Shown one piece after another: positions 1-64,000 of a DNA stretch of 64,000 nt. Position 1 is the first letter of the stretch. Each line of letters opens with the position of its first letter. The notes beneath the pieces were generated by a model. It made no database searches. It was given only the letters and a program-made list of their open reading frames with translations, and was not told the origin of the DNA. Made by a program: the position numbers and the translations under genes. The stretch is from Thiotrichaceae bacterium (GTDB lineage: Bacteria > Pseudomonadota > Gammaproteobacteria > Beggiatoales > Beggiatoaceae), in NCBI GenBank assembly GCA_011391085.1, contig JAABRD010000030.1:1-64000 (forward strand), read 5' to 3'.

Positions 1-96
1 GTTATCCAGAATGCACTTAAAATTTAAGGTGGTTAAGTCAGTCAACGGTTTACGGTTTTTAGGTATGTTGGTTCAGTTTGTTAATTCCGGACAACT

Positions 97-237
97 CTAC
101 TCTATCCAAGTGGCCTTGCCAAGTAAATTCCCATAGACATCATAGCCATGACAATAGCAAGCCGCGGCGGCAAAGGGGTTATTGGGTTCGGGAGTTTCTT
201 CCCAGATTTGAGTGTGGATGACTTCGGGAGTGTTCAT
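97..237 (-). pseudogene. N-terminal fragment of a citrate synthase-like protein
   Basis: A 46-codon frame starts MNTPEVIHTQIWEE and runs through a segment rich in Ala and Cys (AAAACYCHGYDVYG) to GKATWIE, then hits TAG. From memory this matches the amino end of the citrate synthase/citryl-CoA lyase-like family found in sulfur-oxidising gammaproteobacteria, where the sequence should continue for several hundred residues. It is therefore a severed head. A fragment of the later part of the same family lies at 381-743 on the same strand but upstream, the reverse of the expected order. The family assignment is recollection, not a search result. Confidence 0.5.
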
Positions 238-290
238 AAAATTTTGGTTATTGACAGGGTTAAGGAGTTTGGTGATAATAACACAAGACG

Positions 291-321
291 GCTTTCCTAA
301 ACCTTCGAGGTTTAGGAAAGC
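291..321. repeat. Palindrome, 14-bp stem with TCG loop
   Basis: A perfect inverted repeat, GCTTTCCTAAACCT, then TCG, then its complement. A near-identical hairpin occurs at 4522-4554. Both lie upstream of a vapB copy (425 bp and 93 bp), so the hairpin may mark the edge of the duplicated block. It could also act as a terminator-like structure. Confidence 0.7.
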
Positions 322-380
322 TAAGAGGCAAATGGCAGGGGATCAATTGATTTATTTATGCTGTTCATAGTCTCTCCGTT

Positions 381-743
381 TCAGAAGACCTCCCGACGTT
401 CTGCGAGGAGAGTATCACTGCCACTCATGGCCAGCGGACACCCTGCCAGGTTTTCTAAAACCTCACGTTGTTCAAGTAGCCAGGGCAGAACCGACCCTGC
501 TTGACAGTTGGCCAAATAAGTTAGCGTTTGACGCACGGGGGTGCTACCTGTGGTACCCCCATACGGGTCAAATCCTGGCGGGTGTTCCAAAGGTAGCCAG
601 ACATCCGCACGTTCTTCTGTGGGGGGATTTTGCAGGTATGATTGCCATTTGTCAAGTTGGCTGCCACACATTTGCCAGGTTTCCATGGTGACTAAGATTT
701 CATGGGCGCCTGCCAGATTCCCCCCTTCACTTAGGAGACACAC
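381..743 (-). pseudogene. Internal/C-terminal fragment of the same citrate synthase-like family
   Basis: This 120-codon frame carries AGAHEIL, ERADVWLPLEHPPGFDPYG and AGCPLAMSG, which I recognise as a mid-to-late part of the citrate synthase-like family whose head lies at 97-237. It stops soon after PLAMSG, where the family continues with its C-terminal helices, so it is cut at the 3' end. Its first nine codons (MCLLSEGGN) are not family sequence. They are the complement of the vapB leader, which also occurs before the second vapB, so the family fragment is joined to the toxin-antitoxin cassette at about 715-718. It is unlikely to be functional. Confidence 0.55.
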
Positions 744-745
744 CG

Positions 746-958
746 ATGAACACCATCAATCCTCAATTAGCCGACCAAGACCTCCTCGCGGAAGCGAAAC
801 GATTGGGTGGTCATAAAACCAAACGTGAGACGCTGAATGAAGCACTCAAAGAATATATCCGGTGGCGACAACAAATTGAATCCATCAAACAATTTGGCAC
901 CATCGATTTTGACCCAGAGTTTTTGGCTGAAATCGACCGTAAGTGTCAACTGCGATGA
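746..958 (+). CDS. vapB: VapB-type antitoxin, orphan copy
   Basis: A 70-residue antitoxin of the VapB type: a short N-terminal DNA-binding segment (KRLGGHKTKRETLNEALKEY resembles a ribbon-helix-helix) and an acidic tail that would wrap the toxin (FDPEFLAEIDRK). It has a good ribosome site, AGGAGA, nine bases before the ATG. It is nearly identical to the copy at 4647-4859. The cognate VapC is missing: the ATGA overlap at 955-958 that would start vapC is present, but only four VapC-like codons (MILT) remain before unrelated sequence and the 3' end of the next gene. The protein could still cross-neutralise the VapC encoded at 4856-5269. That is inference. Confidence 0.85.
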   Translation: MNTINPQLADQDLLAEAKRLGGHKTKRETLNEALKEYIRWRQQIESIKQFGTIDFDPEFLAEIDRKCQLR

Positions 959-991
959 TTTTGACTGAGTGTCTTAAACCACGCAACAATT

Positions 992-2086
992 TTACCATTC
1001 ATAAAACTCCCACCGTTGCAATGATCCATTATGACAACTGAACACCCGCACAGGAGTGCCATCTGCCGGCTTCCTTTCTTGTGCATTCACTTCTAAACAC
1101 AGTCCTTTCCCATTGACCAACCTCCCTTGGTTATCAAATTGCCACTGTTGATTCGGTTGGTCTTCACAATCGCCTAGTTGGAGATTGACATTCAATGGGG
1201 ACTCGTCGGTGGTGTTCACCATCAAACATTTGCCACCCCGATTGATTAGTTTACCATGGTCACCCCAACGCCATTGTTGATGAGAATAATGGTGACATGT
1301 TCCAATTCTGACCGTAGCACCGGTAGCATAAAGGTATCCTGCTACCTCTAAACATTTCACTCCATTGACTAACCTCCCAAAACGTTGGAGGGGCCATTCT
1401 TTGCCAAGTCTTCTTAATACTATTTTCTGAACTTGGGCGATAGCATTGGCTTGTAAATAAAAATACACTGACGGTTGCGAACCTTCATACCACAATGCTT
1501 TAGCCTCCTCGCGTGGAATAATCACGACAAAGTTTTCTTCTGGCAAGTCAAATTCTTTAGCCCAGGCTTGCCAGTTAACTCGCAATGGGAATACTTCGCT
1601 ATGGAGGTCATATTGTTCCTGGTTCAAACTGGCTACTCCAGCTTGATAGAGAGGGTCTTGTTGTTCGACGGCAAAATTAAAACGGGTGACTAAATCTTTT
1701 AAATTTTCGCGCAATTGACGAGTACGTTCTTGAAATTCTGAAGTCGTTTCAAAAGGGTCCTGTTTGGAGGAGAAGTTAAGCCGATACTTGGGTAGAGGCG
1801 TGGCTTCCTGGAGGACAATTTTTTTGGAAATCAGGCTGTCTTCTGCCAATAAAATTTCTGAAGTATGAGGTTGCTTGCCGGCCACTTTGATGTCCAGACG
1901 ATATTTACCGGCAGGAAGGTTGAACACAACGGGAGTGGTATTGACTTTCAACTCGCCGTTGAGATAAATTTCAGCATCCAGAGGGTCGGTAGTGATGGAT
2001 AGGGCACTTTCGCCAGCATGGACAGCACCTGCGAAAAACAGGTTTAGGGAAAGGGAGAGAGTGGGGTATAAATGTCGAGTTTTCAT
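992..2086 (-). CDS. Secreted PEGA-domain protein with C-terminal ricin-type lectin domain
   Basis: The 364-residue protein has a signal peptide (MKTRHLYPTLSLSLNLFFAG, cleaved near VHAGE), a PEGA domain at about 25-95 (ITTDPLDAEIYLNGE, NTTPVVFNLPAGKYRLDIK), and a middle domain at about 110-250 shared with the protein at 5338-6156. Residues ~250-364 form a ricin B-like beta-trefoil with three CLEV/CLMV and QQW/QRW repeats. It is probably an exported carbohydrate-binding protein. I start it at the ATG at 2086 because the same leader and upstream AGGTAACAAC ribosome site occur in all four paralogues here. The longer frame to 2239 runs through a palindromic repeat. It lies convergent to vapB and downstream of the FGE-like gene. 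Confidence 0.8.
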   Translation of the reverse strand: MKTRHLYPTLSLSLNLFFAGAVHAGESALSITTDPLDAEIYLNGELKVNTTPVVFNLPAGKYRLDIKVAGKQPHTSEILLAEDSLISKKIVLQEATPLPKYRLNFSSKQDPFETTSEFQERTRQLRENLKDLVTRFNFAVEQQDPLYQAGVASLNQEQYDLHSEVFPLRVNWQAWAKEFDLPEENFVVIIPREEAKALWYEGSQPSVYFYLQANAIAQVQKIVLRRLGKEWPLQRFGRLVNGVKCLEVAGYLYATGATVRIGTCHHYSHQQWRWGDHGKLINRGGKCLMVNTTDESPLNVNLQLGDCEDQPNQQWQFDNQGRLVNGKGLCLEVNAQERKPADGTPVRVFSCHNGSLQRWEFYEW

Positions 2087-2125
2087 GTTGTTACCTGTGA
2101 TGTTAAAAATAAATTTTAGTAGAAG

Positions 2126-2203
2126 GTAGGGTGGATTAAGCGAAGCGTATCCACCATTTTCGAACATTATTCTGGTGGATACGCTTCGCTTAATCCACCC
2201 TAC
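2126..2203. repeat. Palindromic repeat, GTAGGGTGGATTAAGCG family
   Basis: Two ~30-bp arms, GTAGGGTGGATTAAGCGAAG... and its complement, flank a short AT-rich centre. The same family occurs at 25451-25566 and 28538-28613. It creates a false N-terminal extension of the downstream PEGA gene. Confidence 0.85.
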
Positions 2204-2278
2204 TTGAGTTAAATCATCTCTTTGAACTCCTAAGTCCATCTTTGATAAAGACTCAAGGGAAACCGAAGGAAAACCAAG

Positions 2279-3250
2279 TTACTCACTGACCACCCGAAAA
2301 CCCACATCGGGGTATCGGTACGTGCGGGTGAGTGCGTTACGATCGGACGCCCGCATCCGCCGCGGTTTGTTGAACCAAGAACCGCCTCGAATCACACGAA
2401 GGCTACTATCATCTTGACTCACACACTTTGATTCTCCCCCCTGATACTTTTCTTCATACCCAGAACAAGTCCACTCCCACACATTGCCAACCGTATCGCA
2501 TAATCTAAAAGAATTAGTCGAAAATGAACAAACCGGTGCCGTCTGTTGGTTATCCCATTGACTACCACACCCATCGCAATTTGCGCGATTTTTCTCTATC
2601 TCATTACTCCACCAATAATCCGTCTCCGTCCCCGCCCGTGCGGCATATTCCCATTCTGCTTCCGTCGGCAAACGGTATTTCTCGCCGGTCTGCTGACTTA
2701 ACCATTCCGCATAAGCGACGGCATCGTCCCAAGAGACATTAATCACGGGACGATTCCCACGTCCAAAACCATTATCACTCGGCTTTTTGCGCCCCGTCTG
2801 TTCGGCAAAGTAATCATATTCTTCAAAAGTCACTTCATGGCGACTGATTGCAAAACTGTTGACCGACACCAGATGAACAGGTTGTTCATCCGGGTCCCCC
2901 GTGCCTTGAATATCGCCCATCCGAAATTGACCAGCGGGAATGACGACCATTTCAGGGTGTGGAAACTCTGCTAATAAGGTCACTTTTTTAGAAATGATAA
3001 CGTCACTGGCAATTAACACGTCCAGCCGTTTTGGATGTTTATTGGGCGCCTTGATCTCAATTCGATGCTTACCTTCTGACAGTCGGAAAATGGCGGGAGT
3101 GGTGTTGACTTTTAACTGACTATCTACATAAATGTCGGCATCTTGTGGGTCAGTAGTCAAAGCGAGGACACCTTCGCCTGCATAGGTGGCACTTGCAAAA
3201 AACAGGTTTAGGGAAAGGGAGAGAATGGGGTATAAATGTTGTGTTTTCAT
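2279..3250 (-). CDS. Secreted PEGA + FGE-like (C-type-lectin fold) protein, copy 1
   Basis: A 323-residue protein with a signal peptide (to TYAGE), a PEGA domain (27-95), and a formylglycine-generating-enzyme-like domain from ~99 to the end (PAGQFRMGD, SRHEVTFEEY, NVSWDDAVAYAEWLS, RLPTEAEWEYAAR, GNVWEWT, RGGSW, GFRVV). The catalytic cysteines of true FGE after the GGS motif are absent (GGSWFNKPRRMRASDR), so it should not oxidise sulfatase cysteines. The fold is more likely used for binding. The last ~40 residues differ strongly from the paralogue at 6332-7306 although the rest is nearly identical. Extra cysteines (CDGCGSQWD, SFRLCDT, TCSGY, SKCVS) suggest disulfides outside the cytoplasm. Probably co-transcribed with the PEGA-ricin gene. 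Confidence 0.85.
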   Translation of the reverse strand: MKTQHLYPILSLSLNLFFASATYAGEGVLALTTDPQDADIYVDSQLKVNTTPAIFRLSEGKHRIEIKAPNKHPKRLDVLIASDVIISKKVTLLAEFPHPEMVVIPAGQFRMGDIQGTGDPDEQPVHLVSVNSFAISRHEVTFEEYDYFAEQTGRKKPSDNGFGRGNRPVINVSWDDAVAYAEWLSQQTGEKYRLPTEAEWEYAARAGTETDYWWSNEIEKNRANCDGCGSQWDNQQTAPVCSFSTNSFRLCDTVGNVWEWTCSGYEEKYQGGESKCVSQDDSSLRVIRGGSWFNKPRRMRASDRNALTRTYRYPDVGFRVVSE

Positions 3251-3290
3251 GTTGTTGTTACCTATGATGTAATGTTAAAAAAACTTTCGT

Positions 3291-3355
3291 GTAGGGTGCG
3301 TCCCACGCACCATTCTCAATTGAGGAACTGAAATAAAGGTTTGAGAATGGTGCGT
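3291..3355. repeat. Decayed palindromic repeat, GTAGGGTGCGTCCCACG family
   Basis: The left arm GTAGGGTGCGTCCCACGCAC is intact, followed at ~40 bp by a truncated right arm (GAGAATGGTGCGT). The intact form is seen at 34425-34498 and, with an insert, at 10680-10862. Confidence 0.7.
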
Positions 3356-3360
3356 ACTGA

Positions 3361-3400
3361 CTGGTCGGCTAAACTCAGTCAAATCTTTTACCAAGACCAC
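3361..3400 (-). pseudogene. Relic of the 3' end of the small gene family at 7851-8066
   Basis: Read on the minus strand, this stretch aligns with the last 14 codons of the 71-residue gene at 7851-8066 (WLSWYKTWLSLAEQ) but carries two in-frame stops (WSW-stop-KI-stop-LSLADQ). It appears to be a dead scrap of a second copy of that gene, fused to the downstream side of the DUF4351 gene. Confidence 0.45.
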
Positions 3401-4381
3401 CTACTGGCGTCGTGACCGTTTTCCGTTAAACCGCGTTACCAATTCGTCCCTAGACGCTTGTAATAACAAGGGCGCCACCTCTTCTGGAGGCAATTGTATC
3501 ACTCCCTCAATGACCTTTGACAAACTGTTATCCAGTTTGCCAAACCGCGACTTCAACAAGTGTTCGACTACGCCCCGTTGCCCTTCAACGCGGCCTTGTT
3601 GCATCCCTTGTTGCATCCCTTGTTGCATCCCTTGTTGCATCCCTTGTTGCATGCCTTGTTGTATTCCTTCTTGCACAAGCCGTTGGCGGGCTTGTAAATA
3701 AGCAGGTGAAAAATTCATAAGTAACTCCTTCTCAGGTTGTGTTAAGGTTGATTTGACTTCCAGTTCCAAATAGAACTGGTGAATCAATTCCAGAAGATAG
3801 TCGCGCACCGGCCCAGGTGGTTGCAGGCTTAACTCCGCGGCCGCTTGTTTTTGCGTCTCGCCACGTCCTAATAAGCGTAACCATAAAGTATCAGGCGTGT
3901 TCGGGAGACGATTGAGGACGACCAACGCGGTTTGTTGCGCAGGCCCTCCTAGAAAATAAATGCCGTCCCCCCATTTCCGCGGACGCCCCTGGCCTCCCCA
4001 ACTCTTTAAAAAAGCCTCGGAGGCGGTGGCCGTTAGAATCCATAAGTGTGGTAAAGCCGTGTCGGCTACCTGTGTTTTCTCCCGCCGGGCCTTTCGTAAC
4101 AGTTCACCATGATAGATAAATAATTTGGCGACACAACTCCGCACTTCGATATGCGTCGGTTGACGACTAAAAAATTCCATCAAGCAGGGCCGGGTTGCCA
4201 GTTTGCTAAACAGACCCAATTGGTCCGCCACCGCTTTTGGCACCGTCGGGGAGGGTTCAAAACTCAAGTCGGCATACGCCACTTCGCCCCGGAGTTGGTG
4301 TTGTATGTTGACTTTGCCATTCAGTTGTTCTAGCATTTCTGCCGCACATTCTTTGGCAAATTGGTCATGTGATTGTCTCAT
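3401..4381 (-). CDS. DUF4351-like / Rpn-related protein with GMQQ repeats
   Basis: This 326-residue cytoplasmic protein looks like the Rpn-related, DUF4351-carrying proteins that are abundant in cyanobacteria and large sulfur bacteria. The N-terminal ~220 residues would be the nuclease-like core (FLGGPAQQTALVVLNRLPNTPDTLWLRLLGRGETQ). A linker follows with GIQQ and five GMQQ units, and then a C-terminal DUF4351-like helical segment (RGVVEHLLKSRFGKLDNSL, LPPEEVAPLLLQASRDELV). The linker is encoded by perfect 12-bp tandem repeats, so its length can change in frame. I cannot point to intact PD-(D/E)XK residues, so nuclease activity is unproven. It sits between the two vapB-PEGA-FGE cassettes. Confidence 0.6.
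   Translation of the reverse strand: MRQSHDQFAKECAAEMLEQLNGKVNIQHQLRGEVAYADLSFEPSPTVPKAVADQLGLFSKLATRPCLMEFFSRQPTHIEVRSCVAKLFIYHGELLRKARREKTQVADTALPHLWILTATASEAFLKSWGGQGRPRKWGDGIYFLGGPAQQTALVVLNRLPNTPDTLWLRLLGRGETQKQAAAELSLQPPGPVRDYLLELIHQFYLELEVKSTLTQPEKELLMNFSPAYLQARQRLVQEGIQQGMQQGMQQGMQQGMQQGMQQGRVEGQRGVVEHLLKSRFGKLDNSLSKVIEGVIQLPPEEVAPLLLQASRDELVTRFNGKRSRRQ
3594..3664. repeat. 12-bp in-frame tandem repeat (GMQQ coding)
   Basis: Five to six units of CCTTGTTGCATC in the coding region of the DUF4351-like gene. The unit is a multiple of three, so slippage changes the linker without breaking the frame. Confidence 0.9.
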
Positions 4382-4521
4382 CGGTTCTCTCTTAAAAAAT
4401 GCCCAACTTCACTGTTGAGTATACAGAAATTGGGTCAAGTTGTCAACCTCAACCAGATGAACACCCATGCACATTTGAAACAGTGAGTTCCGAACAGTAT
4501 AGAATAAATGATGAATGATAA

Positions 4522-4554
4522 AGGTTTCCTAAACCTTCGAGGTTTAGGAAACCT
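4522..4554. repeat. Palindrome, 15-bp stem with TCG loop
   Basis: AGGTTTCCTAAACCT, then TCG, then its complement. It is the partner of the hairpin at 291-321 and lies 93 bp before the second vapB. Confidence 0.7.
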
Positions 4555-4646
4555 GAAACGTCTTTGACAATTTGGTAGAGTGGACCATTTTGATTCCTCC
4601 CTACCATCGACTACTTAATTCCCCCCTTCACTTAGGAGAAACATAG

Positions 4647-4859
4647 ATGAACACCATCAACCCACAATTAGCCGACCAAGACCTCCTCGCGGAAGCGAAA
4701 CGACTAGGCGGCCATAAAACCAAACGCGAGACATTGAATGAAGCACTCAAAGAATATATCCGTTGGCGACAACGAATTGAATCCATCAAACAGTTTGGTA
4801 CCATTGATTTTGACCCAGCGTTTTTGGCTGAAATCGATCGTAAGAGTCAACCGCGATGA
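4647..4859 (+). CDS. vapB: VapB-type antitoxin
   Basis: A 70-residue antitoxin differing from the copy at 746-958 at only a few residues (QQ/QR, PEF/PAF, KCQLR/KSQPR). It has the same leader (TTCACTTAGGAGA). Its stop overlaps the vapC start as ATGA, which implies translational coupling. VapB normally binds the operator as a VapBC complex and represses its own promoter, and it blocks the toxin active site with its acidic C-terminus. Confidence 0.88.
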   Translation: MNTINPQLADQDLLAEAKRLGGHKTKRETLNEALKEYIRWRQRIESIKQFGTIDFDPAFLAEIDRKSQPR

Positions 4860-5269
4860 TTTTGTTAGATACTTCTGTATTATCATTGGCCTATCGTCGC
4901 AAATACCAAGACCATACTCATAAACCTGTGGCGGTGAAAACGTTGGAACAAATGATTATAGACAATGAACCATTGGCCATGCCAGCTGTGGTGGTTCAAG
5001 AGTTTTTGACAGGTTTAAGAGAAGAGACGCAGTTTCAAAAATTACAAAAAGTCGTCGCAGGATTCCCGGTGATTTTGGCTAATCTCCAACATCACTTAGA
5101 AGCCGCTAAAATAGCCAACGCTTGTCGTCGTGCGGGCGTCATCACCTCAGCTACCGACTGTTTAATAGCGGCCCTTGCCATTGAACAACAAGCGACTTTA
5201 TTCACCACGGACTTGGACTTTTCGTATATGGCAAGTCATTGTCCACTTCGGTTATTTCAAGTCAAATAG
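4856..5269 (+). CDS. vapC: VapC-type PIN-domain ribonuclease toxin
   Basis: A 137-residue PIN domain of typical VapC length. The metal-binding acidic residues are visible: D5 (MILLDTS), E49 (VVVQEFLTG), D101 (SATDCLIAALA) and D119 (TLFTTDLDF). VapC toxins cleave RNA, commonly initiator tRNA or the sarcin-ricin loop, when their antitoxin is degraded. The target here cannot be told from sequence. It starts within the vapB stop codon. It is the only intact toxin for two vapB genes in the window. Confidence 0.9.
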   Translation: MILLDTSVLSLAYRRKYQDHTHKPVAVKTLEQMIIDNEPLAMPAVVVQEFLTGLREETQFQKLQKVVAGFPVILANLQHHLEAAKIANACRRAGVITSATDCLIAALAIEQQATLFTTDLDFSYMASHCPLRLFQVK

Positions 5270-5315
5270 GGATTGGGTGGGCAATGATAAACCCGTTACC
5301 CACCCTACTTGACTT
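5266..5315. repeat. Palindromic repeat, GGTGGGCAACGATAAACCC family
   Basis: GGGTGGGCAATGATAAACCCGTTACCCACCCTAC-type inverted element between the convergent vapC and PEGA genes. Related copies lie at about 6192-6252, 7346-7391 and 7817-7856. The position is suitable for a shared terminator. Confidence 0.65.
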
Positions 5316-5337
5316 TGCCCACCAAATTCTGCTTCTT

Positions 5338-6156
5338 CTACCAAACCTTTCGCCAAACTTTTCGTGCCCCACTGGCAGCTTTATCAATCAGACTTCTATC
5401 CTGCACGGGAGGAGGAGAGACTATTGGTTTAGGCGGTTCAAAATGAATCGGCCAGGGTTTCGCCAATCCTACCAACATCACCTTATCCACAGTTAATTTA
5501 TCGTCAACCAATCTAAAATAAAGATACACCGGTTTTTGTGGTCCCTCATTCCACAAAGTTTTAGCCTCCTCTTTTACTACTACAATATGACTGGCGGTGG
5601 GTAACGAGAGGGTGACAAATGTGTTAAGTTGTTTGACCCATTCTTCCCAAATCAAAGTGAGAGGAAACACACCCGTGTCTAAATTATAATTTGCCTTGGT
5701 CAAAAATGCTACACCTGCTTGATAACGTGAATCATAAGAGTCGGTAGCTTGACGAAATTCTTGTAACCATTGTGAACGACGCAATTGAAACTCTTGTGGT
5801 GTTTCAAATTCATCGCGTTGGGGGTTAAGCAAATTCAACAAATCAACTCTAGGGGAAGGCGGGAGTGATGGAATCTCCCCCATGGTGATTTTGAGAGACA
5901 TCACGGCGTCATCACCCACTAGCACTTCTTGCACATGAGTTTGTTTGCCCGTCTGTTTGATTTCAAGATGATGTGTACCGTCGGGCAATTTGATAATAAT
6001 GGGGGTTAGATTGGCTTTGAGTTGACCATCTATATAAATCTCGACTTCTTTAGGGTCGGTGGTGATGGCCAAAGCACCCTCACCAGCATAGGTAGCACCT
6101 GCAAAAAGCAGGTTTAGGGAAAGGGAGAGAGTGGGGTATAAATGTCGGGTTTTCAT
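5338..6156 (-). CDS. Secreted PEGA-domain protein
   Basis: A 272-residue paralogue of the protein at 992-2086. It has the same signal peptide (MKTRHLYPTLSLSLNLLFAG, cleaved near TYAGE), a PEGA domain (ITTDPKEVEIYIDGQ, NLTPIIIKLPDGTHHLEIK) and a middle domain (EFETPQEFQLR, YQAGVAFLT, EEAKTLWNEG, PVYLYF). After PWPI it ends in a short Pro-rich and basic tail (EPPKPIVSPPPVQD, ARKVWRKVW) where the other copy has a ricin lectin domain. The substrate is unknown. PEGA domains occur in exported and surface-layer-linked proteins. It lies downstream of the second FGE-like gene on the same strand. Confidence 0.78.
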   Translation of the reverse strand: MKTRHLYPTLSLSLNLLFAGATYAGEGALAITTDPKEVEIYIDGQLKANLTPIIIKLPDGTHHLEIKQTGKQTHVQEVLVGDDAVMSLKITMGEIPSLPPSPRVDLLNLLNPQRDEFETPQEFQLRRSQWLQEFRQATDSYDSRYQAGVAFLTKANYNLDTGVFPLTLIWEEWVKQLNTFVTLSLPTASHIVVVKEEAKTLWNEGPQKPVYLYFRLVDDKLTVDKVMLVGLAKPWPIHFEPPKPIVSPPPVQDRSLIDKAASGARKVWRKVW

Positions 6157-6331
6157 GTTGTTACCTGTGATGTGATGTTAAAAAAAAGCCAGTGTAGGAT
6201 GGGCAAGCGGCGAGGCGGTGGGCAACGATAAACCCGTTACCCACCCTACTTGACTGTTTGCAAAGTGTTCCTTTGAATTTTTAATCCATCTTTGACAAAG
6301 ACTCAAGGGAAACCGGTTAAATTACAAAGAG

Positions 6332-7306
6332 TTACATCCTGACGACCCGAAAACCCACTCCAAAGTTCCGTTTCTTGCGCACGTACTGACCACGAAAGGA
6401 GGCCCGCAACGCCCGCGGTTTATTGTACCAACCGCCCCCACGCAACACACGGGGACGGCTATCCGCTTGACTCACACACTTTAATTCTTCCCCATGATAC
6501 TTCCCCTCATACGCCGAACAAGTCCATTCCCACACATTGCCAGCCGTATCGCATAATCCAAAAGAATTGGCCGGAAATGAACAAACCGGCGCCGTCTGTT
6601 GATTATCCCATTGACTACCACATCCATTACAATTCGCCCGATCTACCCCAATCTCATTACCCCACCAATAATCCGTCTCTGTCCCCGCCCGTGCGGCATA
6701 TTCCCATTCCGCTTCATTGGGCAAACGATATTTCTGCCCCGTCTGCTGACTTAACCATTCTGTGTAAGCGACAGCATCATCCCAGGAGACATTAATCACA
6801 GGACGATTCCCACGTTCCCATCCATTATCACTGGGCTTTTCGCGCCCCGTTTGTTCCGCAAAATAATCATATTCCTCAAACGTCACTTCATGGCGACTCA
6901 TCGCAAAACTGTAAGTTATCGAAAGGAGATCAACGGGTTGTTCATCACGGTCTCCCGTGCCCTGAATATCTCCCATCCGAATTTTACCGGCAGGAATGGT
7001 GACCATTTCTGGCAAAGGTGTTGCATCCACCAAGGTCACTTTTTTAGAAATGATAACGTCACTGGCAATTAACACGTCCAGCCGTTTTGGATGTTTCTTA
7101 GGCGCCTTGATCTCAATTTGATGCTTACCTTCTGACAGTCGGAAAATGGCGGGAGTGGTGTTCACTTTCAACTGACCATCCACATAAATGTCGGCATCTT
7201 GCGGGTCAGTAGTCAAAGCGAGGACACCTTCGCCAGCATAGGTGGCACTTGCAAAAAGCAGGTTTAGGGAAAGGGAGAGAGTGGGGTATAAATGTCGGGT
7301 TTTCAT
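6332..7306 (-). CDS. Secreted PEGA + FGE-like protein, copy 2
   Basis: A 324-residue paralogue of the protein at 2279-3250 with the same order: signal peptide, PEGA, FGE-like domain (PAGKIRMGD, SRHEVTFEEY, NVSWDDAVAYTEWLS, LPNEAEWEYAAR, GNVWEWT, RGGGW, VGFRVV). The FGE catalytic cysteines are missing here too. The N-terminal ~90 codons are about 94% identical in DNA to copy 1, but in the final stretch from RGG to GFRVV about half of the residues differ, mostly at scattered exposed-type positions. I chose the ATG at 7306 because it begins the leader shared by all four PEGA genes. The 26 codons upstream are not conserved. Confidence 0.85.
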   Translation of the reverse strand: MKTRHLYPTLSLSLNLLFASATYAGEGVLALTTDPQDADIYVDGQLKVNTTPAIFRLSEGKHQIEIKAPKKHPKRLDVLIASDVIISKKVTLVDATPLPEMVTIPAGKIRMGDIQGTGDRDEQPVDLLSITYSFAMSRHEVTFEEYDYFAEQTGREKPSDNGWERGNRPVINVSWDDAVAYTEWLSQQTGQKYRLPNEAEWEYAARAGTETDYWWGNEIGVDRANCNGCGSQWDNQQTAPVCSFPANSFGLCDTAGNVWEWTCSAYEGKYHGEELKCVSQADSRPRVLRGGGWYNKPRALRASFRGQYVRKKRNFGVGFRVVRM

Positions 7307-7402
7307 GTTGTGGTTACCTGATGATGTTAAAAAAAGTTTAGCTACTGTGGCGACGAGGTGGGGGCAACGAGAAACCTGTTGCACCCTACTTGGCTTATCT
7401 TC

Positions 7403-7717
7403 TCATTTAGATAGGCCGCAAGGGATCCGATGACTCAATGCCTTGACCGCAGACTCCGTCGCTTTCTGAAACACTGTCAACAATGCCAAGGCCGTCCCTT
7501 GGGGTTGCCGACGACCCGTTTCCCAATGTTGGAGGGGCCTCCGACTGATACCCATGAGAGTCGCCAATTGACTTTGTGACAGATCTGTTTGGGTACGGAT
7601 AACTTTCACATCGATGGTATCATCCGTGAAAGTACGTGACGGTTTCAACTCACCGCGCTTAATTTGGCCTGCTTCTTTGATGCTGTTGACCAGTTCATTA
7701 AACATTTCGTGGTTCAT
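7403..7717 (-). CDS. HTH-XRE family antitoxin/regulator (NadS/HigA-like)
   Basis: A 104-residue protein with a Cro/C1 helix-turn-helix at about 50-95 (LSQSQLATLMGISRRPLQHWETGRRQPQGTALALL). The arrangement, with a basic N-terminal segment then the HTH, matches antitoxins of the HigA/NadS class that pair with RelE-like toxins. No RelE-like partner is next to it. The upstream frame at 7698-7793 is a different, apparently truncated family. The ribosome site GGAGAT lies six bases before the ATG. It may be an orphan antitoxin or a stand-alone regulator. Confidence 0.75.
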   Translation of the reverse strand: MNHEMFNELVNSIKEAGQIKRGELKPSRTFTDDTIDVKVIRTQTDLSQSQLATLMGISRRPLQHWETGRRQPQGTALALLTVFQKATESAVKALSHRIPCGLSK

Positions 7718-7793
7718 GTTTTAATCTCCATAATTCAGCTACCAACTGGTCACGATCTGGAAGACTGGCTAATGTAATTGTAAAGGGTTTCAT
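7698..7793 (-). pseudogene. Short fragment of a small conserved hypothetical protein
   Basis: A 31-codon frame, MKPFTITLASLPDRDQLVAE then LWRLKHE, overlaps the start of the HTH gene. The segment resembles the N-terminus of small hypothetical proteins beginning with FT(V/I)TLASPPDR that I have seen in cyanobacterial and sulfur-bacterial genomes, which are normally about 90 residues. If so, it is a 5' remnant whose 3' part was replaced by the HTH gene. Confidence 0.35.
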
Positions 7794-7850
7794 AATTCAA
7801 TGAATCCTATAAAGATGAGGTAGCAGGCAACGAGAAACCCGCTGCCCGTC

Positions 7851-8066
7851 CTACACAAACTGCTCGGCCAAACTCAGCCAAGTTTTGTACCAAGACAACC
7901 ATTCAATAAATTCCAGGCGATAGTCGTCCAGCGCATCAAATTCTTCCAGTTCGCCAGCCATGATGGCCTGGTAAAACTGCGCAGATTTCACGCCAAATTT
8001 TTGTTCAAAGCGACTTAATTCTAAATCAAGTCGAGACATTTCTGGAATCAGTTCTTTTAGGTTCAT
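7851..8066 (-). CDS. Small conserved hypothetical protein (possible antitoxin-like)
   Basis: A 71-residue acidic, helical protein, MNLKELIPEMSRLDLELSRF, then a second helical part ending WYKTWLSLAEQFV. I do not recognise a named domain. Small proteins of this look occur beside toxin-antitoxin genes, and a dead copy of its 3' end sits at 3361-3400, so it travels with the accessory DNA. No strong ribosome site is visible before the ATG. No partner gene is present. Confidence 0.55.
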   Translation of the reverse strand: MNLKELIPEMSRLDLELSRFEQKFGVKSAQFYQAIMAGELEEFDALDDYRLEFIEWLSWYKTWLSLAEQFV

Positions 8067-8119
8067 GGTAAAACATCTTTAGTTGTCATGGTTAGATGGT
8101 TAGTGGCAGACAATGATAC

Positions 8120-8160
8120 CCCAGAAACTCAGTTTCTTAAAGAAACTGAGTTTCTTAAAT
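8120..8160. repeat. AGAAACTCAGTTTCTT palindrome pair
   Basis: Two adjacent copies of a short palindrome (AGAAACTCAGTTTCTT and AAAGAAACTGAGTTTCTT) just beyond the stop of the coiled-coil gene. Similar pairs occur at 27681-27715, and single copies near 13509, 33527 and 39110, so this is a small dispersed family. Confidence 0.6.
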
Positions 8161-8167
8161 CAAGTCA

Positions 8168-9670
8168 TTACCAAAACTTCCAAGTCTTAATCGATGGTAT
8201 GAACGGTCCAACAACATGCACTATAGCCTTCGAACATTTCCACACGGCCGGCACCACGGCCGAACCTCCCGTGGTCACTGCACCCACCGAAGCGGTAGCA
8301 CAACCCACGACATCTAAGGCAATATTGAATGAACTTCCTCCTCCAGTTGGAGTCGTGCCAGGATTCGATAAGTATGATTCTATAACGGGCTTGGCAACGT
8401 CACTGACAACAGAGGCAAGATTGAATGAACTTCCTCCTCCAGTTGGAGTCGTGCCAGGATTCGATAAGTATGATTCTATAACGGGCTTGGCAACGTCACT
8501 GACAACCTTTCCTGCAATATTTGCAATCACATTATTTTTCCCACTCTCTTGGACACTTTGGTTGAGTTCCCCAAGAGATTGGTTGGTCTGTGAAAAACCT
8601 TGATAAACCAAACCACCTGTCAGGGCCGACACAACTAAACCGGCTCCCCCCATGACCAGTTGTTGTCTCCCCAATTTATCCATGTTCTGATTGATTGCCT
8701 GAAGTTGTTGCGTCAAGACTCGATTATGAGTGGCAATCACTGCCTCCAACTGTTGTCCTTGAGTTTGCAACTCCTTCACTATCGTGTCTCCCAAATACTG
8801 AGTTTGGACGTTGATAGTCTGCACCACGGCATCTTGCATCTTTCCAATCTGGTTGACGATGTCAGTCTGTTTGGTTTCCATTAACTTCTGAAATGCCAGC
8901 CGTTCCTCGCGGTCTAACAATTCCGTCATCACTTTGGTATCCTGGAATCGTTCCTCGGTCAATAACGCATACCTCCGCGCCGCTACCAGCGAGTTCTGTT
9001 CTTTCTCAGCCAGCCGCGCTTCGTTAAACAATCGCCGGGCCAGACGTTCATGGGTTTCATAATTCGCATTCTGTTCCTCCTCCGCCACGGCCTTCCGTTC
9101 AGCCGCTAAAGCCAATTGAAGCGCCTCTGGCACTTGTTTCGCGCCTTGAAAGGTCGTCACGAACGCATCGTAAATCACTGGATCATTGGCCTGTTTCGCA
9201 CGTACAAATGCCAGTTCTTGCACTCGTAACAACGCCTCCATAGCTTCCACAGTGTTGGGAAACGTTTCCATAAAGTGAACATAGTCTGCCACTTTATCAG
9301 ACGTTTTGACCAGTTTAAAAATAGCATGAATCGTGTGCAGATTCAAAGCCGCCGTGGGTCGTAGCGTCAAAAAATCCCGGTAAGTGGCGTCGGTATTCAC
9401 CCGTTGCGCTTGTTGCCAGGTATGCAAATACAGTTTGCCATCGCTGTCAAACTGGGCATATTTCGTCGCCACTTCGCGCCAAGTGGCATACGTGTTTTGG
9501 GTCTCTGCCAGTTGATAAGCCAGCGGATAAGCTGCCTCAAAGTCGCCGACGACTTCTAGCCCTTGTATAATCTGCTGGTCGGTGATGGCTACCGTGGCAG
9601 GCGGAAAAGTTGAGAAAAAGGAGTAAGAGAAGGTAAGAGTCATCGCTTTTAAGAGATGATTGGTTTTCAT
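8168..9670 (-). CDS. Secreted or envelope coiled-coil protein, unknown function
   Basis: A 500-residue protein with an N-terminal hydrophobic leader (TLTFSYSFFSTFPPATVAITD). A helical, TPR-like region follows at about 30-250 with many Ala/Glu/Arg helices, then a long Gln-rich coiled coil (~255-345: QTQYLGDTIVKELQTQGQQ). Next is a hydrophobic Gly-rich segment at about 350-370 (LVMGGAGLVVSALTGGLVY) that may cross or insert into a membrane. A perfect 32-residue duplication (VVSDVAKPVIESYLSNPG...) precedes a C-terminal segment with two cysteines. The architecture recalls apolipophorin- or BapA-like surface proteins, but I do not recognise the family. The ribosome site GAGGAAATCTCCT precedes the ATG. 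It follows nirG on the same strand but has no evident link to heme d1. Confidence 0.65.
   Translation of the reverse strand: MKTNHLLKAMTLTFSYSFFSTFPPATVAITDQQIIQGLEVVGDFEAAYPLAYQLAETQNTYATWREVATKYAQFDSDGKLYLHTWQQAQRVNTDATYRDFLTLRPTAALNLHTIHAIFKLVKTSDKVADYVHFMETFPNTVEAMEALLRVQELAFVRAKQANDPVIYDAFVTTFQGAKQVPEALQLALAAERKAVAEEEQNANYETHERLARRLFNEARLAEKEQNSLVAARRYALLTEERFQDTKVMTELLDREERLAFQKLMETKQTDIVNQIGKMQDAVVQTINVQTQYLGDTIVKELQTQGQQLEAVIATHNRVLTQQLQAINQNMDKLGRQQLVMGGAGLVVSALTGGLVYQGFSQTNQSLGELNQSVQESGKNNVIANIAGKVVSDVAKPVIESYLSNPGTTPTGGGSSFNLASVVSDVAKPVIESYLSNPGTTPTGGGSSFNIALDVVGCATASVGAVTTGGSAVVPAVWKCSKAIVHVVGPFIPSIKTWKFW
8324..8506. repeat. Perfect 87-bp direct repeat, 96-bp period, in frame
   Basis: Positions 8324-8410 and 8420-8506 are identical. 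The 96-bp period adds exactly 32 residues to the coiled-coil protein. Absence of any substitution implies a very recent duplication or ongoing gene conversion. Confidence 0.92.
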
Positions 9671-9709
9671 AGGAGATTTCCTCTTGAGATGGTGATGATT
9701 GGAGTGTCA

Positions 9710-10162
9710 TTAAACTTCTAATCGCAACCCCACATAGTATTCGGTTTGTTTGGGCATATTATAAACGGTTAACCCCGTTTGTGCCTCAATCTCTTGAATC
9801 ACTTCCGGCACCCGTTCTGGTTGTTCAGTCGCCAAGACAAACCACATATTCAATTCATGGTCACGGGCGTAATTATGGGCTACTTCTGGGAAGGCATTCA
9901 CAATGGCCGTTACTTGGTCAAATTCTGTTTCTGGAACACTCATAGCGGCCAGTGTCAAGGCCCCTCCCAGTCGTTCCGCATGGTAGAGAAGACCAAAGCG
10001 ACTCAATAGACCCTTGTCTAACAGTTGCGCCAAACGTTCTATCAAGACTGCTTCAGAAATATGCAAATACTTTGCCACCTCTAAATAAGGACGTTCACAA
10101 ATTGGGAAACCGCCTTGAAGATGATTAATAATCAAGCGGTCTAAGCTATCTAAGCTATCCAT
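9710..10162 (-). CDS. nirG: Siroheme decarboxylase subunit NirG-like (Lrp/AsnC fold)
   Basis: A 150-residue member of the NirD/L/G/H family, Lrp/AsnC-like proteins that together decarboxylate siroheme to didecarboxysiroheme on the way to heme d1 for nitrite reductase NirS. It has an N-terminal winged HTH-like part (DRLIINHLQGGFPICERPY, GLLSRFG) and a C-terminal RAM-like part (FPEVAHNYARDHELNMWFVLAT). The closest match by eye is NirG, with HNY and LNMWFV. I start at the ATG at 10162, which has an ideal AGGTGA. The six upstream codons of the longer frame lie in an AATAATGA simple repeat. It is last in nirCFDLG, with nirL ending 26 bp upstream. Confidence 0.85.
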   Translation of the reverse strand: MDSLDSLDRLIINHLQGGFPICERPYLEVAKYLHISEAVLIERLAQLLDKGLLSRFGLLYHAERLGGALTLAAMSVPETEFDQVTAIVNAFPEVAHNYARDHELNMWFVLATEQPERVPEVIQEIEAQTGLTVYNMPKQTEYYVGLRLEV

Positions 10163-10188
10163 AGTCACCTCATTATTCATTATTCATT

Positions 10189-10656
10189 CTAATAACGTGC
10201 CCCGCATTGTTTAAAGCAACGTTTGCTAAATAACACTTGATGGGGAATCTGTTGTAACTGACAAACCTCAATCATGGTTTGTAATTTTTGTAAAACCGTG
10301 TCCTGTTCTTGACTGTGAATCATGCAGAACAGGTTATAAGGCCATTGTGGTAAATGACGCTTACGGCGATAGCAGAGGGTGACAAAATCAAACTGTTTGA
10401 ATTGTTGCCCCAGTTGTGTCACCTGATGATCAGGTATGTCCCACACTACCATGGCATTGGCGCGATAACCGAGTTGACGGTGACGCACGACGATACCTAA
10501 GCGTTTCATTAGACCACTGTGAAGCAACGATTGGATACTCGAAATCACTTCCGTTTCAGTCGTCCCTAACTGTTCTGCAATTGCCAGGTAGGGACGGGGG
10601 ACGAGAGGGAGGCCGTCTTGAATGAGGGTGATAAGTTGTTGGTGTTGGTGGTTCAT
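10189..10656 (-). CDS. nirL: Siroheme decarboxylase subunit NirL-like
   Basis: A 155-residue Lrp/AsnC-fold protein with the NirL/NirH features GLMKRLGIVVRHRQLGYRAN, LCYRRKRHLPQWPYNLFCMIH and a terminal LFSKRCFKQCGARY. The RFKQxGARY-type ending and VVRHRxLGYRAN favour NirL over NirH, whose ending is closer to LKKTGLRL. NirDLGH proteins catalyse the two-step decarboxylation of siroheme. A nested palindromic insertion of ~180 bp separates it from nirD, which may weaken co-transcription. Confidence 0.85.
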   Translation of the reverse strand: MNHQHQQLITLIQDGLPLVPRPYLAIAEQLGTTETEVISSIQSLLHSGLMKRLGIVVRHRQLGYRANAMVVWDIPDHQVTQLGQQFKQFDFVTLCYRRKRHLPQWPYNLFCMIHSQEQDTVLQKLQTMIEVCQLQQIPHQVLFSKRCFKQCGARY

Positions 10657-10679
10657 ACAAATAATTCCGGTAAGTTAAG

Positions 10680-10862
10680 GTAGGGTGCGTCCCACGCACC
10701 ATCAGGTATAGTAATATTCCCTCACTCTTGTACCCCCCCAACCCCCCCGCGGCGTGGGTGTCTCCCCCCCGCGTGCGGGGGGGCTGGGGGGGTACAAGAG
10801 AATAGGAATACTACTATAAAATGCGTCCATGTTGCCAAAATGGTGCGTGGGACGCACCCTAC
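10680..10862. repeat. Nested palindromic elements between nirD and nirL
   Basis: The outer arms GTAGGGTGCGTCCCACGCAC (from 10680) and the complement (to 10862) enclose a second inverted element at about 10706-10818, whose arms begin TATAGTAATATTCC and end ATACTACTATA with long C-runs and G-runs at its core. The inner element recurs alone at 36308-36424. The G/C-rich core would form a very stable hairpin in the nir transcript. Confidence 0.85.
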
Positions 10863-10869
10863 GGGTTTC

Positions 10870-11346
10870 TCAAAATGGTAGCTTAAACGCCAAATCGATA
10901 TGATAGTCTTCCAACAAAGGCAGAGACATCACGGGAAACCCCGTCACTTCTTCGATTTCTTCTAACACCGTTTGCAGTCGCACCGGGGTAGCAGCGGTGA
11001 GGACGAACCATAAATTGAATGGATGTTCTCGTTCATAATTATGGTTGACTTCGGCAAAGGTATTGATATAATTTGCTATCTCCTCCAACCGTGCCGGGGG
11101 GACCGACATCGCGACCAACGTACTACAACCAATGCGGTTGGGGGGAAACACGGGACCCACTCGGCCAATGATTCCCTGGTCACTCCACTCTCTTAACATT
11201 TGGATAACCACCTCTTCAGACACGCCCAGTTGAGTGGCTATCTCTGCATACGGCGTAGGTGACAAAGGGAAGTTGCGTTGAAAGTCATTCAACAGTTTCT
11301 TTTGCAATTCTGTGAAAGTAGGTGGTGAGGAGGTAGCGGTTGTCAT
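10870..11346 (-). CDS. nirD: Siroheme decarboxylase subunit NirD-like
   Basis: A 158-residue Lrp/AsnC-fold protein with NirD-like marks: IIGRVGPVFPPNRIG, FAEVNHNYEREHPFNLWFVLTA and LPLLEDYHIDLAF. In the known pathway NirD acts with NirL, NirG and NirH on siroheme. The conserved HNYEREH includes the His/Tyr implicated in decarboxylation in this family. Its ATG overlaps the nirF stop as ATGA, so the two are translationally coupled. A nested repeat begins 8 bp after its stop. Confidence 0.87.
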   Translation of the reverse strand: MTTATSSPPTFTELQKKLLNDFQRNFPLSPTPYAEIATQLGVSEEVVIQMLREWSDQGIIGRVGPVFPPNRIGCSTLVAMSVPPARLEEIANYINTFAEVNHNYEREHPFNLWFVLTAATPVRLQTVLEEIEEVTGFPVMSLPLLEDYHIDLAFKLPF

Positions 11347-12632
11347 AATCCGATTCGATGGGCGCGATAAGTGAAAAAAATCCCACTGGGTTTATCCGCT
11401 GGAAGCGTTGCCAGTTGGGCAAACGTAGTGGTATCATAGATGACCAATTTATCGTCATCACGAACCGAAATCCAAATGTCTTCACCACGCGGGGTAAATT
11501 CGAGATGTAACACCGCTTTGCCAGGCGTAAGGGTCTGGATAATTTTTAACGTCGCCACGTCAATGACTTGTACCGTATCATTATTGGGCAAAGCAAAGTT
11601 GACCCACACTTGACGTTCATCGGGTTGCACCCTGACAAACACAGGTTGACCGTGAACGGGTAAAGAGGAGACAATTTGCCATTTGTGACGGTCAATGACG
11701 AGAATCGCATGTTGTCCCACGGCGGGGACAAAAGCGTAGTCACCGGCCATCGCCCAACCTTCTAGGTGAGGCATTTTATAGACGGGCAATTTATCGTCAT
11801 TGCCTTTTCCATAACTGGGCAGAATGCGCGTCACTCCTGCTTGCGGTTGCCAAAGGTCGAGTAAAGCCAGACCGTCTTCCCCAAACAGCCCCGCAATGTA
11901 ATAACGTCCTTCGGGAGTAATTAAGGCGTCATAAGGTTGTTTCCCGATATTTTTAAATTTCTGCACCGTCGGTTGTTTCGGATTGCGAGTATTGGCTACC
12001 CAAATTTCGCCGGCGTCAAAGAGACTGAACACGAATTGATGACGGGGGGCATCTACCAGTCCAATGGTTTTGGAAAGTACCCCATTGTCAGCACTAGCAG
12101 GAATGTCGGCAAGCGGTTCTAAGGTGTTGGCATCGAAAATTTTAACACCGCCGGGAGTGTAGTTGGAAACGGCAATGAGACGACCATCTTGAGAAATGGC
12201 GCCACCGATGCTGTTACCTGCTTGCATAATGCGTTTGGTAATTTGTCCTTGGAGGAGGTCGAGTTTGGTTAATCCACCATCTCGTCCAAACACGTAACCA
12301 TAGCGTTGGTCACGAGAATAGACGATGGAAGCATGAGACAAGTCACCTAGTCCATCGATTTCTTTCAAAATAGTGCGTCCCGTCGTGTTCACTAACAAGA
12401 CGCTACCTTTGGCACGTTCGATGACTAAACCTAAATCACCCGTTCCACGTAATTCTGGAAGAGGTGCATTTTCACACGGTGTTGCTGGAGGAGAGGGTGG
12501 TGAAGCGGTATCCGCCTGGGCACCACCGTTAAGAAGGAAGGTCAACAGGATATAGTGGATAGTGGATAGCGGATAGCGGATAGTGGAAAGTAACTTGTCA
12601 TAGACAAGAGAGAGAGAATTATGGATGCGCAT
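11343..12632 (-). CDS. nirF: NirF, heme d1 biosynthesis beta-propeller protein
   Basis: A 429-residue exported protein of the NirF family, proposed to dehydrogenate dihydro-heme d1 to heme d1 in the periplasm. After the leader comes an eight-bladed propeller: RGTGDLGLVIERAKGSVLLV, SHASIVYSRDQRYGYVFGRDG, GAISQDGRLIAVSNYTPGGV, GKQPYDALITPEGRYYIAGL and MPHLEGWAMAG are typical of NirF. I use the ATG at 12632, which has AAGGA seven bases upstream. The longer frame starts with TTG. The leader (VYDKLLSTIRYPLSTIHYIL) is written in a TATCC simple repeat and is unusually long for a signal peptide. It overlaps the nirC end by 14 bp and the nirD start by 4 bp. Confidence 0.88.
   Translation of the reverse strand: MRIHNSLSLVYDKLLSTIRYPLSTIHYILLTFLLNGGAQADTASPPSPPATPCENAPLPELRGTGDLGLVIERAKGSVLLVNTTGRTILKEIDGLGDLSHASIVYSRDQRYGYVFGRDGGLTKLDLLQGQITKRIMQAGNSIGGAISQDGRLIAVSNYTPGGVKIFDANTLEPLADIPASADNGVLSKTIGLVDAPRHQFVFSLFDAGEIWVANTRNPKQPTVQKFKNIGKQPYDALITPEGRYYIAGLFGEDGLALLDLWQPQAGVTRILPSYGKGNDDKLPVYKMPHLEGWAMAGDYAFVPAVGQHAILVIDRHKWQIVSSLPVHGQPVFVRVQPDERQVWVNFALPNNDTVQVIDVATLKIIQTLTPGKAVLHLEFTPRGEDIWISVRDDDKLVIYDTTTFAQLATLPADKPSGIFFTYRAHRIGL
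12541..12595. repeat. GGATAGTGGATAGCGG simple repeat inside the nirF leader
   Basis: Five units of GGATA(G/T)(T/C)G in the codons for the NirF leader. The same repeat type occurs between genes at 25590-25627, 28717-28826, 61941-61997 and 62108-62157, but here it is coding. Confidence 0.8.
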
Positions 12633-12945
12633 GGTCAATTCCTTTATACAGTTGGTCAGTTAGCCAAATAATTTCGGCCTCAGAGAGAAGTCCTTGCCAG
12701 GGAGGCATAGCGGTATTGGGACGACCTTTGAGGATGGTTTGAATGATAAATTCTTTCGGTTTTCCCGTCAAAGCGTTAGGCAGTAGCGAGGGTCCAAGAC
12801 CGCCTTGCAAGGTGAGACCGTGACAGGAACCGCAGTCTTGTTTGAGAAAAGAGAGTAGTTCCGTTTGTCGTTGCGGGGGAAGATCAGTCGCCCAGGTCGG
12901 AAGGGTGAGGAGGTAAAGGAGAGTGAAGGTGGAGAGTTTTATCAT
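12619..12945 (-). CDS. nirC: Cytochrome c NirC-like
   Basis: A ~108-residue periplasmic c-type cytochrome with signal peptide (MIKLSTFTLLYLLTLPTWA), one heme site CGSCHG, and the distal-ligand region GRPNTAMPPWQGLLSEAEI. In nir clusters NirC is a small cytochrome needed for heme d1 maturation or electron transfer to NirS and NirF. The ATG at 12945 is preferred because it begins a clean signal peptide. The longer frame to 13002 adds 19 polar codons. Order C-F-D-L-G agrees with nir operons of denitrifiers. The usual nirS upstream is not here. Confidence 0.85.
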   Translation of the reverse strand: MIKLSTFTLLYLLTLPTWATDLPPQRQTELLSFLKQDCGSCHGLTLQGGLGPSLLPNALTGKPKEFIIQTILKGRPNTAMPPWQGLLSEAEIIWLTDQLYKGIDHAHP

Positions 12946-13018
12946 GGTAAGTATGGCGTGGAACTTATTTTGTAAAGTGGAAAATGGTATTGAGTGAAAC
13001 ATAGAAAAGTGACATTGG

Positions 13019-13390
13019 TGGACTAGAGGCTTTAGCCGGTGGGATTACCCCGTTCTTTACGGGACCACCGGACTAGAGGCTTTAGCCGGTGGGATTGCCC
13101 CGTTCTTTACGGGACCACCGGACTAGAGGCTTTAGCCGGTGGGATTGCCCCGTTCTTTCCCGAACCGCCGGACTGGAGGCTTTAGCCGGTGGGCGCAGAA
13201 CAGAATTGAAATTGCGGGGCCCCACCCTCCGGCTGAAGCCTCTAGTCCAGCGGGATGTTTAAAATCGTGGCCATTCTTACCGGCGGAAGCCTCTAGTCCA
13301 CCGCTATTTTAATTCCTTGGCCATTCTTACCGGCGGACGCCTTTAGTCCAGCGGGATGTTTGGAATCGTGAATTCTTACCGGCTGGCGAA
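13019..13390. repeat. Array of GACTAGAGGCTTTAGCCGG repeats, forward then inverted
   Basis: Three and a half direct copies of a 50-bp unit start at 13021, 13071, 13121 and 13171. Several inverted relatives (CCGGCTGAAGCCTCTAGTCC type) follow from about 13228 to 13390. The two halves could fold on each other into one very large cruciform. This is the largest array of the commonest repeat family in the window. Confidence 0.9.
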
Positions 13391-13648
13391 GTTTCTTTCA
13401 GTTAGCAAGTGAGTTTTTCATAAACCACAAGACTTTATCTTTGATCTAAGTCAAAAATATTTTTATCAATGGGTAAAGATGTTGTCAAGTGATTAACTTT
13501 ATTAAGGCACTCAGTTTCTTTAAAAAACGGCATTTCTATTGTACCATGAATAGGAAAGTGGCAGGTTGGCCTTGCATATTTAAAAACGGTATGATAAACT
13601 TTTTACATTACCTATTTTTTAAGCACATACAATCATTATTTACAAATT
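13391..13648. other. AT-rich promoter region between the repeat array and the TPR gene
   Basis: About 260 bp without a supported gene. It holds the FNR/DNR-like palindrome at 13441-13454 and a run of AT-rich sequence before the TPR gene. A short frame covers part of it but has no ribosome site and overlaps the real gene in another frame. Confidence 0.5.
13441..13454. promoter_or_regulatory. FNR/DNR-type binding site
   Basis: TTGATCTAAGTCAA matches the FNR/NNR/DNR consensus TTGAT-N4-ATCAA with one mismatch. It lies between the divergent nirC (start 496 bp away, beyond the repeat array) and the TPR gene (195 bp away). Oxygen- or nitric-oxide-dependent control of nir genes by Crp/FNR proteins is well known, so control of nirCFDLG is plausible. 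The repeat array would then be in the 5' leader. Confidence 0.5.
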
Positions 13649-14995
13649 ATGGAGAACCCCCTATTGAACACTCAGCACACCGCTGCTATCTCAGACAACT
13701 TATTGAAATTCTTCAATCGATTGGCCATCTTTTTGATTATTTTGGCCATAGCCGGCTTTGTTGGTTGGCCCCTCTACAAATACATTCGTCATAATCAAGC
13801 GTTGGAGTCTGAAAAGGTGGGGAAAGAGGCTTACGAATCTGGGGATTGGCAACGGGCCGTGGAGATGTTCCGCCAGAGTTTAGAGGCTTACCAGTTTTTG
13901 AAAGACTCTCAAAGTTTGGTCAGACAATATGACACATTGGGGTCGTTGTATGCCAATCACAATGATTTGCCTGCCGCTATTGAAATGTATCTCAACGGCT
14001 TGGAAATCTATAAAATCCAAGGCAATTACCCAGAAATGGCCAAGCTGTATGCCAATCTAGGCAGTTTGTATGCGGTTAGCAAGCGGTTTGATTATGCGGA
14101 AGTCATGTTTGTCAATAGTCTCGGCGTTTACCAGAAGTTGGGAAATCAGGAAGGAACGGCCAAGCAATATGAAAATATTGGCAATGTTTATTCCAATTTT
14201 GGGACATTGCCAAAAGCTGTCGAGATGTATCAAAAGAGTTTGGAAATTCGTCAACAATTGGGACCTCCAGAGGAGGTGGCGAAGTTATACAATAAACTGG
14301 GAACGGTGCATCTCGGCCAAAAACAATCCTCCGAAGCTGAGGCTGCGTATCTCAAGAGTGTGGCCATCTATCAGACATTGAAACGTGACCCGGAGTTGGC
14401 AGACCAGTATACTCAACTGGGTACCCTCTACTTGCAATCTGGCAAGCCCCCCGAAGCGGAAACGGCGTTTCTGAAGAGTGTCGAACTCTACCAAAAATTA
14501 GGACGGACGGAGGAATTGGCAATATTGTACAAAACGCTGGGCGGGCTGTACTTAAAACGTGGCGACTGGGCGCGGGCGGAGGAGATGTTGCGGAAAAATG
14601 TCGAGGTGGATTTGGCCATCGAGAAGGATCAGGAAGTCAAAAATCCCGTGTTGGCCAAAGCGTTGGGGGAGAGTACCGAAAAATCTAATGCCCGTCAACT
14701 GGAGATGGCTGGTCAATATGAGACGTTGGGCAAGATGTATTATATCCAACAGAAATGGTCCTTGGCCGAGGAGGTGTTTCAACATAGCCTGACGTTATAT
14801 CAGAAGCAAGACCAACAGGAAAGTGTCGCGGTTCAATATGGCAATTTGGGGAATGTGTGTCGGCAATTAGGAAAGGTGCCACAGGCTAAGGAGATGTATA
14901 TCAAGAGTCTGGAAGTGTTTCAGGCTTTGAAAAAACCAGCGGAGGCAGCGAAGGTGCAGGCATTTCTGGAGGAGTTGGAAAAGTCGGCACAGTAA
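13649..14995 (+). CDS. Membrane-anchored TPR protein
   Basis: A 448-residue protein with one transmembrane helix at about 22-44 (LNRLAIFLIILAIAGFVGWP region), then about ten tetratricopeptide units of ~40 residues (AEMY..SLEIY.KLG patterns, each with QYxxLGxLY). The long spacing and Leu-Gly-x-x-Tyr pattern resemble kinesin-light-chain-type TPRs (TPR_10/12). It would present a protein-binding scaffold on one side of the inner membrane. There is no clear ribosome site before ATG 13649. It stands alone between two repeat arrays, divergent from nirC, and ends 15 bp before a perfect hairpin. Confidence 0.75.
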   Translation: MENPLLNTQHTAAISDNLLKFFNRLAIFLIILAIAGFVGWPLYKYIRHNQALESEKVGKEAYESGDWQRAVEMFRQSLEAYQFLKDSQSLVRQYDTLGSLYANHNDLPAAIEMYLNGLEIYKIQGNYPEMAKLYANLGSLYAVSKRFDYAEVMFVNSLGVYQKLGNQEGTAKQYENIGNVYSNFGTLPKAVEMYQKSLEIRQQLGPPEEVAKLYNKLGTVHLGQKQSSEAEAAYLKSVAIYQTLKRDPELADQYTQLGTLYLQSGKPPEAETAFLKSVELYQKLGRTEELAILYKTLGGLYLKRGDWARAEEMLRKNVEVDLAIEKDQEVKNPVLAKALGESTEKSNARQLEMAGQYETLGKMYYIQQKWSLAEEVFQHSLTLYQKQDQQESVAVQYGNLGNVCRQLGKVPQAKEMYIKSLEVFQALKKPAEAAKVQAFLEELEKSAQ

Positions 14996-15010
14996 AAGAC
15001 ATTATCAGAC

Positions 15011-15041
15011 CAGGAGTCCAAAGCGTCGCTTTGGACTCCTG
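15011..15041. terminator. Perfect hairpin after the TPR gene
   Basis: CAGGAGTCCAAAGCG and its complement around a one-base loop form a 31-base palindrome, 15 bp past the stop. It belongs to the dispersed AGGAGTCCAAA family (28459, 31431, 36208, 37361, 42091, 46711). Its repeated position just after stops suggests it doubles as a terminator, though it lacks a U-run. Confidence 0.5.
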
Positions 15042-15051
15042 ATCCAGCATC

Positions 15052-15300
15052 TCTGCCGGTGGAGTGGAGGCTTTAGCCGGCGGGCGGTAGGCACACTCCA
15101 TGCCTCAAGAGTGGGGAGACGCCTACTGTCAGCCGGCTAAAGCCTCCACTCCAGCATCTCGGAGTGCTTTCGACAGCCTCCACTCCAGCATCTCTGCCGG
15201 TGGAGTGGAGGCTTTAGCCGGCGGGCGGTAGGCACACCCTATGCCTCAAGAGTGGGGAGACGCCTACGGCCAGCCGGCTAAAGCCTCCACTCCGGCATGT
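15052..15300. repeat. Two tandem ~97-bp inverted elements, GTGGAGGCTTTAGCCGG family
   Basis: Each element has arms GGAGTGGAGGCTTTAGCCGG and its complement around GGCGGTAGGC...GCCTAC. Copies start at about 15058 and 15200 (period ~142 bp). The 416-bp gap 14996-15411 holds only these and the hairpin at 15011, plus the leader of the protease gene. Confidence 0.85.
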
Positions 15301-15411
15301 CTGAGTGCTTTACCATTACTACTGTAACACTACCCAAAGCCACGCTTTGAACTCCTGCTTAGGTGTTGTCATTTTGTTAATTTTATTAATTTACTTTTAG
15401 GAATTTCATTT

Positions 15412-18009
15412 ATGAACTCAAACTTTCTATCTTCTTTCAAATTTCTAACCCTCCTCATGATCTCCCTCAGTCTCTTAGGTTGCAATGAGGATGATAACAG
15501 TTCTACAACCACTTCCACAGGGGACAGTTCCAGCGTCTCAGGGGGGCGGATCAGTGGTCGTATTTTAGTCGCCAGTAACACAGCGAAAGACAATGATATT
15601 AATGACCCCAAAGCACCTGCTTTACCTAGCAATAACAGCATGAACAGTGCGCAACATATCCCCAACCCGGTGATTTTAGGTGGGTATGTCAATCAACCAG
15701 GTGCTGGTTATATAGGACGTTCCAAAACGACCGGGGATACGGACGATTATTTTATTGTCGACCTGCGGGTTGGACAGATGATCAGTTTATCGGTGGCCAA
15801 TCAAAATTTGATGGGCAACGATTTAGACCTGGCTTTATTTGATACAGAAGGTACCGTGGTCAATGCGTCTATTGGGGAGGGGGCCACCGAAAGTTTGATA
15901 GTTCCCGGAGATGGACGTTATTTTGTGCGCGTCAATGCCTACTTGGGGGCTTCCAGTTATGTCCTCAGTATTGGTCAACAAACCACCCCTCCGTCGTCCC
16001 AAGGACTCCGTTTAAGTGACGAATTTGTCCCTGGCGAAGTGATTGTCCAATTTAAACCTGAAAACCTTCTGCAAGCGCAAAGCGTGATGAATAGTCTCGG
16101 CTTGCAAAATGACCAGCAGGACTTTTCGCGGCGCCAGTTGTTGACCATCGAATCGCATCCCTCTCGGTTATTAGCGGTGGATGACCTGACCTTTGCCACG
16201 CCAGAGAGTCGTGCTAAATATGAGACGTTAATGGCGGTCAAGCAATTACGTCACCGGGAGGATGTCAAGGAAGCCAGTCCTAATTATACTCTCAAAATGT
16301 TGCGGGCGCCGAACGACACTTTGTATCGTTACCAATGGAATCTCCCCATGATGAACTTACCGGCGGCTTGGGATACCACGGTGGGTGACGCTTCGGTGAT
16401 AGTGGCGGTGATTGATACGGGCGTGTTGTTGAACCATCCGGATTTGCAAGGCAAACTGGTTTCGGGTTATGACTTTATTCGCAATGTGCGCGTCTCCTTA
16501 GATGGCGATGCCATTGACAATTATCCTGACGACCCAGGTGACCAAAGTCCCAATGGTAGTACCTTTCATGGCACCCATGTAGCAGGTAGTATGGCGGCCC
16601 GCACGGACAATAACAATGGCATCGCCGGCATTGGTTGGCAAACGAAAATCATGCCGTTACGAGTGCTGGGAAAGGGAGGGGCTGGGAATGATTATGACAT
16701 TGAACAAGCGATGCGGTTTGCCGCAGGTTTAACGAATGATTCGAATACGCTACCGGTGCGCCGGGCAGATGTTATCAATCTCAGTTTAGGGGGACCGGTT
16801 ATCTCCTCTGGTTTTCAAGAATTGGTTAATGATGTGCGGCGGGCGGGCGTGATAGTCGTAGCGGCAGCAGGCAATGATGGTACTGACACCGTTATTTATC
16901 CAGCCTCCTTAGACGGTGTCGTCTCTGTCAGTGGGGTGGACATTAACAGGAAACGGGCCACTTATTCCAATTACGGTCCCTTCGTGGATGTGGCTGCCCC
17001 TGGGGGAGATAATACGCCCGATGTCAATGGTGACGGGGTGCCAGATGGGATTATCAGTACCGTAGGCGATGAAATCACGGATAACAATGGGAAGACCAAA
17101 ATAGAATATACGTTTGCCTCCTCCATTGGCACGTCGATGGCGGCACCTCAAATGGCTGGGGTGATTGCGTTAATGAAGGCAGTCTATCCAGCCATGACGC
17201 CAGCACAATTTGATAATTTATTGAGTAGTGGTGTCATCACCGAAGACTTAGGTAAATCAGGACGTGATGACATTTTTGGGCATGGTCTCATTGATGCCCA
17301 AAAAGCTGTGATGGCGGCCATCAATTTGAGTGGTGGCGTGGCCCCGCAACCGCAACCGAAATTGGTGGTGAATCCTACTTCTCTGAATTTTGGACTCGGT
17401 CTGTCTTATCTCACTTTGACTGTTCAAAATGGAGGAGGTGGAGAGTTGAAAATTCAGAATGTTAGCGAAAATTCGGAAGGATTCTTGTCCATTCGTGGTC
17501 AAGGATTTGGTGATTACACCATCAGCATCGACAGGACTCGTCTCAATCCTGGCACCTTTACCGCCACCATTACCATTGTCAGTGATGTGAACACCGTTCG
17601 AGTCCCTGTTATTTTACAAGTGGGCGACCCCAGTGTGACTGGTGACGCGGGGTTTCATTATATCTTGCTAGTCAATCCCGACACTTGGGAAGCGGTACAA
17701 GAAACACGGGCGAATGCGGTGAATGGAGTTTATGAATTTAAATTTGACAATGTGAAAGGAGGCACTTATATGGTAGTTGCGGGAAGTGACATTAACAACG
17801 ACAACTACATTTGTGACATTGGGGAAGCCTGCGGCGCCTTCTTAGTGGTGCGTGATCCCACGCCCATTACGGTCAACGGTGCCACACGACTGACAGATTT
17901 TAGCACGGGCTTTGATGTGAGTTTCACTTCCAAAGCAATGAGTGAGGAGGTTGGAATTGGCGAAGGAATGGGACGTATTCGGTTGTTAGGGAAAGAGATC
18001 GGGAAGTAG
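15412..18009 (+). CDS. Lipoprotein subtilisin-like serine protease (S8) with PPC and BACON-like domains
   Basis: An 865-residue exported protease. It begins with a lipoprotein signal (SLSLLGC, acylated Cys ~24). Residues ~80-185 form a PPC-type beta domain (GDTDDYFIVDL, YFVRVNAY). Residues ~205-300 are a fervidolysin-like propeptide (PGEVIVQFKPE). The S8 catalytic domain spans ~315-625 with Asp335 (VIDTG), His386 (FHGTHVAG) and Ser575 (GTSMAAP), plus the oxyanion Asn (AAAGNDG). A BACON-like beta domain follows (~645-735: LVVNPTSLNFG, VPVILQVG), then a C-terminal domain (740-850) resembling surface carbohydrate or Cna-type folds. The ribosome site AGGA precedes the ATG. It probably processes proteins in the periplasm or at the outer membrane. 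Confidence 0.9.
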   Translation: MNSNFLSSFKFLTLLMISLSLLGCNEDDNSSTTTSTGDSSSVSGGRISGRILVASNTAKDNDINDPKAPALPSNNSMNSAQHIPNPVILGGYVNQPGAGYIGRSKTTGDTDDYFIVDLRVGQMISLSVANQNLMGNDLDLALFDTEGTVVNASIGEGATESLIVPGDGRYFVRVNAYLGASSYVLSIGQQTTPPSSQGLRLSDEFVPGEVIVQFKPENLLQAQSVMNSLGLQNDQQDFSRRQLLTIESHPSRLLAVDDLTFATPESRAKYETLMAVKQLRHREDVKEASPNYTLKMLRAPNDTLYRYQWNLPMMNLPAAWDTTVGDASVIVAVIDTGVLLNHPDLQGKLVSGYDFIRNVRVSLDGDAIDNYPDDPGDQSPNGSTFHGTHVAGSMAARTDNNNGIAGIGWQTKIMPLRVLGKGGAGNDYDIEQAMRFAAGLTNDSNTLPVRRADVINLSLGGPVISSGFQELVNDVRRAGVIVVAAAGNDGTDTVIYPASLDGVVSVSGVDINRKRATYSNYGPFVDVAAPGGDNTPDVNGDGVPDGIISTVGDEITDNNGKTKIEYTFASSIGTSMAAPQMAGVIALMKAVYPAMTPAQFDNLLSSGVITEDLGKSGRDDIFGHGLIDAQKAVMAAINLSGGVAPQPQPKLVVNPTSLNFGLGLSYLTLTVQNGGGGELKIQNVSENSEGFLSIRGQGFGDYTISIDRTRLNPGTFTATITIVSDVNTVRVPVILQVGDPSVTGDAGFHYILLVNPDTWEAVQETRANAVNGVYEFKFDNVKGGTYMVVAGSDINNDNYICDIGEACGAFLVVRDPTPITVNGATRLTDFSTGFDVSFTSKAMSEEVGIGEGMGRIRLLGKEIGK

Positions 18010-18013
18010 AAAA

Positions 18014-18207
18014 GCCGGTGGACTAGTAGAAAAGCAGGTGGACTAGAGGCTTCAGCCGGAGGTCGTTCCCCGCCATTCAATTTCGTGGTGTTCCTACCCC
18101 CGGCTGAAGCCTCTAGTCCACCGTTGGCCCTTTCGTGGTGTTCCTACCCCCGGCTGAAGCCTCTAGTCCACCTGGGGCCAACGGTGGACTAGAGGCTTCA
18201 GCCGGGG
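18014..18207. repeat. Cluster of GACTAGAGGCTTCAGCCGG inverted repeats
   Basis: Four arms in alternating orientation (GGTGGACTAGAGGCTTCAG and complements) fill the gap between the convergent protease and methyltransferase genes. This version has TTCAGCC where others have TTTAGCC. Confidence 0.85.
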
Positions 18208-18217
18208 GCCGTACCAC

Positions 18218-19948
18218 TTACGCACCACGTACCACCCCATTGATTTTCAGCGTCAACACTTCGATACTTTCCAACCCTTCATTATCGACCACTTTCACGG
18301 CTACTTGATGATTCCCAGCTTTGAATTTTTGCACCTGTTTGCCGATTTTGTCAATGAGAACATCGGCTTTAAATCCTTCTTGAGTGTCATAACTGAAGTC
18401 CCACGCATAAAATTCAATGCCTGCTTCCGACTCTCCTTTGGCAGTCAGTTCCAGTTCTCGTGACCCTTTGGTATCTAAACCTAAATCGTTCATTTGCATC
18501 GTTACTTTCGGTTTCGTTGCCAGTGGCACAATGTCGGCTACCGTGACCAGTTGAATAATCAAGTTCTCTTGATTTTTGAGACGCGCCACTTCTTGAATGG
18601 CCCCTTTGCCAAAGCTAAAGGCAATCAGAAGGCCGACAGGTTTGGCTTGCGTTTGGTTGTGTTGGAAGAGAGTTTTATCAAAGCGTTCACAGGCGGATTT
18701 GAAGTTATCAATGACGTTTCGCCCTAGGTTGTCAGAACGTTTGACTTGAATTGGCGTCCCGTCTTTCGTGCGTCCATCGATACCCAAGTCACCACGTTGT
18801 TTCACATTGGCCAGGCCACCGTATTGTTGAATGATCCAACTTTCAAATTCAAAGGCATTGGCGTAGCGCAAGGTGTCGTAATCGTATTTATGCAGTTGCA
18901 CCACAAAGGGAGGTGAGAACAAGTCGCGTTGTTTTTGCAACCGCAGTTCTGATACTTTGATGGCTTGCACCGATTGGTCAATGCCTAGCCACTGTCGTTT
19001 CAAACGGTCAGCTACGGCCACGGTGGTGCCACCTCCAAGGAAGGGGTCTAATACGGTGTCACCTTCGTTACTGGCGCATAAAATAATGCGTTCGAGGAGG
19101 GCTTCGGGTTTTTGGGTGGGGTAGCCGATGCGTTCTTTGGCGTTGGACTGCACGTTTAAAATATCTGTCCAAATGTCCCCAATCACAGAACCTTCAGACA
19201 AATCCAAGTATCTTTTCACACTTGGGGTTCCTGTCTTTGAAAAAACAATGTAACCCCGTTCATGAAGCAGTTCTAATTTCTCCAAAACTGACATTTCTTT
19301 ACATCTTTGTTCGCCAACCAACTCGCTGACAATTTTGTTGGGCGCAGCCCAACTTCTACCGATTTTCGACGGATTAAAACCGCGCCATTCACTTCCCGAT
19401 TCCCCCTTAGAGGTGTTTGGACCCGTTAAATCACCAAGTCTATATTTTCCCCTGGAATCCTCATAACGATAGGTTTTCTCTTCATATTCCTTCTTGATTT
19501 TTCCAAAAGTGGTCTTGTAACAAAAGTTATCTGATTTAGTGTAGTAAAAAATGGAATCGCATAAATGTGGCATTCTTCTACGTGCATCATTGTGTGCATT
19601 AGTCCTTTGCCAAACGATCTCATTTCGAAAATTCTGTTCCCCAAACACCTTATCCAAAACAAACACTCGAATATGTGCATTCGCGTGCCAATCACAATGC
19701 AAAAACAGCGACCCCGTCGGTTTCAACAAGCGGTGCATTTCCACCATCCGTTCTTTTAGCCAGGCAATGTAATGGTCAATACCACCTGACCAGCGGTCTT
19801 GAAAACTGCGAATCTCCCCTTGATCTCCCCAAATCACTTCGTAATTGCGATTGGAGAAGAAGGGTGGGTCAAGATAAATCAGATCGACGGATTCGGAATC
19901 GATAGATTTGAGGATGTCTAGGTTGTCACCTAGTATGAGTTTGTTCAT
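18218..19948 (-). CDS. Adenine DNA methyltransferase fused to a restriction endonuclease domain and PKD-like tail
   Basis: About 576 residues. The N-terminal ~340 are a beta-class N6-adenine/N4-cytosine methyltransferase: motif IV is LIYLDPPFFSNRNY, and the SAM site DPFLGGGTTVAVA follows it, with TQKPEALLERII between. Residues ~375-480 look like an Mrr-type nuclease core (RGDLGIDGRTKDGTPIQVKRSDN: D, then Q-x-K). The last ~80 residues (AGNHQVAVKVVDNEGLES) resemble a PKD/Ig-like fold. It would be a single-chain restriction-modification enzyme. I start at MNKLILGDNL, the usual start of this methyltransferase family. The longer frame reaches 20035 but adds non-conserved codons. There is no separate specificity subunit nearby. 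Confidence 0.85.
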   Translation of the reverse strand: MNKLILGDNLDILKSIDSESVDLIYLDPPFFSNRNYEVIWGDQGEIRSFQDRWSGGIDHYIAWLKERMVEMHRLLKPTGSLFLHCDWHANAHIRVFVLDKVFGEQNFRNEIVWQRTNAHNDARRRMPHLCDSIFYYTKSDNFCYKTTFGKIKKEYEEKTYRYEDSRGKYRLGDLTGPNTSKGESGSEWRGFNPSKIGRSWAAPNKIVSELVGEQRCKEMSVLEKLELLHERGYIVFSKTGTPSVKRYLDLSEGSVIGDIWTDILNVQSNAKERIGYPTQKPEALLERIILCASNEGDTVLDPFLGGGTTVAVADRLKRQWLGIDQSVQAIKVSELRLQKQRDLFSPPFVVQLHKYDYDTLRYANAFEFESWIIQQYGGLANVKQRGDLGIDGRTKDGTPIQVKRSDNLGRNVIDNFKSACERFDKTLFQHNQTQAKPVGLLIAFSFGKGAIQEVARLKNQENLIIQLVTVADIVPLATKPKVTMQMNDLGLDTKGSRELELTAKGESEAGIEFYAWDFSYDTQEGFKADVLIDKIGKQVQKFKAGNHQVAVKVVDNEGLESIEVLTLKINGVVRGA

Positions 19949-19996
19949 CGGTGTTGTACCGTGTTGTGGTAACATTTCCATAAACCTGTACAGATT

Positions 19997-20064
19997 CTCT
20001 GGAACGCAATAAGAATTATTGCGCGAAATGCGCACGGCGCAATAATTCTTATTGCGTTCCAGAG
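19997..20064. repeat. Long hairpin, CTCTGGAACGCAATAAGAA arms
   Basis: Near-perfect 29-bp arms around GCGAAATGCG, upstream of the methyltransferase gene. A decayed relative is at about 51668-51705 (GCGCAATAAGAATGATTGCG). Confidence 0.85.
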
Positions 20065-20144
20065 GGAATCGTGTCGGTTTGGGGGAATGTCATTGGTTCA
20101 AAGTTAAGTACCGAAGTAGAAATTTTACGGTATTTTCAATCGTC

Positions 20145-20194
20145 GCCCTCACCCCCGGCCCCTCTCCCTCTGGGAGAGGGGCCGGGGGTGAGGG
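20145..20194. repeat. Perfect 50-bp palindrome, CCCTCACCCCCGGCCCCTC family
   Basis: GCCCTCACCCCCGGCCCCTC with its complement. A relative sits inside the element at 31504-31619. It lies between the methyltransferase and OGT genes and could block readthrough. Confidence 0.85.
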
Positions 20195-20233
20195 TAAGGA
20201 CGTAATTATACCAGAAAATTTCTGCTTCACTAC

Positions 20234-22423
20234 TTACATTTTGGCCTCCCGAATACTTATCTTCCTATACAGTTGTTCCAACTGTCGAGTGAATGGTTCT
20301 GCTTGCATCAAGGGGGAAGACTGCATTTGGTCGCGCATCTCTTTTCGCAACGTTTGCAAATATTGAATGTCATCAGCCAAGCGTAGGCAAATCTTCACAT
20401 ATTCTTCTGGTGAAGTGGCAATCAAGTCAGTCAATCCGACGGTGGTGAGAATACTGAGACCCATCCTTGACACATGGGTTTTGCCTACTAATGTCACGAC
20501 AGGGATGCCCATCCAAAGGGCTTCACAAGTGGTGGTGGCACCGTTGTAAGGGAAGCTATCCAAGGCAATATCGACTTGATGATAAAGAGACAAATGTTCC
20601 GTCATGGCCGGCAAATGGGGTACCAGTATAAGTCTATCAGAAGCCACGCCCAAGTCGGTTAACTGTTGTTGCAAAGAGTGTTGAGTCGTTGCATCTATTA
20701 GGCTATTGGCCTTGATTAGCAATTTTGAGTTTGGAAGGGATTCTAACACCTGGGCCCAGAGAGATAGCGTGGCGGGACTGAGTTTCGCATAGTTATTAAA
20801 GGAACCAAAAGTGATATGACCGTTCTCCAGAACCGGGGGCGCCTTGGTAGGCGTCTGACGAGTCTCATCCGCAGGTTGGTAACAGAAATAACTATGTGGC
20901 ATTCTGATTAAAGTTTCTGAACTAAAGGGGTCTGCTAGACCGTCTGGGTCGGCATAACGGTCGGTAATGCGATAGTCCATGGTCGTCAGTCCCGTGGTAT
21001 CAGAGTAACCTAAATAGGTAACTTGAACAGGGGCAGGTTTTCTGGCGAAAACTAGGAGACGATTGTGACCGGTATGACCCATGAGGTCAACCAAAATATC
21101 AATCTGGTCTTGTCGAATGGTTTCAGCCAGTGCTTCATCAGATAGGTTAATACAATTGATCCAATGTTGGGCATATTGTTGGAGCCGTTGCGTGACACTA
21201 TCTGGGGTCGTGAAATTATTAAAGTAACAATAGATTTCAACTTGCTTCGAATCATGGTTGGCCAAAATCGGTTCGATAAAATAGGCCACCGAATGCTTCC
21301 GAAAATCTTGAGAGAGATAACCAATTTTTAACCGCTGGTGCGGTGGACGCTTGTTTAGAGGAGGTAACTTGAAACAGCGCAGCGGTTTAGCCTGTTGTTC
21401 TTCGAACTGTTGATGTTCATAGAATAACGTAGCGGGGTCTTCTTCCCAATAGTGTAAGGTCAAGAGGAGATTGCTATGGGCCATGGCAAAATCGGGTTTT
21501 AATTCTAAAGCGCGACGATAATGGATAAGTGCTTGCGGAATTTTCCCTTGGTCTTTCAAAGTTTCTCCTAAATTCGCGTAGGCCGGCGCCGAATTTGGGT
21601 TTAACTCCAAGACTTTTTGATGATACGCCACGGCCTCAGTCAGATGTCCTTGGCGGTGATAAGCGACGCCTAGATTATTATAGGCTTCCACAAAATTGGG
21701 ATTGATTGTCACCGCCCGTTGATAACAGTCCAACGCTTCTGTCTGGTTTCCTTGAGTTTGGAGGGCGACTCCTAAATTATTGTATCCGTCGGCATAATTG
21801 GGATTTAAAGCAACTGTGCGTCGGTGACAAGCTATCGCTTCGGTCAGTTGGCTTTGACCATGAAAAGCTATTCCCAAGCTGGTGAGGGTTTCCACATTAT
21901 CGGGGAGGAGGTCAAGAGAACGTTGGTAACACTGAATCGCTGGTTGAAATTCACCTTGCTGTTTAAAAACGTGTCCTAGATTGCTATAAATTTTGGCATC
22001 GTTGGGATTTAACGTCAACGCATGTTGTAAACAGGCTTCGGCTTCAGCCAGTTTGCCAAGTTCTCCCAGCGCGATGCCTAAGTTATTGTAAGCCTCCACA
22101 AAATTGGGCATCAATGTGATAGCGTGTTGATAATAGGAAACGGCTTCCGTCAATTTATTTTGCAGTCTCAACACGTTTCCTAAGCTGTTGTAATAAGTGG
22201 GGGCGGTTGGGGAGAGACGTAGGGCGCGACTGATAAGTTCCTCCGCGACTGTATAATTTCCCGTTTGTGCGGCTATCATGCCTAAAAAATGCCAGGCGTC
22301 GCTATGGTTAGGGTCAATTTGGAGGATTTGGCGATACATCGCTTCGGCCCGTTGGAGTTGACCGGCTTGTTGATATTGGATAGCTTGTTGTAAGGTTTGG
22401 GGAATGGCGAGAGGAGGAGTCAT
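20234..22423 (-). CDS. TPR-containing O-GlcNAc transferase-like glycosyltransferase (GT41)
   Basis: A 729-residue cytoplasmic protein. The first ~330 residues are nine or ten canonical 34-residue TPRs (EAYNNLGIALGELGKLAEAEAC type). The rest is a SPINDLY/OGT-like GT-B domain: KIGYLSQDFRKHSVAYFIEP, DILVDLMGHTGHNRLLVFARKPAPVQVTYLGY, MDYRITDRYADP, FGSFNNYAKLSP, DSFPYNGATTTCEALWMGIPVVTLVG. The His in DFRKHSV corresponds to the conserved His near the UDP-GlcNAc site. It probably transfers a sugar to proteins bound by the TPR part. The donor and target are unknown. There are no glycan genes beside it. It is flanked by repeat elements on both sides, so it is likely monocistronic. Confidence 0.88.
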   Translation of the reverse strand: MTPPLAIPQTLQQAIQYQQAGQLQRAEAMYRQILQIDPNHSDAWHFLGMIAAQTGNYTVAEELISRALRLSPTAPTYYNSLGNVLRLQNKLTEAVSYYQHAITLMPNFVEAYNNLGIALGELGKLAEAEACLQHALTLNPNDAKIYSNLGHVFKQQGEFQPAIQCYQRSLDLLPDNVETLTSLGIAFHGQSQLTEAIACHRRTVALNPNYADGYNNLGVALQTQGNQTEALDCYQRAVTINPNFVEAYNNLGVAYHRQGHLTEAVAYHQKVLELNPNSAPAYANLGETLKDQGKIPQALIHYRRALELKPDFAMAHSNLLLTLHYWEEDPATLFYEHQQFEEQQAKPLRCFKLPPLNKRPPHQRLKIGYLSQDFRKHSVAYFIEPILANHDSKQVEIYCYFNNFTTPDSVTQRLQQYAQHWINCINLSDEALAETIRQDQIDILVDLMGHTGHNRLLVFARKPAPVQVTYLGYSDTTGLTTMDYRITDRYADPDGLADPFSSETLIRMPHSYFCYQPADETRQTPTKAPPVLENGHITFGSFNNYAKLSPATLSLWAQVLESLPNSKLLIKANSLIDATTQHSLQQQLTDLGVASDRLILVPHLPAMTEHLSLYHQVDIALDSFPYNGATTTCEALWMGIPVVTLVGKTHVSRMGLSILTTVGLTDLIATSPEEYVKICLRLADDIQYLQTLRKEMRDQMQSSPLMQAEPFTRQLEQLYRKISIREAKM

Positions 22424-22479
22424 AATGAAAAATGGAAAATGGATAGTTGATAGCGGTGCGGGACCAGATTAAGACTCCG

Positions 22480-22580
22480 GTGGAGTGGAGGCTTTAGCCG
22501 GCCGGCGGTAGGCACATTCCACATCTCAAGAGGGGGGTGCGCCCACCGCCGACCGGCTAAAGCCTCCACTCCACGGGTAT
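22480..22580. repeat. Inverted element, GTGGAGGCTTTAGCCGG family
   Basis: CCGGTGGAGTGGAGGCTTTA through GGCGGTAGGC and back to the complementary arm. A half arm (GCTAAAGCCTCTGGTCCCG) follows at 22602. It fills the gap between the OGT and mutarotase genes. Confidence 0.8.
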
Positions 22581-22639
22581 TTCCCTTAATTAAACAGCAT
22601 TGCGGCTAAAGCCTCTGGTCCCGTATCTCACCACTGGTT

Positions 22640-23581
22640 TTACAACACTTCAACACTCACCATCATTTGCAAGTGATGCCTTTCTCCCGGCTTGACCGTC
22701 ACCAGATTGTCTGCCGCATTGGCGACTTCTACGCAAATCATGTTGAGGTAGCCTTGATAGCCACAATCTCCTAATTGGGCTGCTTGACCTTCCCAGGGAT
22801 TCCAGATGACGGTGGATTGGCTATTTTGTTTGGTTATCCGAAGGCGTCGTTTTAAACGGGAGTCTTCGATAATGCAATCGGCGGTGGTATTTAAATAAAC
22901 CCGGTCAGTTTGGTTGTGGATAGTCACGGCACCTTGCTGTTGTTTGCGAAGAGAATTGTCCATTTTGTCAATATATTCGCAGTTATCGAGTCCATGAATG
23001 GCCATTTCTCTGACATCACCAACCTGGAAGTAAGTATGTAAGGCTTCTCCAATCGTGATGGGTTCGGAACTGGTATTGTGGGTGAGGAGTTCTACTTTTA
23101 ATTGGCTACCTACGGTGACAACGAGTTGCAGTTGAGTTGCAGAAGGCCAGAGGGTTTGAGTCTCTTTGGTGTGAATCAGTTCAAGGACAATTTGGGTGGC
23201 GCCGTTGTCAATCCGAGTGGTTTTGATCACTTTCCAGAAGTTAGTACGGGCAAAACCGTGGGCAGGTTTTTTCTTGTCGGTGGCATGGGGACCAAACCAG
23301 GGCCAGCAGATGGGAATGCCGCCGCGAATAGGTTTATTTTTGTCCATTGGGGCGAAGTTGCTTAACCATAAAACGGGGTCATGGTCGCGGGGGCGGAAGG
23401 TCATCAGATGACCACCTTGTAGAGAAATCGTAGCCACTGCATGGTCGTTATTGATTTCGGCCACGGGAATACCGTCTCGACCTGCCTTAAATTCTAGGTA
23501 GTGGGCAATGGCAAAATCGTCGTTCAGGGTTTCTAAGGTGGCTAAACGTTCTTTCAGGGTTTGTAGGTTGAGTGTAGTCAT
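22640..23581 (-). CDS. D-hexose-6-phosphate mutarotase (YeaD family)
   Basis: A 313-residue aldose-1-epimerase-fold protein of the YeaD/YMR099c family, which interconverts alpha and beta anomers of glucose-6-phosphate and related hexose phosphates. Visible marks: ATISLQGGHLMTFRP, PIRGGIPICWPWFGPH, PAHGFARTNFW (active-site His), EALHTYFQVGDV and a final GERHHLQMMVSVE. AGGAAA precedes the ATG. It shares its strand with zwf 340 bp upstream, and the two act at the same step: supplying beta-glucose-6-phosphate to the dehydrogenase. A repeat cluster between them argues against a tight operon. Confidence 0.92.
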   Translation of the reverse strand: MTTLNLQTLKERLATLETLNDDFAIAHYLEFKAGRDGIPVAEINNDHAVATISLQGGHLMTFRPRDHDPVLWLSNFAPMDKNKPIRGGIPICWPWFGPHATDKKKPAHGFARTNFWKVIKTTRIDNGATQIVLELIHTKETQTLWPSATQLQLVVTVGSQLKVELLTHNTSSEPITIGEALHTYFQVGDVREMAIHGLDNCEYIDKMDNSLRKQQQGAVTIHNQTDRVYLNTTADCIIEDSRLKRRLRITKQNSQSTVIWNPWEGQAAQLGDCGYQGYLNMICVEVANAADNLVTVKPGERHHLQMMVSVEVL

Positions 23582-23633
23582 TGTAGTCGTTTTCCTGTGT
23601 CGGTAAAATGGAAAATGGAAAATGGAAAATGGG

Positions 23634-23905
23634 TACCGGACTAGAGGCTTTAGCCGGTGGACTAGAGGCTTTAGCCGGTGGACTAGAGGCTTTAGCCGGC
23701 CGGCGGTAGGCGCGTCCCCACTCTTGAAATATGATGTGTGCCTACGGCCGGCCGGCTAAAGCCTCCACTCCACCGCTTTTGGACTAGAGGCTTTAGCCGG
23801 CCGGCGGTAGGTGTGCCCCCACTTTTGAGATATGGAGTGTGCCTACGGCCGGCCGGCTAAAGCCTCCACTCCACCATATCCGGCTAAAGCCTCTAGTCCA
23901 GCGGT
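23634..23905. repeat. Cluster of GGACTAGAGGCTTTAGCCGG elements
   Basis: Three direct arms of 24 bp start at about 23638, 23660 and 23684, followed by two complete inverted elements with GGCGGTAGG cores. This and a short GGAAAATGGAAAATGG run (23605-23632) account for the whole 340-bp gap between zwf and the mutarotase gene. Confidence 0.88.
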
Positions 23906-23922
23906 TATTTTCCCATTCTCTA

Positions 23923-25419
23923 TTATTCATTGATAAACATAGAGTGTCTCCAAGTTTGATCTTCTCTTTCAAACAGACGTTGACTCTCTTTGGGTCCCCA
24001 GCTACCGGCGAGATAGGTGGGGATGTAATCGCGTTCGGTGGCCCATACTCGTAAGATGGGGTCAACCACTTGCCAGGCGGATTCTACTTCATCTTGGCGT
24101 AAAAATAAAGAACGATCTCCTTCAATAATGTCGAGGAGGAGTCCTTGATAGGCGTCTTTGAGATCTTCTTCATTGTGAGGAAGACTGGCATCTAAACTGA
24201 GGGGACGGGTGTTCATTTCTAAGCCGGATTCTTTCACTGTCAGTTCAGCTTTCAGACATTCTTTGGGTTGGATGCCCAACAGAATCCAGTTGGGACGCAT
24301 CTGTTGCAGTTGAGAAGGTTTAAAAAATTGTTGCGGAGGTTGTTTAAAACAAATGCCTACCATCGATTGACTGGTAGCCAGACGTTTGCCAGTGCGTAAG
24401 TAAAAAGGAACGCCTTTCCACCGCCAGTTGTCAATAAACAATTTCATGGCCGCGTAAGTTTCCGTGACGCTGTTTTTAGGCACGTTGTCTTCTTGGAGAT
24501 AACCCTTGACTTTTTGACCTTGGAGAGTGTCTGCGGTATATTGGGCCCTAACGGCGTGGGCATGAACGGCATTGAGTGGAATGGGACGAATGGATTTGAG
24601 AACTTTGACTTTTTCATCGCGCAAGGCTTCAGCCTCCATAGACACAGGGGGTTCCATGGCAACGAGACTGAGGACTTGAAGGAGGTGACTTTGTATCATG
24701 TCCCGCAGGGACCCTGCGCTGTCATAGTAGTTGGCCCGACTTCCCACGCCTACCGTTTCGGAATGGGAGATTTGGATATGGTCAATGTAATGACGGTTCC
24801 ACAGCGGTTCCAACATGAGGTTGGCAAAACGGAAGACGAGGACGTTTTGAACCGTGGCCTTGCCCAAATAGTGGTCAATCCGATAGATTTGGTTTTCATG
24901 AAGGTGTTTGGAAAGTTGCCGTTGCAAATTATGGGCACTCTCAAGGTCACTGCCAAAGGGTTTTTCAACGACCACCCGGCGCCACACATTTGCTTCTTCT
25001 TTGAGAAGTCCCACCGTGCTTAAATGTTCCACGGTGGTACCAAATTGATCCGGCGGAATAGCCATGTAGAAGGCCATATTGGGTGGAAAGAGAGGGTCCG
25101 TCGTCAGTCGATTTTGCAAACCTTGATACATAGCAGACTTGGTCAAGTCGCCTTCAAAGTAGTGAAGACGTGCTTGAAAACGTTCTGCAAAGAGTGTTTC
25201 ATCTAATTCCTGATTGGCTTTACGAAGTTTGGTGACTAACATGTCTCTGACTTCTGCAATCCATTGGTCATGGTTCCAAGGTCGTCTACCAATGGCGAGG
25301 ATAATCGTGCCAGGGGGTAAGCGTCCAGCCACTTCTAGGTGATAAAGGGCCGGCATGAGTTTTTCACGGGAGAGGTTGCCGGTGGCGCCAAAGATGATGT
25401 AGGTGCAGGGTTCGGTCAT
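23923..25419 (-). CDS. zwf: Glucose-6-phosphate 1-dehydrogenase
   Basis: A 498-residue enzyme converting glucose-6-phosphate to 6-phosphogluconolactone, the entry to the oxidative pentose phosphate or Entner-Doudoroff route. The nucleotide-binding start is IIFGATGNLSREKLMPALYH. The catalytic signature RIDHYLGK, the VEKPFGSDL motif, and substrate-binding KRLATSQSMVGICFK-type and NRPL-like segments are present. I take the ATG at 25419 (MTEPCTY). The longer frame to 25479 reads through a palindromic repeat (DTLRLIHPTL is repeat-encoded). No 6-phosphogluconolactonase or edd/eda genes are adjacent. Confidence 0.95.
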   Translation of the reverse strand: MTEPCTYIIFGATGNLSREKLMPALYHLEVAGRLPPGTIILAIGRRPWNHDQWIAEVRDMLVTKLRKANQELDETLFAERFQARLHYFEGDLTKSAMYQGLQNRLTTDPLFPPNMAFYMAIPPDQFGTTVEHLSTVGLLKEEANVWRRVVVEKPFGSDLESAHNLQRQLSKHLHENQIYRIDHYLGKATVQNVLVFRFANLMLEPLWNRHYIDHIQISHSETVGVGSRANYYDSAGSLRDMIQSHLLQVLSLVAMEPPVSMEAEALRDEKVKVLKSIRPIPLNAVHAHAVRAQYTADTLQGQKVKGYLQEDNVPKNSVTETYAAMKLFIDNWRWKGVPFYLRTGKRLATSQSMVGICFKQPPQQFFKPSQLQQMRPNWILLGIQPKECLKAELTVKESGLEMNTRPLSLDASLPHNEEDLKDAYQGLLLDIIEGDRSLFLRQDEVESAWQVVDPILRVWATERDYIPTYLAGSWGPKESQRLFEREDQTWRHSMFINE

Positions 25420-25450
25420 AAGAGGGTTCCTTATGTTAAGGTTAGTTAAG

Positions 25451-25566
25451 GTAGGGTGGATTAAGCGAAGCGTATCCACCTTCGTTTCGACTATGGTGGA
25501 TACGCTTCGCTTAATCCACCCTACGTTAGTCGACCATGGTGGATACGCTTCGCTTAATCCACCCTA
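25451..25566. repeat. GTAGGGTGGATTAAGCG element with an extra half
   Basis: A complete inverted element (25451-25524) followed by a third arm (25537-25566), immediately upstream of zwf. It is followed by a TATCCATTATCCAC simple repeat at 25590-25627. Confidence 0.88.
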
Positions 25567-25589
25567 CGTTAGTCGACTGCTGAAATTCA

Positions 25590-25627
25590 CTATCCATTAT
25601 CCACTATCCATTATCCACTATCCACTG
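25590..25627. repeat. TATCCATTATCCAC simple repeat
   Basis: Six TATCC units separated by AC or AT spacers in the divergent region between zwf and the unknown operon. This is one of at least seven such tracts close to gene starts in this window. Confidence 0.8.
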
Positions 25628-25695
25628 TTTTACTAATATTCTAATATTGTTAAAGTTCTTGGTTTTTTTGTCAATCCAGATTAGACTAATATGGT

Positions 25696-25995
25696 ATGAA
25701 ATATTATTGTCATATAACCTCTTGCGTGACATATCAGGCGTATCAATTTGGGATGGCGAACTTAACTGTTCAGCATTATGCCAGGTTGAAAGAGTTTGTC
25801 CAAAATTTGGGTGAAAATACTTATCCACCAAATATTAGCGTGTTGCATATTAAGCATAGTCAGTTTTTCCTAGATTTTCCAGGCTATGGTTTTCCCGTAT
25901 TTAAAATCAGTTTTTACCCTTGGACACCGCCTGAACAAGTGACGTATTATTTGGAGTTACTTAATAACTATTTGGTGCAATTATTACAGATATAA
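25696..25995 (+). CDS. Hypothetical protein, first gene of an unknown operon
   Basis: Up to 99 residues. A more natural start may be the ATG at 25753 (MANLTVQHYARLKEF), giving 80 residues. It is rich in aromatic residues and has a predicted alpha-beta pattern (LHIKHSQFFLDFPG, FKISFYPWTPPEQVTYYLELLNNYL). I recognise no family. The next gene starts 30 bp later with a strong ribosome site, on the same strand, so co-transcription is likely. Lower confidence that it is translated, as the ribosome site is weak at either start. Confidence 0.5.
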   Translation: MKYYCHITSCVTYQAYQFGMANLTVQHYARLKEFVQNLGENTYPPNISVLHIKHSQFFLDFPGYGFPVFKISFYPWTPPEQVTYYLELLNNYLVQLLQI

Positions 25996-26025
25996 CGCGC
26001 CATCAACCGCTTTTGGAGGAAGATT

Positions 26026-26454
26026 ATGAATGATAGACATGTGTATATCATCAATGTGACTAAGTTATTTGACGCATTGAATGATAAGAGAAAAAAGAAT
26101 GTGTTGGACGAGATCGACAATCCGTTGATTGCCAGCAAGTTAGGAATTTTGTTTGCCCTCAAAACCAATGGTTATGTGAATTTCAAGGGCGAATCCGTGC
26201 AGTTGAATGATTCTCAACTGATTGCCTTGCAAGAAATTCTTGACCAACATTTTAATGTCGAGATGACCGCAGAAATACGCCATTTGGTCACCACAGAAGA
26301 ACAGTGGCAAACAGAAATGGCAGCCAATATTTCTCAATTGACCGTGCCTACGACGGTTTCCATGTCCTCGCCTAAAGAGGGGGGGGTATTCAATAAAATC
26401 AAGGGATTGTTCCGGAACAGAACCCATTTGCAACAGCAGGAGAGTCACGCATGA
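26026..26454 (+). CDS. Hypothetical protein, second gene of an unknown operon
   Basis: A 142-residue protein with no recognised domain. The first ~100 residues look like a compact alpha-beta domain (VYIINVTKLFDALND, LGILFALKTNGYVNFKG, QLNDSQLIALQEILDQHF), and the tail is polar and basic with a possible membrane-associating helix (GGVFNKIKGLFRN). It has an excellent ribosome site, GGAGGAAG. It overlaps the next gene as ATGA. The coupling suggests the two products act together. Confidence 0.7.
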   Translation: MNDRHVYIINVTKLFDALNDKRKKNVLDEIDNPLIASKLGILFALKTNGYVNFKGESVQLNDSQLIALQEILDQHFNVEMTAEIRHLVTTEEQWQTEMAANISQLTVPTTVSMSSPKEGGVFNKIKGLFRNRTHLQQQESHA

Positions 26455-27665
26455 AGATGGTTGGGGATACGCATGGATTGCCGCCGGTCACCGCTATCGG
26501 CGGGCAGAATCTTATCGGTGGCTTAAGTCGAGTGTTTCATTGTAATCATTACAATGCTTATCTACAAATGACGGTGTTGTTGACGCAATATATTCCCAAC
26601 CATCAACCCGAAGGTCTGTTGAAGGATGCGGTGACACCGTTGATTTTTAGGCTGAAACAGCAAGGTTATACCAATCCGCAATTGATTGCAGAATTTTCTC
26701 ATTGCGGTTTTGGTATTTTGCAATCCGTGGCTGAAAAAATTTGGGAAACGCCCAGTTCTCATTATGGTCAAGCCATTTATTTACATGGCAAGCCCAAAAA
26801 GAGTTGTTATTTCAATTGCGGTTATATCCAGGGAATGGTGGAAAAAACGGTGGTAGAAAATCATTGTCAATTGGAAGGGGCCACCGCGGATCATTTTACT
26901 GTGTCCGATCAAAACGTGACGGTGGAAAATTACCTGACTCGTGACTTCCCGTTGCAAACTCAGATTCCTAAACGCTTTGAAGTGAACAGCGGTCAAACAT
27001 TTGTCACTCGTGTCGATGAGGAACAAATCATTTCCGTCGTCAAGACATTGCCTCTCTATGGCAAACGTGGCCCCAATGAGACAGGGTTAATTGACGCCTT
27101 TGGAGTGGTCCTGACCAACCATTTTGCGGATTATTACAACCGCATTTCGTATGAAACTTATTTTGCCATGTGCAAGGCGGGGATGCCTGAAGAAGAAAGT
27201 AAGGAGATGTTCATTCAGGCCGGCCATATTTGTGCCTTTAACACCTTTGGCGGGATTATGAGTAGCCCAGAGTGGTCTAGCCTCGTGGCGCCAATGTGTG
27301 AAACTCGAGAAGATTGGTTACACGGCATGATAGCGGTCATCAATGCGTTGGGATGGGGCGTGTTTCGCGTGGAAAAAATTGACGTAGACAAAGAATTTAT
27401 CGTGCGTGTCTATAATTCCTACGAAGGCGTGGGCTATCGGCGGACGTATCCCGTCACCACGGACAAAAATATCTCCTTTTTAGGAATGGGCGCCGTGTTG
27501 GGACTGATACATTTACTATGGAAAGTGGATATTCGCGAACGTCCTGCGTTGACTCAAGAATTTTACGTCAAGCAGTTCAATCGGCCCGAGAATAGCTACC
27601 ATGTGGAACAAACCCATGCCATTGCGGCGGGGGATGAGTATGATAGGTTTGTGGTGTTTAGGTAG
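26451..27665 (+). CDS. Hypothetical protein, apparently two related halves
   Basis: A 404-residue cytoplasmic protein with no family I can name. The N-terminal half (~20-165) and the C-terminal half (~215-380) both look like ligand-binding alpha-beta domains with conserved His/Cys (FHCNHYNAYLQM, FSHCGFGILQ, FNCGYIQGMVE; MCKAGMPEEESKEMFIQAGHICAF, LGWGVFRVEKID). The segment ATADHFT near the end of the first half recalls the tail of V4R/XylR-N-like domains, a weak hint only. It has no signal peptide. It ends the three-gene operon and is followed by a short palindrome. Several cysteines could bind metal or sense redox. Confidence 0.75.
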   Translation: MKMVGDTHGLPPVTAIGGQNLIGGLSRVFHCNHYNAYLQMTVLLTQYIPNHQPEGLLKDAVTPLIFRLKQQGYTNPQLIAEFSHCGFGILQSVAEKIWETPSSHYGQAIYLHGKPKKSCYFNCGYIQGMVEKTVVENHCQLEGATADHFTVSDQNVTVENYLTRDFPLQTQIPKRFEVNSGQTFVTRVDEEQIISVVKTLPLYGKRGPNETGLIDAFGVVLTNHFADYYNRISYETYFAMCKAGMPEEESKEMFIQAGHICAFNTFGGIMSSPEWSSLVAPMCETREDWLHGMIAVINALGWGVFRVEKIDVDKEFIVRVYNSYEGVGYRRTYPVTTDKNISFLGMGAVLGLIHLLWKVDIRERPALTQEFYVKQFNRPENSYHVEQTHAIAAGDEYDRFVVFR

Positions 27666-27679
27666 GAAACCACGAACGG

Positions 27680-27716
27680 GTAAGAAACTAAGTTTCTTGA
27701 AGAAACTTAGTTTCTG
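27680..27716. terminator. AAGAAACTAAGTTTCTT palindrome pair
   Basis: Two copies of the palindrome lie 15 bp after the stop of the unknown operon, forming a hairpin with AAGAAACT stems. It is a relative of the pair at 8120-8160, which likewise lies just after a gene end. Confidence 0.5.
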
Positions 27717-27775
27717 TGACACGGTTGTGGCCTGTAGGGTGACAGACTGACCACATACCAACTGGTCAGGCATAC

Positions 27776-28141
27776 TTACTTAACCGCAATCGCAGCCTTT
27801 AACGGACTCACCGCCGCGGCCTGCTTGAGACCGTCTTGGAACCACTCCGTCAGTTGCTTTTTGGTATCCATCACCATCTCCACGGACACCCGCACGTTGT
27901 TGAAGAATTTTTTGTTAAATTCTTCTGTCAGTTGAGACTGGGTGGTATACACATCCGACAACCGCTTGGCTTGGCTAAGGCCATGCACCTGCTTGCTACC
28001 GCTATCCACATAAATCCCCACCATATCCATTTGCTGTTGCGCCAAATTCATCATCAAATCACTGTTGATGCTGGCAAATTTCTGGGCGGAGGCGAAAGTC
28101 TGTTGGTTCAAATCAAACCATTGTTTCATAAAGTTTTGCAT
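27776..28141 (-). CDS. Phasin family protein (PHB granule)
   Basis: A 121-residue helical protein of the PhaP phasin family, which coats polyhydroxybutyrate granules. Marks: MKQWFDLNQQTFASAQKFASINSDLMMNLAQQQMD, then amphipathic helices, and the Ala-rich end (AAAVSPLKAAIAV). I start at the ATG at 28141, which follows GAGGATT. The longer frame to 28195 adds 18 codons that read through a possible PhaR operator. It implies that the organism stores PHB. No phaC/phaB genes are adjacent. Confidence 0.85.
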   Translation of the reverse strand: MQNFMKQWFDLNQQTFASAQKFASINSDLMMNLAQQQMDMVGIYVDSGSKQVHGLSQAKRLSDVYTTQSQLTEEFNKKFFNNVRVSVEMVMDTKKQLTEWFQDGLKQAAAVSPLKAAIAVK

Positions 28142-28187
28142 ATAGAATCCTCGAATTGAAGTCCAAATCTGCCGACCTGGACATTTA

Positions 28188-28202
28188 TGTTGCACCGCAC
28201 AA
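28188..28202. promoter_or_regulatory. Imperfect PhaR-like palindrome upstream of phasin
   Basis: TGTTGCACCGCACAA, an imperfect version of the palindrome at 28321-28335, centred about 54 bp upstream of the phasin start. PhaR repressors of PHB genes bind TGC-rich palindromes. The link is by analogy. Confidence 0.4.
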
Positions 28203-28320
28203 AATGCAGTGGAAATAAAAAGGCTTATAAAAGCCTCATGAAAAATAAAATTAAGGTGAATCCCTTCTGGGGCCTACACTTTAGAAGTATCCATCTGGAA
28301 TGTAGCCCCTAAATCGTCTA

Positions 28321-28335
28321 TGTTGCACTGCAACA
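28321..28335. promoter_or_regulatory. Perfect PhaR-like palindrome
   Basis: TGTTGCACTGCAACA is a perfect 15-bp palindrome about 187 bp upstream of the phasin start. TTGCA-type TGC-rich palindromes are the kind of site bound by PhaR, which leaves the promoter when PHB granules form. Two such sites on one side of the phasin gene support a real operator. No phaR gene is in the window. Confidence 0.45.
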
Positions 28336-28458
28336 ATAATAACACGAAAAAAGGCGTTTCAATGACACCTCTTGCCTGATTCTATATATAAGGGTGACAT
28401 TAAACAAACTCAAGTCCACCTGATTTAAAAAAATAAAATACATTTTATTTATGGATTC

Positions 28459-28684
28459 AGGAGTCCAAAGCGCAGCTTTATAGTAATATTCCTCATTTGT
28501 ACCATACCTCCCCCAGATTGCCGTGACTGTAGTGACTGTAGGGTGGATTAAGCGAAGCGTATCCACCACTTTTTATAGATTTTGGTGGATACGCTTCGCT
28601 TAATCCACCCTACGAGAGAGAGGGACATAGGAGTGAGAATATCACTATACCAGGCCATGGACAAAGCGTCGTTTTGGACTCCTG
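28459..28684. repeat. Three palindromic repeat families nested in one another
   Basis: The outer element has arms CAGGAGTCCAAAGCG (28459) and its complement (ending 28684). Inside lies the TATAGTAATATTCCTC element (28479-28494 and 28631-28649). Inside that lies a complete GTAGGGTGGATTAAGCG element (28538-28613). Each inner element interrupts the outer one, giving a relative order of insertion. It occupies much of the 690-bp gap between phasin and clpB. Confidence 0.88.
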
Positions 28685-28716
28685 AAATTGACCTGGTCTT
28701 TTTTGCCATTCTATGA

Positions 28717-28826
28717 CGGATAATGGATAATAAACAATAAATAATGAGTGCCACAAATCAGGTCATATCACCCTGTCAATAGCACCCCCCATTATTCATT
28801 ATTTATTATCCATTCTTCATTAAACA
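28717..28826. repeat. GGATAATGGATAATAA simple repeat and its inverted partner
   Basis: GGATAATGGATAATAAACAA (28720 on) faces CATTATTCATTATTTATTAT (28790 on), forming an AT-rich inverted pair just upstream of clpB. The longer clpB frame begins inside it, which is why the internal ATG is preferred. Confidence 0.7.
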
Positions 28827-28828
28827 TT

Positions 28829-31420
28829 ATGAACCTAGACAAACTGACCACCAAATTTCAACAAGCCCTCTCCAACGCCCAAAGTCTCGCTGCCAGACGT
28901 GACCACCGTTTTATCGAACCCGCCCATCTCCTGTTGGCCATGTTAGACCAAGCCGATACCGGGATTCCGCAACTCCTCGCCCGCGTCGGGGCCAATACTC
29001 ACCAAATTCGTACCGGCCTCCTTGACATTCTCGATAGAATCGACAAAGTCAAATCTAACCAAGGAGAAATTTACCCCTCCAATGACCTCACGCGCATTTT
29101 AAATGTCACCGACAAACTTGCCCAACAACACAAAGATACTTATATCTCCAGCGAGTTGTTTTTACTGGCAGCGGCACAAGATAAAGGTAACGTCGGGGAA
29201 TTGTTGCGCAAATCCGGTGCCGACAAATCTCTTCTTGACCAAGCCATTCAACAAACTCGTGGCGGTACCCAAGTCCATGACCCCAATGCTGAAGAACAAC
29301 GGCAAGTTCTGGAAAAATACACCATTGACCTCACCGCCCGCGCCGCCCACGGCAAACTGGATCCCGTCATTGGCCGCGATGACGAAATCCGGCGCGTCAT
29401 TCAAGTTTTACAACGGCGCACCAAAAACAACCCCGTCCTCATTGGTGAAGCCGGCGTCGGCAAAAGTGCCATTGTGGAAGGACTTGCCCAACGCATTCTC
29501 AACAGCGAAGTCCCCGAAGGTCTCAAAAACAAACGCCTCCTCTCCCTAGACATGGGGTCCCTCATTGCCGGGGCCAAATATCGTGGTGACTTTGAAGAAC
29601 GCTTAAAAGCCGTTATCAACGAACTGTCTAAACAAGAAGGCCAAATTATCCTCTTCATTGACGAACTACACACCATGGTCGGCGCTGGCAAAGCCGAAGG
29701 CGCCATGGATGCTGGCAACATGTTGAAACCCGCCCTCGCCCGTGGCGAACTGCACTGCATTGGTGCCACCACGTTAGACGAATATCGTAAATACATGGAA
29801 AAAGATGCGGCCCTTGAACGACGTTTCCAAAAAGTGCTGGTCAATGAACCCAATGTGGAAGACACGATTGCCATTTTGCGTGGCCTGAAAGAACGTTATG
29901 AAGTGCATCACGGCGTGGACATCACCGACCCCGCCATTGTGGCCGCCGCCACCCTTTCCCAACGCTATATCACCGACCGGCAATTGCCAGACAAAGCCAT
30001 TGACCTCATTGATGAAGCCGCTAGTCGTATTCGCATGGAAATCGATTCGAAACCGGAACCGATAGACCGTCTGGACCGCCGCCTCATCCAACTGAAAATT
30101 GAACAAGCCGCCGTCAAAAAGGAAAAAGACGAGGCATCCAAAAAACGTCTGGACAAACTCAATGAAGAAATCCGCAGTATCGAAAAAGAACTAGCCGACC
30201 TCAATGAACTCTGGCGTGTTGAGAAAACCAGTGTTCAAGGCACTCATCATATCAAGGAGGAACTGGAAAAAACCCGCCTCGAAATGGAAGCTGCCCAACG
30301 CAAGGGCGACTGGGATAGTGTCGCTAAACTACAATATGAACGGATTCCCAGTTTAGAAAAACAATTGACCGCCGCCGGTCAAGCCGAAAAGACCTCCTTT
30401 AAACTCCTCCGCAATTCCGTCACCGATGAAGAAATTGCCGTTGTTGTCTCCAAATGGACCGGCATCCCGGTCAGCAAAATGTTAGAAGGCGAACGCGACA
30501 AATTATTGCGCATGGAAGAAGCCCTACATCAACGGGTCATTGGCCAAGAAGAGGCTGTACAATCAGTAGCCAATGCCATTCGCCGTGCCCGTGCCGGACT
30601 TGCCGACCCCCATCGTCCCAACGGTTCCTTCCTCTTCTTAGGACCCACCGGCGTTGGCAAAACCGAACTCTGCAAAGCCCTCGCCGGTTTTCTCTTTGAC
30701 ACCGACGAAGCGATGGTACGCATCGACATGTCCGAATTTATGGAAAAACATTCCGTCGCCCGTCTCATTGGCGCCCCACCCGGTTACGTGGGCTATGACG
30801 AAGGCGGTTATCTGACCGAAGCCATCCGCCGTCGTCCCTATTCTGTCATTCTCTTAGACGAAGTCGAAAAAGCCCACCCCGACGTCTTCGGCGTCCTCCT
30901 CCAAGTGCTAGACGATGGCCGTCTTACCGACGGCCAAGGACGCACGGTGGACTTTCGCAACTGCGTCATTGTGATGACTTCCAATTTAGGTTCACAACTG
31001 ATTCAAGAAATGGCTGGCGAAGAAAACTATGAAACCATGAAAATGTCCGTCATGGAAATCGTGGGACAGCACTTCCGCCCTGAATTTGTCAACCGCATTG
31101 ATGAAATCGTCGTCTTCCATCCCCTGGGTAAAGACCAAATTCACGCCATTGCCAACCTCCAAATCGAGTATTTACGCAAACGGTTACAATCCCAAAATAT
31201 TGGCTTACATGTCACCCCAGAAGCCATCCAACACTTGGGTAACGCTGGTTTTGACCCTGTATACGGTGCCCGTCCATTGAAACGGGCGATTCAACAGTTG
31301 TTAGAAAATCCCTTAGCCCAAGAAATTCTCGCTGGCAAATTTATCCCCGGCGACACCATTGAAGCCGAGTGGCGCAATGGCAAGATGCAATTTGGCAAGA
31401 CGTTGGCAGTAAAACGGTAA
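28829..31420 (+). CDS. clpB: Disaggregase ClpB
   Basis: An 863-residue AAA+ chaperone that, with DnaK, extracts proteins from aggregates. Order: Clp N-domain (1-145, [19 protein letters not shown]), AAA1 with Walker [11 protein letters not shown] and Walker [11 protein letters not shown], the coiled-coil M domain (~405-525) that separates ClpB from ClpA/ClpC, AAA2 with Walker [11 protein letters not shown] and Walker [12 protein letters not shown], and sensor 2 [10 protein letters not shown]. Pore loops KYRG and GYVG are present. Length is normal. I use the ATG at 28829. The 27 extra codons upstream are repeat-encoded. A sigma-32 promoter is expected, but I see only a weak -10-like CCCCAT at 28787. 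Confidence 0.97.
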
Positions 31421-31430
31421 ACACCGAAAC

Positions 31431-31489
31431 CAGGAGTCCACAGCGTAGCTTTGCCATAGTCACGGACAAAGCTGCGCTTGGGACACCTG
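31431..31489. terminator. AGGAGTCCA hairpin after clpB
   Basis: Imperfect inverted arms CAGGAGTCCACAGCG and CGCTTGGGACACCTG start 10 bp past the clpB stop. This is the same family as the hairpin at 15011-15041 and a likely transcript end. Confidence 0.5.
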
Positions 31490-31503
31490 AACATCTAAAA
31501 ACT

Positions 31504-31619
31504 GGTAGTGATGCAATGTGGGTGATATATTTACCCTCTCCCCCGGCTTCTCTCCCAGAGGGAGAGGAGACGGGGGTGAGGGCAACTCCATGAATATCAG
31601 CCACATTGCATCACTACCT
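31504..31619. repeat. GGTAGTGATGCAATGTGGG element containing a second palindrome
   Basis: Outer arms GGTAGTGATGCAATGTG and CACATTGCATCACTACC enclose an imperfect CCCTCTCCCCCGGCTTCTC palindrome (31534-31582) of the family seen at 20145-20194. A second outer element with different contents is at 39198-39362. Confidence 0.85.
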
Positions 31620-31640
31620 AAATACTGAAGGAGATTTAAC

Positions 31641-32489
31641 ATGAAATACGTTGCCTCACTACGCTACGGCGTCATTTTTAAAAAAGCCTTTGGTGATGTG
31701 GAAGTCTTCACCCAATTTGTGAAAGACTTCACCGGCGTTCAACTGGAAATTGATAAAGTGGAAACCGAGAAATCGTTTGATCCACCCATTGGCAATGTCG
31801 ATTCGCGGTTTGACTTATACGCCCAAGACCTGAAAAACCGCGTGATTGTAGATATTCAACATCAGCATTTTGCCGACCACTATCATCGCTTTTTACACTA
31901 CCACTGCGCGGCATTGTTGGAACAAGTCAAGGGTGCGAAAAACTACCAGCCGGCGTTGCGCGTCTTTACCATTGTGGTGCTAACATCAGGCAATAAATAT
32001 AACTCCACCATTTCCACGATTCACTTTGACCCGGTGGATTTTGTGACACACAAACCCCTGGGTGAAATTGAACACCAGGTCTTATATTTGACCCCCAAAC
32101 ATCTTAATTCCGACATTCCCGAACCCTATCACGAATGGTTACAGGCCATTACCGACAGTCTGGATGAACAAGTGGAGGAGTCTGACTATCACAACCCTGT
32201 GGTGTTAAAAGTCTTTGACTTAATTCAACGGGATGGATTGACGCCTAAAGACCGTGCCCGGCTGAAAGATGAGTATAGCCTGGAGGAAGTTAAACAGGAG
32301 AGAGAAGCACAAATTCTCGCGCAAGGTATCACGCAAGGTATCACGCAAGGTATCACGCAAGGTATCACGCAAGGCGAACGAAAAATGCAATTCTCGTTGG
32401 CCCAAAAACTGTTGCAACAGGGACAACTGGACCTGGTCAGCATCGCGGATTTAACTGGTTTAACCATAGAGGAACTCCACTCACTATGA
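31641..32489 (+). CDS. Rpn family recombination-promoting nuclease / PD-(D/E)XK transposase-like, tandem copy 1
   Basis: A 282-residue protein of the Rpn/YhgA-like family, PD-(D/E)XK nucleases that promote recA-independent recombination. Core: YGVIFKKAFGD, FDPPIGNVDSRFDLYAQDLKNRVIVDIQHQH (Asp, then D-x-Q replacing the usual E-x-Q), and FLHYHCAALLEQV. A linker with four QGIT units precedes a C-terminal helix-turn-helix-like part (LDLVSIADLTGLTIEELHSL). The ribosome site AAGGAG is ideal. Its stop overlaps the start of the second copy. The metal ligands look slightly altered, so activity is uncertain. Confidence 0.8.
   Translation: MKYVASLRYGVIFKKAFGDVEVFTQFVKDFTGVQLEIDKVETEKSFDPPIGNVDSRFDLYAQDLKNRVIVDIQHQHFADHYHRFLHYHCAALLEQVKGAKNYQPALRVFTIVVLTSGNKYNSTISTIHFDPVDFVTHKPLGEIEHQVLYLTPKHLNSDIPEPYHEWLQAITDSLDEQVEESDYHNPVVLKVFDLIQRDGLTPKDRARLKDEYSLEEVKQEREAQILAQGITQGITQGITQGITQGERKMQFSLAQKLLQQGQLDLVSIADLTGLTIEELHSL
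32322..32369. repeat. 12-bp in-frame tandem repeat (QGIT coding)
   Basis: Four perfect CAAGGTATCACG units in tandem copy 1. The neighbouring copy has one unit at the same place (33163-33182). The difference is exactly 36 bp. Confidence 0.92.
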
Positions 32490-33325
32490 AATACGTTGCC
32501 TCACTACGCTACGGCGTCATTTTTAAAAAAGCCTTTGGTGATGTGGAAGTCTTCACCCAATTTGTGAAAGACTTCACCGGCGTTCAACTAGAAATTGACA
32601 AAGTGGAAACGGAGAAATCGTTTGACCCGCCCATTGGCAATGTCGATTCCCGGTTTGATTTATACGCCCAAGACTTGAAAAACCGCGTGATTGTAGATAT
32701 TCAACATCAGCATTTTGCCGACCACTATCATCGCTTTTTACACTACCACTGTGCGGCACTCTTAGAACAAGTCAAGAATGCCAAAAACTACCAGCCGGCG
32801 TTGCGCGTCTTCACCATTGTGGTGTTGACCTCAGGGAATCAATATGAGTCCACCATTTCCACCATTCACTTTGACCCGGTGGATTTTGTGACACAGAAGC
32901 ACCTGGGTGAAATTGAACACAAGGTCTTATATTTGACTCCCAAACATCTTAATTCCGACATTCCCGAACCTTATCACGAATGGTTACAGGCCATTACCGA
33001 CAGCCTGGATGAACAAGTGGAGGAGTCTGACTATCACAACCCTGTGGTGTTAAAAGTCTTTGACTTAATTCAACGGGATGGATTGACGCCCACAGACCGG
33101 GCCAGGCTGAAAGATGAATATAGCCTGGAGGAAGCTAACCGGGAGAGAGAAGCACAAATTCTCGCGCAAGGTATCACGCAAGGTGAACGAAAAATGCAAT
33201 TCTCGTTGGCCCAGAAACTCTTGCAACAGGGACAACTGGACCTGGTCAGCATCGCTGACGTAACTGGTTTAACCATAGAGGAATTGAAATCATTGCAACC
33301 CTCGGTGATGACCCAATGTAGATGA
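32486..33325 (+). CDS. Rpn family nuclease-like protein, tandem copy 2
   Basis: A 279-residue near-copy of the preceding protein. The first ~215 residues differ at only about a dozen positions (GAKN/NAKN, KYNS/QYES, HKPL/QKHL). The QGIT linker is down to one unit, and the end is nine residues longer (SLQPSVMTQCR). It begins inside the stop codon of copy 1 (ATGA), so the two would be made together. Such tight fusion of duplicates may allow a heterodimer or simply reflect a recent unequal crossover. Confidence 0.8.
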   Translation: MKYVASLRYGVIFKKAFGDVEVFTQFVKDFTGVQLEIDKVETEKSFDPPIGNVDSRFDLYAQDLKNRVIVDIQHQHFADHYHRFLHYHCAALLEQVKNAKNYQPALRVFTIVVLTSGNQYESTISTIHFDPVDFVTQKHLGEIEHKVLYLTPKHLNSDIPEPYHEWLQAITDSLDEQVEESDYHNPVVLKVFDLIQRDGLTPTDRARLKDEYSLEEANREREAQILAQGITQGERKMQFSLAQKLLQQGQLDLVSIADVTGLTIEELKSLQPSVMTQCR

Positions 33326-33331
33326 TAGCCA

Positions 33332-33364
33332 AGGACTGGCAGTCCTTTAAGGACTGCCAGTCCT
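33332..33364. terminator. Hairpin after the Rpn pair
   Basis: AGGACTGGCAGTCCT and its complement around TTA form a 33-base palindrome six bases after the stop. Also well placed to end the convergent aroE transcript. Confidence 0.6.
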
Positions 33365-33431
33365 GACCCAACAAACTCCAACTCTGTCTATTGAATTGAT
33401 CTCACCCCCCAACCAATGCGTTGGACTGCTG

Positions 33432-34361
33432 TTAAAAATCAATACATCTCCCCTTCCTTTCCCAATCCCCATACCGAGTCGGTTCTAAACCAGCAGGACC
33501 GCCAATTTCTACAGGTCGTTCGGTAGAAAAACTAAGTTTCTGAGGTCGTAATTGCGCAATCACAGGCGCCGTATCAGGTCGAACTCCGCGCCACAGATAG
33601 AAGGCTTCGGCAGCTTGTTCAACTAACATTCCTAAACCATCTTGGACTTGGGTGGCGCCCTGGGTCTGGGCCCATTGCATAAAAGTGGTCGGTTGACTGG
33701 CATACATCATGTCATAAGCCCAACCTTGTTCAGCCAAAATGCCGTCAGGTAGAGGAGGTAATTCACCGTGTAAGCTAGTGGAGGTACCATTGATAATCAG
33801 ATCAAAGATATGTTCCCTCAAAGCTTCATAAGAACTAGCTGTCACCTTCCTCCCCAACGGGGCAAAGAGTTCTACCAATTCTTCAGCTTTGGCTAGGGTG
33901 CGATTAGCAATGACGCACAGGGCCGGCGATTCATTGAGAAGAGGTTCTAACACGCCACGCACGGCACCACCGGCGCCAAGAATGAGTAATCGTTTCTCGT
34001 AAATAGAGAGGCCATGATTATCTCTCAAGTCACGTAAAATTCCAATACCGTCCGTGTTGTCACCAATGCGTCGTCCCTGGCCATCAAACCACATCGTATT
34101 GACGGCCCCCGCTAGTTGCGCCCTGGGAGTACGTTGATCCGCCAGATCAAAAGCCGCTTGTTTAAAAGGCACGGTGATATTAAAACCGTTCCCACCTTGA
34201 TCTTGAAACGATTGCACCGCCTTGGCAAATTCGCCGGGTGGAGTGTCAACCAAGATGGCCTCATATTGAATAGATTGATGAGTTTGTTGGGCAAAAGCCG
34301 TGTGAATAAATGGTGATTTGCTGTGAGAAATGGGATTACCGAAAACTGCGTAGTGAAACAT
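33432..34361 (-). CDS. aroE: Shikimate dehydrogenase
   Basis: A 309-residue enzyme reducing 3-dehydroshikimate to shikimate with NADPH in aromatic amino acid synthesis. Substrate site: FGNPISHSKSPFIH. Catalytic Lys: GFNITVPFKQ. NADP site: LILGAGGAVRGV with ANRTLAKAEEL. Also INGTSTSL and DMMYASQPTTF. The family usually ends near residue 275 (here APVIAQLRP). About 30 extra residues follow (from SFSTERPVEIG to KGRCIDF), rich in charged residues and partly overlapping an AAACTAAGTTTC palindrome. The tail may be real or the result of a lost stop codon. Confidence 0.93.
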   Translation of the reverse strand: MFHYAVFGNPISHSKSPFIHTAFAQQTHQSIQYEAILVDTPPGEFAKAVQSFQDQGGNGFNITVPFKQAAFDLADQRTPRAQLAGAVNTMWFDGQGRRIGDNTDGIGILRDLRDNHGLSIYEKRLLILGAGGAVRGVLEPLLNESPALCVIANRTLAKAEELVELFAPLGRKVTASSYEALREHIFDLIINGTSTSLHGELPPLPDGILAEQGWAYDMMYASQPTTFMQWAQTQGATQVQDGLGMLVEQAAEAFYLWRGVRPDTAPVIAQLRPQKLSFSTERPVEIGGPAGLEPTRYGDWERKGRCIDF

Positions 34362-34424
34362 AGTGAATTAATGGATTAATGGAAAATGGAAAATGGATGC
34401 TGTTTCAAGATCATTGTCATTAAG

Positions 34425-34498
34425 GTAGAGTGCGCGCGTCCCACGCACCATGGTTTGAAACCGCACCATGCCAAAGCGGTGCGTGGGACGCACCCTAC
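34425..34498. repeat. Palindromic repeat, GTGCGTCCCACGCACCATGG family
   Basis: Left arm GTAGAGTGCGCGCGTCCCAC and right arm GTGCGTGGGACGCACCCTAC. The left arm carries a small GC duplication. It lies between the divergent aroE and peptidase genes. Confidence 0.85.
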
Positions 34499-34628
34499 TA
34501 GTCCACCATGATTTTTCTATTCTCAAAAAGTGGCGTCAATTTTGCCTGAATATTATTTTAAGTTTTTTTCAAACACTTGTCCAAAACTGGTTTTGGACGC
34601 CACTTCACTGAACATAAGGAGAATACAA

Positions 34629-36194
34629 ATGAAATTGCAGATAATTTTTTTATTGATATTGTTATTGAGTATTGAAGTGTTGGCCAAATTTGGTGAACAT
34701 TCTAATATCATACTCAGTAATGGTGCTAAATTGGAATGGACAACGTGTTGGTTCACAGCACAAACAGACGTATCTTGCGCCTATTTTTTCCCGTCAGACC
34801 ATCTGCGGTCTAAAATTCGTTTGCCTGTGGTGGTCATCAAAAATAAGAACAACGCCACCAATCCTCAATTGAATCCCATTTTATACCTATCTGGAGGACC
34901 TGGGGCCGCTACGGGGTTAGGGGAAGATCGGATAGAAAACTGGGCTGCTTGGATGGAGGATAATGACTGGCCTTATGATTTGGTGTTATTTGACCAACGT
35001 GGCACAGGTTTGAGTCAACCTAAACTGGATTGTTATGAAGTGAGTGCGATGATCCGCAACACCTTAAATAAATCCTTGTCAGCCAAGCAAGAGTCGCATT
35101 TGTGGCAACAAACAGTCAAAAAATGTCACCAGCGGCTAAGTAAAGCCGGGATAGACTTGTCAAATTACAGCACTTCCGCCAGTAGTCGTGATGTAGCGGA
35201 ACTGATGGAGGCACTGGGCGGATGGAATTGGAATCTCTATGGGGTCTCCTATGGAACTCGCCTAGCACTGACCGTCATTCGTGACCATCCCGAACGGCTT
35301 CGGAGTGTGATATTAGACTCCGTGTATCCACCAGAAGTCAATGAGTTATTAGAAATGCCATTTCTGTATGACAATGCGTTGACAAATGTGTTCAAAGGAT
35401 GTCAAATGGATACGACCTGTCATTCGACCTATCCCAACCTGGAGTCGTCGTTTTTCCAATTACTGGATACTTTACGGCAAACACCTGTGGAGATCACGAC
35501 GTCACCGCAATCACTCCACGCCAGTTCCCCTTCGGCCCTGTTGCCACGCGGAGATGGATTAGAATTGAATATTCCTCCGACCTCGCAATTGTTGAAAGGG
35601 GTACGAGTGAGAGTAGATGAACATCGCCTAATGGATATGATTTTTTACTCACTTTACAGTAGAGAGACCAGTCAATCTTTACCGGCCGCTATTGACAGTG
35701 CTTCTCAAGGACAATATCACCAGTTGATGCCTATTGTGGAAGACTATGTGAACCGTATGTTCAATGACGAATTTAGTTATGCCGTCTATTTGTCGGTAGA
35801 GTGTCAAGACAGGGCCACCCGTTCTTCGCGTAGCGAGTTTTTAGCCAAAGTGAGACAATTTCCACGGGTACGAAAGTTTGTGGAAAATCAATGGGATAAT
35901 GACCTATGTCGCCTTTGGAAAGTGCCCAAGAAAGGAGGCCACGAACCGTCTGGACAACCAGTGACTTCGGAAGTACCGACATTGTTTTTAGCCGGTCAAT
36001 ATGACCCCGTGACCCCACCTAGATGGGCCCGCCGGGCTGCCAGTCGTTTTAAACAAGGGTATTTTGTAGAACTGCGAGGAATTGGACATGGAACCGTCGA
36101 TAGTGACACCTGTGCATCCGCAGTGGTACAAGATTTTTTGCGGTCGCCTTGGTTGAAACCCACGACTGATTGCTTATTTTGGTCGATTTTGTAA
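34629..36194 (+). CDS. Secreted alpha/beta hydrolase, S33 peptidase with TAP-like C-terminus
   Basis: About 521 residues. It starts with a signal peptide (MKLQIIFLLILLLSIEVLA) behind a good AAGGAGA site at the ATG 34629. The longer frame to 34530 is not supported. Alpha/beta hydrolase features: PILYLSGGPGAATG (oxyanion HGGP-like), VLFDQRGTGLSQPKL, nucleophile in LYGVSYGTRLAL, and in the TAP-like C-terminal domain LFLAGQYDPVTPPRWA (Asp) and GIGHGTVDSDTC (His). Such enzymes (SlpD/E, tripeptidyl aminopeptidases) trim short peptides outside the cytoplasm. Cysteines in the lid and C-terminus may form disulfides. It is monocistronic between repeat elements. Confidence 0.88.
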   Translation: MKLQIIFLLILLLSIEVLAKFGEHSNIILSNGAKLEWTTCWFTAQTDVSCAYFFPSDHLRSKIRLPVVVIKNKNNATNPQLNPILYLSGGPGAATGLGEDRIENWAAWMEDNDWPYDLVLFDQRGTGLSQPKLDCYEVSAMIRNTLNKSLSAKQESHLWQQTVKKCHQRLSKAGIDLSNYSTSASSRDVAELMEALGGWNWNLYGVSYGTRLALTVIRDHPERLRSVILDSVYPPEVNELLEMPFLYDNALTNVFKGCQMDTTCHSTYPNLESSFFQLLDTLRQTPVEITTSPQSLHASSPSALLPRGDGLELNIPPTSQLLKGVRVRVDEHRLMDMIFYSLYSRETSQSLPAAIDSASQGQYHQLMPIVEDYVNRMFNDEFSYAVYLSVECQDRATRSSRSEFLAKVRQFPRVRKFVENQWDNDLCRLWKVPKKGGHEPSGQPVTSEVPTLFLAGQYDPVTPPRWARRAASRFKQGYFVELRGIGHGTVDSDTCASAVVQDFLRSPWLKPTTDCLFWSIL

Positions 36195-36207
36195 TCTTAA
36201 ATCAATT

Positions 36208-36262
36208 CCGAAAGTCCAAAGCGTGGCTTTGTCACGCGCAAAACTACGCTTTGGACTTCCTG
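36208..36262. terminator. AAGTCCAAAGCGTGGCTTTG hairpin after the peptidase gene
   Basis: Inverted arms GAAAGTCCAAAGCG and CGCTTTGGACTTCC begin 14 bp after the stop. It belongs to the AGGAGTCCAAA family and is again placed at a gene end. Confidence 0.5.
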
Positions 36263-36307
36263 GTATGACTTGAAAAAACTTATCGTTTTGGATTAAACTG
36301 TCTAAGT

Positions 36308-36424
36308 TATAGTGATATTCCTCTATTCTTGTAGACCCCCCCAACCCCCCCGCACGCGGGGGGGGAGTCATTCCCCCCGTGTACGGGGGGTTAGGGGGGT
36401 ACAAATGAGAAGGAATATTACTAT
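36308..36424. repeat. TATAGTGATATTCC element with C-run/G-run core
   Basis: Arms TATAGTGATATTCCTC and GAAGGAATATTACTATA surround CCCCCCAACCCCCCCG and its complement, giving a very stable stem. The same element is nested inside others at 10706-10818 and 28479-28649. Confidence 0.88.
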
Positions 36425-36462
36425 ATTTGGCAATAACTACCAAAATTAAAGAGATAAACCAA

Positions 36463-37254
36463 ATGAAACAAGTTGCTTCCCTACGTTACGACGTGATTTT
36501 CAAAAAAGCGTTCAGTCAAGTGGACGTGTTCACGGCTTTTGCCAACGACATGTTCAATATCGATTTAAAGATTGACAAGGTGGAGACGGAGAAAGTGTTT
36601 GACCCCCCCATTGGGAAAGTGGCCACTAAATTTGATTTGTATGCCCAAGACCTGCACAATCGGATCATTGTAGACGTTCAACATGAACATTATGATGACC
36701 ATTATGACCGTTTTTTGCATTACCATTGCAGTGCATTACTCGAACAAGTAAACAGTTCCCAAAACTATAGACCCGGCTTGAAAGTGTTTACTGTGGTGGT
36801 GTTGACCTCTGCGGATAAACAACAAACCGAGGTATCTATCACCGACTTTGACCCACGGGACCTCAACGGGAAACCTTTGGGCAAACTGCCTCACAAACTG
36901 ATTTATCTCTGTCCCAAATATGTTACGAAGAAAACACCGTCCCCGTATCGAGAATGGTTGCAGGCGATTTGGGACAGTTTGGATGAACAGGTCGATGAAA
37001 CCCGCTATACTCATCCAGCCATTCAAAAGGTCTTTGACACCATTGAAAAAGACCTGGTGACACCTGACGAACGGGCGCGGATGTTTGAGGAGTATAATCA
37101 GGAGACGAAGAAACGTGAAGTGTTTGAGGAAGGCAAGGTGGAAGGACGCCTTGAAACCGCCCAGAATTTATTGTCCATGGGCACCTTGACCGTGACTCAA
37201 ATCGCCAAAGTTACCGGCTTAACCATCAAACAGGTGAAATCTTTATCCACTTAA
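36463..37254 (+). CDS. Rpn family nuclease-like protein, third paralogue
   Basis: A 263-residue relative of the tandem pair at 31641-33325, more diverged (VASLRYDVIFKKAFSQVDVF, KFDLYAQDLHNRIIVDVQHEH, SLDEQVDETRYTHPAIQKVF). Its linker has no QGIT repeat, only GKVEGRLE. The C-terminus keeps the HTH-like ending (LTVTQIAKVTGLTIKQVKSL). It starts at the ATG 36463. The 12 codons upstream lie in the end of a palindromic element. It stands alone. Confidence 0.8.
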   Translation: MKQVASLRYDVIFKKAFSQVDVFTAFANDMFNIDLKIDKVETEKVFDPPIGKVATKFDLYAQDLHNRIIVDVQHEHYDDHYDRFLHYHCSALLEQVNSSQNYRPGLKVFTVVVLTSADKQQTEVSITDFDPRDLNGKPLGKLPHKLIYLCPKYVTKKTPSPYREWLQAIWDSLDEQVDETRYTHPAIQKVFDTIEKDLVTPDERARMFEEYNQETKKREVFEEGKVEGRLETAQNLLSMGTLTVTQIAKVTGLTIKQVKSLST

Positions 37255-37360
37255 CTAACCACCACACTCAAGTGACACAAATCAGTTAAGCTGGCAAATT
37301 AATAGAGTTGGCGCGACATTTTAAGGAACCGACCATCTCCGTCGCCCAAAGCAAACCATC

Positions 37361-37413
37361 TCAGGAGTCCAAAGCATAGCTTTGTCTATGTAAAGCTACG
37401 CTTTGAATTTCTG
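37361..37413. repeat. AGGAGTCCAAAGCATAGCTT element
   Basis: Imperfect inverted arms CAGGAGTCCAAAGC and GCTTTGAATTTCTGG between two convergent genes. It belongs to the AGGAGTCCAAA family. Otherwise I see nothing in 37255-37445. Confidence 0.65.
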
Positions 37414-37445
37414 GAATATATTTTATGAACACTGCGGTGCTGGTA

Positions 37446-38135
37446 TCACTCAAATTGTTCAATCCCCAAAATGGTGCCCGTAGAGAGATACCATTCCCAT
37501 TCTTGCGGATGTTGTTCGGCAATCAATTTCTCTAATACGGACGGTTTGACTCGCACAATTGGATTACCATCGGTGCTACTCCGATGAGTCAAACGAATCT
37601 CTTCTGGAAGATAGACCGACAGTTCAATGGGAAAGACTCTTTCATACAGGATATGAGTGTAGTCTTGGAACTGACTGGCGACTTTGATAGTCACCTGTTT
37701 GGTTTCGAAACGCCAACCTAAATAGCAAAGGTAGTGTTCCAACTCTTCCAAACTGTTGGTAAAGACGTGCAAATCAATGTCGCTACCCTTTCGCACCTGG
37801 CCGGTGCTGACCGAACCGATGAGTCGCGGTTGAAACGGGGCCAAATCGCGCATCGTTTCTAACGCGATCACACGCATCGCAAACAGACGTTGTTGACTCA
37901 AATCCCCTTCCTGAAACCGGACCAGTTCTAACAAAGCGTCTTTGATTTCACCATTGGAAGGTAAATCTTGAGGACGATAGCGCAAATTCTGATGACCTCC
38001 ATGTCCTAGCAACCGTTTAGCGGCCAACCGTTTAGCGGTAAAATATTGTTTTACCTCTTCCTCATACATTAAGCGGGCCGCTTCTTGGGCCAGCCGGTGG
38101 CGAAGTTCTGAAGAATCTAGTTTTCTCATAGTCAT
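37446..38135 (-). CDS. Nucleotidyltransferase-fold protein
   Basis: A 229-residue protein. After a helical N-terminal half it carries the polymerase-beta-type signature IGSVSTGQVRKGSDIDLHVF (GS, then D-x-D) with a third acidic residue likely in VFPIELSVYLP. It resembles the catalytic half of GlnD- or CCA-type enzymes or stand-alone transferases, but the rest is unfamiliar. Its ATG lies immediately after the TAA of the HD-domain gene, so the two are co-translated. Both proteins begin with an MRKL motif. The pair probably makes and breaks the same phosphoryl or nucleotidyl modification. The target is unknown. Confidence 0.75.
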   Translation of the reverse strand: MTMRKLDSSELRHRLAQEAARLMYEEEVKQYFTAKRLAAKRLLGHGGHQNLRYRPQDLPSNGEIKDALLELVRFQEGDLSQQRLFAMRVIALETMRDLAPFQPRLIGSVSTGQVRKGSDIDLHVFTNSLEELEHYLCYLGWRFETKQVTIKVASQFQDYTHILYERVFPIELSVYLPEEIRLTHRSSTDGNPIVRVKPSVLEKLIAEQHPQEWEWYLSTGTILGIEQFE

Positions 38136-38735
38136 TTAGCATACCCAATCGAAACATTGCGGTTCCAGTTCCAACTGGCAGTTAGGGAGGAGAACAGCAG
38201 ATTGATTCAAAAGAATGTTAATGGCGTCGATAGGTGCCATCACTGTCGCAAACGGGCACCGACCTTGAAGGTCCCATTTTCGAAGAAGTTCCAAATCACG
38301 GAGTTGCGTGGTATTATGCAACCAACGTCGAGTGCGCCGGGGAGATTGGAGGAGATGTAAATGGTGTTGTATCAGCCACACAATACGGGGAGACAGCACC
38401 CCCTGGAGTTCTTCTGCACCTCGATTAGCGTGGTCCGTGGGATGGCGGGCTTTACCAATGTCGTGCAATAATGCGGCGGCCCATAATGCGGGGTCGGCGG
38501 CGGAATGGTAAGCCAGTTCAAAAACTTGAAGGGAATGATAGAGGGCATCACCTTCTGGGTGATAACGGGGATCCTGATGCACTCCTTTGAGGGAGATTAA
38601 TAATCGATAGAGATGGTTTTTTAGGAAGGGGGAGACACCGCCCCTATGTTCTTGCCGGGCGTGGGCGGTACGAAGGAAGAGGGGACATGATTCAGAAACG
38701 GGTTGAGTGAGACGAACATCTGATAATTTTCTCAT
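38136..38735 (-). CDS. HD-domain phosphohydrolase
   Basis: About 199 residues with an HD domain: H in ALYHSLQVFELA, HD in WAAALLHDIGKARHP, then a later His in HANRGAEELQG and WLIQHHLHLLQ. It resembles the HD part of bacterial tRNA CCA-adding enzymes and related phosphodiesterases. I favour the ATG at 38735 (MRKLSDVRL), but the ribosome site is weak and the longer frame to 38825 cannot be excluded. It is directly coupled to the nucleotidyltransferase downstream (TAA then ATG), as if a two-domain enzyme had been split. Confidence 0.75.
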   Translation of the reverse strand: MRKLSDVRLTQPVSESCPLFLRTAHARQEHRGGVSPFLKNHLYRLLISLKGVHQDPRYHPEGDALYHSLQVFELAYHSAADPALWAAALLHDIGKARHPTDHANRGAEELQGVLSPRIVWLIQHHLHLLQSPRRTRRWLHNTTQLRDLELLRKWDLQGRCPFATVMAPIDAINILLNQSAVLLPNCQLELEPQCFDWVC

Positions 38736-39197
38736 AGAGACCGGGCAACGCCCCGGTGCGGTTGACAGAAAAAATGTAGAGTGGTTAATATTTGATGAAA
38801 CTGGAATGGTATTTATAATCTCCAAGGTCTTTCGCTAACTGTGGGTGAAAGGTGACCATTTTTAATGAGGTTGTCACCTCATTGGCTATATCCCTAAAAT
38901 GGAATGAAAATGGTTGAATCATTAGTAACTGTTTGAATCGTAAACGGTTTTAAAAGAAACGGGATTCTCCAATAATTTAGCATAAAAATTGCTTACTTAT
39001 ATAGTTATAACTATCTAGGCGACCTTTTTGAAGAAGCTATGTTATTATTATAGCAACTCCAACAAACTAAGTAAACAACTTAGGATTTATGCAACTCATT
39101 CTGAAATCAACGGCGACCAGAAACTCAGTTTCTTTGACGTTTTTGTGTAAGTTCTATTCTATAAGATTTTACCATTTGCCAAGGTCCTTCAAAAATC
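38736..39197. other. AT-rich intergenic region
   Basis: No gene is supported. It contains a small hairpin at 38864-38883 (AATGAGGT, TGTC, ACCTCATT), AT-rich promoter-like stretches around 38990-39055, and a single CAGAAACTCAGTTTCTT palindrome at 39109-39126. It likely holds divergent promoters for the HD pair and the cyclase gene. Confidence 0.5.
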
Positions 39198-39362
39198 GGC
39201 AGTGAGGCAATGTGGGTGTACTGTCTGAACTCTGATTAGAATGATTTTCAGATGGACTCTGATTAGTCAAGCCTCCTTTCATAGCCCTCATTTAATCATT
39301 TCAATCAGAGTTCAAAACCTAAGAGAAACCGCACGATATTTCACCCAGATTGCATCACTACC
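39198..39362. repeat. GGCAGTGAGGCAATGTGGG element, second copy
   Basis: Outer arms match those at 31504-31619 (right arm CACCCAGATTGCATCACTAC). The interior is different: an inverted GAACTCTGATTAG / CAATCAGAGTTC pair. It ends 20 bp before the cyclase start, and the longest frame of that gene would begin within it. Confidence 0.75.
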
Positions 39363-39381
39363 CAAAAATCAAATTTGCTTT

Positions 39382-42078
39382 ATGAAAACCTATAAATTAT
39401 TATTACTCATTTCATTAATATGCCAATCTATCCTCTTAGGCATCATTGTTACCACCGTTTATTTATTCGAAAGTGACCCCGTTTATCACTCGGTTGCCAC
39501 ACCACTATTGGCTATGGGAATTCCGCTGTCATTCGTCAACCTCGCCGTCATCCTCTTGATTTGGAAACGTTTTTCAATTTTGACAAACTCAATGGAACAG
39601 GACAAACATTCTTCCTTATTCCCCTTTGAACCCCTTGATAAAGAACATTTTTGCAGAGTGGTTGACAAACTTCCTATACCCATTTCCCTGACTCGCATTT
39701 CAGATGGTTTGATTTTATATGCCAATGCCCAGACCAGTCAAATGCTTGGTCTGTCTGCCTCTGAATTGATAGGACATCATACCACAGAGTTTTATTACAA
39801 CCCAGAAGAACGATTGCGATTGATGGAAGTATTTAGGCGGGACAAACAAATTGTTAACTATGAAATTCAACTGATTCGACAGCCAGATCGCCTCGTCAAA
39901 TGGTTTGCACTGTTTTTACAACCCCTCACAATTGGACCAGAAACGATGTTGTTAGGTGTCTTTTATGACATCACGGTACGTAAACAGTCCGAAGCAGAAC
40001 TCGCGCGTTTCTCTCTCGCCTTACAAGCCAGCGAGACCAAATATCGTACTCTCTTTGACCGTGCCCATGATGCCATTTTCATTATGGATGATAACAAAAT
40101 CATCGATTTCAATTACAGCACCCTGACTCTTTTCAATTGTACGAGAGAACAATTCTTTAACAAAACACCTAGCGAGTTATCACCTCCCTTGCAGCCAGAT
40201 GGACAGCCTTCAGAACAAAAGGTCAGCGAGAAGATTGCGGCTACATTGGCCGATGAACCACAACGTTTCGAATGGCTACATATCAAAGGTGATGGTACCC
40301 CCTTCTTTGCTGAAATCAGTCTCAATCTCATTGAACTCAATGACAAGCATTACATTCAAGCGATTGTACGTGACTTGACAGCGGAACATCAACGTCTTGA
40401 ACAAGAGAAAATTCTGTTGACTCAAAAACTTCGCAACAGTGAAGAACGTTTCCAAATCATTGCCGAGACGGTCCCAGTACCTATGATTATCCAACGTAGC
40501 GATGATGCTAAAGTTGTGTATGTGAATGAACAAGCCTCCGTCACGTTTGGCTTACCGACTTCAGAATGGATAGGTCGTCACATTCAAGATTTTTATCTCA
40601 CCGCGGCAGAATGGCAGGAAATTTCTCACTTATTGACTCAGCATGGATTCATTTACGATTATGAAATCCAAATGAAAAGAAACGATGGCAGTCCGATTTG
40701 GGTGAGTTTATTCTCGCAACCTACCCTCTTTGAGAATGAACCAGTCATGGTGAATACCATCTATGACATCACTGATCGGAAACGGGCCGAAGCGGAACGA
40801 CAAAATCATATCGTCGAACTGGGGGCCCTCAACGCCATCTTGACCGAGTTTAACAAGGCGTATGAACGTTTCGTACCTTATGAATTTTTACAACTGTTGG
40901 GCAAAGAAAATGTGGTAGAAGTCAAACTTGGGGACCAGGTGGAACGTGAAATGACGATTTTATTTTCCGATATTCGCGGTTTCACAGCCCTTTCCGAAAA
41001 AATGTCTCCTCCAGAAAATTTTTACTTTATCAATCAATACTTAGGTAAAATGGCCCCGGTCATTACGGAACACCGCGGATTTATTGACAAATATATTGGC
41101 GATGCCATTATGGCCCTGTTTCCTACCAATGCCGATGATGCGGTGCATTGTGGCATCGTCATGTTAAACAAACTCGCTGAATATAACCAAACTCGCCAGA
41201 CCCAAGCGTTACCTCTCATTGCCATTGGTATTGGCCTAAACACTGGCACCTTGATGCTAGGTACGGTGGGCGACGCAAAACGTATGGAAGGCACCGTGAT
41301 TTCTGATGCCGTCAACTTGGCTTCGCGTGTCGAAGGTTTGACGAAAACTTACGGGGCGGCTTTAATCATTACCGAATACACCTATCAAAAATTAAGACAA
41401 CCGTTAGCATATAAAATCCGCGTACTTGACCGTGTGACTGTCAAAGGCAAAACGCAACCTGTCACCATTTACGAAGTATTTGAGGCAGATTCGCCGGCAA
41501 CGATTGAACTCAAATTGAAAACCTTGCATTATTTTGAACAGGGCGTTGAATGTTTTCATAAGGGACAATTTGACAAAGCCCGGGATTTCTTTCAAAATGT
41601 TTTGCAAGAACATGAACAGGATAAAGCTGCCCAAATCTATATCCTTCGCTGTCAAGAACAAATCAGTTTAACCATGCCCGGTTCTTCACAAATCTTGATA
41701 GTTGATGACACACCCTTCAACGTCAAATTGTTGTCCCATTTGTTAACCAGTCATAAATATAAAGTATTAACCGCTTCCAATGGTAACAGTGCCTTGAAGA
41801 TAGCCGAATTGACACAACCAGACTTGATTTTGTTAGATGTGATGATGCCGGGTATAGACGGTTTTGAAACGTGTCGGCAACTTAAAACCAATCCCAATAC
41901 TCAAGAGATTCCCGTGATATTTATGACAGCCCTTTCAGAAACGGTCAGCAAAGCCACCGGTTTTGAATTGGGGGCCGTGGACTATATCACAAAACCTTTT
42001 GAAACTACCGAAGCGTTGGCCCGAATCAAAGTACATTTAAGATTACGTCAACAACAATTGCAACTGAAACGGAAATAA
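39382..42078 (+). CDS. PAS-PAS-PAS adenylate cyclase with C-terminal receiver domain
   Basis: An 898-residue inner-membrane signalling protein. Two transmembrane helices (~5-30, ~40-65), three PAS domains (~85-200, 215-340, 345-475), a short helical linker, a class III cyclase domain (~520-700), a TPR-like helix pair, and a receiver domain (~770-890). Cyclase metal Asp530 (FSDIRGF) and Asp574 (KYIGDAIMA), Lys570 for adenine choice, and N-x3-R (DAVNLASRVEG) are present, so cAMP is the expected product. The receiver phospho-acceptor is Asp819 (LLDVMMPG). I start at ATG 39382 because upstream codons are repeat-encoded. The order cyclase-then-receiver is less usual than the reverse. Confidence 0.9.
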   Translation: MKTYKLLLLISLICQSILLGIIVTTVYLFESDPVYHSVATPLLAMGIPLSFVNLAVILLIWKRFSILTNSMEQDKHSSLFPFEPLDKEHFCRVVDKLPIPISLTRISDGLILYANAQTSQMLGLSASELIGHHTTEFYYNPEERLRLMEVFRRDKQIVNYEIQLIRQPDRLVKWFALFLQPLTIGPETMLLGVFYDITVRKQSEAELARFSLALQASETKYRTLFDRAHDAIFIMDDNKIIDFNYSTLTLFNCTREQFFNKTPSELSPPLQPDGQPSEQKVSEKIAATLADEPQRFEWLHIKGDGTPFFAEISLNLIELNDKHYIQAIVRDLTAEHQRLEQEKILLTQKLRNSEERFQIIAETVPVPMIIQRSDDAKVVYVNEQASVTFGLPTSEWIGRHIQDFYLTAAEWQEISHLLTQHGFIYDYEIQMKRNDGSPIWVSLFSQPTLFENEPVMVNTIYDITDRKRAEAERQNHIVELGALNAILTEFNKAYERFVPYEFLQLLGKENVVEVKLGDQVEREMTILFSDIRGFTALSEKMSPPENFYFINQYLGKMAPVITEHRGFIDKYIGDAIMALFPTNADDAVHCGIVMLNKLAEYNQTRQTQALPLIAIGIGLNTGTLMLGTVGDAKRMEGTVISDAVNLASRVEGLTKTYGAALIITEYTYQKLRQPLAYKIRVLDRVTVKGKTQPVTIYEVFEADSPATIELKLKTLHYFEQGVECFHKGQFDKARDFFQNVLQEHEQDKAAQIYILRCQEQISLTMPGSSQILIVDDTPFNVKLLSHLLTSHKYKVLTASNGNSALKIAELTQPDLILLDVMMPGIDGFETCRQLKTNPNTQEIPVIFMTALSETVSKATGFELGAVDYITKPFETTEALARIKVHLRLRQQQLQLKRK

Positions 42079-42090
42079 TTTTGAACGAAT

Positions 42091-42174
42091 CAGGAGTCCA
42101 AAACACGTTTTGGACCAGCAGGGGTCCAAAACATGTTTTGGACCAGCGGTGCCCAAAACATGTTTTGGGACTCC
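42091..42174. repeat. Three tandem GTCCAAAACATGTTTTGGAC hairpins
   Basis: Three adjacent palindromes of the AGGAGTCCAAA family separate the cyclase and kinase genes. Each could fold alone. They probably limit readthrough between the two. Confidence 0.8.
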
Positions 42175-42195
42175 AACGGTATTCATTGAACTAAC

Positions 42196-45100
42196 ATGAA
42201 ACTACAAACCAAACTCCATCTCTTCCTTTTTGCCATGTGGATTCTATTAGCTGTGCCTCTGGTTGGCAGTAGCTATCTCCTCATCCATACTCTCGTACAT
42301 CAAATTGAAGAAGAACTCTTCATAACGATGTTATCCAACATCAATACCGAAATAAATGATTATTATCAATCTCTTAGGCAACAACATCGCTTAGGAATAG
42401 AACCCGATGTGAAGGAAGCACAAGAACAACTATTGGATAAATTCAGTGCTTATCAATTCGGTACCACAGGTTATCTCTACGTTGTCAATTCCCAAGGTAA
42501 GGTGGTGTGGCACCAAAGTGAGGTGACTGAACAATCTTTAGAACTGGCTCACCTTCCAGAAATATTAAAAGAAAAACAAGGACATACTCACTATCACTAT
42601 CAAGGTAAAGACCATTTTGAAGTCTTTTTAAAAACGATTGCCTGGGATTGGACGTTAGTGTTATCCTTCAATGAACAAGAAGCATTTGCCAAAATGCAAG
42701 GCTATCTACACGTCATGATTTGGTTAGCCATAGGAATCTTCTTGGCCGTGTCACTTCTGGCCGCCTTCTTGACCAAACGTGTCACGAGAACCATTCAGGT
42801 CACGTTACAGCACTTGAAAGAGATGGAAAATGGCGATCTTTCAACTCGTATTACGGTCACCACTCAAGATGAGTTAGGGACCCTGCAAATTGGCATCAAT
42901 ACGATGATCGCCCAAATTGCACAAACCACCACGGCCCTGCGCCACAGTGAAAAACGCTTTCATCAATTGTTAGACAAAATCCCAGCATTAATCATTTTGC
43001 AATCTGCCGATTATGTCATCAAATATGCCAATCGCTATTTTCGCGAACATTTTGGACTCATCGACAAACAATGTTGTTATGAAGCATTGATGGGTGTTCA
43101 CAGTCCTTGTCAAACTTGTCTCTGTTTCAAGATTTTCACCGAACCGCACCAGTCTCAGCAATGGGAATTGACCGCCCAAGATGGCAAAATTTATCAAATT
43201 CAAGTCTTTTCTTTCCAGGAGAAAGAGGAATTGCTATCATTGGTGGTCGGTTTTGACATCACCGAACGTCGACAGATGGAAGAGACCTTGCGGTTGGCCC
43301 AGTTCACCTTAGATAATGCCCCTGACAGTATTGAATGGGTTAATCCCCAAGGCAAGTTTATTTATGTCAATGAAACCGATTGCAAAACGCTAGGATACAC
43401 TCGTGCAGAACTGCAAAAATTAAGTGTCTTCGACATTGATCCAACCATCTCACCTCAGTTTTGGCTAGGCAGTTGGCAAGCTATTCAACACCAAGGTATC
43501 TTGAATTTAGAAACCCAACATCGTCGCAAAGATGGGAGTTTACTAACGGTGGACATCTCCGCGAAAGCCTTGAAATACAAAGATAAGGAATATGTTTGCA
43601 CCTTTGCACGAGACATGACGGAACGGAAGAAGGCGGCAGAGATGTTACGTTTTTATCAATTCGTGATGGACAAAGCCGCTATTCAAATTTTCTGGATTGA
43701 CTCGGCAGCCCGCTTCCATTATGTCAATGAAGCCGCTTGTCGTAGTTTAGGATATACCAAAGAGGAACTCTTGTCTTTCACCGCCGACTCTCTTCACAGC
43801 GACCCGACTCATCCAATTTGGTCAGGAGATTGGCAAGACCTGTTGCACCATCAATTTTTACATTTGGAGACCCACCATCAAACGAAAGAGGGCCGCCGTT
43901 ACCCAGTTGAAATCAGTGCCAACTACATGACCTTTGAAGGTAAAGAATTTAATGTGGCATTCGTTCAAGATATTAGCAAACGCAAACAAGCGGAAGCCGA
44001 ATTGAAAATTGCTAAATACCTAGCGGAAGCAGCTAATCACGCCAAAAGTGCCTTCTTGGCCAACATGAGTCATGAACTTCGCACCCCTCTCAATGGGATT
44101 CTAGGCTACACTCAATTGTTTAAATTGGATGATACTCTCACGGCTGAACAACAAGAAGGTGTCGAAATTATTCATCGTTGTGGGGAACATCTGTTGACTA
44201 TGATTAATGACATTTTAGACCTGTCCAAAATAGAAGCAGGTAAATTGGAACTCTTCCCCAAAGATTTTCGGTTGCCACAGTTTCTAAAGGATTTGACCGA
44301 TTTATTTAAACTCCGGGCTGCGCAGAAGGGAATTCAATTTGTGTATGAACAACTGCCTCCCCCCTGGTCCTTGGTCACGGAAGACACCCCTGGCTTCCCC
44401 CTCGTCGTGCAGGCCGACGACAAACGGCTACGTCAAGTGTTATTGAATTTATTAAGCAATGCCGTGAAATTCACCGAACAAGGACAAGTCGGTTTTCGGG
44501 TCGTCTTTCAAGACAACCATCTTCGCTTTGAAGTCGAAGACACAGGCCCTGGGATTTCCGAAGATTCATTGGAAACCATTTTCTTGCCGTTTCAACAAGT
44601 CGGTCAATCAGATCATCATGCAGAAGGCACAGGCTTGGGATTGCCTATTAGTAAACGGTTAGTAGAACTGATGGGGGGACGCTTACAAGTAGAAAGTAGT
44701 TTGGGAATCGGTAGCCTCTTTTGGTTTGAAGTGGCTTTACAAGTGGTCAAATATGACGAAAAAATTTATAATTCTCAACTGCCTACGCCCATCATTGGTT
44801 ATCAGACTCAGCGACACGATTTGACCACTGCGGTTTCCCCGGTCCCGGTGGTTCTTAAAATCTTGATTGTGGATGACAAATGGGAAAATCGCCGAGTGTT
44901 AAATAAGCTACTCACCACGTTGAGTTTCCAAGTGCAAGAGGCCCAACATGGACAAGAAGGTTTGACTATCGCCGACACGTTTCAGCCTGACATTATCATC
45001 ATGGATTTAAGAATGCCTGTGATGAATGGTTTAGAATGCACCCGCTTGCTACGTCAAGACCCGCGGTTTCGCAACACGATTATTATTGCCGCCTCCGCCA

Positions 45101-45486
45101 GTGTGTTTGATTATCAACAACAAGAAAGTTTAACCGCCGGTTGCAATGCGTTTGTCACTAAACCCATTGATGTTGACTACTTTTTGAAAGTGCTGGGAGA
45201 ACTTTGTCAACTAGACTGGATTTATCAGCCAGCTTCCAGTGACCCGCAGACGTTATCTCGTGCCTTGCCTTCGGGCGCCCAGGGACGGCCACCTCTTGAA
45301 CAAGTCGAGACCTTGTTTAAATTGGCCAAATCCGGTAATATTCAGGCCGTGCTAACCACTGCGGAAGAATGGTTAGTGACACAACCTTCGTATCAACCGT
45401 TTCTGCAAGAAGTTTGTCAACTTGCCAAAGGGTTTAAACTCACCCAATTGAAAAATTTTCTTAAACAGTATCGAGGCACAGAATAA
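42196..45486 (+). CDS. Hybrid sensor histidine kinase, Cache-HAMP-PAS3-HisKA-HATPase-REC
   Basis: A 1096-residue membrane kinase. TM1 (~9-31), a periplasmic sCache-like sensor (~35-170: GTTGYLYVVNSQGKVVWHQ), TM2 (~175-195), HAMP, PAS1 (~255-355) with the cluster Cys293, 294, 305, 308, 310, PAS2 and PAS3 (~360-615), then HisKA with phospho-acceptor His626 ([13 protein letters not shown]). HATPase follows (NLLSNAVKFTE, DTGPGIS, GTGLGL), and a receiver with Asp937 (IIMDLRMPV). The last ~80 residues form a helical tail shared with the kinase at 48801-51575. The GGDEF gene starts 3 bp after its stop, so that protein is the likely output. Confidence 0.93.
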   Translation: MKLQTKLHLFLFAMWILLAVPLVGSSYLLIHTLVHQIEEELFITMLSNINTEINDYYQSLRQQHRLGIEPDVKEAQEQLLDKFSAYQFGTTGYLYVVNSQGKVVWHQSEVTEQSLELAHLPEILKEKQGHTHYHYQGKDHFEVFLKTIAWDWTLVLSFNEQEAFAKMQGYLHVMIWLAIGIFLAVSLLAAFLTKRVTRTIQVTLQHLKEMENGDLSTRITVTTQDELGTLQIGINTMIAQIAQTTTALRHSEKRFHQLLDKIPALIILQSADYVIKYANRYFREHFGLIDKQCCYEALMGVHSPCQTCLCFKIFTEPHQSQQWELTAQDGKIYQIQVFSFQEKEELLSLVVGFDITERRQMEETLRLAQFTLDNAPDSIEWVNPQGKFIYVNETDCKTLGYTRAELQKLSVFDIDPTISPQFWLGSWQAIQHQGILNLETQHRRKDGSLLTVDISAKALKYKDKEYVCTFARDMTERKKAAEMLRFYQFVMDKAAIQIFWIDSAARFHYVNEAACRSLGYTKEELLSFTADSLHSDPTHPIWSGDWQDLLHHQFLHLETHHQTKEGRRYPVEISANYMTFEGKEFNVAFVQDISKRKQAEAELKIAKYLAEAANHAKSAFLANMSHELRTPLNGILGYTQLFKLDDTLTAEQQEGVEIIHRCGEHLLTMINDILDLSKIEAGKLELFPKDFRLPQFLKDLTDLFKLRAAQKGIQFVYEQLPPPWSLVTEDTPGFPLVVQADDKRLRQVLLNLLSNAVKFTEQGQVGFRVVFQDNHLRFEVEDTGPGISEDSLETIFLPFQQVGQSDHHAEGTGLGLPISKRLVELMGGRLQVESSLGIGSLFWFEVALQVVKYDEKIYNSQLPTPIIGYQTQRHDLTTAVSPVPVVLKILIVDDKWENRRVLNKLLTTLSFQVQEAQHGQEGLTIADTFQPDIIIMDLRMPVMNGLECTRLLRQDPRFRNTIIIAASASVFDYQQQESLTAGCNAFVTKPIDVDYFLKVLGELCQLDWIYQPASSDPQTLSRALPSGAQGRPPLEQVETLFKLAKSGNIQAVLTTAEEWLVTQPSYQPFLQEVCQLAKGFKLTQLKNFLKQYRGTE

Positions 45487-45489
45487 ACT

Positions 45490-46452
45490 ATGACAACTCC
45501 ACTTCCAGCGACCCTCTTAATTGTGGACGACACCCCCGAAAACATTGCCGTCCTGTTCACCTTTTTAAGTGGCCAAGGTTTCAAAGTGTTGGTGGCAGAA
45601 ACAGGTGAAGATGCTTTAGAAAATGCCCATGAGGAACAACCTGACTTGATTTTATTAGATGTCCTCATGCCTGGCATAGACGGATTTGAAACCTGTCGGC
45701 GTCTGAAAAGTGACCTCTCCACTCAAGAGATACCGGTCATTTTCATCACGGCTTTGTCAGACACTTTAGATAAGGTCAAAGCCTTTAAATTAGGGGCTGT
45801 TGACTATATCACTAAGCCGTTTCAACAAGAAGAAGTGTTGGCCCGCGTGAATACCCATTTGACCATTCGCAGGTTACAACAGGAACTGCAAGCCCAAAAA
45901 GCGGCACTGGAACAAGCCAATTTGGAACTGCAACGGTTAGCCACGTTAGACAGCTTAACGAAAGTCGCGAATCGACGACGGTTAGATGAATATCTCCAAC
46001 GGGAATGGCGGCGGGGCGTCCGTGAACAAACTCCCCTATCCTTAATCCTATGTGACATCGACTACTTTAAAAATTATAATGACAACTATGGTCATCAAGC
46101 CGGTGATGATTGCTTACAACAAGTTGCGGAAGCGATTAGCAAAGCGGTCAAACGTCCCGGTGATCTCGTTGCCCGGTATGGCGGAGAAGAATTTACCGTG
46201 ATTCTGCCTCATACTTTCCTAGAAGGTGCTAACCAAGTTGCCCATTTTATCCAACATAATTTACGAGAACTTAAAATCGTGCATTCTCATTCGTCAGTGG
46301 ATGAGTATGTCACGTTAAGCATTGGTGTCGCCACTATGGTACCCCATCCCCAAAAAACACCAGAACAGTTAGTCGGTATGGCAGACAGTGCCCTCTATGA
46401 AGCGAAAAAACAAGGGAGAAATCGAATTGTGTTGAACGACGGTTTAAAATAG
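45490..46452 (+). CDS. Response regulator diguanylate cyclase (REC-GGDEF)
   Basis: A 320-residue PleD/WspR-like protein: receiver (1-125, IVDDTPENI, LLDVLMPGIDGFETC, DYITKPF), a short coiled coil, then GGDEF (~150-315). The active loop is GGEEF at 231-235, an active variant. R-x-x-D five residues upstream (RPGDLVARY) is an intact inhibitory I-site. It should make c-di-GMP from two GTP on phosphorylation and be feedback-inhibited. It directly follows the hybrid kinase, which probably phosphorylates it. A close paralogue lies at 47660-48718 in the opposite orientation. Confidence 0.94.
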   Translation: MTTPLPATLLIVDDTPENIAVLFTFLSGQGFKVLVAETGEDALENAHEEQPDLILLDVLMPGIDGFETCRRLKSDLSTQEIPVIFITALSDTLDKVKAFKLGAVDYITKPFQQEEVLARVNTHLTIRRLQQELQAQKAALEQANLELQRLATLDSLTKVANRRRLDEYLQREWRRGVREQTPLSLILCDIDYFKNYNDNYGHQAGDDCLQQVAEAISKAVKRPGDLVARYGGEEFTVILPHTFLEGANQVAHFIQHNLRELKIVHSHSSVDEYVTLSIGVATMVPHPQKTPEQLVGMADSALYEAKKQGRNRIVLNDGLK

Positions 46453-46519
46453 TTTACCATAAACTTTAGTTAGGTTTCGCCAATGTTACCACGACACCAA
46501 GAGGATTATTTGAGACAAT

Positions 46520-46708
46520 ATGGCTGAAAGACTTTTAAAAGCATTTGAAATTGCTAAACAACAAGCTGGTACTCAAGCCCAATTTCGACTCGCTATTCGT
46601 TCTGGTATGAGTATGGTAAAAGCTGAGAAGGAACAAGATAATGAAGTTAATCTATCTAGGATGAAAGCCGCCCTCAAGGAAGTGCTGGGGCGGGAGGTGG
46701 AGATGTAA
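46520..46708 (+). CDS. Small hypothetical protein
   Basis: A 62-residue, charged, helical frame (MAERLLKAFEIAKQQAGTQA, then RSGMSMVKAEKEQDNEVNL). No family recognised. The middle looks like a single helix-turn-helix or antitoxin tail. It ends exactly where a palindromic terminator begins, as real genes do here. A GAGG lies 19 bases upstream, which is too far for a typical site. Confidence 0.45.
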   Translation: MAERLLKAFEIAKQQAGTQAQFRLAIRSGMSMVKAEKEQDNEVNLSRMKAALKEVLGREVEM

Positions 46709-46710
46709 AT

Positions 46711-46740
46711 AAGGAGTCCAAAACATGTTTTGGACTCCTT
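46711..46740. terminator. Bidirectional hairpin between the small gene and cysM
   Basis: AAGGAGTCCAAAACATGTTTTGGACTCCTT-type perfect 30-base palindrome with a partial repeat to 46753. Its central position between convergent genes fits a shared terminator. Confidence 0.65.
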
Positions 46741-46757
46741 ATTTTGGACTCCTCTAT

Positions 46758-47648
46758 CTATGCCGGAAACACCCCGGTGGATAAATATCTATCCCCACGA
46801 TCACAGATAATCACAACGATGATGGCATTCTCCACCTCTTTGGATAACTGCAACGCGGCAGCAACGGCACCACCTGACGAGATACCCGCTAAAATGCCCT
46901 CCTGGGCTGCCAATGCACGGGTGGTTTGTTCCGCACTGGCTTGGTCAACGTCAATCATACGGTCTATTCTGGCCGGGTCAAAAATCTTCGGCAAATATTC
47001 TTTGGGCCACCTTCTAATACCTGGAATACTTGCCCCCTCGACTGGTTGAACCCCGATAATCTGAATGTTGGCATTTTGTCCTTTAAGGAACCGAGACACA
47101 CCCATTGCTGTGCCGGTGGTGCCCATCGCACTGACAAAATGAGTCACCTGACCTTGGGTATCACGCCAAATTTCGGGGCCCGTACTATGGGTGTGGGCGA
47201 TAGGATTGTCAGGGTTATCAAACTGATTGAGAATTTTGCCTTGACCTTCTCTCTCCATTTGTAACGCAAGGTCGCGGGCCGCTTCCATGCTACCCGCTTT
47301 AGGAACAAGAATGAGTTCAGCCCCGTAAGCCTTCATCAGCATTTTACGTTCTTGACTCATGTTTTCAGGCATGATTAAGACCATTCGATAGCCTTTGATA
47401 GCGGCAACCATCGCTAGGGCAATCCCGGTGTTACCGCTGGTCGCTTCAATCAAGGTATCCCCTGGTTTGATTTCACCACGGTTTTCGGCCTGTTGAATCA
47501 TGCTTAACGCAGGTCGATCCTTAACCGAACCGGCGGGGTTGTTGCCTTCCAATTTGACTAGCAGAGTGTTTTCGGTATTGCCTGCCAAACGTTGTAGGCG
47601 AACGAGAGGAGTGTTACCAATAAATTGTTCTATGGTTGGAAAAGTCAT
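46758..47648 (-). CDS. cysM: Cysteine synthase B (O-acetylserine sulfhydrylase)
   Basis: A 296-residue PLP enzyme making cysteine from O-acetylserine and sulfide or thiosulfate. PLP Lys43 lies in NNPAGSVKDRPAL. The phosphate-binding and substrate loops are EATSGNTGIALAM and GTTGTAMGVSRFL. ARIDRMIDVD and EGILAGISSGGAV follow the family. The ending (CDRGDRYLSTGVF) and Arg-rich substrate loop favour CysM over CysK. Its start is 11 bp from the end of the GGDEF gene on the same strand, so they may share a transcript. That links cysteine synthesis with c-di-GMP signalling only by position. Confidence 0.93.
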   Translation of the reverse strand: MTFPTIEQFIGNTPLVRLQRLAGNTENTLLVKLEGNNPAGSVKDRPALSMIQQAENRGEIKPGDTLIEATSGNTGIALAMVAAIKGYRMVLIMPENMSQERKMLMKAYGAELILVPKAGSMEAARDLALQMEREGQGKILNQFDNPDNPIAHTHSTGPEIWRDTQGQVTHFVSAMGTTGTAMGVSRFLKGQNANIQIIGVQPVEGASIPGIRRWPKEYLPKIFDPARIDRMIDVDQASAEQTTRALAAQEGILAGISSGGAVAAALQLSKEVENAIIVVIICDRGDRYLSTGVFPA

Positions 47649-47659
47649 GGTAAAGGGAC

Positions 47660-48718
47660 CTATGGGGTAAGAGTTGAAATGGGTTTGTCAGTAGGCATGA
47701 TGATTCGATTTCGACCTTGTCGTTTCGCTTCATAAAGTGCTTGGTCTGCCACTGTGACAAGGGCTTCGGGCGAAAATAGTGAATGACAAGTGCTAGAGAT
47801 ACCTTGGCTTAACGTGACATATTCATGGACAGGAGATTGATTATGTACAATTTTCAGGTCCAATATCCTCTGTTGAATGCTTCGGGCCACATGCCAAGCA
47901 CCTTGGTCGGAAGTGTTAGGTAAGATGACGACAAATTCTTCACCACCATAGCGGGCCACCATATCTGAAGCCCGTTTTAACACGCTTTTAATTCCCGAAG
48001 CAACTTGGCGTAAGCAAACATCGCCGGCCTGATGACCGTGGGTATCATTATACAATTTAAAATGATCAATGTCACACAAGATGAGAGACAGCGGCGTTTG
48101 TTCGCGGACCGTGCGGCGCCATTCTTGCTGGAGATATTCGTCAAAGCGGCGTCGGTTGGCCACCTGGGTTAGTCCATCCAGACACACTAACCGTTGCAAT
48201 TCTTCATTGGCTTCTCGCAATGCCACTTCAACCTTCTCACGTTTCTCAATTTCATGTTGTAACTGCACATTTAATTGTAACGTTTGATGATGTTGCGTTT
48301 TTAATACTGCATGTTGCAGTTGCAGTTGTTGTTGTAACTGACGAATGGTCAGATGCGTATTAATCCGCGCTAAAATCTCCTCTTGTTGAAACGGTTTGGT
48401 GACATAATCGACAGCCCCGACTTGAAAGCCTTTGATTTTATCCATCGTTTCTGATAAAGCGGTCATAAAAATGACGGGAATATCTTGAGTTTGGGGATTC
48501 GCTTTGAGTCTTCTACATGTTTCAAAGCCATCGATGCCAGGCATCATGACATCTAACAAGATTAAATGAGGTGGTTTCGATTCGATGATTTTCAGTGCGA
48601 TTTCCCCCGTTTTGGCCACTAGCACATTAAAGTTATGGGCGATCAGGAAATTCAACAGTATTTTAATATTGGCTGGAATGTCATCTACGATAAGAATAGT
48701 TGGAGATTGGGTTTGCAT
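47660..48718 (-). CDS. Response regulator diguanylate cyclase (REC-GGDEF), paralogue
   Basis: A 352-residue protein with a receiver (IVDDIPANI, LLDVMMPGIDGFETC), a longer coiled coil (~135-185) than its paralogue, and GGDEF with GGEEF and an I-site R-x-x-D (RASDMVARY). The GGDEF halves of the two proteins are very similar (EWRRTVREQTPLSLILCDID). One change, TLSQGIS where the paralogue has TLSIGVA, lies outside the catalytic loop. It follows the hybrid kinase at 48801-51575 by 82 bp, which contains a decayed GTCCAAAGCG repeat, so the kinase-GGDEF pairing is repeated here. Confidence 0.94.
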   Translation of the reverse strand: MQTQSPTILIVDDIPANIKILLNFLIAHNFNVLVAKTGEIALKIIESKPPHLILLDVMMPGIDGFETCRRLKANPQTQDIPVIFMTALSETMDKIKGFQVGAVDYVTKPFQQEEILARINTHLTIRQLQQQLQLQHAVLKTQHHQTLQLNVQLQHEIEKREKVEVALREANEELQRLVCLDGLTQVANRRRFDEYLQQEWRRTVREQTPLSLILCDIDHFKLYNDTHGHQAGDVCLRQVASGIKSVLKRASDMVARYGGEEFVVILPNTSDQGAWHVARSIQQRILDLKIVHNQSPVHEYVTLSQGISSTCHSLFSPEALVTVADQALYEAKRQGRNRIIMPTDKPISTLTP

Positions 48719-48800
48719 GTATGGGATGGTAAGTAATGGTTAAAGTAACCAGGTGTCCAAAGCGTTTTAGTTCCCTGAATTTGAAAGACAGGTCAACTCT

Positions 48801-51575
48801 TTAATGGTCCATTATAAATGGTTTGAGTAACTTTTCCAACTTCTCTAATTCAAAGTGACCAGCCAATTCCCGAACTTGTTGAGTGAACGCGAAAAGTTCC
48901 GCTGACTCTTGTTCCAAGAAGGTAATATTATCGAAAACCCCTTGAATGTCCCCAATTCTCACTAAGTTGTACAAACTTAATGCTTGTTCTGATGAAGGTT
49001 CCCTGGATTGGGACTTGGTCATTGCAGGTGCTAGCAAAGGTTGTTGAGTTAACCATTCTAACGGCAAAAATTGGTGCAACAGGTCCAGCAGTTCTTCAAC
49101 ATGAATAGGTTTGGCCAAAAACGCATCTCCGCCAGCGGTTAGGCTATCACGTTGATGTTGTTCAAAGACGCTGGCAGAACTGATGATAATGACGACGTGT
49201 TTGAGTTTAGACTGTCTCAAGCGCCGAGTCAATTCCAAGCCATCCATCCAGGGCATGGTCAAATCGGTAATCACTACATCAGGGGGACATTCATGGGCAA
49301 TATCGAGGGCTTCTATGCCGTCTTCTGCTTCTAGCACACGAAAGCCTAACCCGCTTAGGAAACTGAGTAGGAAAGCACGATTTTGCCATTGGTCATCTAC
49401 CACCAAGATGGTGAAGTGGGAGTGGCCTTGTTTGGCTTTAAACCCTTTGACAAGGGATTGGGGGGGGTGCAGATGATTATTCGAGAAGTTCACGACGGTC
49501 AAGGGCATATCAAACCAAAAGATGCTTCCTACCCCGACTAAGCTGTTGACTCGCAATTGTCCACCCATTAGTTCTACTAATTTTCTGCTGATTGATAGTC
49601 CTAGACCGGTGCCTTCCGATTGTTGGTATTGGCTGCCCACTTGTTGAAAGGGCAAGAAGATGATTTCTAGGTGGGTGGCCGCTATGCCGGCGCCAGAGTC
49701 TTCTATTTCAAAACGAATTCTACCATATTGGTAAATCACTCGAAACACCACTTGTCCGTCAGGGGTCTGGGTGAACTTAATCGCATTGCTGAGTAAATTT
49801 AATAGCACTTGTTGGAGTCTTTTGGCATCGGCATAGATATGCAATGGTAGTGGGTAAAGTGGTATATAAATCAACGAGATGCCTTTCTGATTGACCCGCA
49901 TTTTAAATAGGTCCAGAAGGTCTTGGAGGAAATGTTGGAAGTTAAATTCTGTGGGAATGAGTTCTAATTTGCCCGCTTCGATTTTTGATAGGTCTAAGAT
50001 GTCGGTGATCAAAGTTAATAGGTGTTCACCGCTACGATAAATAACGCGGAGTCCCTCGGTTTGGGTCGGTGTTAAGCCTTCGTCACGGCTTAACAGTTGG
50101 GCATAGCCTAAGATACCATTCAACGGCGTGCGTAGTTCGTGACTCATATTGGCCAAAAAGGTACTTTTAGCACGACTCGCAACAATAGCTTCTTGCTTGG
50201 CGTGTTCAGCCAGTTCCACAGCCTGTTTTAATTGAGTTTCCGCCAATTTTTGGGACGTAATGTCTCGTGCCACTGACAACACTCGTAATTCGCCATCTAT
50301 TTCTACCAAGTTCGCAGACACGATGACAGGAATGAGGCGGCCTTCAGAAGTCCGAAAATCGGTTTCCAAATTCAAACAACGGCCCTGTTCGAGAAGGGCT
50401 TGGAAAAAGATTTCTTTGTCATTCATACGCGCCCAGATATTCAATTCTGAAAACGTTTTACCAATCACTGCGGCCCGCGCATAACCCATCATTCGCAAGA
50501 AAGTGTCGTTGACTTCGAAAAACCGATCCGTGGTAGGACAGGTGATTTGGATACTGTCTGGGCTGTGTTGGAACACTTTGGCAAATTTAGCTTCACTTTT
50601 GCGTAACGCCTCCTCGGTGCATTTCAATACGGTGATGTCCGTGAAGGCGCCAACAATCCCACCAATATTGCCATTTGGTTGATAAAACAAAGCTTTATTC
50701 ACAATGAGATAATGAGAAGTGCCATTCTTATAATGTCGCAATGCGACTTCATAGGTTTGGATGCCTCCTGTTTGTAACAATTCTTGGTCGGCTTGATGAT
50801 ATTTGTCAGCCTGTTCCTTAGGCCAAACCTCATAAAGAGTTTTACCGCTAAGTTCCTCTGGTGCTTTTCCAGCAAAATTGGAAAAGGCCAAGTTGCAACC
50901 CAAATATACTCCTTGGACATTTTTGTAGAAAATTGGAAGAGGTACCGTTTCAACCACCGTTTGCAAAAGTTGTAAGCTACCTTGCCATTCTTTTCCGATA
51001 GCATTTAACAAGGCATTTCTGTTGTGTAATTCTTGTTCGACTTGTTTGCGCAGGCTAATGTCTTGGAAGGTAGCCATCGCATAAATGACCTTGCCCTGCT
51101 GGTCCAAAATCGGATTGCCTAAGACTTCCACTGGAATCGTTTTATCTGGGCGACGAATTTCCATATTGTCAATCCTTGCCGTGTCGCCCTGCAAAGCCTG
51201 TAATAGGGGCAGTTCTGAGAGGGGATAGAACTGCTGTGTACCGGCAAGATACATTGGATAGAACTCGGCAAAATCCACAGGGGCAGTGGAGAGGTCTTTA
51301 CCAAATAATTCATTTACTCGACGATTATGGTAATAAGGACGTCCTTGTGCATCTAGCACGACTATGCCCATTGGTATGGCGTCCAGAATTTGACGCAACG
51401 TTTGTTCACTCTCACGTTTTTGCGATTCGGCTTCATATAGTTGATTTTCAATTGCATCTGCGTGGGTGAGGATGATTTCTAGGAGGATTTCCAGCAGTTC
51501 TTTTTCTTCCTGGAGGCTTTTCAATTCTTGCCGCAGTTTTTTTAATTCTTCTAAGGGAGAGAGTTCTTGAGTCAT
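48801..51575 (-). CDS. Soluble hybrid sensor histidine kinase, PAS3-HisKA-HATPase-REC
   Basis: A 924-residue cytoplasmic kinase with no membrane segment. An N-terminal coiled coil (1-65, LKKLRQELKSLQEEKELLE) leads to three PAS domains (~68-190, 205-325, 335-450), HisKA with His479 ([13 protein letters not shown]), HATPase ([27 protein letters not shown]), and one receiver (VVDDQWQNR, VVITDLTMPWMDG). A helical tail is shared with the kinase at 42196-45486. The kinase core and tail are clearly paralogous to that protein, while the sensory half is different. It heads the kinase-GGDEF-cysM set on the minus strand. Confidence 0.92.
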   Translation of the reverse strand: MTQELSPLEELKKLRQELKSLQEEKELLEILLEIILTHADAIENQLYEAESQKRESEQTLRQILDAIPMGIVVLDAQGRPYYHNRRVNELFGKDLSTAPVDFAEFYPMYLAGTQQFYPLSELPLLQALQGDTARIDNMEIRRPDKTIPVEVLGNPILDQQGKVIYAMATFQDISLRKQVEQELHNRNALLNAIGKEWQGSLQLLQTVVETVPLPIFYKNVQGVYLGCNLAFSNFAGKAPEELSGKTLYEVWPKEQADKYHQADQELLQTGGIQTYEVALRHYKNGTSHYLIVNKALFYQPNGNIGGIVGAFTDITVLKCTEEALRKSEAKFAKVFQHSPDSIQITCPTTDRFFEVNDTFLRMMGYARAAVIGKTFSELNIWARMNDKEIFFQALLEQGRCLNLETDFRTSEGRLIPVIVSANLVEIDGELRVLSVARDITSQKLAETQLKQAVELAEHAKQEAIVASRAKSTFLANMSHELRTPLNGILGYAQLLSRDEGLTPTQTEGLRVIYRSGEHLLTLITDILDLSKIEAGKLELIPTEFNFQHFLQDLLDLFKMRVNQKGISLIYIPLYPLPLHIYADAKRLQQVLLNLLSNAIKFTQTPDGQVVFRVIYQYGRIRFEIEDSGAGIAATHLEIIFLPFQQVGSQYQQSEGTGLGLSISRKLVELMGGQLRVNSLVGVGSIFWFDMPLTVVNFSNNHLHPPQSLVKGFKAKQGHSHFTILVVDDQWQNRAFLLSFLSGLGFRVLEAEDGIEALDIAHECPPDVVITDLTMPWMDGLELTRRLRQSKLKHVVIIISSASVFEQHQRDSLTAGGDAFLAKPIHVEELLDLLHQFLPLEWLTQQPLLAPAMTKSQSREPSSEQALSLYNLVRIGDIQGVFDNITFLEQESAELFAFTQQVRELAGHFELEKLEKLLKPFIMDH

Positions 51576-51761
51576 TGTTGATAATGAATAATGGATAGTT
51601 GTAGTGATGCCATTCTACAGTCCAAAGCGTCACTTTGTATAGTAGTATTCTAACTAAATTGTACGATTCCCGCTTACGCGCAATAAGAATGATTGCGCCG
51701 TGCGCCCGCGTAGCTTTGGACTTTCGGTGGTGGAGACGGAAGGTGCGGAAGAGACTGGGTC

Positions 51762-54700
51762 CTAGCGATACAACCACACCCTCATCAACGACACCAGTTT
51801 ATCCGTATCTACCGGTTTCGCTAAATAATCACTTGCGCCTGCCTCAATACATTTGGCTTTGTCACTTTTCATCGCCTTCGCGGTCAAGGCAATCATCGGT
51901 AACTTACGGAAGCGCGGTTGGGCGCGGATTCTTTGCATGGTTTCATAGCCGTCCATTTCGGGCATCATAATGTCCATCAGCACAATGTCCATGTTTGGAT
52001 GTTCATTTAGCACCTCCAGGGCCTCTTTGCCATGTTGTGCTGCTATGACTTCCATGTTTTTGTTTTCTAACACACTCATCAAAGCAAAAATATTGCGAGT
52101 GTCGTCATCTACAACCAGGACTTTTTTACCTGCCAAAATGGCCTCTTTGTCATGTACCATGCGCAAAATCTTTTGCTTTTCCTTGGGCAACAGGGCTTCC
52201 ACTTGGTGAAGGAAGAGAGTCACTTCGTCTAACAGACGTTCCGGGGTACGCACCGCTTTGACTGTGAGATTGTCAGCACACCGTTGTAACGATTGTTCTT
52301 CTTCCAAGGATAATTCTCGTTCAGTATAGATAATCACAGGAACGGGGTTGTCTTCCTGGTGTAACTGTTCGAGAAATTTTAAACTGGCCTCTGGTTCTAC
52401 TTCCACATCTAAAATAATGCAGTCAATGTCTTTGGTTTTTAAGTGACTCCAGGCATCCAGGGGATTGACTGCAATGGTGGCTTGAATATTATCGCCACCC
52501 ACAATATTCAAAAATTTTTGTTGACGTTCTGGATGGCTAACCATGACTAGCAAGTTTTTCAGCGTCTTGGCAATAATCTTTTCAATCTTCTTAAAGGCTT
52601 CATTGAGTTCTGCCATGCTGACGGGTTTGAGTAAGTGACCAATCGCACCCATTTGTTTAGCATCCCGGCTTTGGTCCGTGCTGGAGATAAAATGGACTGG
52701 AATATGGCGAGTATTGGGACTGTCTTTCAGTCTTTCCATGATCGTCCAACCATCGATTTGGGGCAAGCTGACATCCAAGATAATGGCATGGGGATGATAT
52801 TCTTCAGCCATTTGTAAACCAACCTTGCCATCGTCAGCAATGAGGCACTTAAACTCTTTTTCGCGGGCCAGGTCTTTGAGGATGTTTAAAAATTTACGGT
52901 CATCTTCAACGACTAGCAAAATTCGATCATTGGATTGCAGGTTATGTCTGTCATCCTCTATCACGTCGATTTTTTCGTTTGGGATAGGAAGTTGAGGTTG
53001 ATGGGTTTTTTCAGTCATCTCCTGGCGTTTCGGAGGAATGGCATCCTTCTTTGCCACACTGAAGTCTGGTAGCGCAGTTTTGGCGGTTTCGGGTAGGTAG
53101 AGGGTGAAGGTGCTACCTTGACCCATTTCACTGTGGACTTGAATATCTCCTCCTAACAAGCGGGCCAGTTGCCGGGCAATGGATAAGCCCAAGCCGGTGC
53201 CACCATAGCGGCGACTGATGGTGCCGTCGACTTGTTGGAAGGCCCCAAAAATGACTTCCAGTTTATCTTTAGGAATACCAATGCCGGTATCAGTGACGCT
53301 TAACGCTATCGTTTTAGTCGGGTCCAGTCCCAGACCAATTATATCATTTGGGTGAAGAGGACGCCCAATGGTTAGGCGAACTTCACCAGCGGTGGTAAAC
53401 TTAAACGCATTGGAGAGGAGATTATTAAGAATTTGTTTGAGGCGTTGGACATCTGTTTGTAGTGTATTGGGCAAGTTATCGGCAATTTTAAGGTGAAACG
53501 CCAGTCCTTTCTCGTCAGCAACGTGACGGAATTTTTGGGCCAAACCTTCGGTCAAATCGGTCAATAGCATCTCGACCAAATGTACTTCCAGTTTGCCAGC
53601 TTCGACCTTAGATAAATCCAAAATATCGTTAATCAAAGTGAGGAGGTCGTTGCCGGCACTGTAAATCGTTTGGGCATATTCAATCTGTTTCGCTTCCAAG
53701 TTACCAGATTTGTTGGCCATCAGCAATTGGGACAAAATCAACAAACTATTAAGAGGCGTGCGCAATTCATGGGACATGTTGGCCAAAAATTCAGATTTAT
53801 ACTTACTAGCCAACTCCAATTCCTGCGCTTTAGTCTCCATGACTTGCCGGGCTTTCTCCAATTCTAAATTTTTCTTTTGAGTCTCCTCCCGTTGCCGTTC
53901 TAACGTTCTGGAACGGTCCTCTAACACCTCATTAGATTGCCGCAATTCCTCCTGTTGCGTTTGCAACTCCTCCGCCTGACTTTGCAACTCTTCATTGGCC
54001 TGTTGCAACTCCTCTTGTTGTGTCCTCAAGGCTTCCGATTGTTGTTGCAACTCTTGTGATTGCGCCTGAGTGGTGCGTAACAAGGCTTGCATTTGGGTAC
54101 GGGCGTCGGCGGTGTGAACGGCAATGCCAACAATGGGCATCACTTGTGTGAGAAACTCTTGATGAATAGGCAACACCGTGTTAGAAAAGCCTAGTTCAAT
54201 GACACCCTTCACCGTCTCTTCATAAACAAAGGGAGTACACAAGACAACATGTGGTATCGCCTGAGACAGTGCCGAACGAATGACGTGCGGACTTTCGTCA
54301 GGCGTGTGAATACACAGAAGAGGACGTTTTTCCAAAGCGACTTGTCCGATTAAACCTTGACCTATCAAGAATTGTTGCGGAACGTGGTCATTAGGTGTGT
54401 AAGCGTAACTGGCAAGGACTTGCAAATAGGGTTGTGGGTGGATATCATTGGATTGATATAGCAGATAGAACAATCCCACCGATGCCTCTAAATAAGTGGT
54501 GAGGAAGTCTATGGTATGTTTGGCCAAGTGGTCTATGTTTTGTTCCCCTCGCAACTTTTCATTGAGTTCCATTTGCCCCGTCTTTAGCCAATCTTGATGA
54601 GAATTTTGGGTGGTCATCTCTCTTAAATTTTTCGTCATGTCGGCCAGTGCATGACCCAGTTGGTCTTGGTCTGACAGCAACACTATATCTTTACTGTAAT

Positions 54701-55931
54701 CTCCTTGGGCAATGGCATGGGCTTGGCCAATGGTACTTTGAATGGCGTTGCGCAATTGTTGGGAGGAGGTGACCAATTCTGCTATCTCATCTTGGGCTTG
54801 ATAATAAATTTCGTCGGCAAGCAGGGTGCCCTTGGCCAACCATTTCAAACTATTGTTCACTTGCAACAAAGGCTTGATTAAACTTTGGCTAAGGAGATAC
54901 ACGGTCACGAGAGTCACGAGAATAGCCAAAGCGCCAATGATGACCAAAAATAACAGAATCTGTTTGGCTTCAGCCTCCAGTTCTTTGGCAGGAATATTGA
55001 CGGTTACCATATTATACGTTTCGGTGCGTCCAATCTGAATGGGGGTGGCATACGAGATAATCTCTTCCTCAGAAATCAGCGATTGAGTTTTTAGAAAGAA
55101 GGGATCATGGGTTAAGATACTGTTGATAAATTGTTGATGGTTGGAAATTTCTTTGACATTTTTGCCAATGTAAGAAGCTTTCTGATTGGCCATCACGGTG
55201 CCATTGTGAGAATATAGGTCAATATAAGCCCCCTGAAATCCAGAAATGTGGATGTCTTTTCGGTCATTGAGTGAATCGATAGTCAAGTCAAGTCCGACAA
55301 CTCCAATGAACTGATGGTGGTGATTGAACATGGGCACCACTAGGGAGGTAAGGAACACGTCGATGCCACGTACGGGATACCAGTAGGGGTCAATAATGGC
55401 TTCGCGGCGGTGTTTTTTCGGAATTTGATAATAATCTCCCGCTTGGTCTTGACGATCATAGTCAACACTGGGTTCGAGAACGCCTTTGCCATCGGCCCCA
55501 CGAGTCCAATAGGGTATGAATCGACCCGTGCTGTCATATCCCACTTGGTTGACAAATTCAGCATCTTTGCCATCAAAGGCATTGGGTTCAAAGATGACAT
55601 ACACAGCTAGATAATCACGGTTGTTTTCAATGTAAGATTTCAGGATTAAATTAGCTTCTTGGCGCGTTAGATCAATCTCCTCTTGATTCACTGCGGCACT
55701 CAAAACTTGGGCCAACGCCCTGGCTTCATCTAAAGGGACTTCAATAATGGCTTTGACCAGGTTCGCATACTGATTGGCCGTGCCATGAGAGACCGTGATA
55801 GCGTTTTGTTCGGCCAACTGTTGAACTTTGTAGCCGATTAATAGGGATATGGTGAGAACCACCACGGTGATAAGAGTGGCCGTGATAAAGGTGAATTTCT
55901 GGCCGATTTTCATTCGATTAAAGCCAAGCAT
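51762..55931 (-). CDS. Very large hybrid kinase, dCache-HAMP-GAF-HisKA-HATPase-REC3
   Basis: A 1389-residue membrane kinase. TM1 (~15-35), a dCache periplasmic sensor (~40-320: [28 protein letters not shown]), TM2 (~325-350), HAMP (~350-405), GAF (~455-605), a long Gln/Glu coiled coil (~610-705: [19 protein letters not shown]), HisKA with His721 ([13 protein letters not shown]), HATPase ([27 protein letters not shown]), then three receivers. The first and third have normal acidic pockets ([35 protein letters not shown]). The middle one keeps an Asp (CIILDVEVE) but lacks the acidic pair and is probably not phosphorylated. It overlaps the next kinase gene upstream by 14 bp. Confidence 0.93.
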
Positions 55932-58050
55932 GAGTTTTGATTTCCTCTGTGGATGTGGAACGTAAGGTTAGGGTACGAGTAATCAGTCGGTGAATTTGCA
56001 AAATCAGTTCCTCCTGGGTGTAATAGGTTTTTTGAAAAATGGTGGCCACCCATTGATGTAAGCGTTCATATTCCGCCGTGGTAAGGTCTTTGGCAGTCAA
56101 TACGACGACGGGGATGGAATGCCATTTTTCCAATTTGTGCAGGCGTTCTAAAAAGGTAAAACCATCCATGACGGGCATGTTGAGGTCGAGGAGAATCAAC
56201 GCTGGTTTTTTATGTTCTAAGTGTTCCAAGGCGATTTGACCATTTTCTGCCTGAAACACTCGCCATCCTTCTTTTTCTAAAATCAGGGTGAGGTATTCGC
56301 GGATGGTTTCTTCGTCTTCAATGACCATGACCAGCGCTGTAGATGCGTCTCCAATTTGATATTTTCGCAAAATCATAGCCAGTTGTTTAGACTCTATCGT
56401 TTTGTCAATGCAATCCAGGGCCTCTTTGACGTAACCACATTGGTTTTCGGTGACAGATAGCAAGAGGACTGGAATATGGGCTAACAAGGAATTTCCTTTT
56501 AAGGTAGCTAGAACCTGGCCACCTTCCATATCACTTAATTGGACATCTAATAGAATGGCGTCAGGACGTAGTTTATTGGCTAATTCTAAACCTTTTTGTC
56601 CAGTTTGGGCAACTGCCACGATATAACCCAGTCCCGTCAATTCTCTTTTCAGCAAGTCACGTATGGCAGCTTCGTCATCGATGACTAAAATAATACCTTG
56701 CCCTTTTAACAATATGGAAGAGGGGGGGGCAGTTTCAGCACGGGCAACTTGAATCGGTGCCGTGGCTGGTAGAGACAATGTAAATGTACTACCTTGTCCA
56801 AATTCGCTTTCTACCGTAATGGTTCCTCCCAACATTTCTGCAAAACGTTTGGTAATAGCCAGTCCCAGCCCCGTTCCACCATAACGACGCGTGGTGGACG
56901 TATCGGCTTGCGTAAACGGTTGAAACAACTTCCGTTGTTGTTCGGCAGTCATCCCAACTCCATCATCTGTTACACAAAATATTACCCACTCCTTTTCGGC
57001 TTCGTCATTGTCGTCGCGTACTTCCATTCGCACTCTTTTTGGTTGCACTTGCAACCATATCACTCCTTGTTCAGTAAATTTGGCCGCATTGCTGAGGAGA
57101 TTTAACAACATTTGGCGCAACTTGGTCAAATCAGTGTGCATTTTTCCAAGGGGTTTCGACGGTAAGAGGATACGCAAAGTATTTGCATTTTTATCTATCA
57201 ATGGTTGAATAGTGCTTTCAATTTCTTGAATAAAATCAGCCAAATCAACGGTTTCCATGTGGATGTCCATTTTACCCGCTTCAATTTTGGATAAGTCTAA
57301 CACGTCATTAATTAATACCAACAAGTGCTTACCTGCTACCGAAATCCTTTGTATATCAGCCTTGCAGTCACCCAATTGGGTGTCATCGTCTTCCTCTAGC
57401 AACATTTCGCTATAGCCCAAAATAGCATTTAATGGAGTCCGTAACTCGTGACTCATATTGGCCAAAAATTGACTTTTAGTTAAATTCGCGGTTTCCGCCA
57501 CCTGTTTGGCATAGATGAGTTTAGTTTCAATTTGCTGACGTTCAACAATTTCTTGTTGTAACAATTGATTTGCGGTTATCAATTCCACGGTACTTTTTTG
57601 TAATTCCGCTGTGCGTTCTTGTACTTTGCGTTCCAATTCGTCACGATGTTGACGGTCATGTTCAATAAAGCGGATATAAGTTTTTATTCTACTGATTAAT
57701 TGGGCAGTTTCAATCGGTTTCGTCAGATAATCAGAGGCGCCAATTTCAAATCCTTTGCGCTTAAATTCATCAGATTTATAGGCTGCGGTCAAAAACACGA
57801 TGGGGATATGTTGCGTTTTTTTGGCAGCCCGAATGGTCTGGGCAACTTCAAAACCGTCCATCTCTGGCATTTGCACATCCAAAAAAATTAAATCTATTTT
57901 GGCTTTTAACAAAACTCCTAGCGCAACAGGCCCTGAGTTGGCCTCAAAAACCTGCACATCCAGATGTTCCTGGATAAGGTTGCGTAAGGTAAATAAATTA
58001 TTTGGGTTGTCATCTATAATCAGGATATTGAAAGTTTCTGAGTTTGACAT
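55918..58050 (-). CDS. Hybrid kinase REC-HisKA-HATPase-REC-REC
   Basis: A 710-residue cytoplasmic kinase without a sensor of its own. An N-terminal receiver ([23 protein letters not shown]) leads through a coiled coil (~135-190) to HisKA with His201 ([13 protein letters not shown]), HATPase ([27 protein letters not shown]), and two receivers ([41 protein letters not shown]). It probably receives phosphate through its first receiver from another kinase, then passes it on. Its 3' end overlaps the start of the dCache kinase gene, so both are made together. A phosphorelay between them is likely. Confidence 0.93.
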
Positions 58051-58093
58051 TGGTGTGGCGCCTGTGGTGATGTCTAACTTAATTATAAAGGAA

Positions 58094-58238
58094 AACTCCG
58101 TTGGAGTGGAGGCTTTAGCCGGTTGGCGGTAGGCACACTCCAGTTCTCAAGAGTGGGGCGACGCCTACTGCCAACCGGCTAAAGCCTCTACTCCGGTTTT
58201 ATTATCCATTGACGCCTACTGCCAACCGGCTAAAGCCT
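58094..58238. repeat. GTGGAGGCTTTAGCCGG element plus a 51-bp tandem duplication
   Basis: One inverted element (arms from 58097 and 58176). Then the 51 bp at 58160-58210 are repeated exactly at 58211-58261. The second copy includes the last codons and stop of the kinase gene at 58239. Confidence 0.88.
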
Positions 58239-59918
58239 CTACTCCGGTTTTATTATCCATTTTTGCAAAATTCGTTGCAATGCTTCCGGCTTACAAGGTT
58301 TGAGAAAATAATCATCCATTCCTGCTGCCAAACAACGGTCACGGTCTGCTTCCGAGGTATTTGCAGTGAAGGCAAGGATGGGAGTATGTTTCTTGCCATG
58401 CGTGTGTTCCTGTTGACGTATCTTGGCGGTAGCTTGATACCCATCCATGATCGGCATTTGGCAGTCCATGAAAACAAGGTCATAGGTTTGACGCAAGAGG
58501 GCGTCAATCGCTTCTTGACCATTGTTAGCCACGTCCACATGGATGTCAGATTGTTTTAGTATCCCCAGCATCACTTTTTGATTGAAGATATTATCTTCCA
58601 CTAATAATATTCGACACTCATTTTGACGCCCCAGTTCTTTGATGGTGTGGCGTGTAATCAAAATGCTTTTTTGATCGGCGGTGAGGCCCATGACGAGGGT
58701 TATGGCGTCATATAGCGTCGCCTTGCGCACTGGTTTGGTAAGGTAGGCAGAAAATCCCACTTTACGGGCCACCTGGGCATCTCCGCGTTGGGCATGGGAA
58801 CTTAACAGAATGAGACGGGTAGAGGAGATGAGAGGGTTATGTTTGATGGCATAACTGAGGTTGAGTCCGTTCAATTCTTCCATCCGCATATCCAGAATCG
58901 CAAAATCATACGGCAGGTCATTGGCAATGGCGTCATATAAAGCGGCCAGGGCTTGTTTGCCATTTTTGCAACGGTGATATTGAATGCCCCATTGACCAAA
59001 ATGATGTTCCAAAATCTTACAGTTGATGGCATCGTCGTCCACAATGAGGGCCCGCAGTCCCCGCAGACTGACACACGGTTGTAGAACAGGAGGAGATTGA
59101 CGATGAGGTTTGTTAAAAGTGACGGTGAACCAGAACGTGCTACCTTTCCCCAAAGTAGAATCGACGCCGATTTTTCCACCCATTCGTTCCACCAGTTGTT
59201 TGCTAAGTGCGAGTCCTAAACCAGTGCCTCCATGAGAACGAGTGATAGAGGTATCGGCCTGGGTGAAACTGTCAAAGATGTGATTTTGAAGGTCGGGGGC
59301 GATACCGATGCCCGTGTCACGGACTTCGCAACGAATCGTCAGGAAGTAGTCCGTGCCTTCAATCAGTCGTACTCGAATGGCCACTTCTCCTTGGTCGGTG
59401 AATTTGATGGCATTGCCGACGAGGTTGATAAGAATTTGACGAAAGCGGGTAGGGTCGCCATTGACTGTTTCTGGTAAGTTAGCGGATAATAGGGAATTGA
59501 GTTCGATTTTTTTGGCCGCGGCTTTATTCGCCAACAGTTCCGTGACCTCTTCCACAATTTTGCGCAGATCAAAATCGATGTTGTCAAGAATTAATTGACC
59601 CGTTTCCACTTTGGAGTAGTCTAGCAAATCGTTGAGTAGACTCAACAGGGTATCAGCAGAATAACTGGCGATTTCGAGATATTCTTGTTGTTGCGGCGTC
59701 AGGTCGGTTTCCATGGCCAAGGTTAACATGCCCAAAATACCATTGAGGGGGGTACGAATTTCGTGGTTCATATTAACCATAAAATCGTTTTTGTAACGAC
59801 TGGCCACCTCTAGGGTATGCCGCACGGATTGATAGGTTTGTTGAACGTCTTGGAGTTCTTTCAGACAGTTTTGTAATTTTTGTTGAATCAGGTCGAGATT
59901 GGTTTGGTTGGGTAACAT
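58239..59918 (-). CDS. Soluble hybrid kinase HisKA-HATPase-REC-REC
   Basis: About 559 residues with no sensor domain. A short coiled coil leads at once to HisKA with His52 (VNMNHEIRTPLNG), HATPase (NLVGNAIKFTD, DTGIGIA, GTGLGLALS), then two receivers (IVDDDAINC, AILDMRMEELNG; LVEDNIFNQ, FMDCQMPIMDG). It is of the BarA/EvgS-like core type. The start is uncertain: ATG 59918 lacks a purine-rich site, and the frame to 59951 enters a repeat. The last residues (IIKPE) and stop are part of a duplicated repeat arm. It is probably in the same signalling set as the two kinases downstream. Confidence 0.9.
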   Translation of the reverse strand: MLPNQTNLDLIQQKLQNCLKELQDVQQTYQSVRHTLEVASRYKNDFMVNMNHEIRTPLNGILGMLTLAMETDLTPQQQEYLEIASYSADTLLSLLNDLLDYSKVETGQLILDNIDFDLRKIVEEVTELLANKAAAKKIELNSLLSANLPETVNGDPTRFRQILINLVGNAIKFTDQGEVAIRVRLIEGTDYFLTIRCEVRDTGIGIAPDLQNHIFDSFTQADTSITRSHGGTGLGLALSKQLVERMGGKIGVDSTLGKGSTFWFTVTFNKPHRQSPPVLQPCVSLRGLRALIVDDDAINCKILEHHFGQWGIQYHRCKNGKQALAALYDAIANDLPYDFAILDMRMEELNGLNLSYAIKHNPLISSTRLILLSSHAQRGDAQVARKVGFSAYLTKPVRKATLYDAITLVMGLTADQKSILITRHTIKELGRQNECRILLVEDNIFNQKVMLGILKQSDIHVDVANNGQEAIDALLRQTYDLVFMDCQMPIMDGYQATAKIRQQEHTHGKKHTPILAFTANTSEADRDRCLAAGMDDYFLKPCKPEALQRILQKWIIKPE

Positions 59919-59939
59919 AAGAGGGTGAGTGCATAAATT

Positions 59940-59990
59940 TCTGGAGTTCAAAGCGTGGCTTTGACAAAAGCTACGCTTTTTCCGCCTGAG
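59940..59990. repeat. Decayed GGAGTTCAAAGCGTGGCTTT element
   Basis: Imperfect arms of the AGGAGTCCAAA family between the efflux adaptor gene end and the kinase start. It accounts for the extra codons of the longest kinase frame. Confidence 0.6.
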
Positions 59991-60017
59991 GTTAGGCGGG
60001 TGGGGATCTAGTGGAGG

Positions 60018-61082
60018 TTAAGGTGCCTGTTGCGGTGGTTTGCCGTCGCCTACTATCATCACTTCGACGCCATCACGTAACTTGAGTTGACCACTGATAA
60101 CGATCTTATCGGTGGGACTTAACCCTTGCAATACTTCAACCTCTCCCGTGCGTCGTTGACCTTGCGTAATTTTAGTCATCGCCGCTTTCCCGTTGACAAT
60201 TTTGAACACCAACGCCTCTTCTCCTTTGGGAACAATGGCTTGTTCGGGAATCAGATAGGCATTGAGGCGTCTTTCTAACACTAGAGAGATGCGTGCAAAC
60301 ATCCCAGGATATAATAAACCCTCGGAATTTTGGAGACGTGCCCGCAGTAACACCGTGCGCGTATCCTCGTCCAGGGTGGGATCAACTGCGTACACTTCAC
60401 CTGTAAAATCTTGTTTAGAATACGCATCCACCCCCACGCTAACCGTTTGTCCTAATTTGACCTTCGCTAAAAACTTTTCTGGAATCCGAAAATCGAGTTT
60501 GACGGAACTGCTGTCAACGAGAGTGATCAAGTCCTGACCTGTCTGAATATAAGCACCTTGACTGATGTTGCGTAACCCCAGGGTGCCTGCAAACGGGCTA
60601 AAAATTTTGGTCTTTTCCAAACGCACTTGATCCAGTTTATGAAGGGCCAGAGATTCCTCCAGTTTTGCTTGAACCTCATCAAAGGCTTGATGACTGGTTA
60701 AGTTTTTCGCCATCAAATCTTTGACACGTTCAAAACTGATTTTATTCAATTTGACCGCGGCTTCACTTTCTGCCAGACGCGCCTCATATTCAGCGGCATC
60801 TAGGGTGATGAGAATTTGATTGGCGGCCATGGGTTGGCCTTCGGCAAAATGGAAGGTGAGAATGCGTCCTGGGATTTCGGAACGGATGATGACGCTTTCT
60901 TGAGGTAGCAAACTTCCTACTGCCGTGACTTCTTCAATGACGGTACCTAGTTTCACAGCAGCCACTTCTACAGGCATTGCCGGTGGAAGTTTGGGAGGTT
61001 GGGCGAAGACGATTAGGGGTAGTAATAAGTAACAGGTTAGGATAAAAAGGAATTGAGGGAAGTGATAAGAGTTCATAGTCAT
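60018..61082 (-). CDS. RND/MFP efflux periplasmic adaptor protein, orphan
   Basis: A 354-residue exported protein. Signal peptide (LFILTCYLLLPLIVFA), then the membrane-fusion-protein order: barrel start (VTAVGSLLPQESVIIRSEI), lipoyl half (GRILTFHFAEGQPMAANQILITLD), an alpha hairpin (~100-155: EAAVKLNKISFERVKDLMAK), lipoyl half (SPFAGTLGLRNISQGAYIQTGQDLITLVD), beta-barrel and membrane-proximal domain (GLSPTDKIVISGQLKLRDG). It would bridge an inner-membrane RND pump and an outer-membrane channel. No pump gene follows: the next gene downstream is a kinase, and upstream is a repeat region. The partner must be elsewhere. Confidence 0.9.
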   Translation of the reverse strand: MTMNSYHFPQFLFILTCYLLLPLIVFAQPPKLPPAMPVEVAAVKLGTVIEEVTAVGSLLPQESVIIRSEIPGRILTFHFAEGQPMAANQILITLDAAEYEARLAESEAAVKLNKISFERVKDLMAKNLTSHQAFDEVQAKLEESLALHKLDQVRLEKTKIFSPFAGTLGLRNISQGAYIQTGQDLITLVDSSSVKLDFRIPEKFLAKVKLGQTVSVGVDAYSKQDFTGEVYAVDPTLDEDTRTVLLRARLQNSEGLLYPGMFARISLVLERRLNAYLIPEQAIVPKGEEALVFKIVNGKAAMTKITQGQRRTGEVEVLQGLSPTDKIVISGQLKLRDGVEVMIVGDGKPPQQAP

Positions 61083-61149
61083 TGAAAATATGGGTAGTGA
61101 TGCACAAGGTAGTGATGAAATTTTCGACCAAACAATGCACGACTATCGA

Positions 61150-61352
61150 GAATTTGGAGTACGGAATTTATTCCGTTTCAATGGGCGGAATAAATTCCGT
61201 ACTCCAAGAATTTGGAGTACGGAATTTATTCCGTTTCAATGGGTGGAATAAATTCCGTACTCCGAGAATTTGGAGTACGGAATTTATTCCGTTTCAATGG
61301 GCGGAATAAATTCCGTACTCCAAGTTTATAGTCGGAATAAATTCCGTACTCC
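61150..61352. repeat. 58-bp tandem repeat, each unit an inverted repeat
   Basis: Units start at 61150, 61208 and 61266, followed by a half unit to 61352. Each unit is GAATTTGGAGTACGGAATTT and its complement around TTTCAATGGG. The 335-bp gap 61083-61417 holds only this, a GTAGTGATG remnant, and the adaptor leader. Confidence 0.92.
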
Positions 61353-61417
61353 AATGGCAAATTCTTTAACACCGGTGTTATATTAACCCTGTCTTTCCAA
61401 ACCGTCAAGTACCAACC

Positions 61418-61942
61418 TCAGTTTAGCAACCATCGTTCTAAAACCTGATACTGCGCCCCTTTGGTTTCCAATTTGGAACGCACTAAACAAAATTCTTCTA
61501 CGGCCCAAGTCACCGGTGAAATCACTGGCAAATATTCTATCAACCTAGCTTTGCGCATCAAGGTGATATGGGCTTGATAGGGACGTGTTTCAGGGCGATA
61601 GCCATACGGTTGTAACTTCGTGGTCAAATCCGTAACCAAGTGTTGTAAGGGGGGAGGTACTTGCCTAGCACCAAACCAGAGAACTTGGTTTCTTTTCCAA
61701 TATTCCAAAGTATCCAAAGATAACACAAAGCGACGACCGTGCACCGTAGCGGCGGCTTGTTGCATCCCGCGTTTAGTGGTTAAATCGACCTCGCCTATGA
61801 ATATCAAAGTGATATGTAAGTTTTCCACAGGCACTGTTTTACCTGTGGCAGTTTGGGTAGCCAACTGGCTGATAGTTTGCAAACTGTGGCGCACGGTGTC
61901 GGTGGGCCAGAGGGCGAAAAATAAGCGTTCGGTGGGAATCAT
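61418..61942 (-). CDS. thpR: RNA 2',3'-cyclic phosphodiesterase
   Basis: A 174-residue 2H phosphoesterase of the LigT/ThpR family, which opens 2',3'-cyclic phosphates at RNA ends (and can join tRNA halves in vitro). Both H-x-T/S-x motifs are visible: VENLHITLIFIGEV and YQAHITLMRKA. The start RLFFALWPTDTVR is typical. Size is normal. Alone on its strand, with simple repeats on the upstream side. Confidence 0.9.
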   Translation of the reverse strand: MIPTERLFFALWPTDTVRHSLQTISQLATQTATGKTVPVENLHITLIFIGEVDLTTKRGMQQAAATVHGRRFVLSLDTLEYWKRNQVLWFGARQVPPPLQHLVTDLTTKLQPYGYRPETRPYQAHITLMRKARLIEYLPVISPVTWAVEEFCLVRSKLETKGAQYQVLERWLLN

Positions 61943-62157
61943 AAGGATAGTGGATAGCGGGGTTAGTGGAGAGTGGAGAGTGGAGAGTGGAGAGTGAGTA
62001 GCAAAGAATCATACGCGGGAACAGAATCATACGCGGGACTAGAGGCTTCAGCCGGAAATTGCGGCACGTTCCCCGGCTGAAGCCTCTAGTCCCGCATTAT
62101 TGAGAAATCACTATCCACTATCCGTTATCCACTCTCCACTCTCCACTCTCCACTCAA
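61941..62157. repeat. Simple-repeat arms flanking a GACTAGAGGCTTCAGCCGG hairpin
   Basis: GGATAGTGGATAGCGG and four GTGGAGA units (61950-61990) face their complements (62108-62157). Between them, 62034-62096, sits a complete GACTAGAGGCTTCAGCCGG hairpin. The whole forms one nested inverted structure between thpR and the FIST gene. Confidence 0.85.
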
Positions 62158-62170
62158 TCCACTTCACCTG

Positions 62171-63289
62171 CTACAAAAACAGCGTCAGCACCCCCGCGTA
62201 GCCATATAGTCGTTGATAAAAGATTTCACCACTGGCAAAAAATCCTATCAGTGGAAAATCTCCCAAGTGGTTTCGAATCATTTTCAATTCTTGAGAACCT
62301 TTGCCAAACAAATGTTCTCCTCTACCTACGCAAGAGTGATAAATGCCACCTTTGGGCATGGTTTTAAGTCGACTTTTCAAGTGGTTGAGCATTTTTAACA
62401 TGTCTGTCTGCGCCGCGGTGGCTTCCCGGATGGTAAAGATGACGGAAGTGCCAGGTTGTACCATATCTCCGATGGCTAACAACTTGTTGTCCACGTCAAT
62501 TCCGATTAAGTTTCTTACCACATAGTCGCCCATGTCGGAACCGACGATGGGGAGACCGACAAAGATAAGGCCCGACACTTTGTTGAGGTCCTTGGCGAGG
62601 TCTTTGCCAATGTCTTCTTTAAATACCTCTAAGGCTGGGCGGTTGTCTAACCGAATGATGACATTGTTGTTGCATTCCGTCACTTGATGACGCGGGCCAA
62701 GGATGGAACAACCTTGCGCAAGACGGGTGGCGACTTGAATGTGGTTGGCAAACAAGACGCCTGATAAACCGCCTTCGGTAAGGTCGTCGGCAATTTGTAA
62801 ATGTTGATGGCGAGAACTGGTCAGGCCGCCGACGAAAAAACCACTACCGAGGGTGTCGCTGAGTTTAACGAGGAGTTCAGGCACTTTGCCATTGCGCGGG
62901 TCGCCATGAACAATGCCGAACATCGATTGTTGTTGAGTGTACCACTCTTGATGGGATTGGGTAAATTGTTTCAGGTCTTTGTTGACATTCTTAAAGACCC
63001 GAAATGAGTCCTCTGGGAAATGTCCTAACATGACGGCCAAGGCAGGAACATCAAAAGATTCTGTGGCTGGTCCACACACACCTACCCCAACTCCACCTAC
63101 CCAGTGGGGGATACCGGTGTATTTTTTGAAAAAATTGAGAATGTCAGGAAGACTGTCAGAGAACAGGTCAGTGACATATAAAAAGCCTAAATTGGCAAAA
63201 GAGTTCCTCTCTCCCAGTTGAATCAAACAAGCGCGGACTGCATCTTGCCAACGAGAGGCACTGGCGTGGGCAACTTTGAAATTATACAT
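62171..63289 (-). CDS. FIST-domain signal-transduction protein
   Basis: A 372-residue cytoplasmic protein with FIST_N (~20-215: GVGVGVCGPATESFDVPALA, SGFFVGGLTSSRHQH, GLSGVLFANHIQVATRLAQG) and FIST_C (~225-355: NRPALEVFKEDIG, AIGDMVQPGTSVIFTIREA, GGIYHSCVGRGEHLFG, FPLIGFFASGEI). FIST domains are thought to sense small ligands such as amino acids and usually sit beside kinases or GGDEF proteins. Here it is a stand-alone protein. The ATG at 63289 starts MYNFKVAHASAS, the usual FIST start. Fourteen upstream codons are repeat-encoded. Confidence 0.88.
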   Translation of the reverse strand: MYNFKVAHASASRWQDAVRACLIQLGERNSFANLGFLYVTDLFSDSLPDILNFFKKYTGIPHWVGGVGVGVCGPATESFDVPALAVMLGHFPEDSFRVFKNVNKDLKQFTQSHQEWYTQQQSMFGIVHGDPRNGKVPELLVKLSDTLGSGFFVGGLTSSRHQHLQIADDLTEGGLSGVLFANHIQVATRLAQGCSILGPRHQVTECNNNVIIRLDNRPALEVFKEDIGKDLAKDLNKVSGLIFVGLPIVGSDMGDYVVRNLIGIDVDNKLLAIGDMVQPGTSVIFTIREATAAQTDMLKMLNHLKSRLKTMPKGGIYHSCVGRGEHLFGKGSQELKMIRNHLGDFPLIGFFASGEIFYQRLYGYAGVLTLFL

Positions 63290-63351
63290 TAGGGTAATGA
63301 ATAATGAGTTAATGAATAATGAAGGGGACACTGTGCTGGGGTTGCACCTGC

Positions 63352-63478
63352 CCTCCGGCTGAAGCCTCTAGTCCAGCGGTTCCACTTAACACGCTGGACT
63401 AGAGGCTTTAGCCGGGGGGATTGGTGCAAGAGTCAGGAGGTTGACCCACCACCGGCTAAAGCCTCTAGTCCGGCGGTG
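63352..63478. repeat. Cluster of CTAGAGGCTTTAGCCGG arms
   Basis: Three arms in alternating orientation (CCTCCGGCTGAAGCCTCTAG, GACTAGAGGCTTTAGCCGG and complement) between the secF 3' end and the FIST gene. Confidence 0.85.
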
Positions 63479-63500
63479 GCTACTAACCTTCAAAAAAATT

Positions 63501-64000
63501 TTACTCCACCGTCTTTTTCTGAACAATCGTGATGGGCCCCTCCACACCCTCCTTTTGCACTGGTAGCAGATCATTCCGACTGACTCCTAATTGTAAGGCT
63601 AACGCACAGGCAATGTAAATAGAGGAGTAGGTGCCTATGACGATCCCCACAATCAACGTCAATGAGAAGCCGCGTAGCAGTTCACCGCCGAAGAGATAGA
63701 GAATAATGACAACCAATAAGGTGGTCCATGAGGTCATCACCGTTCGACTCAACGTTTGGTTGATGGAGATGTTCATGATTTCTACAGTCGTTTGCTTACG
63801 CAACTTGATAAAGTTGTCTCGAATGCGGTCAAAGACGACGATGGTATCGTTAATGGAGTAGCCAATCACAGCCAGAATGGCAGCTAACACCGTGAGGTCA
63901 AATTCCAAACGAAACAGTGAGAACATGCCGAGAATAAGAATCGGATCATGCAGAAGGGCAATTACCGCACCTATCGCTAATCGATATTGAAAGCGCAGGG
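63501..64000 (-). CDS. secF: Protein-export membrane protein SecF, C-terminal part
   Basis: The gene runs off the window edge, and about 166 codons are visible. The frame continues upstream of the internal ATG at 63926 (RLAIGAVIALLHDPILILGM). Four transmembrane segments typical of the SecF C-terminal half are seen, with the conserved AVIGYSINDTIVVFDRIRDN, INQTLSRTVMTSWTTLLVV and GIVIGTYSSIYIA. SecDF uses the proton gradient to pull secreted proteins through SecYEG. The last residues (EGVEGPITIVQKKTVE) are a polar cytoplasmic tail. Confidence 0.95.
   Translation of the reverse strand, partial: LRFQYRLAIGAVIALLHDPILILGMFSLFRLEFDLTVLAAILAVIGYSINDTIVVFDRIRDNFIKLRKQTTVEIMNISINQTLSRTVMTSWTTLLVVIILYLFGGELLRGFSLTLIVGIVIGTYSSIYIACALALQLGVSRNDLLPVQKEGVEGPITIVQKKTVE

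Follow-up and report, generated by a model that had tools for sequence, protein, structure and literature searches.

Three families of palindromic repeats lie inside one another between two genes of the DNA analyzed here, which raises the question of whether the order in which they are nested is also the order in which they arrived. The window, that is, the whole 64,000-nt stretch analyzed (contig C65:1–64000), belongs to a 5.77-Mb draft genome in 140 contigs with a GC content of approximately 46% (864-kb sample), and the nest sits between an unassigned ORF on the minus strand (27776–28195) and a ClpB ORF on the plus strand (Table 1). We designated the outer palindrome F1, the middle MITE F2, and the inner REP pair F3; C and L numbers denote contigs and loci. 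An earlier note had described three families, each intact around the next and with no transposase gene among them, and both observations were confirmed, with F1 one base wider than had been stated. F1 reads CAGGAGTCCAAA...TTTGGACTCCTG and F2 reads TATAGTAATATTCC...GAATATCACTATA, the right end of F2 differing from its left end by two mismatches, and F3 consists of GTAGGGTGGATTAAGCG in both orientations. The inverted repeats found in the window include outer arms at 28456–28479 and 28663–28686 (88% complementary over 24 nt) and inner arms at 28538–28568 and 28583–28613 (100% complementary over 31 nt). A further AT-rich inverted repeat with 25-nt arms (28722–28814) lies between the nest and clpB.

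Table 1. Features of the nested repeats and the adjoining gene, in window coordinates.
Feature	Position	Strand	Basis or remark
F1 palindromic repeat, CAGGAGTCCAAAGCG...TTTGGACTCCTG	28458..28684		227 nt with F2 in place; 58 nt once F2 is excised down to one TA
F2 IS630-type MITE, ends TATAGTAATATTC / GAATATCACTATA, subterminal TTTGTACC at left	28479..28649		No gene inside
TA target duplication of F2, left copy	28479..28480		Junction and empty sites
TA target duplication of F2, right copy	28648..28649		Junction and empty sites
Tandem duplication TGACTGTAG TGACTGTAG into GTAG head of left REP	28524..28541	+	Similar one at the same junction of the C51 copy
F3 head-to-head GTAG-REP pair (REPIN/BIME-like), 31-nt perfect arms	28538..28613		Inverted repeats, fold, copy number
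F3 left REP, GTAG head and hairpin GGTGGATTAAGCGAAGCGTATCCACC	28538..28567	+	Inverted repeat, fold
F3 right REP, inverted copy	28584..28613	-	Inverted repeat
Downstream ORF with ClpB, family match from residue 28	28748..31420	+	Adjoins the nest, outside it

A chance origin of the matches to the three families was rejected, as shuffle and whole-genome controls lay far below the observed numbers. The window contained 15 matches to F1 (≤1 mismatch), 7 to F2 (≤2 mismatches), and 7 to F3 (≤3 mismatches); after shuffling, the means were 1.60, 0.23, and 0.12, respectively. In the whole genome, the F1 12-mer occurred 416 times (control, 1), the F2 end with ≤1 mismatch 549 times (control, 32), and the F3 17-mer with ≤1 mismatch 434 times (control, 0). 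A first genome search scored 40 of 820 candidates, and copies and empty sites were studied in a sample of 1,773,952 of the 5,771,164 bases (1.77 Mb), in which the densities of F1, F2, and F3 are not unbiased because the contigs were picked for their length and their many listed matches. This sample contained 73 paired copies of F1, 82 paired copies of F2 (those of 40–330 nt, longer copies being excluded), and 67 inverted pairs of F3; the filter for overlapping loci may have retained a few duplicates and, having used short probes that partly lay within repeats, lost some separate loci, for example a composite at C84:24129.

Single-TA empty sites are the mark left by IS630/Tc1-type transposition. 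When F2 was excised with one TA kept, a paralogous uninterrupted match was obtained for 12 of the 82 copies in the 1.77 Mb, the test being applied to copies with flanks of at least 40 nt. Retaining one TA gave a better match than retaining none or two in all 119 element–site pairs, 102 of which stem from three elements within high-copy repeats, and each of the 12 elements agrees; control joins placed 200 or 400 nt off F2 gave a spanning match in 0 of 157 cases. F2 is thus an IS630-type MITE, with terminal inverted repeats, no transposase gene, a TA duplication, and ends shared with IS630 elements. MITEs of the Correia and RUP type are short and gene-free, with terminal inverted repeats, a TA duplication, and ends in common with IS630 elements, and F2 is like these IS630-derived MITEs in all of these features; it differs from them in that several unrelated palindromic cargos occupy one frame and that an IS630 element with F2 ends was not found in its own genome. 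A GGCTAAAGCCTCTAGTCC repeat family supplies the commonest 8-mers of the 864-kb sample and is also a target of F2 (for example, in the flanks at C11:68640).

At the focal locus, excision of F2 with one TA retained gave a gapless fit to intact F1 copies at C47:70581, C96:6777, C11:76501, and C50:32343, with 85–89% identity over 58–61 nt, and weaker fits to the copies at C33:97206 (with a 2-nt gap) and on C53 (over 43 nt). Because the removal of F2 restores a gapless 58-nt F1, F2 entered an F1 that was already present, and the comparison with intact F1 copies shows that it did so at a TA in the upper F1 stem. Among the 73 paired F1 copies, 31 were 30–31 nt long and another 31 were 51–59 nt long. 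Their flanks are biased, with T or C just before the element and G or A just after it, and two folded copies pair to their outermost bases, so that F1 has no unpaired head of the GTAG type. No empty site was found for F1 among the 73 paired copies of the sample (4 self matches; flanks of at least 50 nt), and in each of the other 41 family genomes its 14-mer was present at 0–5 places. F1, a hairpin palindrome of high copy number, may be old or may have spread in a different way. At C47:74951–75264 (L129), F1 halves enclose a GGGTAGTGATGCAATGTGGG element, and this in turn encloses an F2 whose cargo is C-rich, which makes a three-layered arrangement with another middle family.

A single REP of F3, when folded as DNA, leaves its GTAG unpaired. 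REPINs were reportedly described by Bertels and Rainey in 2011. The search for RAYT-like transposases that the earlier note had proposed yielded two genes in this genome, each with its own REP. The RAYT on C75 (L091, NF047646), the only one that the family search with PF01797 had picked up, has the focal REP on both sides (REPs at 806–1280 and 1882–1972) and reads as frameshifted near its start, the start codon and the body being out of frame with each other. Seven relatives served as the standard for this judgment: M is followed by YRR in four and by YKR in one, and the remaining two gave no usable reading. Because the C75 RAYT is frameshifted, the focal REP may no longer have an engine of its own in this genome, unless the frameshift is an assembly error. 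Downstream of this gene, at L091:806–1193, eight REP units are arranged in tandem with a spacing of 49 nt. The second RAYT (G000:C99:1255–1737, L312) has an open frame of 205 amino acids, with a different REP, GTAGGGTGCGTTAGCG, at its flanks and, outside these on either side, one more repeat that reads GTCTGAATCAGAATTCCCAGAAT or nearly so. A RAYT is likely to be the helper of F3. No empty site was found for the 67 F3 pairs of the sample (flanks of at least 50 nt), the only match being a self match in a tandem array. Exact tandem duplications of 7–11 nt that end in GTAG immediately before a REP head, such as that in the focal nest, were present in 12 of 146 distinct flanks in the 1.77 Mb; among shifted positions the figure was 2 of 292, and among GTAG sites elsewhere it was 21 of 4030. 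The 12 are not all independent, the focal one and that on C51 being of one origin. They are possibly footprints of REP insertion or of slippage at the insertion.

The order of the two inner elements can be read from a second copy, at C51:68785, in which F3 is flanked by the F2 interior of the focal copy (29 of 30 positions identical in the left arm and 30 of 32 in the right arm), with a tandem GTAG duplication at the left F2/F3 junction as at the focal copy, and in which the outer flanks are not F1. Because both F2/F3 junctions are the same there, F3 lay inside F2 before F2 entered F1; since no left F2 end is recognizable in the C51 copy, the evidence for the junctions shared by the focal element comes from two copies, one of them truncated. 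Composites of F2 and F3 spread as units. Among the 15 F2 copies that contain F3, 5 have both F2/F3 junctions in common at different places (4 identical and 1 with a single change), the composite at C84:24129 is a sixth of that kind, and a 153-nt composite on C84 (L003) has an empty site at C48:74933–75033 that matches with 99% identity over 101 nt. If F1, F2, and F3 had instead been inserted independently and successively at this locus, as the earlier note had proposed, every element would be intact around the next, as it is. F3 also exists apart from F2, since for 46 of the 67 pairs the nearest 120 nt contain no F2 end, and most F2 copies hold other cargo, 67 of the 82 lacking F3. Nevertheless, the F2 interior, both junctions, and the GTAG duplication are common to the C51 copy, and F3 is unlikely to have been inserted twice, independently, at one and the same base, so that we regard three successive insertions as improbable. 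The proposed order therefore stands for F1 before F2 but not for F3 as the youngest element.

Two further explanations dispense with a mobile nest. Slippage, recombination between repeats, and gene conversion might have built the nest without transposition, the F3 copies acting as recombination points at which half-elements are joined. Some chimeras do exist: at C50:29885, F3 lies between the right arm of the focal F2 and a different palindrome, and at C11:101753, an F2 left arm is combined with an F1 half at the end. The single-TA empty sites of 12 different F2 copies, against none among the control joins, and the retention of both ends by the focal F2 make such an origin of the nest very unlikely, and F1 may nonetheless have spread in this manner. 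Alternatively, the whole block might be one selected cis-element of clpB, that is, a terminator, an RNA hairpin, or a regulatory site. Its location upstream of the ClpB ORF and the strong folds, namely the 31-bp hairpin formed by the F3 pair (z = −16.5) and an uninterrupted F1 copy from another place (z = −13.5), would fit this explanation. In opposition to it, each of the three families occurs at hundreds of places, and the exact F2 end pattern, present 255 times in its own genome, was absent from all 41 of the family's other genomes. Among the matches listed from 57 related genomes, none of them of the same genus, none outside its own genome covered the whole nest; those listed in other genomes fell in the coding part of ClpB, in REPs, in the AT-rich stretch that precedes clpB, and, for one genome, in the left arm of F1. 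The nine Rfam matches, all on hairpins, scored below their respective gathering scores. A single cis-element is therefore extremely unlikely.

The earlier note had held that the palindromes move as units with a helper in trans, for example a REP-type TnpA or another transposase. The first part is supported for F2, for which a TA target duplication, clean TA junctions, and empty sites were found in the 1.77 Mb; for F1 it is not supported, the same sample having given no empty site, and F3 alone likewise gave none. For the helper, one REP-type enzyme is insufficient: besides the RAYT that is likely for F3, F2 points to an IS630-type DDE transposase as its putative helper, judging from ends that are known from other genomes. 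An IS630 element of 1071 nt in Thiomargarita sp. SulCav (L180:3284–4354) has F2-type ends on both sides, each within 1 mismatch of TATAGTAATATTC, and its 298-amino-acid ORF matched NF033545 at 179 bits (cutoff, 100). This element is a candidate parent of the F2 MITEs of SulCav, many of which have the same two unlike ends; the F2 end pattern occurred in at least 49 stretches of the named collection, including at least 35 from SulCav, so that the focal genome is likely to be that of a gammaproteobacterium resembling the giant sulfur bacteria. Among 16 further IS630 loci, both ends were within 1 mismatch of TATAGTAATATTC in 6 (L253, L254, L256, L259, L270, and L271), and 10 had no F2-like end pair, one of which (L255) has a single end at a contig start. 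The IS630 spans of L253, L254, L256, and L259 are 946–1071 nt long, and stops interrupt the protein match in each of them. In the focal genome, a whole-genome protein search of the 140-contig draft gave five IS630 homologues and no element with F2 ends; the best homologue shared 43% identity over 83 amino acids at a contig start, and its end reads TATAGCAATTCTC. An IS630 element of the same genome as the source of F2 was rejected, the ends being different where visible. Four pairs of F2 ends 700–1800 nt apart lie on contigs that had no match in that search. L158 was rejected as a gene-bearing F2, since its distant ends belong to two separate elements and no transposase-sized ORF is listed between them.

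Taken together, we consider it highly probable that F1 was in place, that F3 entered F2 elsewhere and earlier, and that the composite then entered F1. The F1 palindrome would already have been located between the two genes when a GTAG-REP pair, probably through single-strand DNA chemistry of the RAYT type, entered an F2 elsewhere, at a time before the last step. An IS630 (DDE) transposase, presumably acting in trans, would then have copied the resulting composite as one piece. That a copy inserted at a TA in the upper stem of F1 and duplicated this TA is shown by the intact F1 copies.

F3 is one of several cargos of F2. The 82 F2 copies contained C-rich palindromes (40), GCAATAATT palindromes (21), F3 alone (14), GGGATAACA (1), mixed cargo (3, one of them with F3), or other sequences (3). 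In SulCav, a GGGATAACACCCC palindrome was present in 25 of 33 F2 copies (35 loci), and in the focal genome it lies mostly outside F2 (10 outside and 1 inside in the 1.77 Mb). F3 units were found within F2 in 30 of 171 cases against 1.14 expected from length, a figure that is inflated by composite copying. Inverted flanks (score ≥10) surrounded 22 of 61 F3 pairs with distinct flanks, the corresponding share being 14% for swapped pairs and 2.3% for random places; AATGCCATTAAGTTAAG, the other common frame of F3, also looks composite because ten listed pairs have the same 15-nt/0-nt geometry. Nests of four layers were observed at L033:1265–1514, where F2 encloses a C-rich palindrome, a CATTAAGTTAA palindrome, and F3, and at L054:1636–1904, where F2 encloses a C-rich palindrome, a CATTAAGTTAA palindrome, and an innermost element; the innermost element of nests of this type is F3 or a GGCTAAAGCC-type repeat. 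As a tentative generalization, which we hold to be possible rather than probable, F2 might be a general chassis that repeatedly takes up unrelated palindromes (REP pairs and C-rich, GCAATAATT, and GGGATAACACCCC hairpins) at its center and spreads them, such that RAYT/HUH repeats would gain a second engine (IS630, DDE), the cargo would be swapped between species while the chassis stays, and the AATGCCATTAAGTTAAG palindrome would be a second chassis for REP pairs.

Nesting of small repeats is reportedly not confined to this genome: Elhai et al. are said to have described in 2008 very small, mobile dispersed repeats of Nostoc, some of them nested in others, and one study reportedly found a minisatellite within a MITE. 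The closest likeness is to Anabaena variabilis, for which the available part of Di Nocera et al. 2013 (PMC3733652) reports GTAG-15 dimers inside TATAGGA...TCCTATA palindromes. There, as here, GTAG-REP dimers are enclosed in a longer palindrome with TATAG at its start and CTATA at its end, so that the present nest is a variant of a known arrangement. According to the same part of that paper, no palindromes of this type without linked REPs were found in A. variabilis, and the palindrome is viewed as a target, whereas F2 here mostly holds other cargo, has TA empty sites and ends tied to IS630, and spreads as a composite with F3. As far as the available text of Nunvar et al. 2010 (PMC2817692) describes the REP/RAYT system, F3 is like it in its GTAG head, imperfect palindrome, and head-to-head pairs, and in the REPs that flank a RAYT, each of the two RAYTs here having its own REP; it differs in that part of the REP pairs lie inside other palindromic elements and are copied along with them. 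Correia and RUP elements are named as IS630-derived MITEs in the same text (PMC2817692). In Candidatus Thiomargarita nelsonii, which possibly belongs to a related host group, the available portion of PMC4853749 describes many palindromic repeats and a family of MITEs that end in TATAG and lie within a group I intron. Its authors did not find a parental IS in ISfinder, and that portion describes neither REP cargo nor TA empty sites. The literature searches returned no description of an IS630 MITE with a REP pair as its cargo. What is new relative to the known arrangement is the TA empty sites, the link to IS630, the composite copying, and the exchangeable cargo, none of which was found in the literature searched.

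These results mean that the elements at this locus are nested in one order and arrived in another, and that ages read from nesting alone mislead when composites move. Furthermore, the presence of several cargo types in one F2 frame makes the capture of hairpins by MITEs testable. The findings also suggest a second route by which REP pairs spread, namely by riding an unrelated transposon, which bears on how REPs persist in a genome with a broken RAYT.
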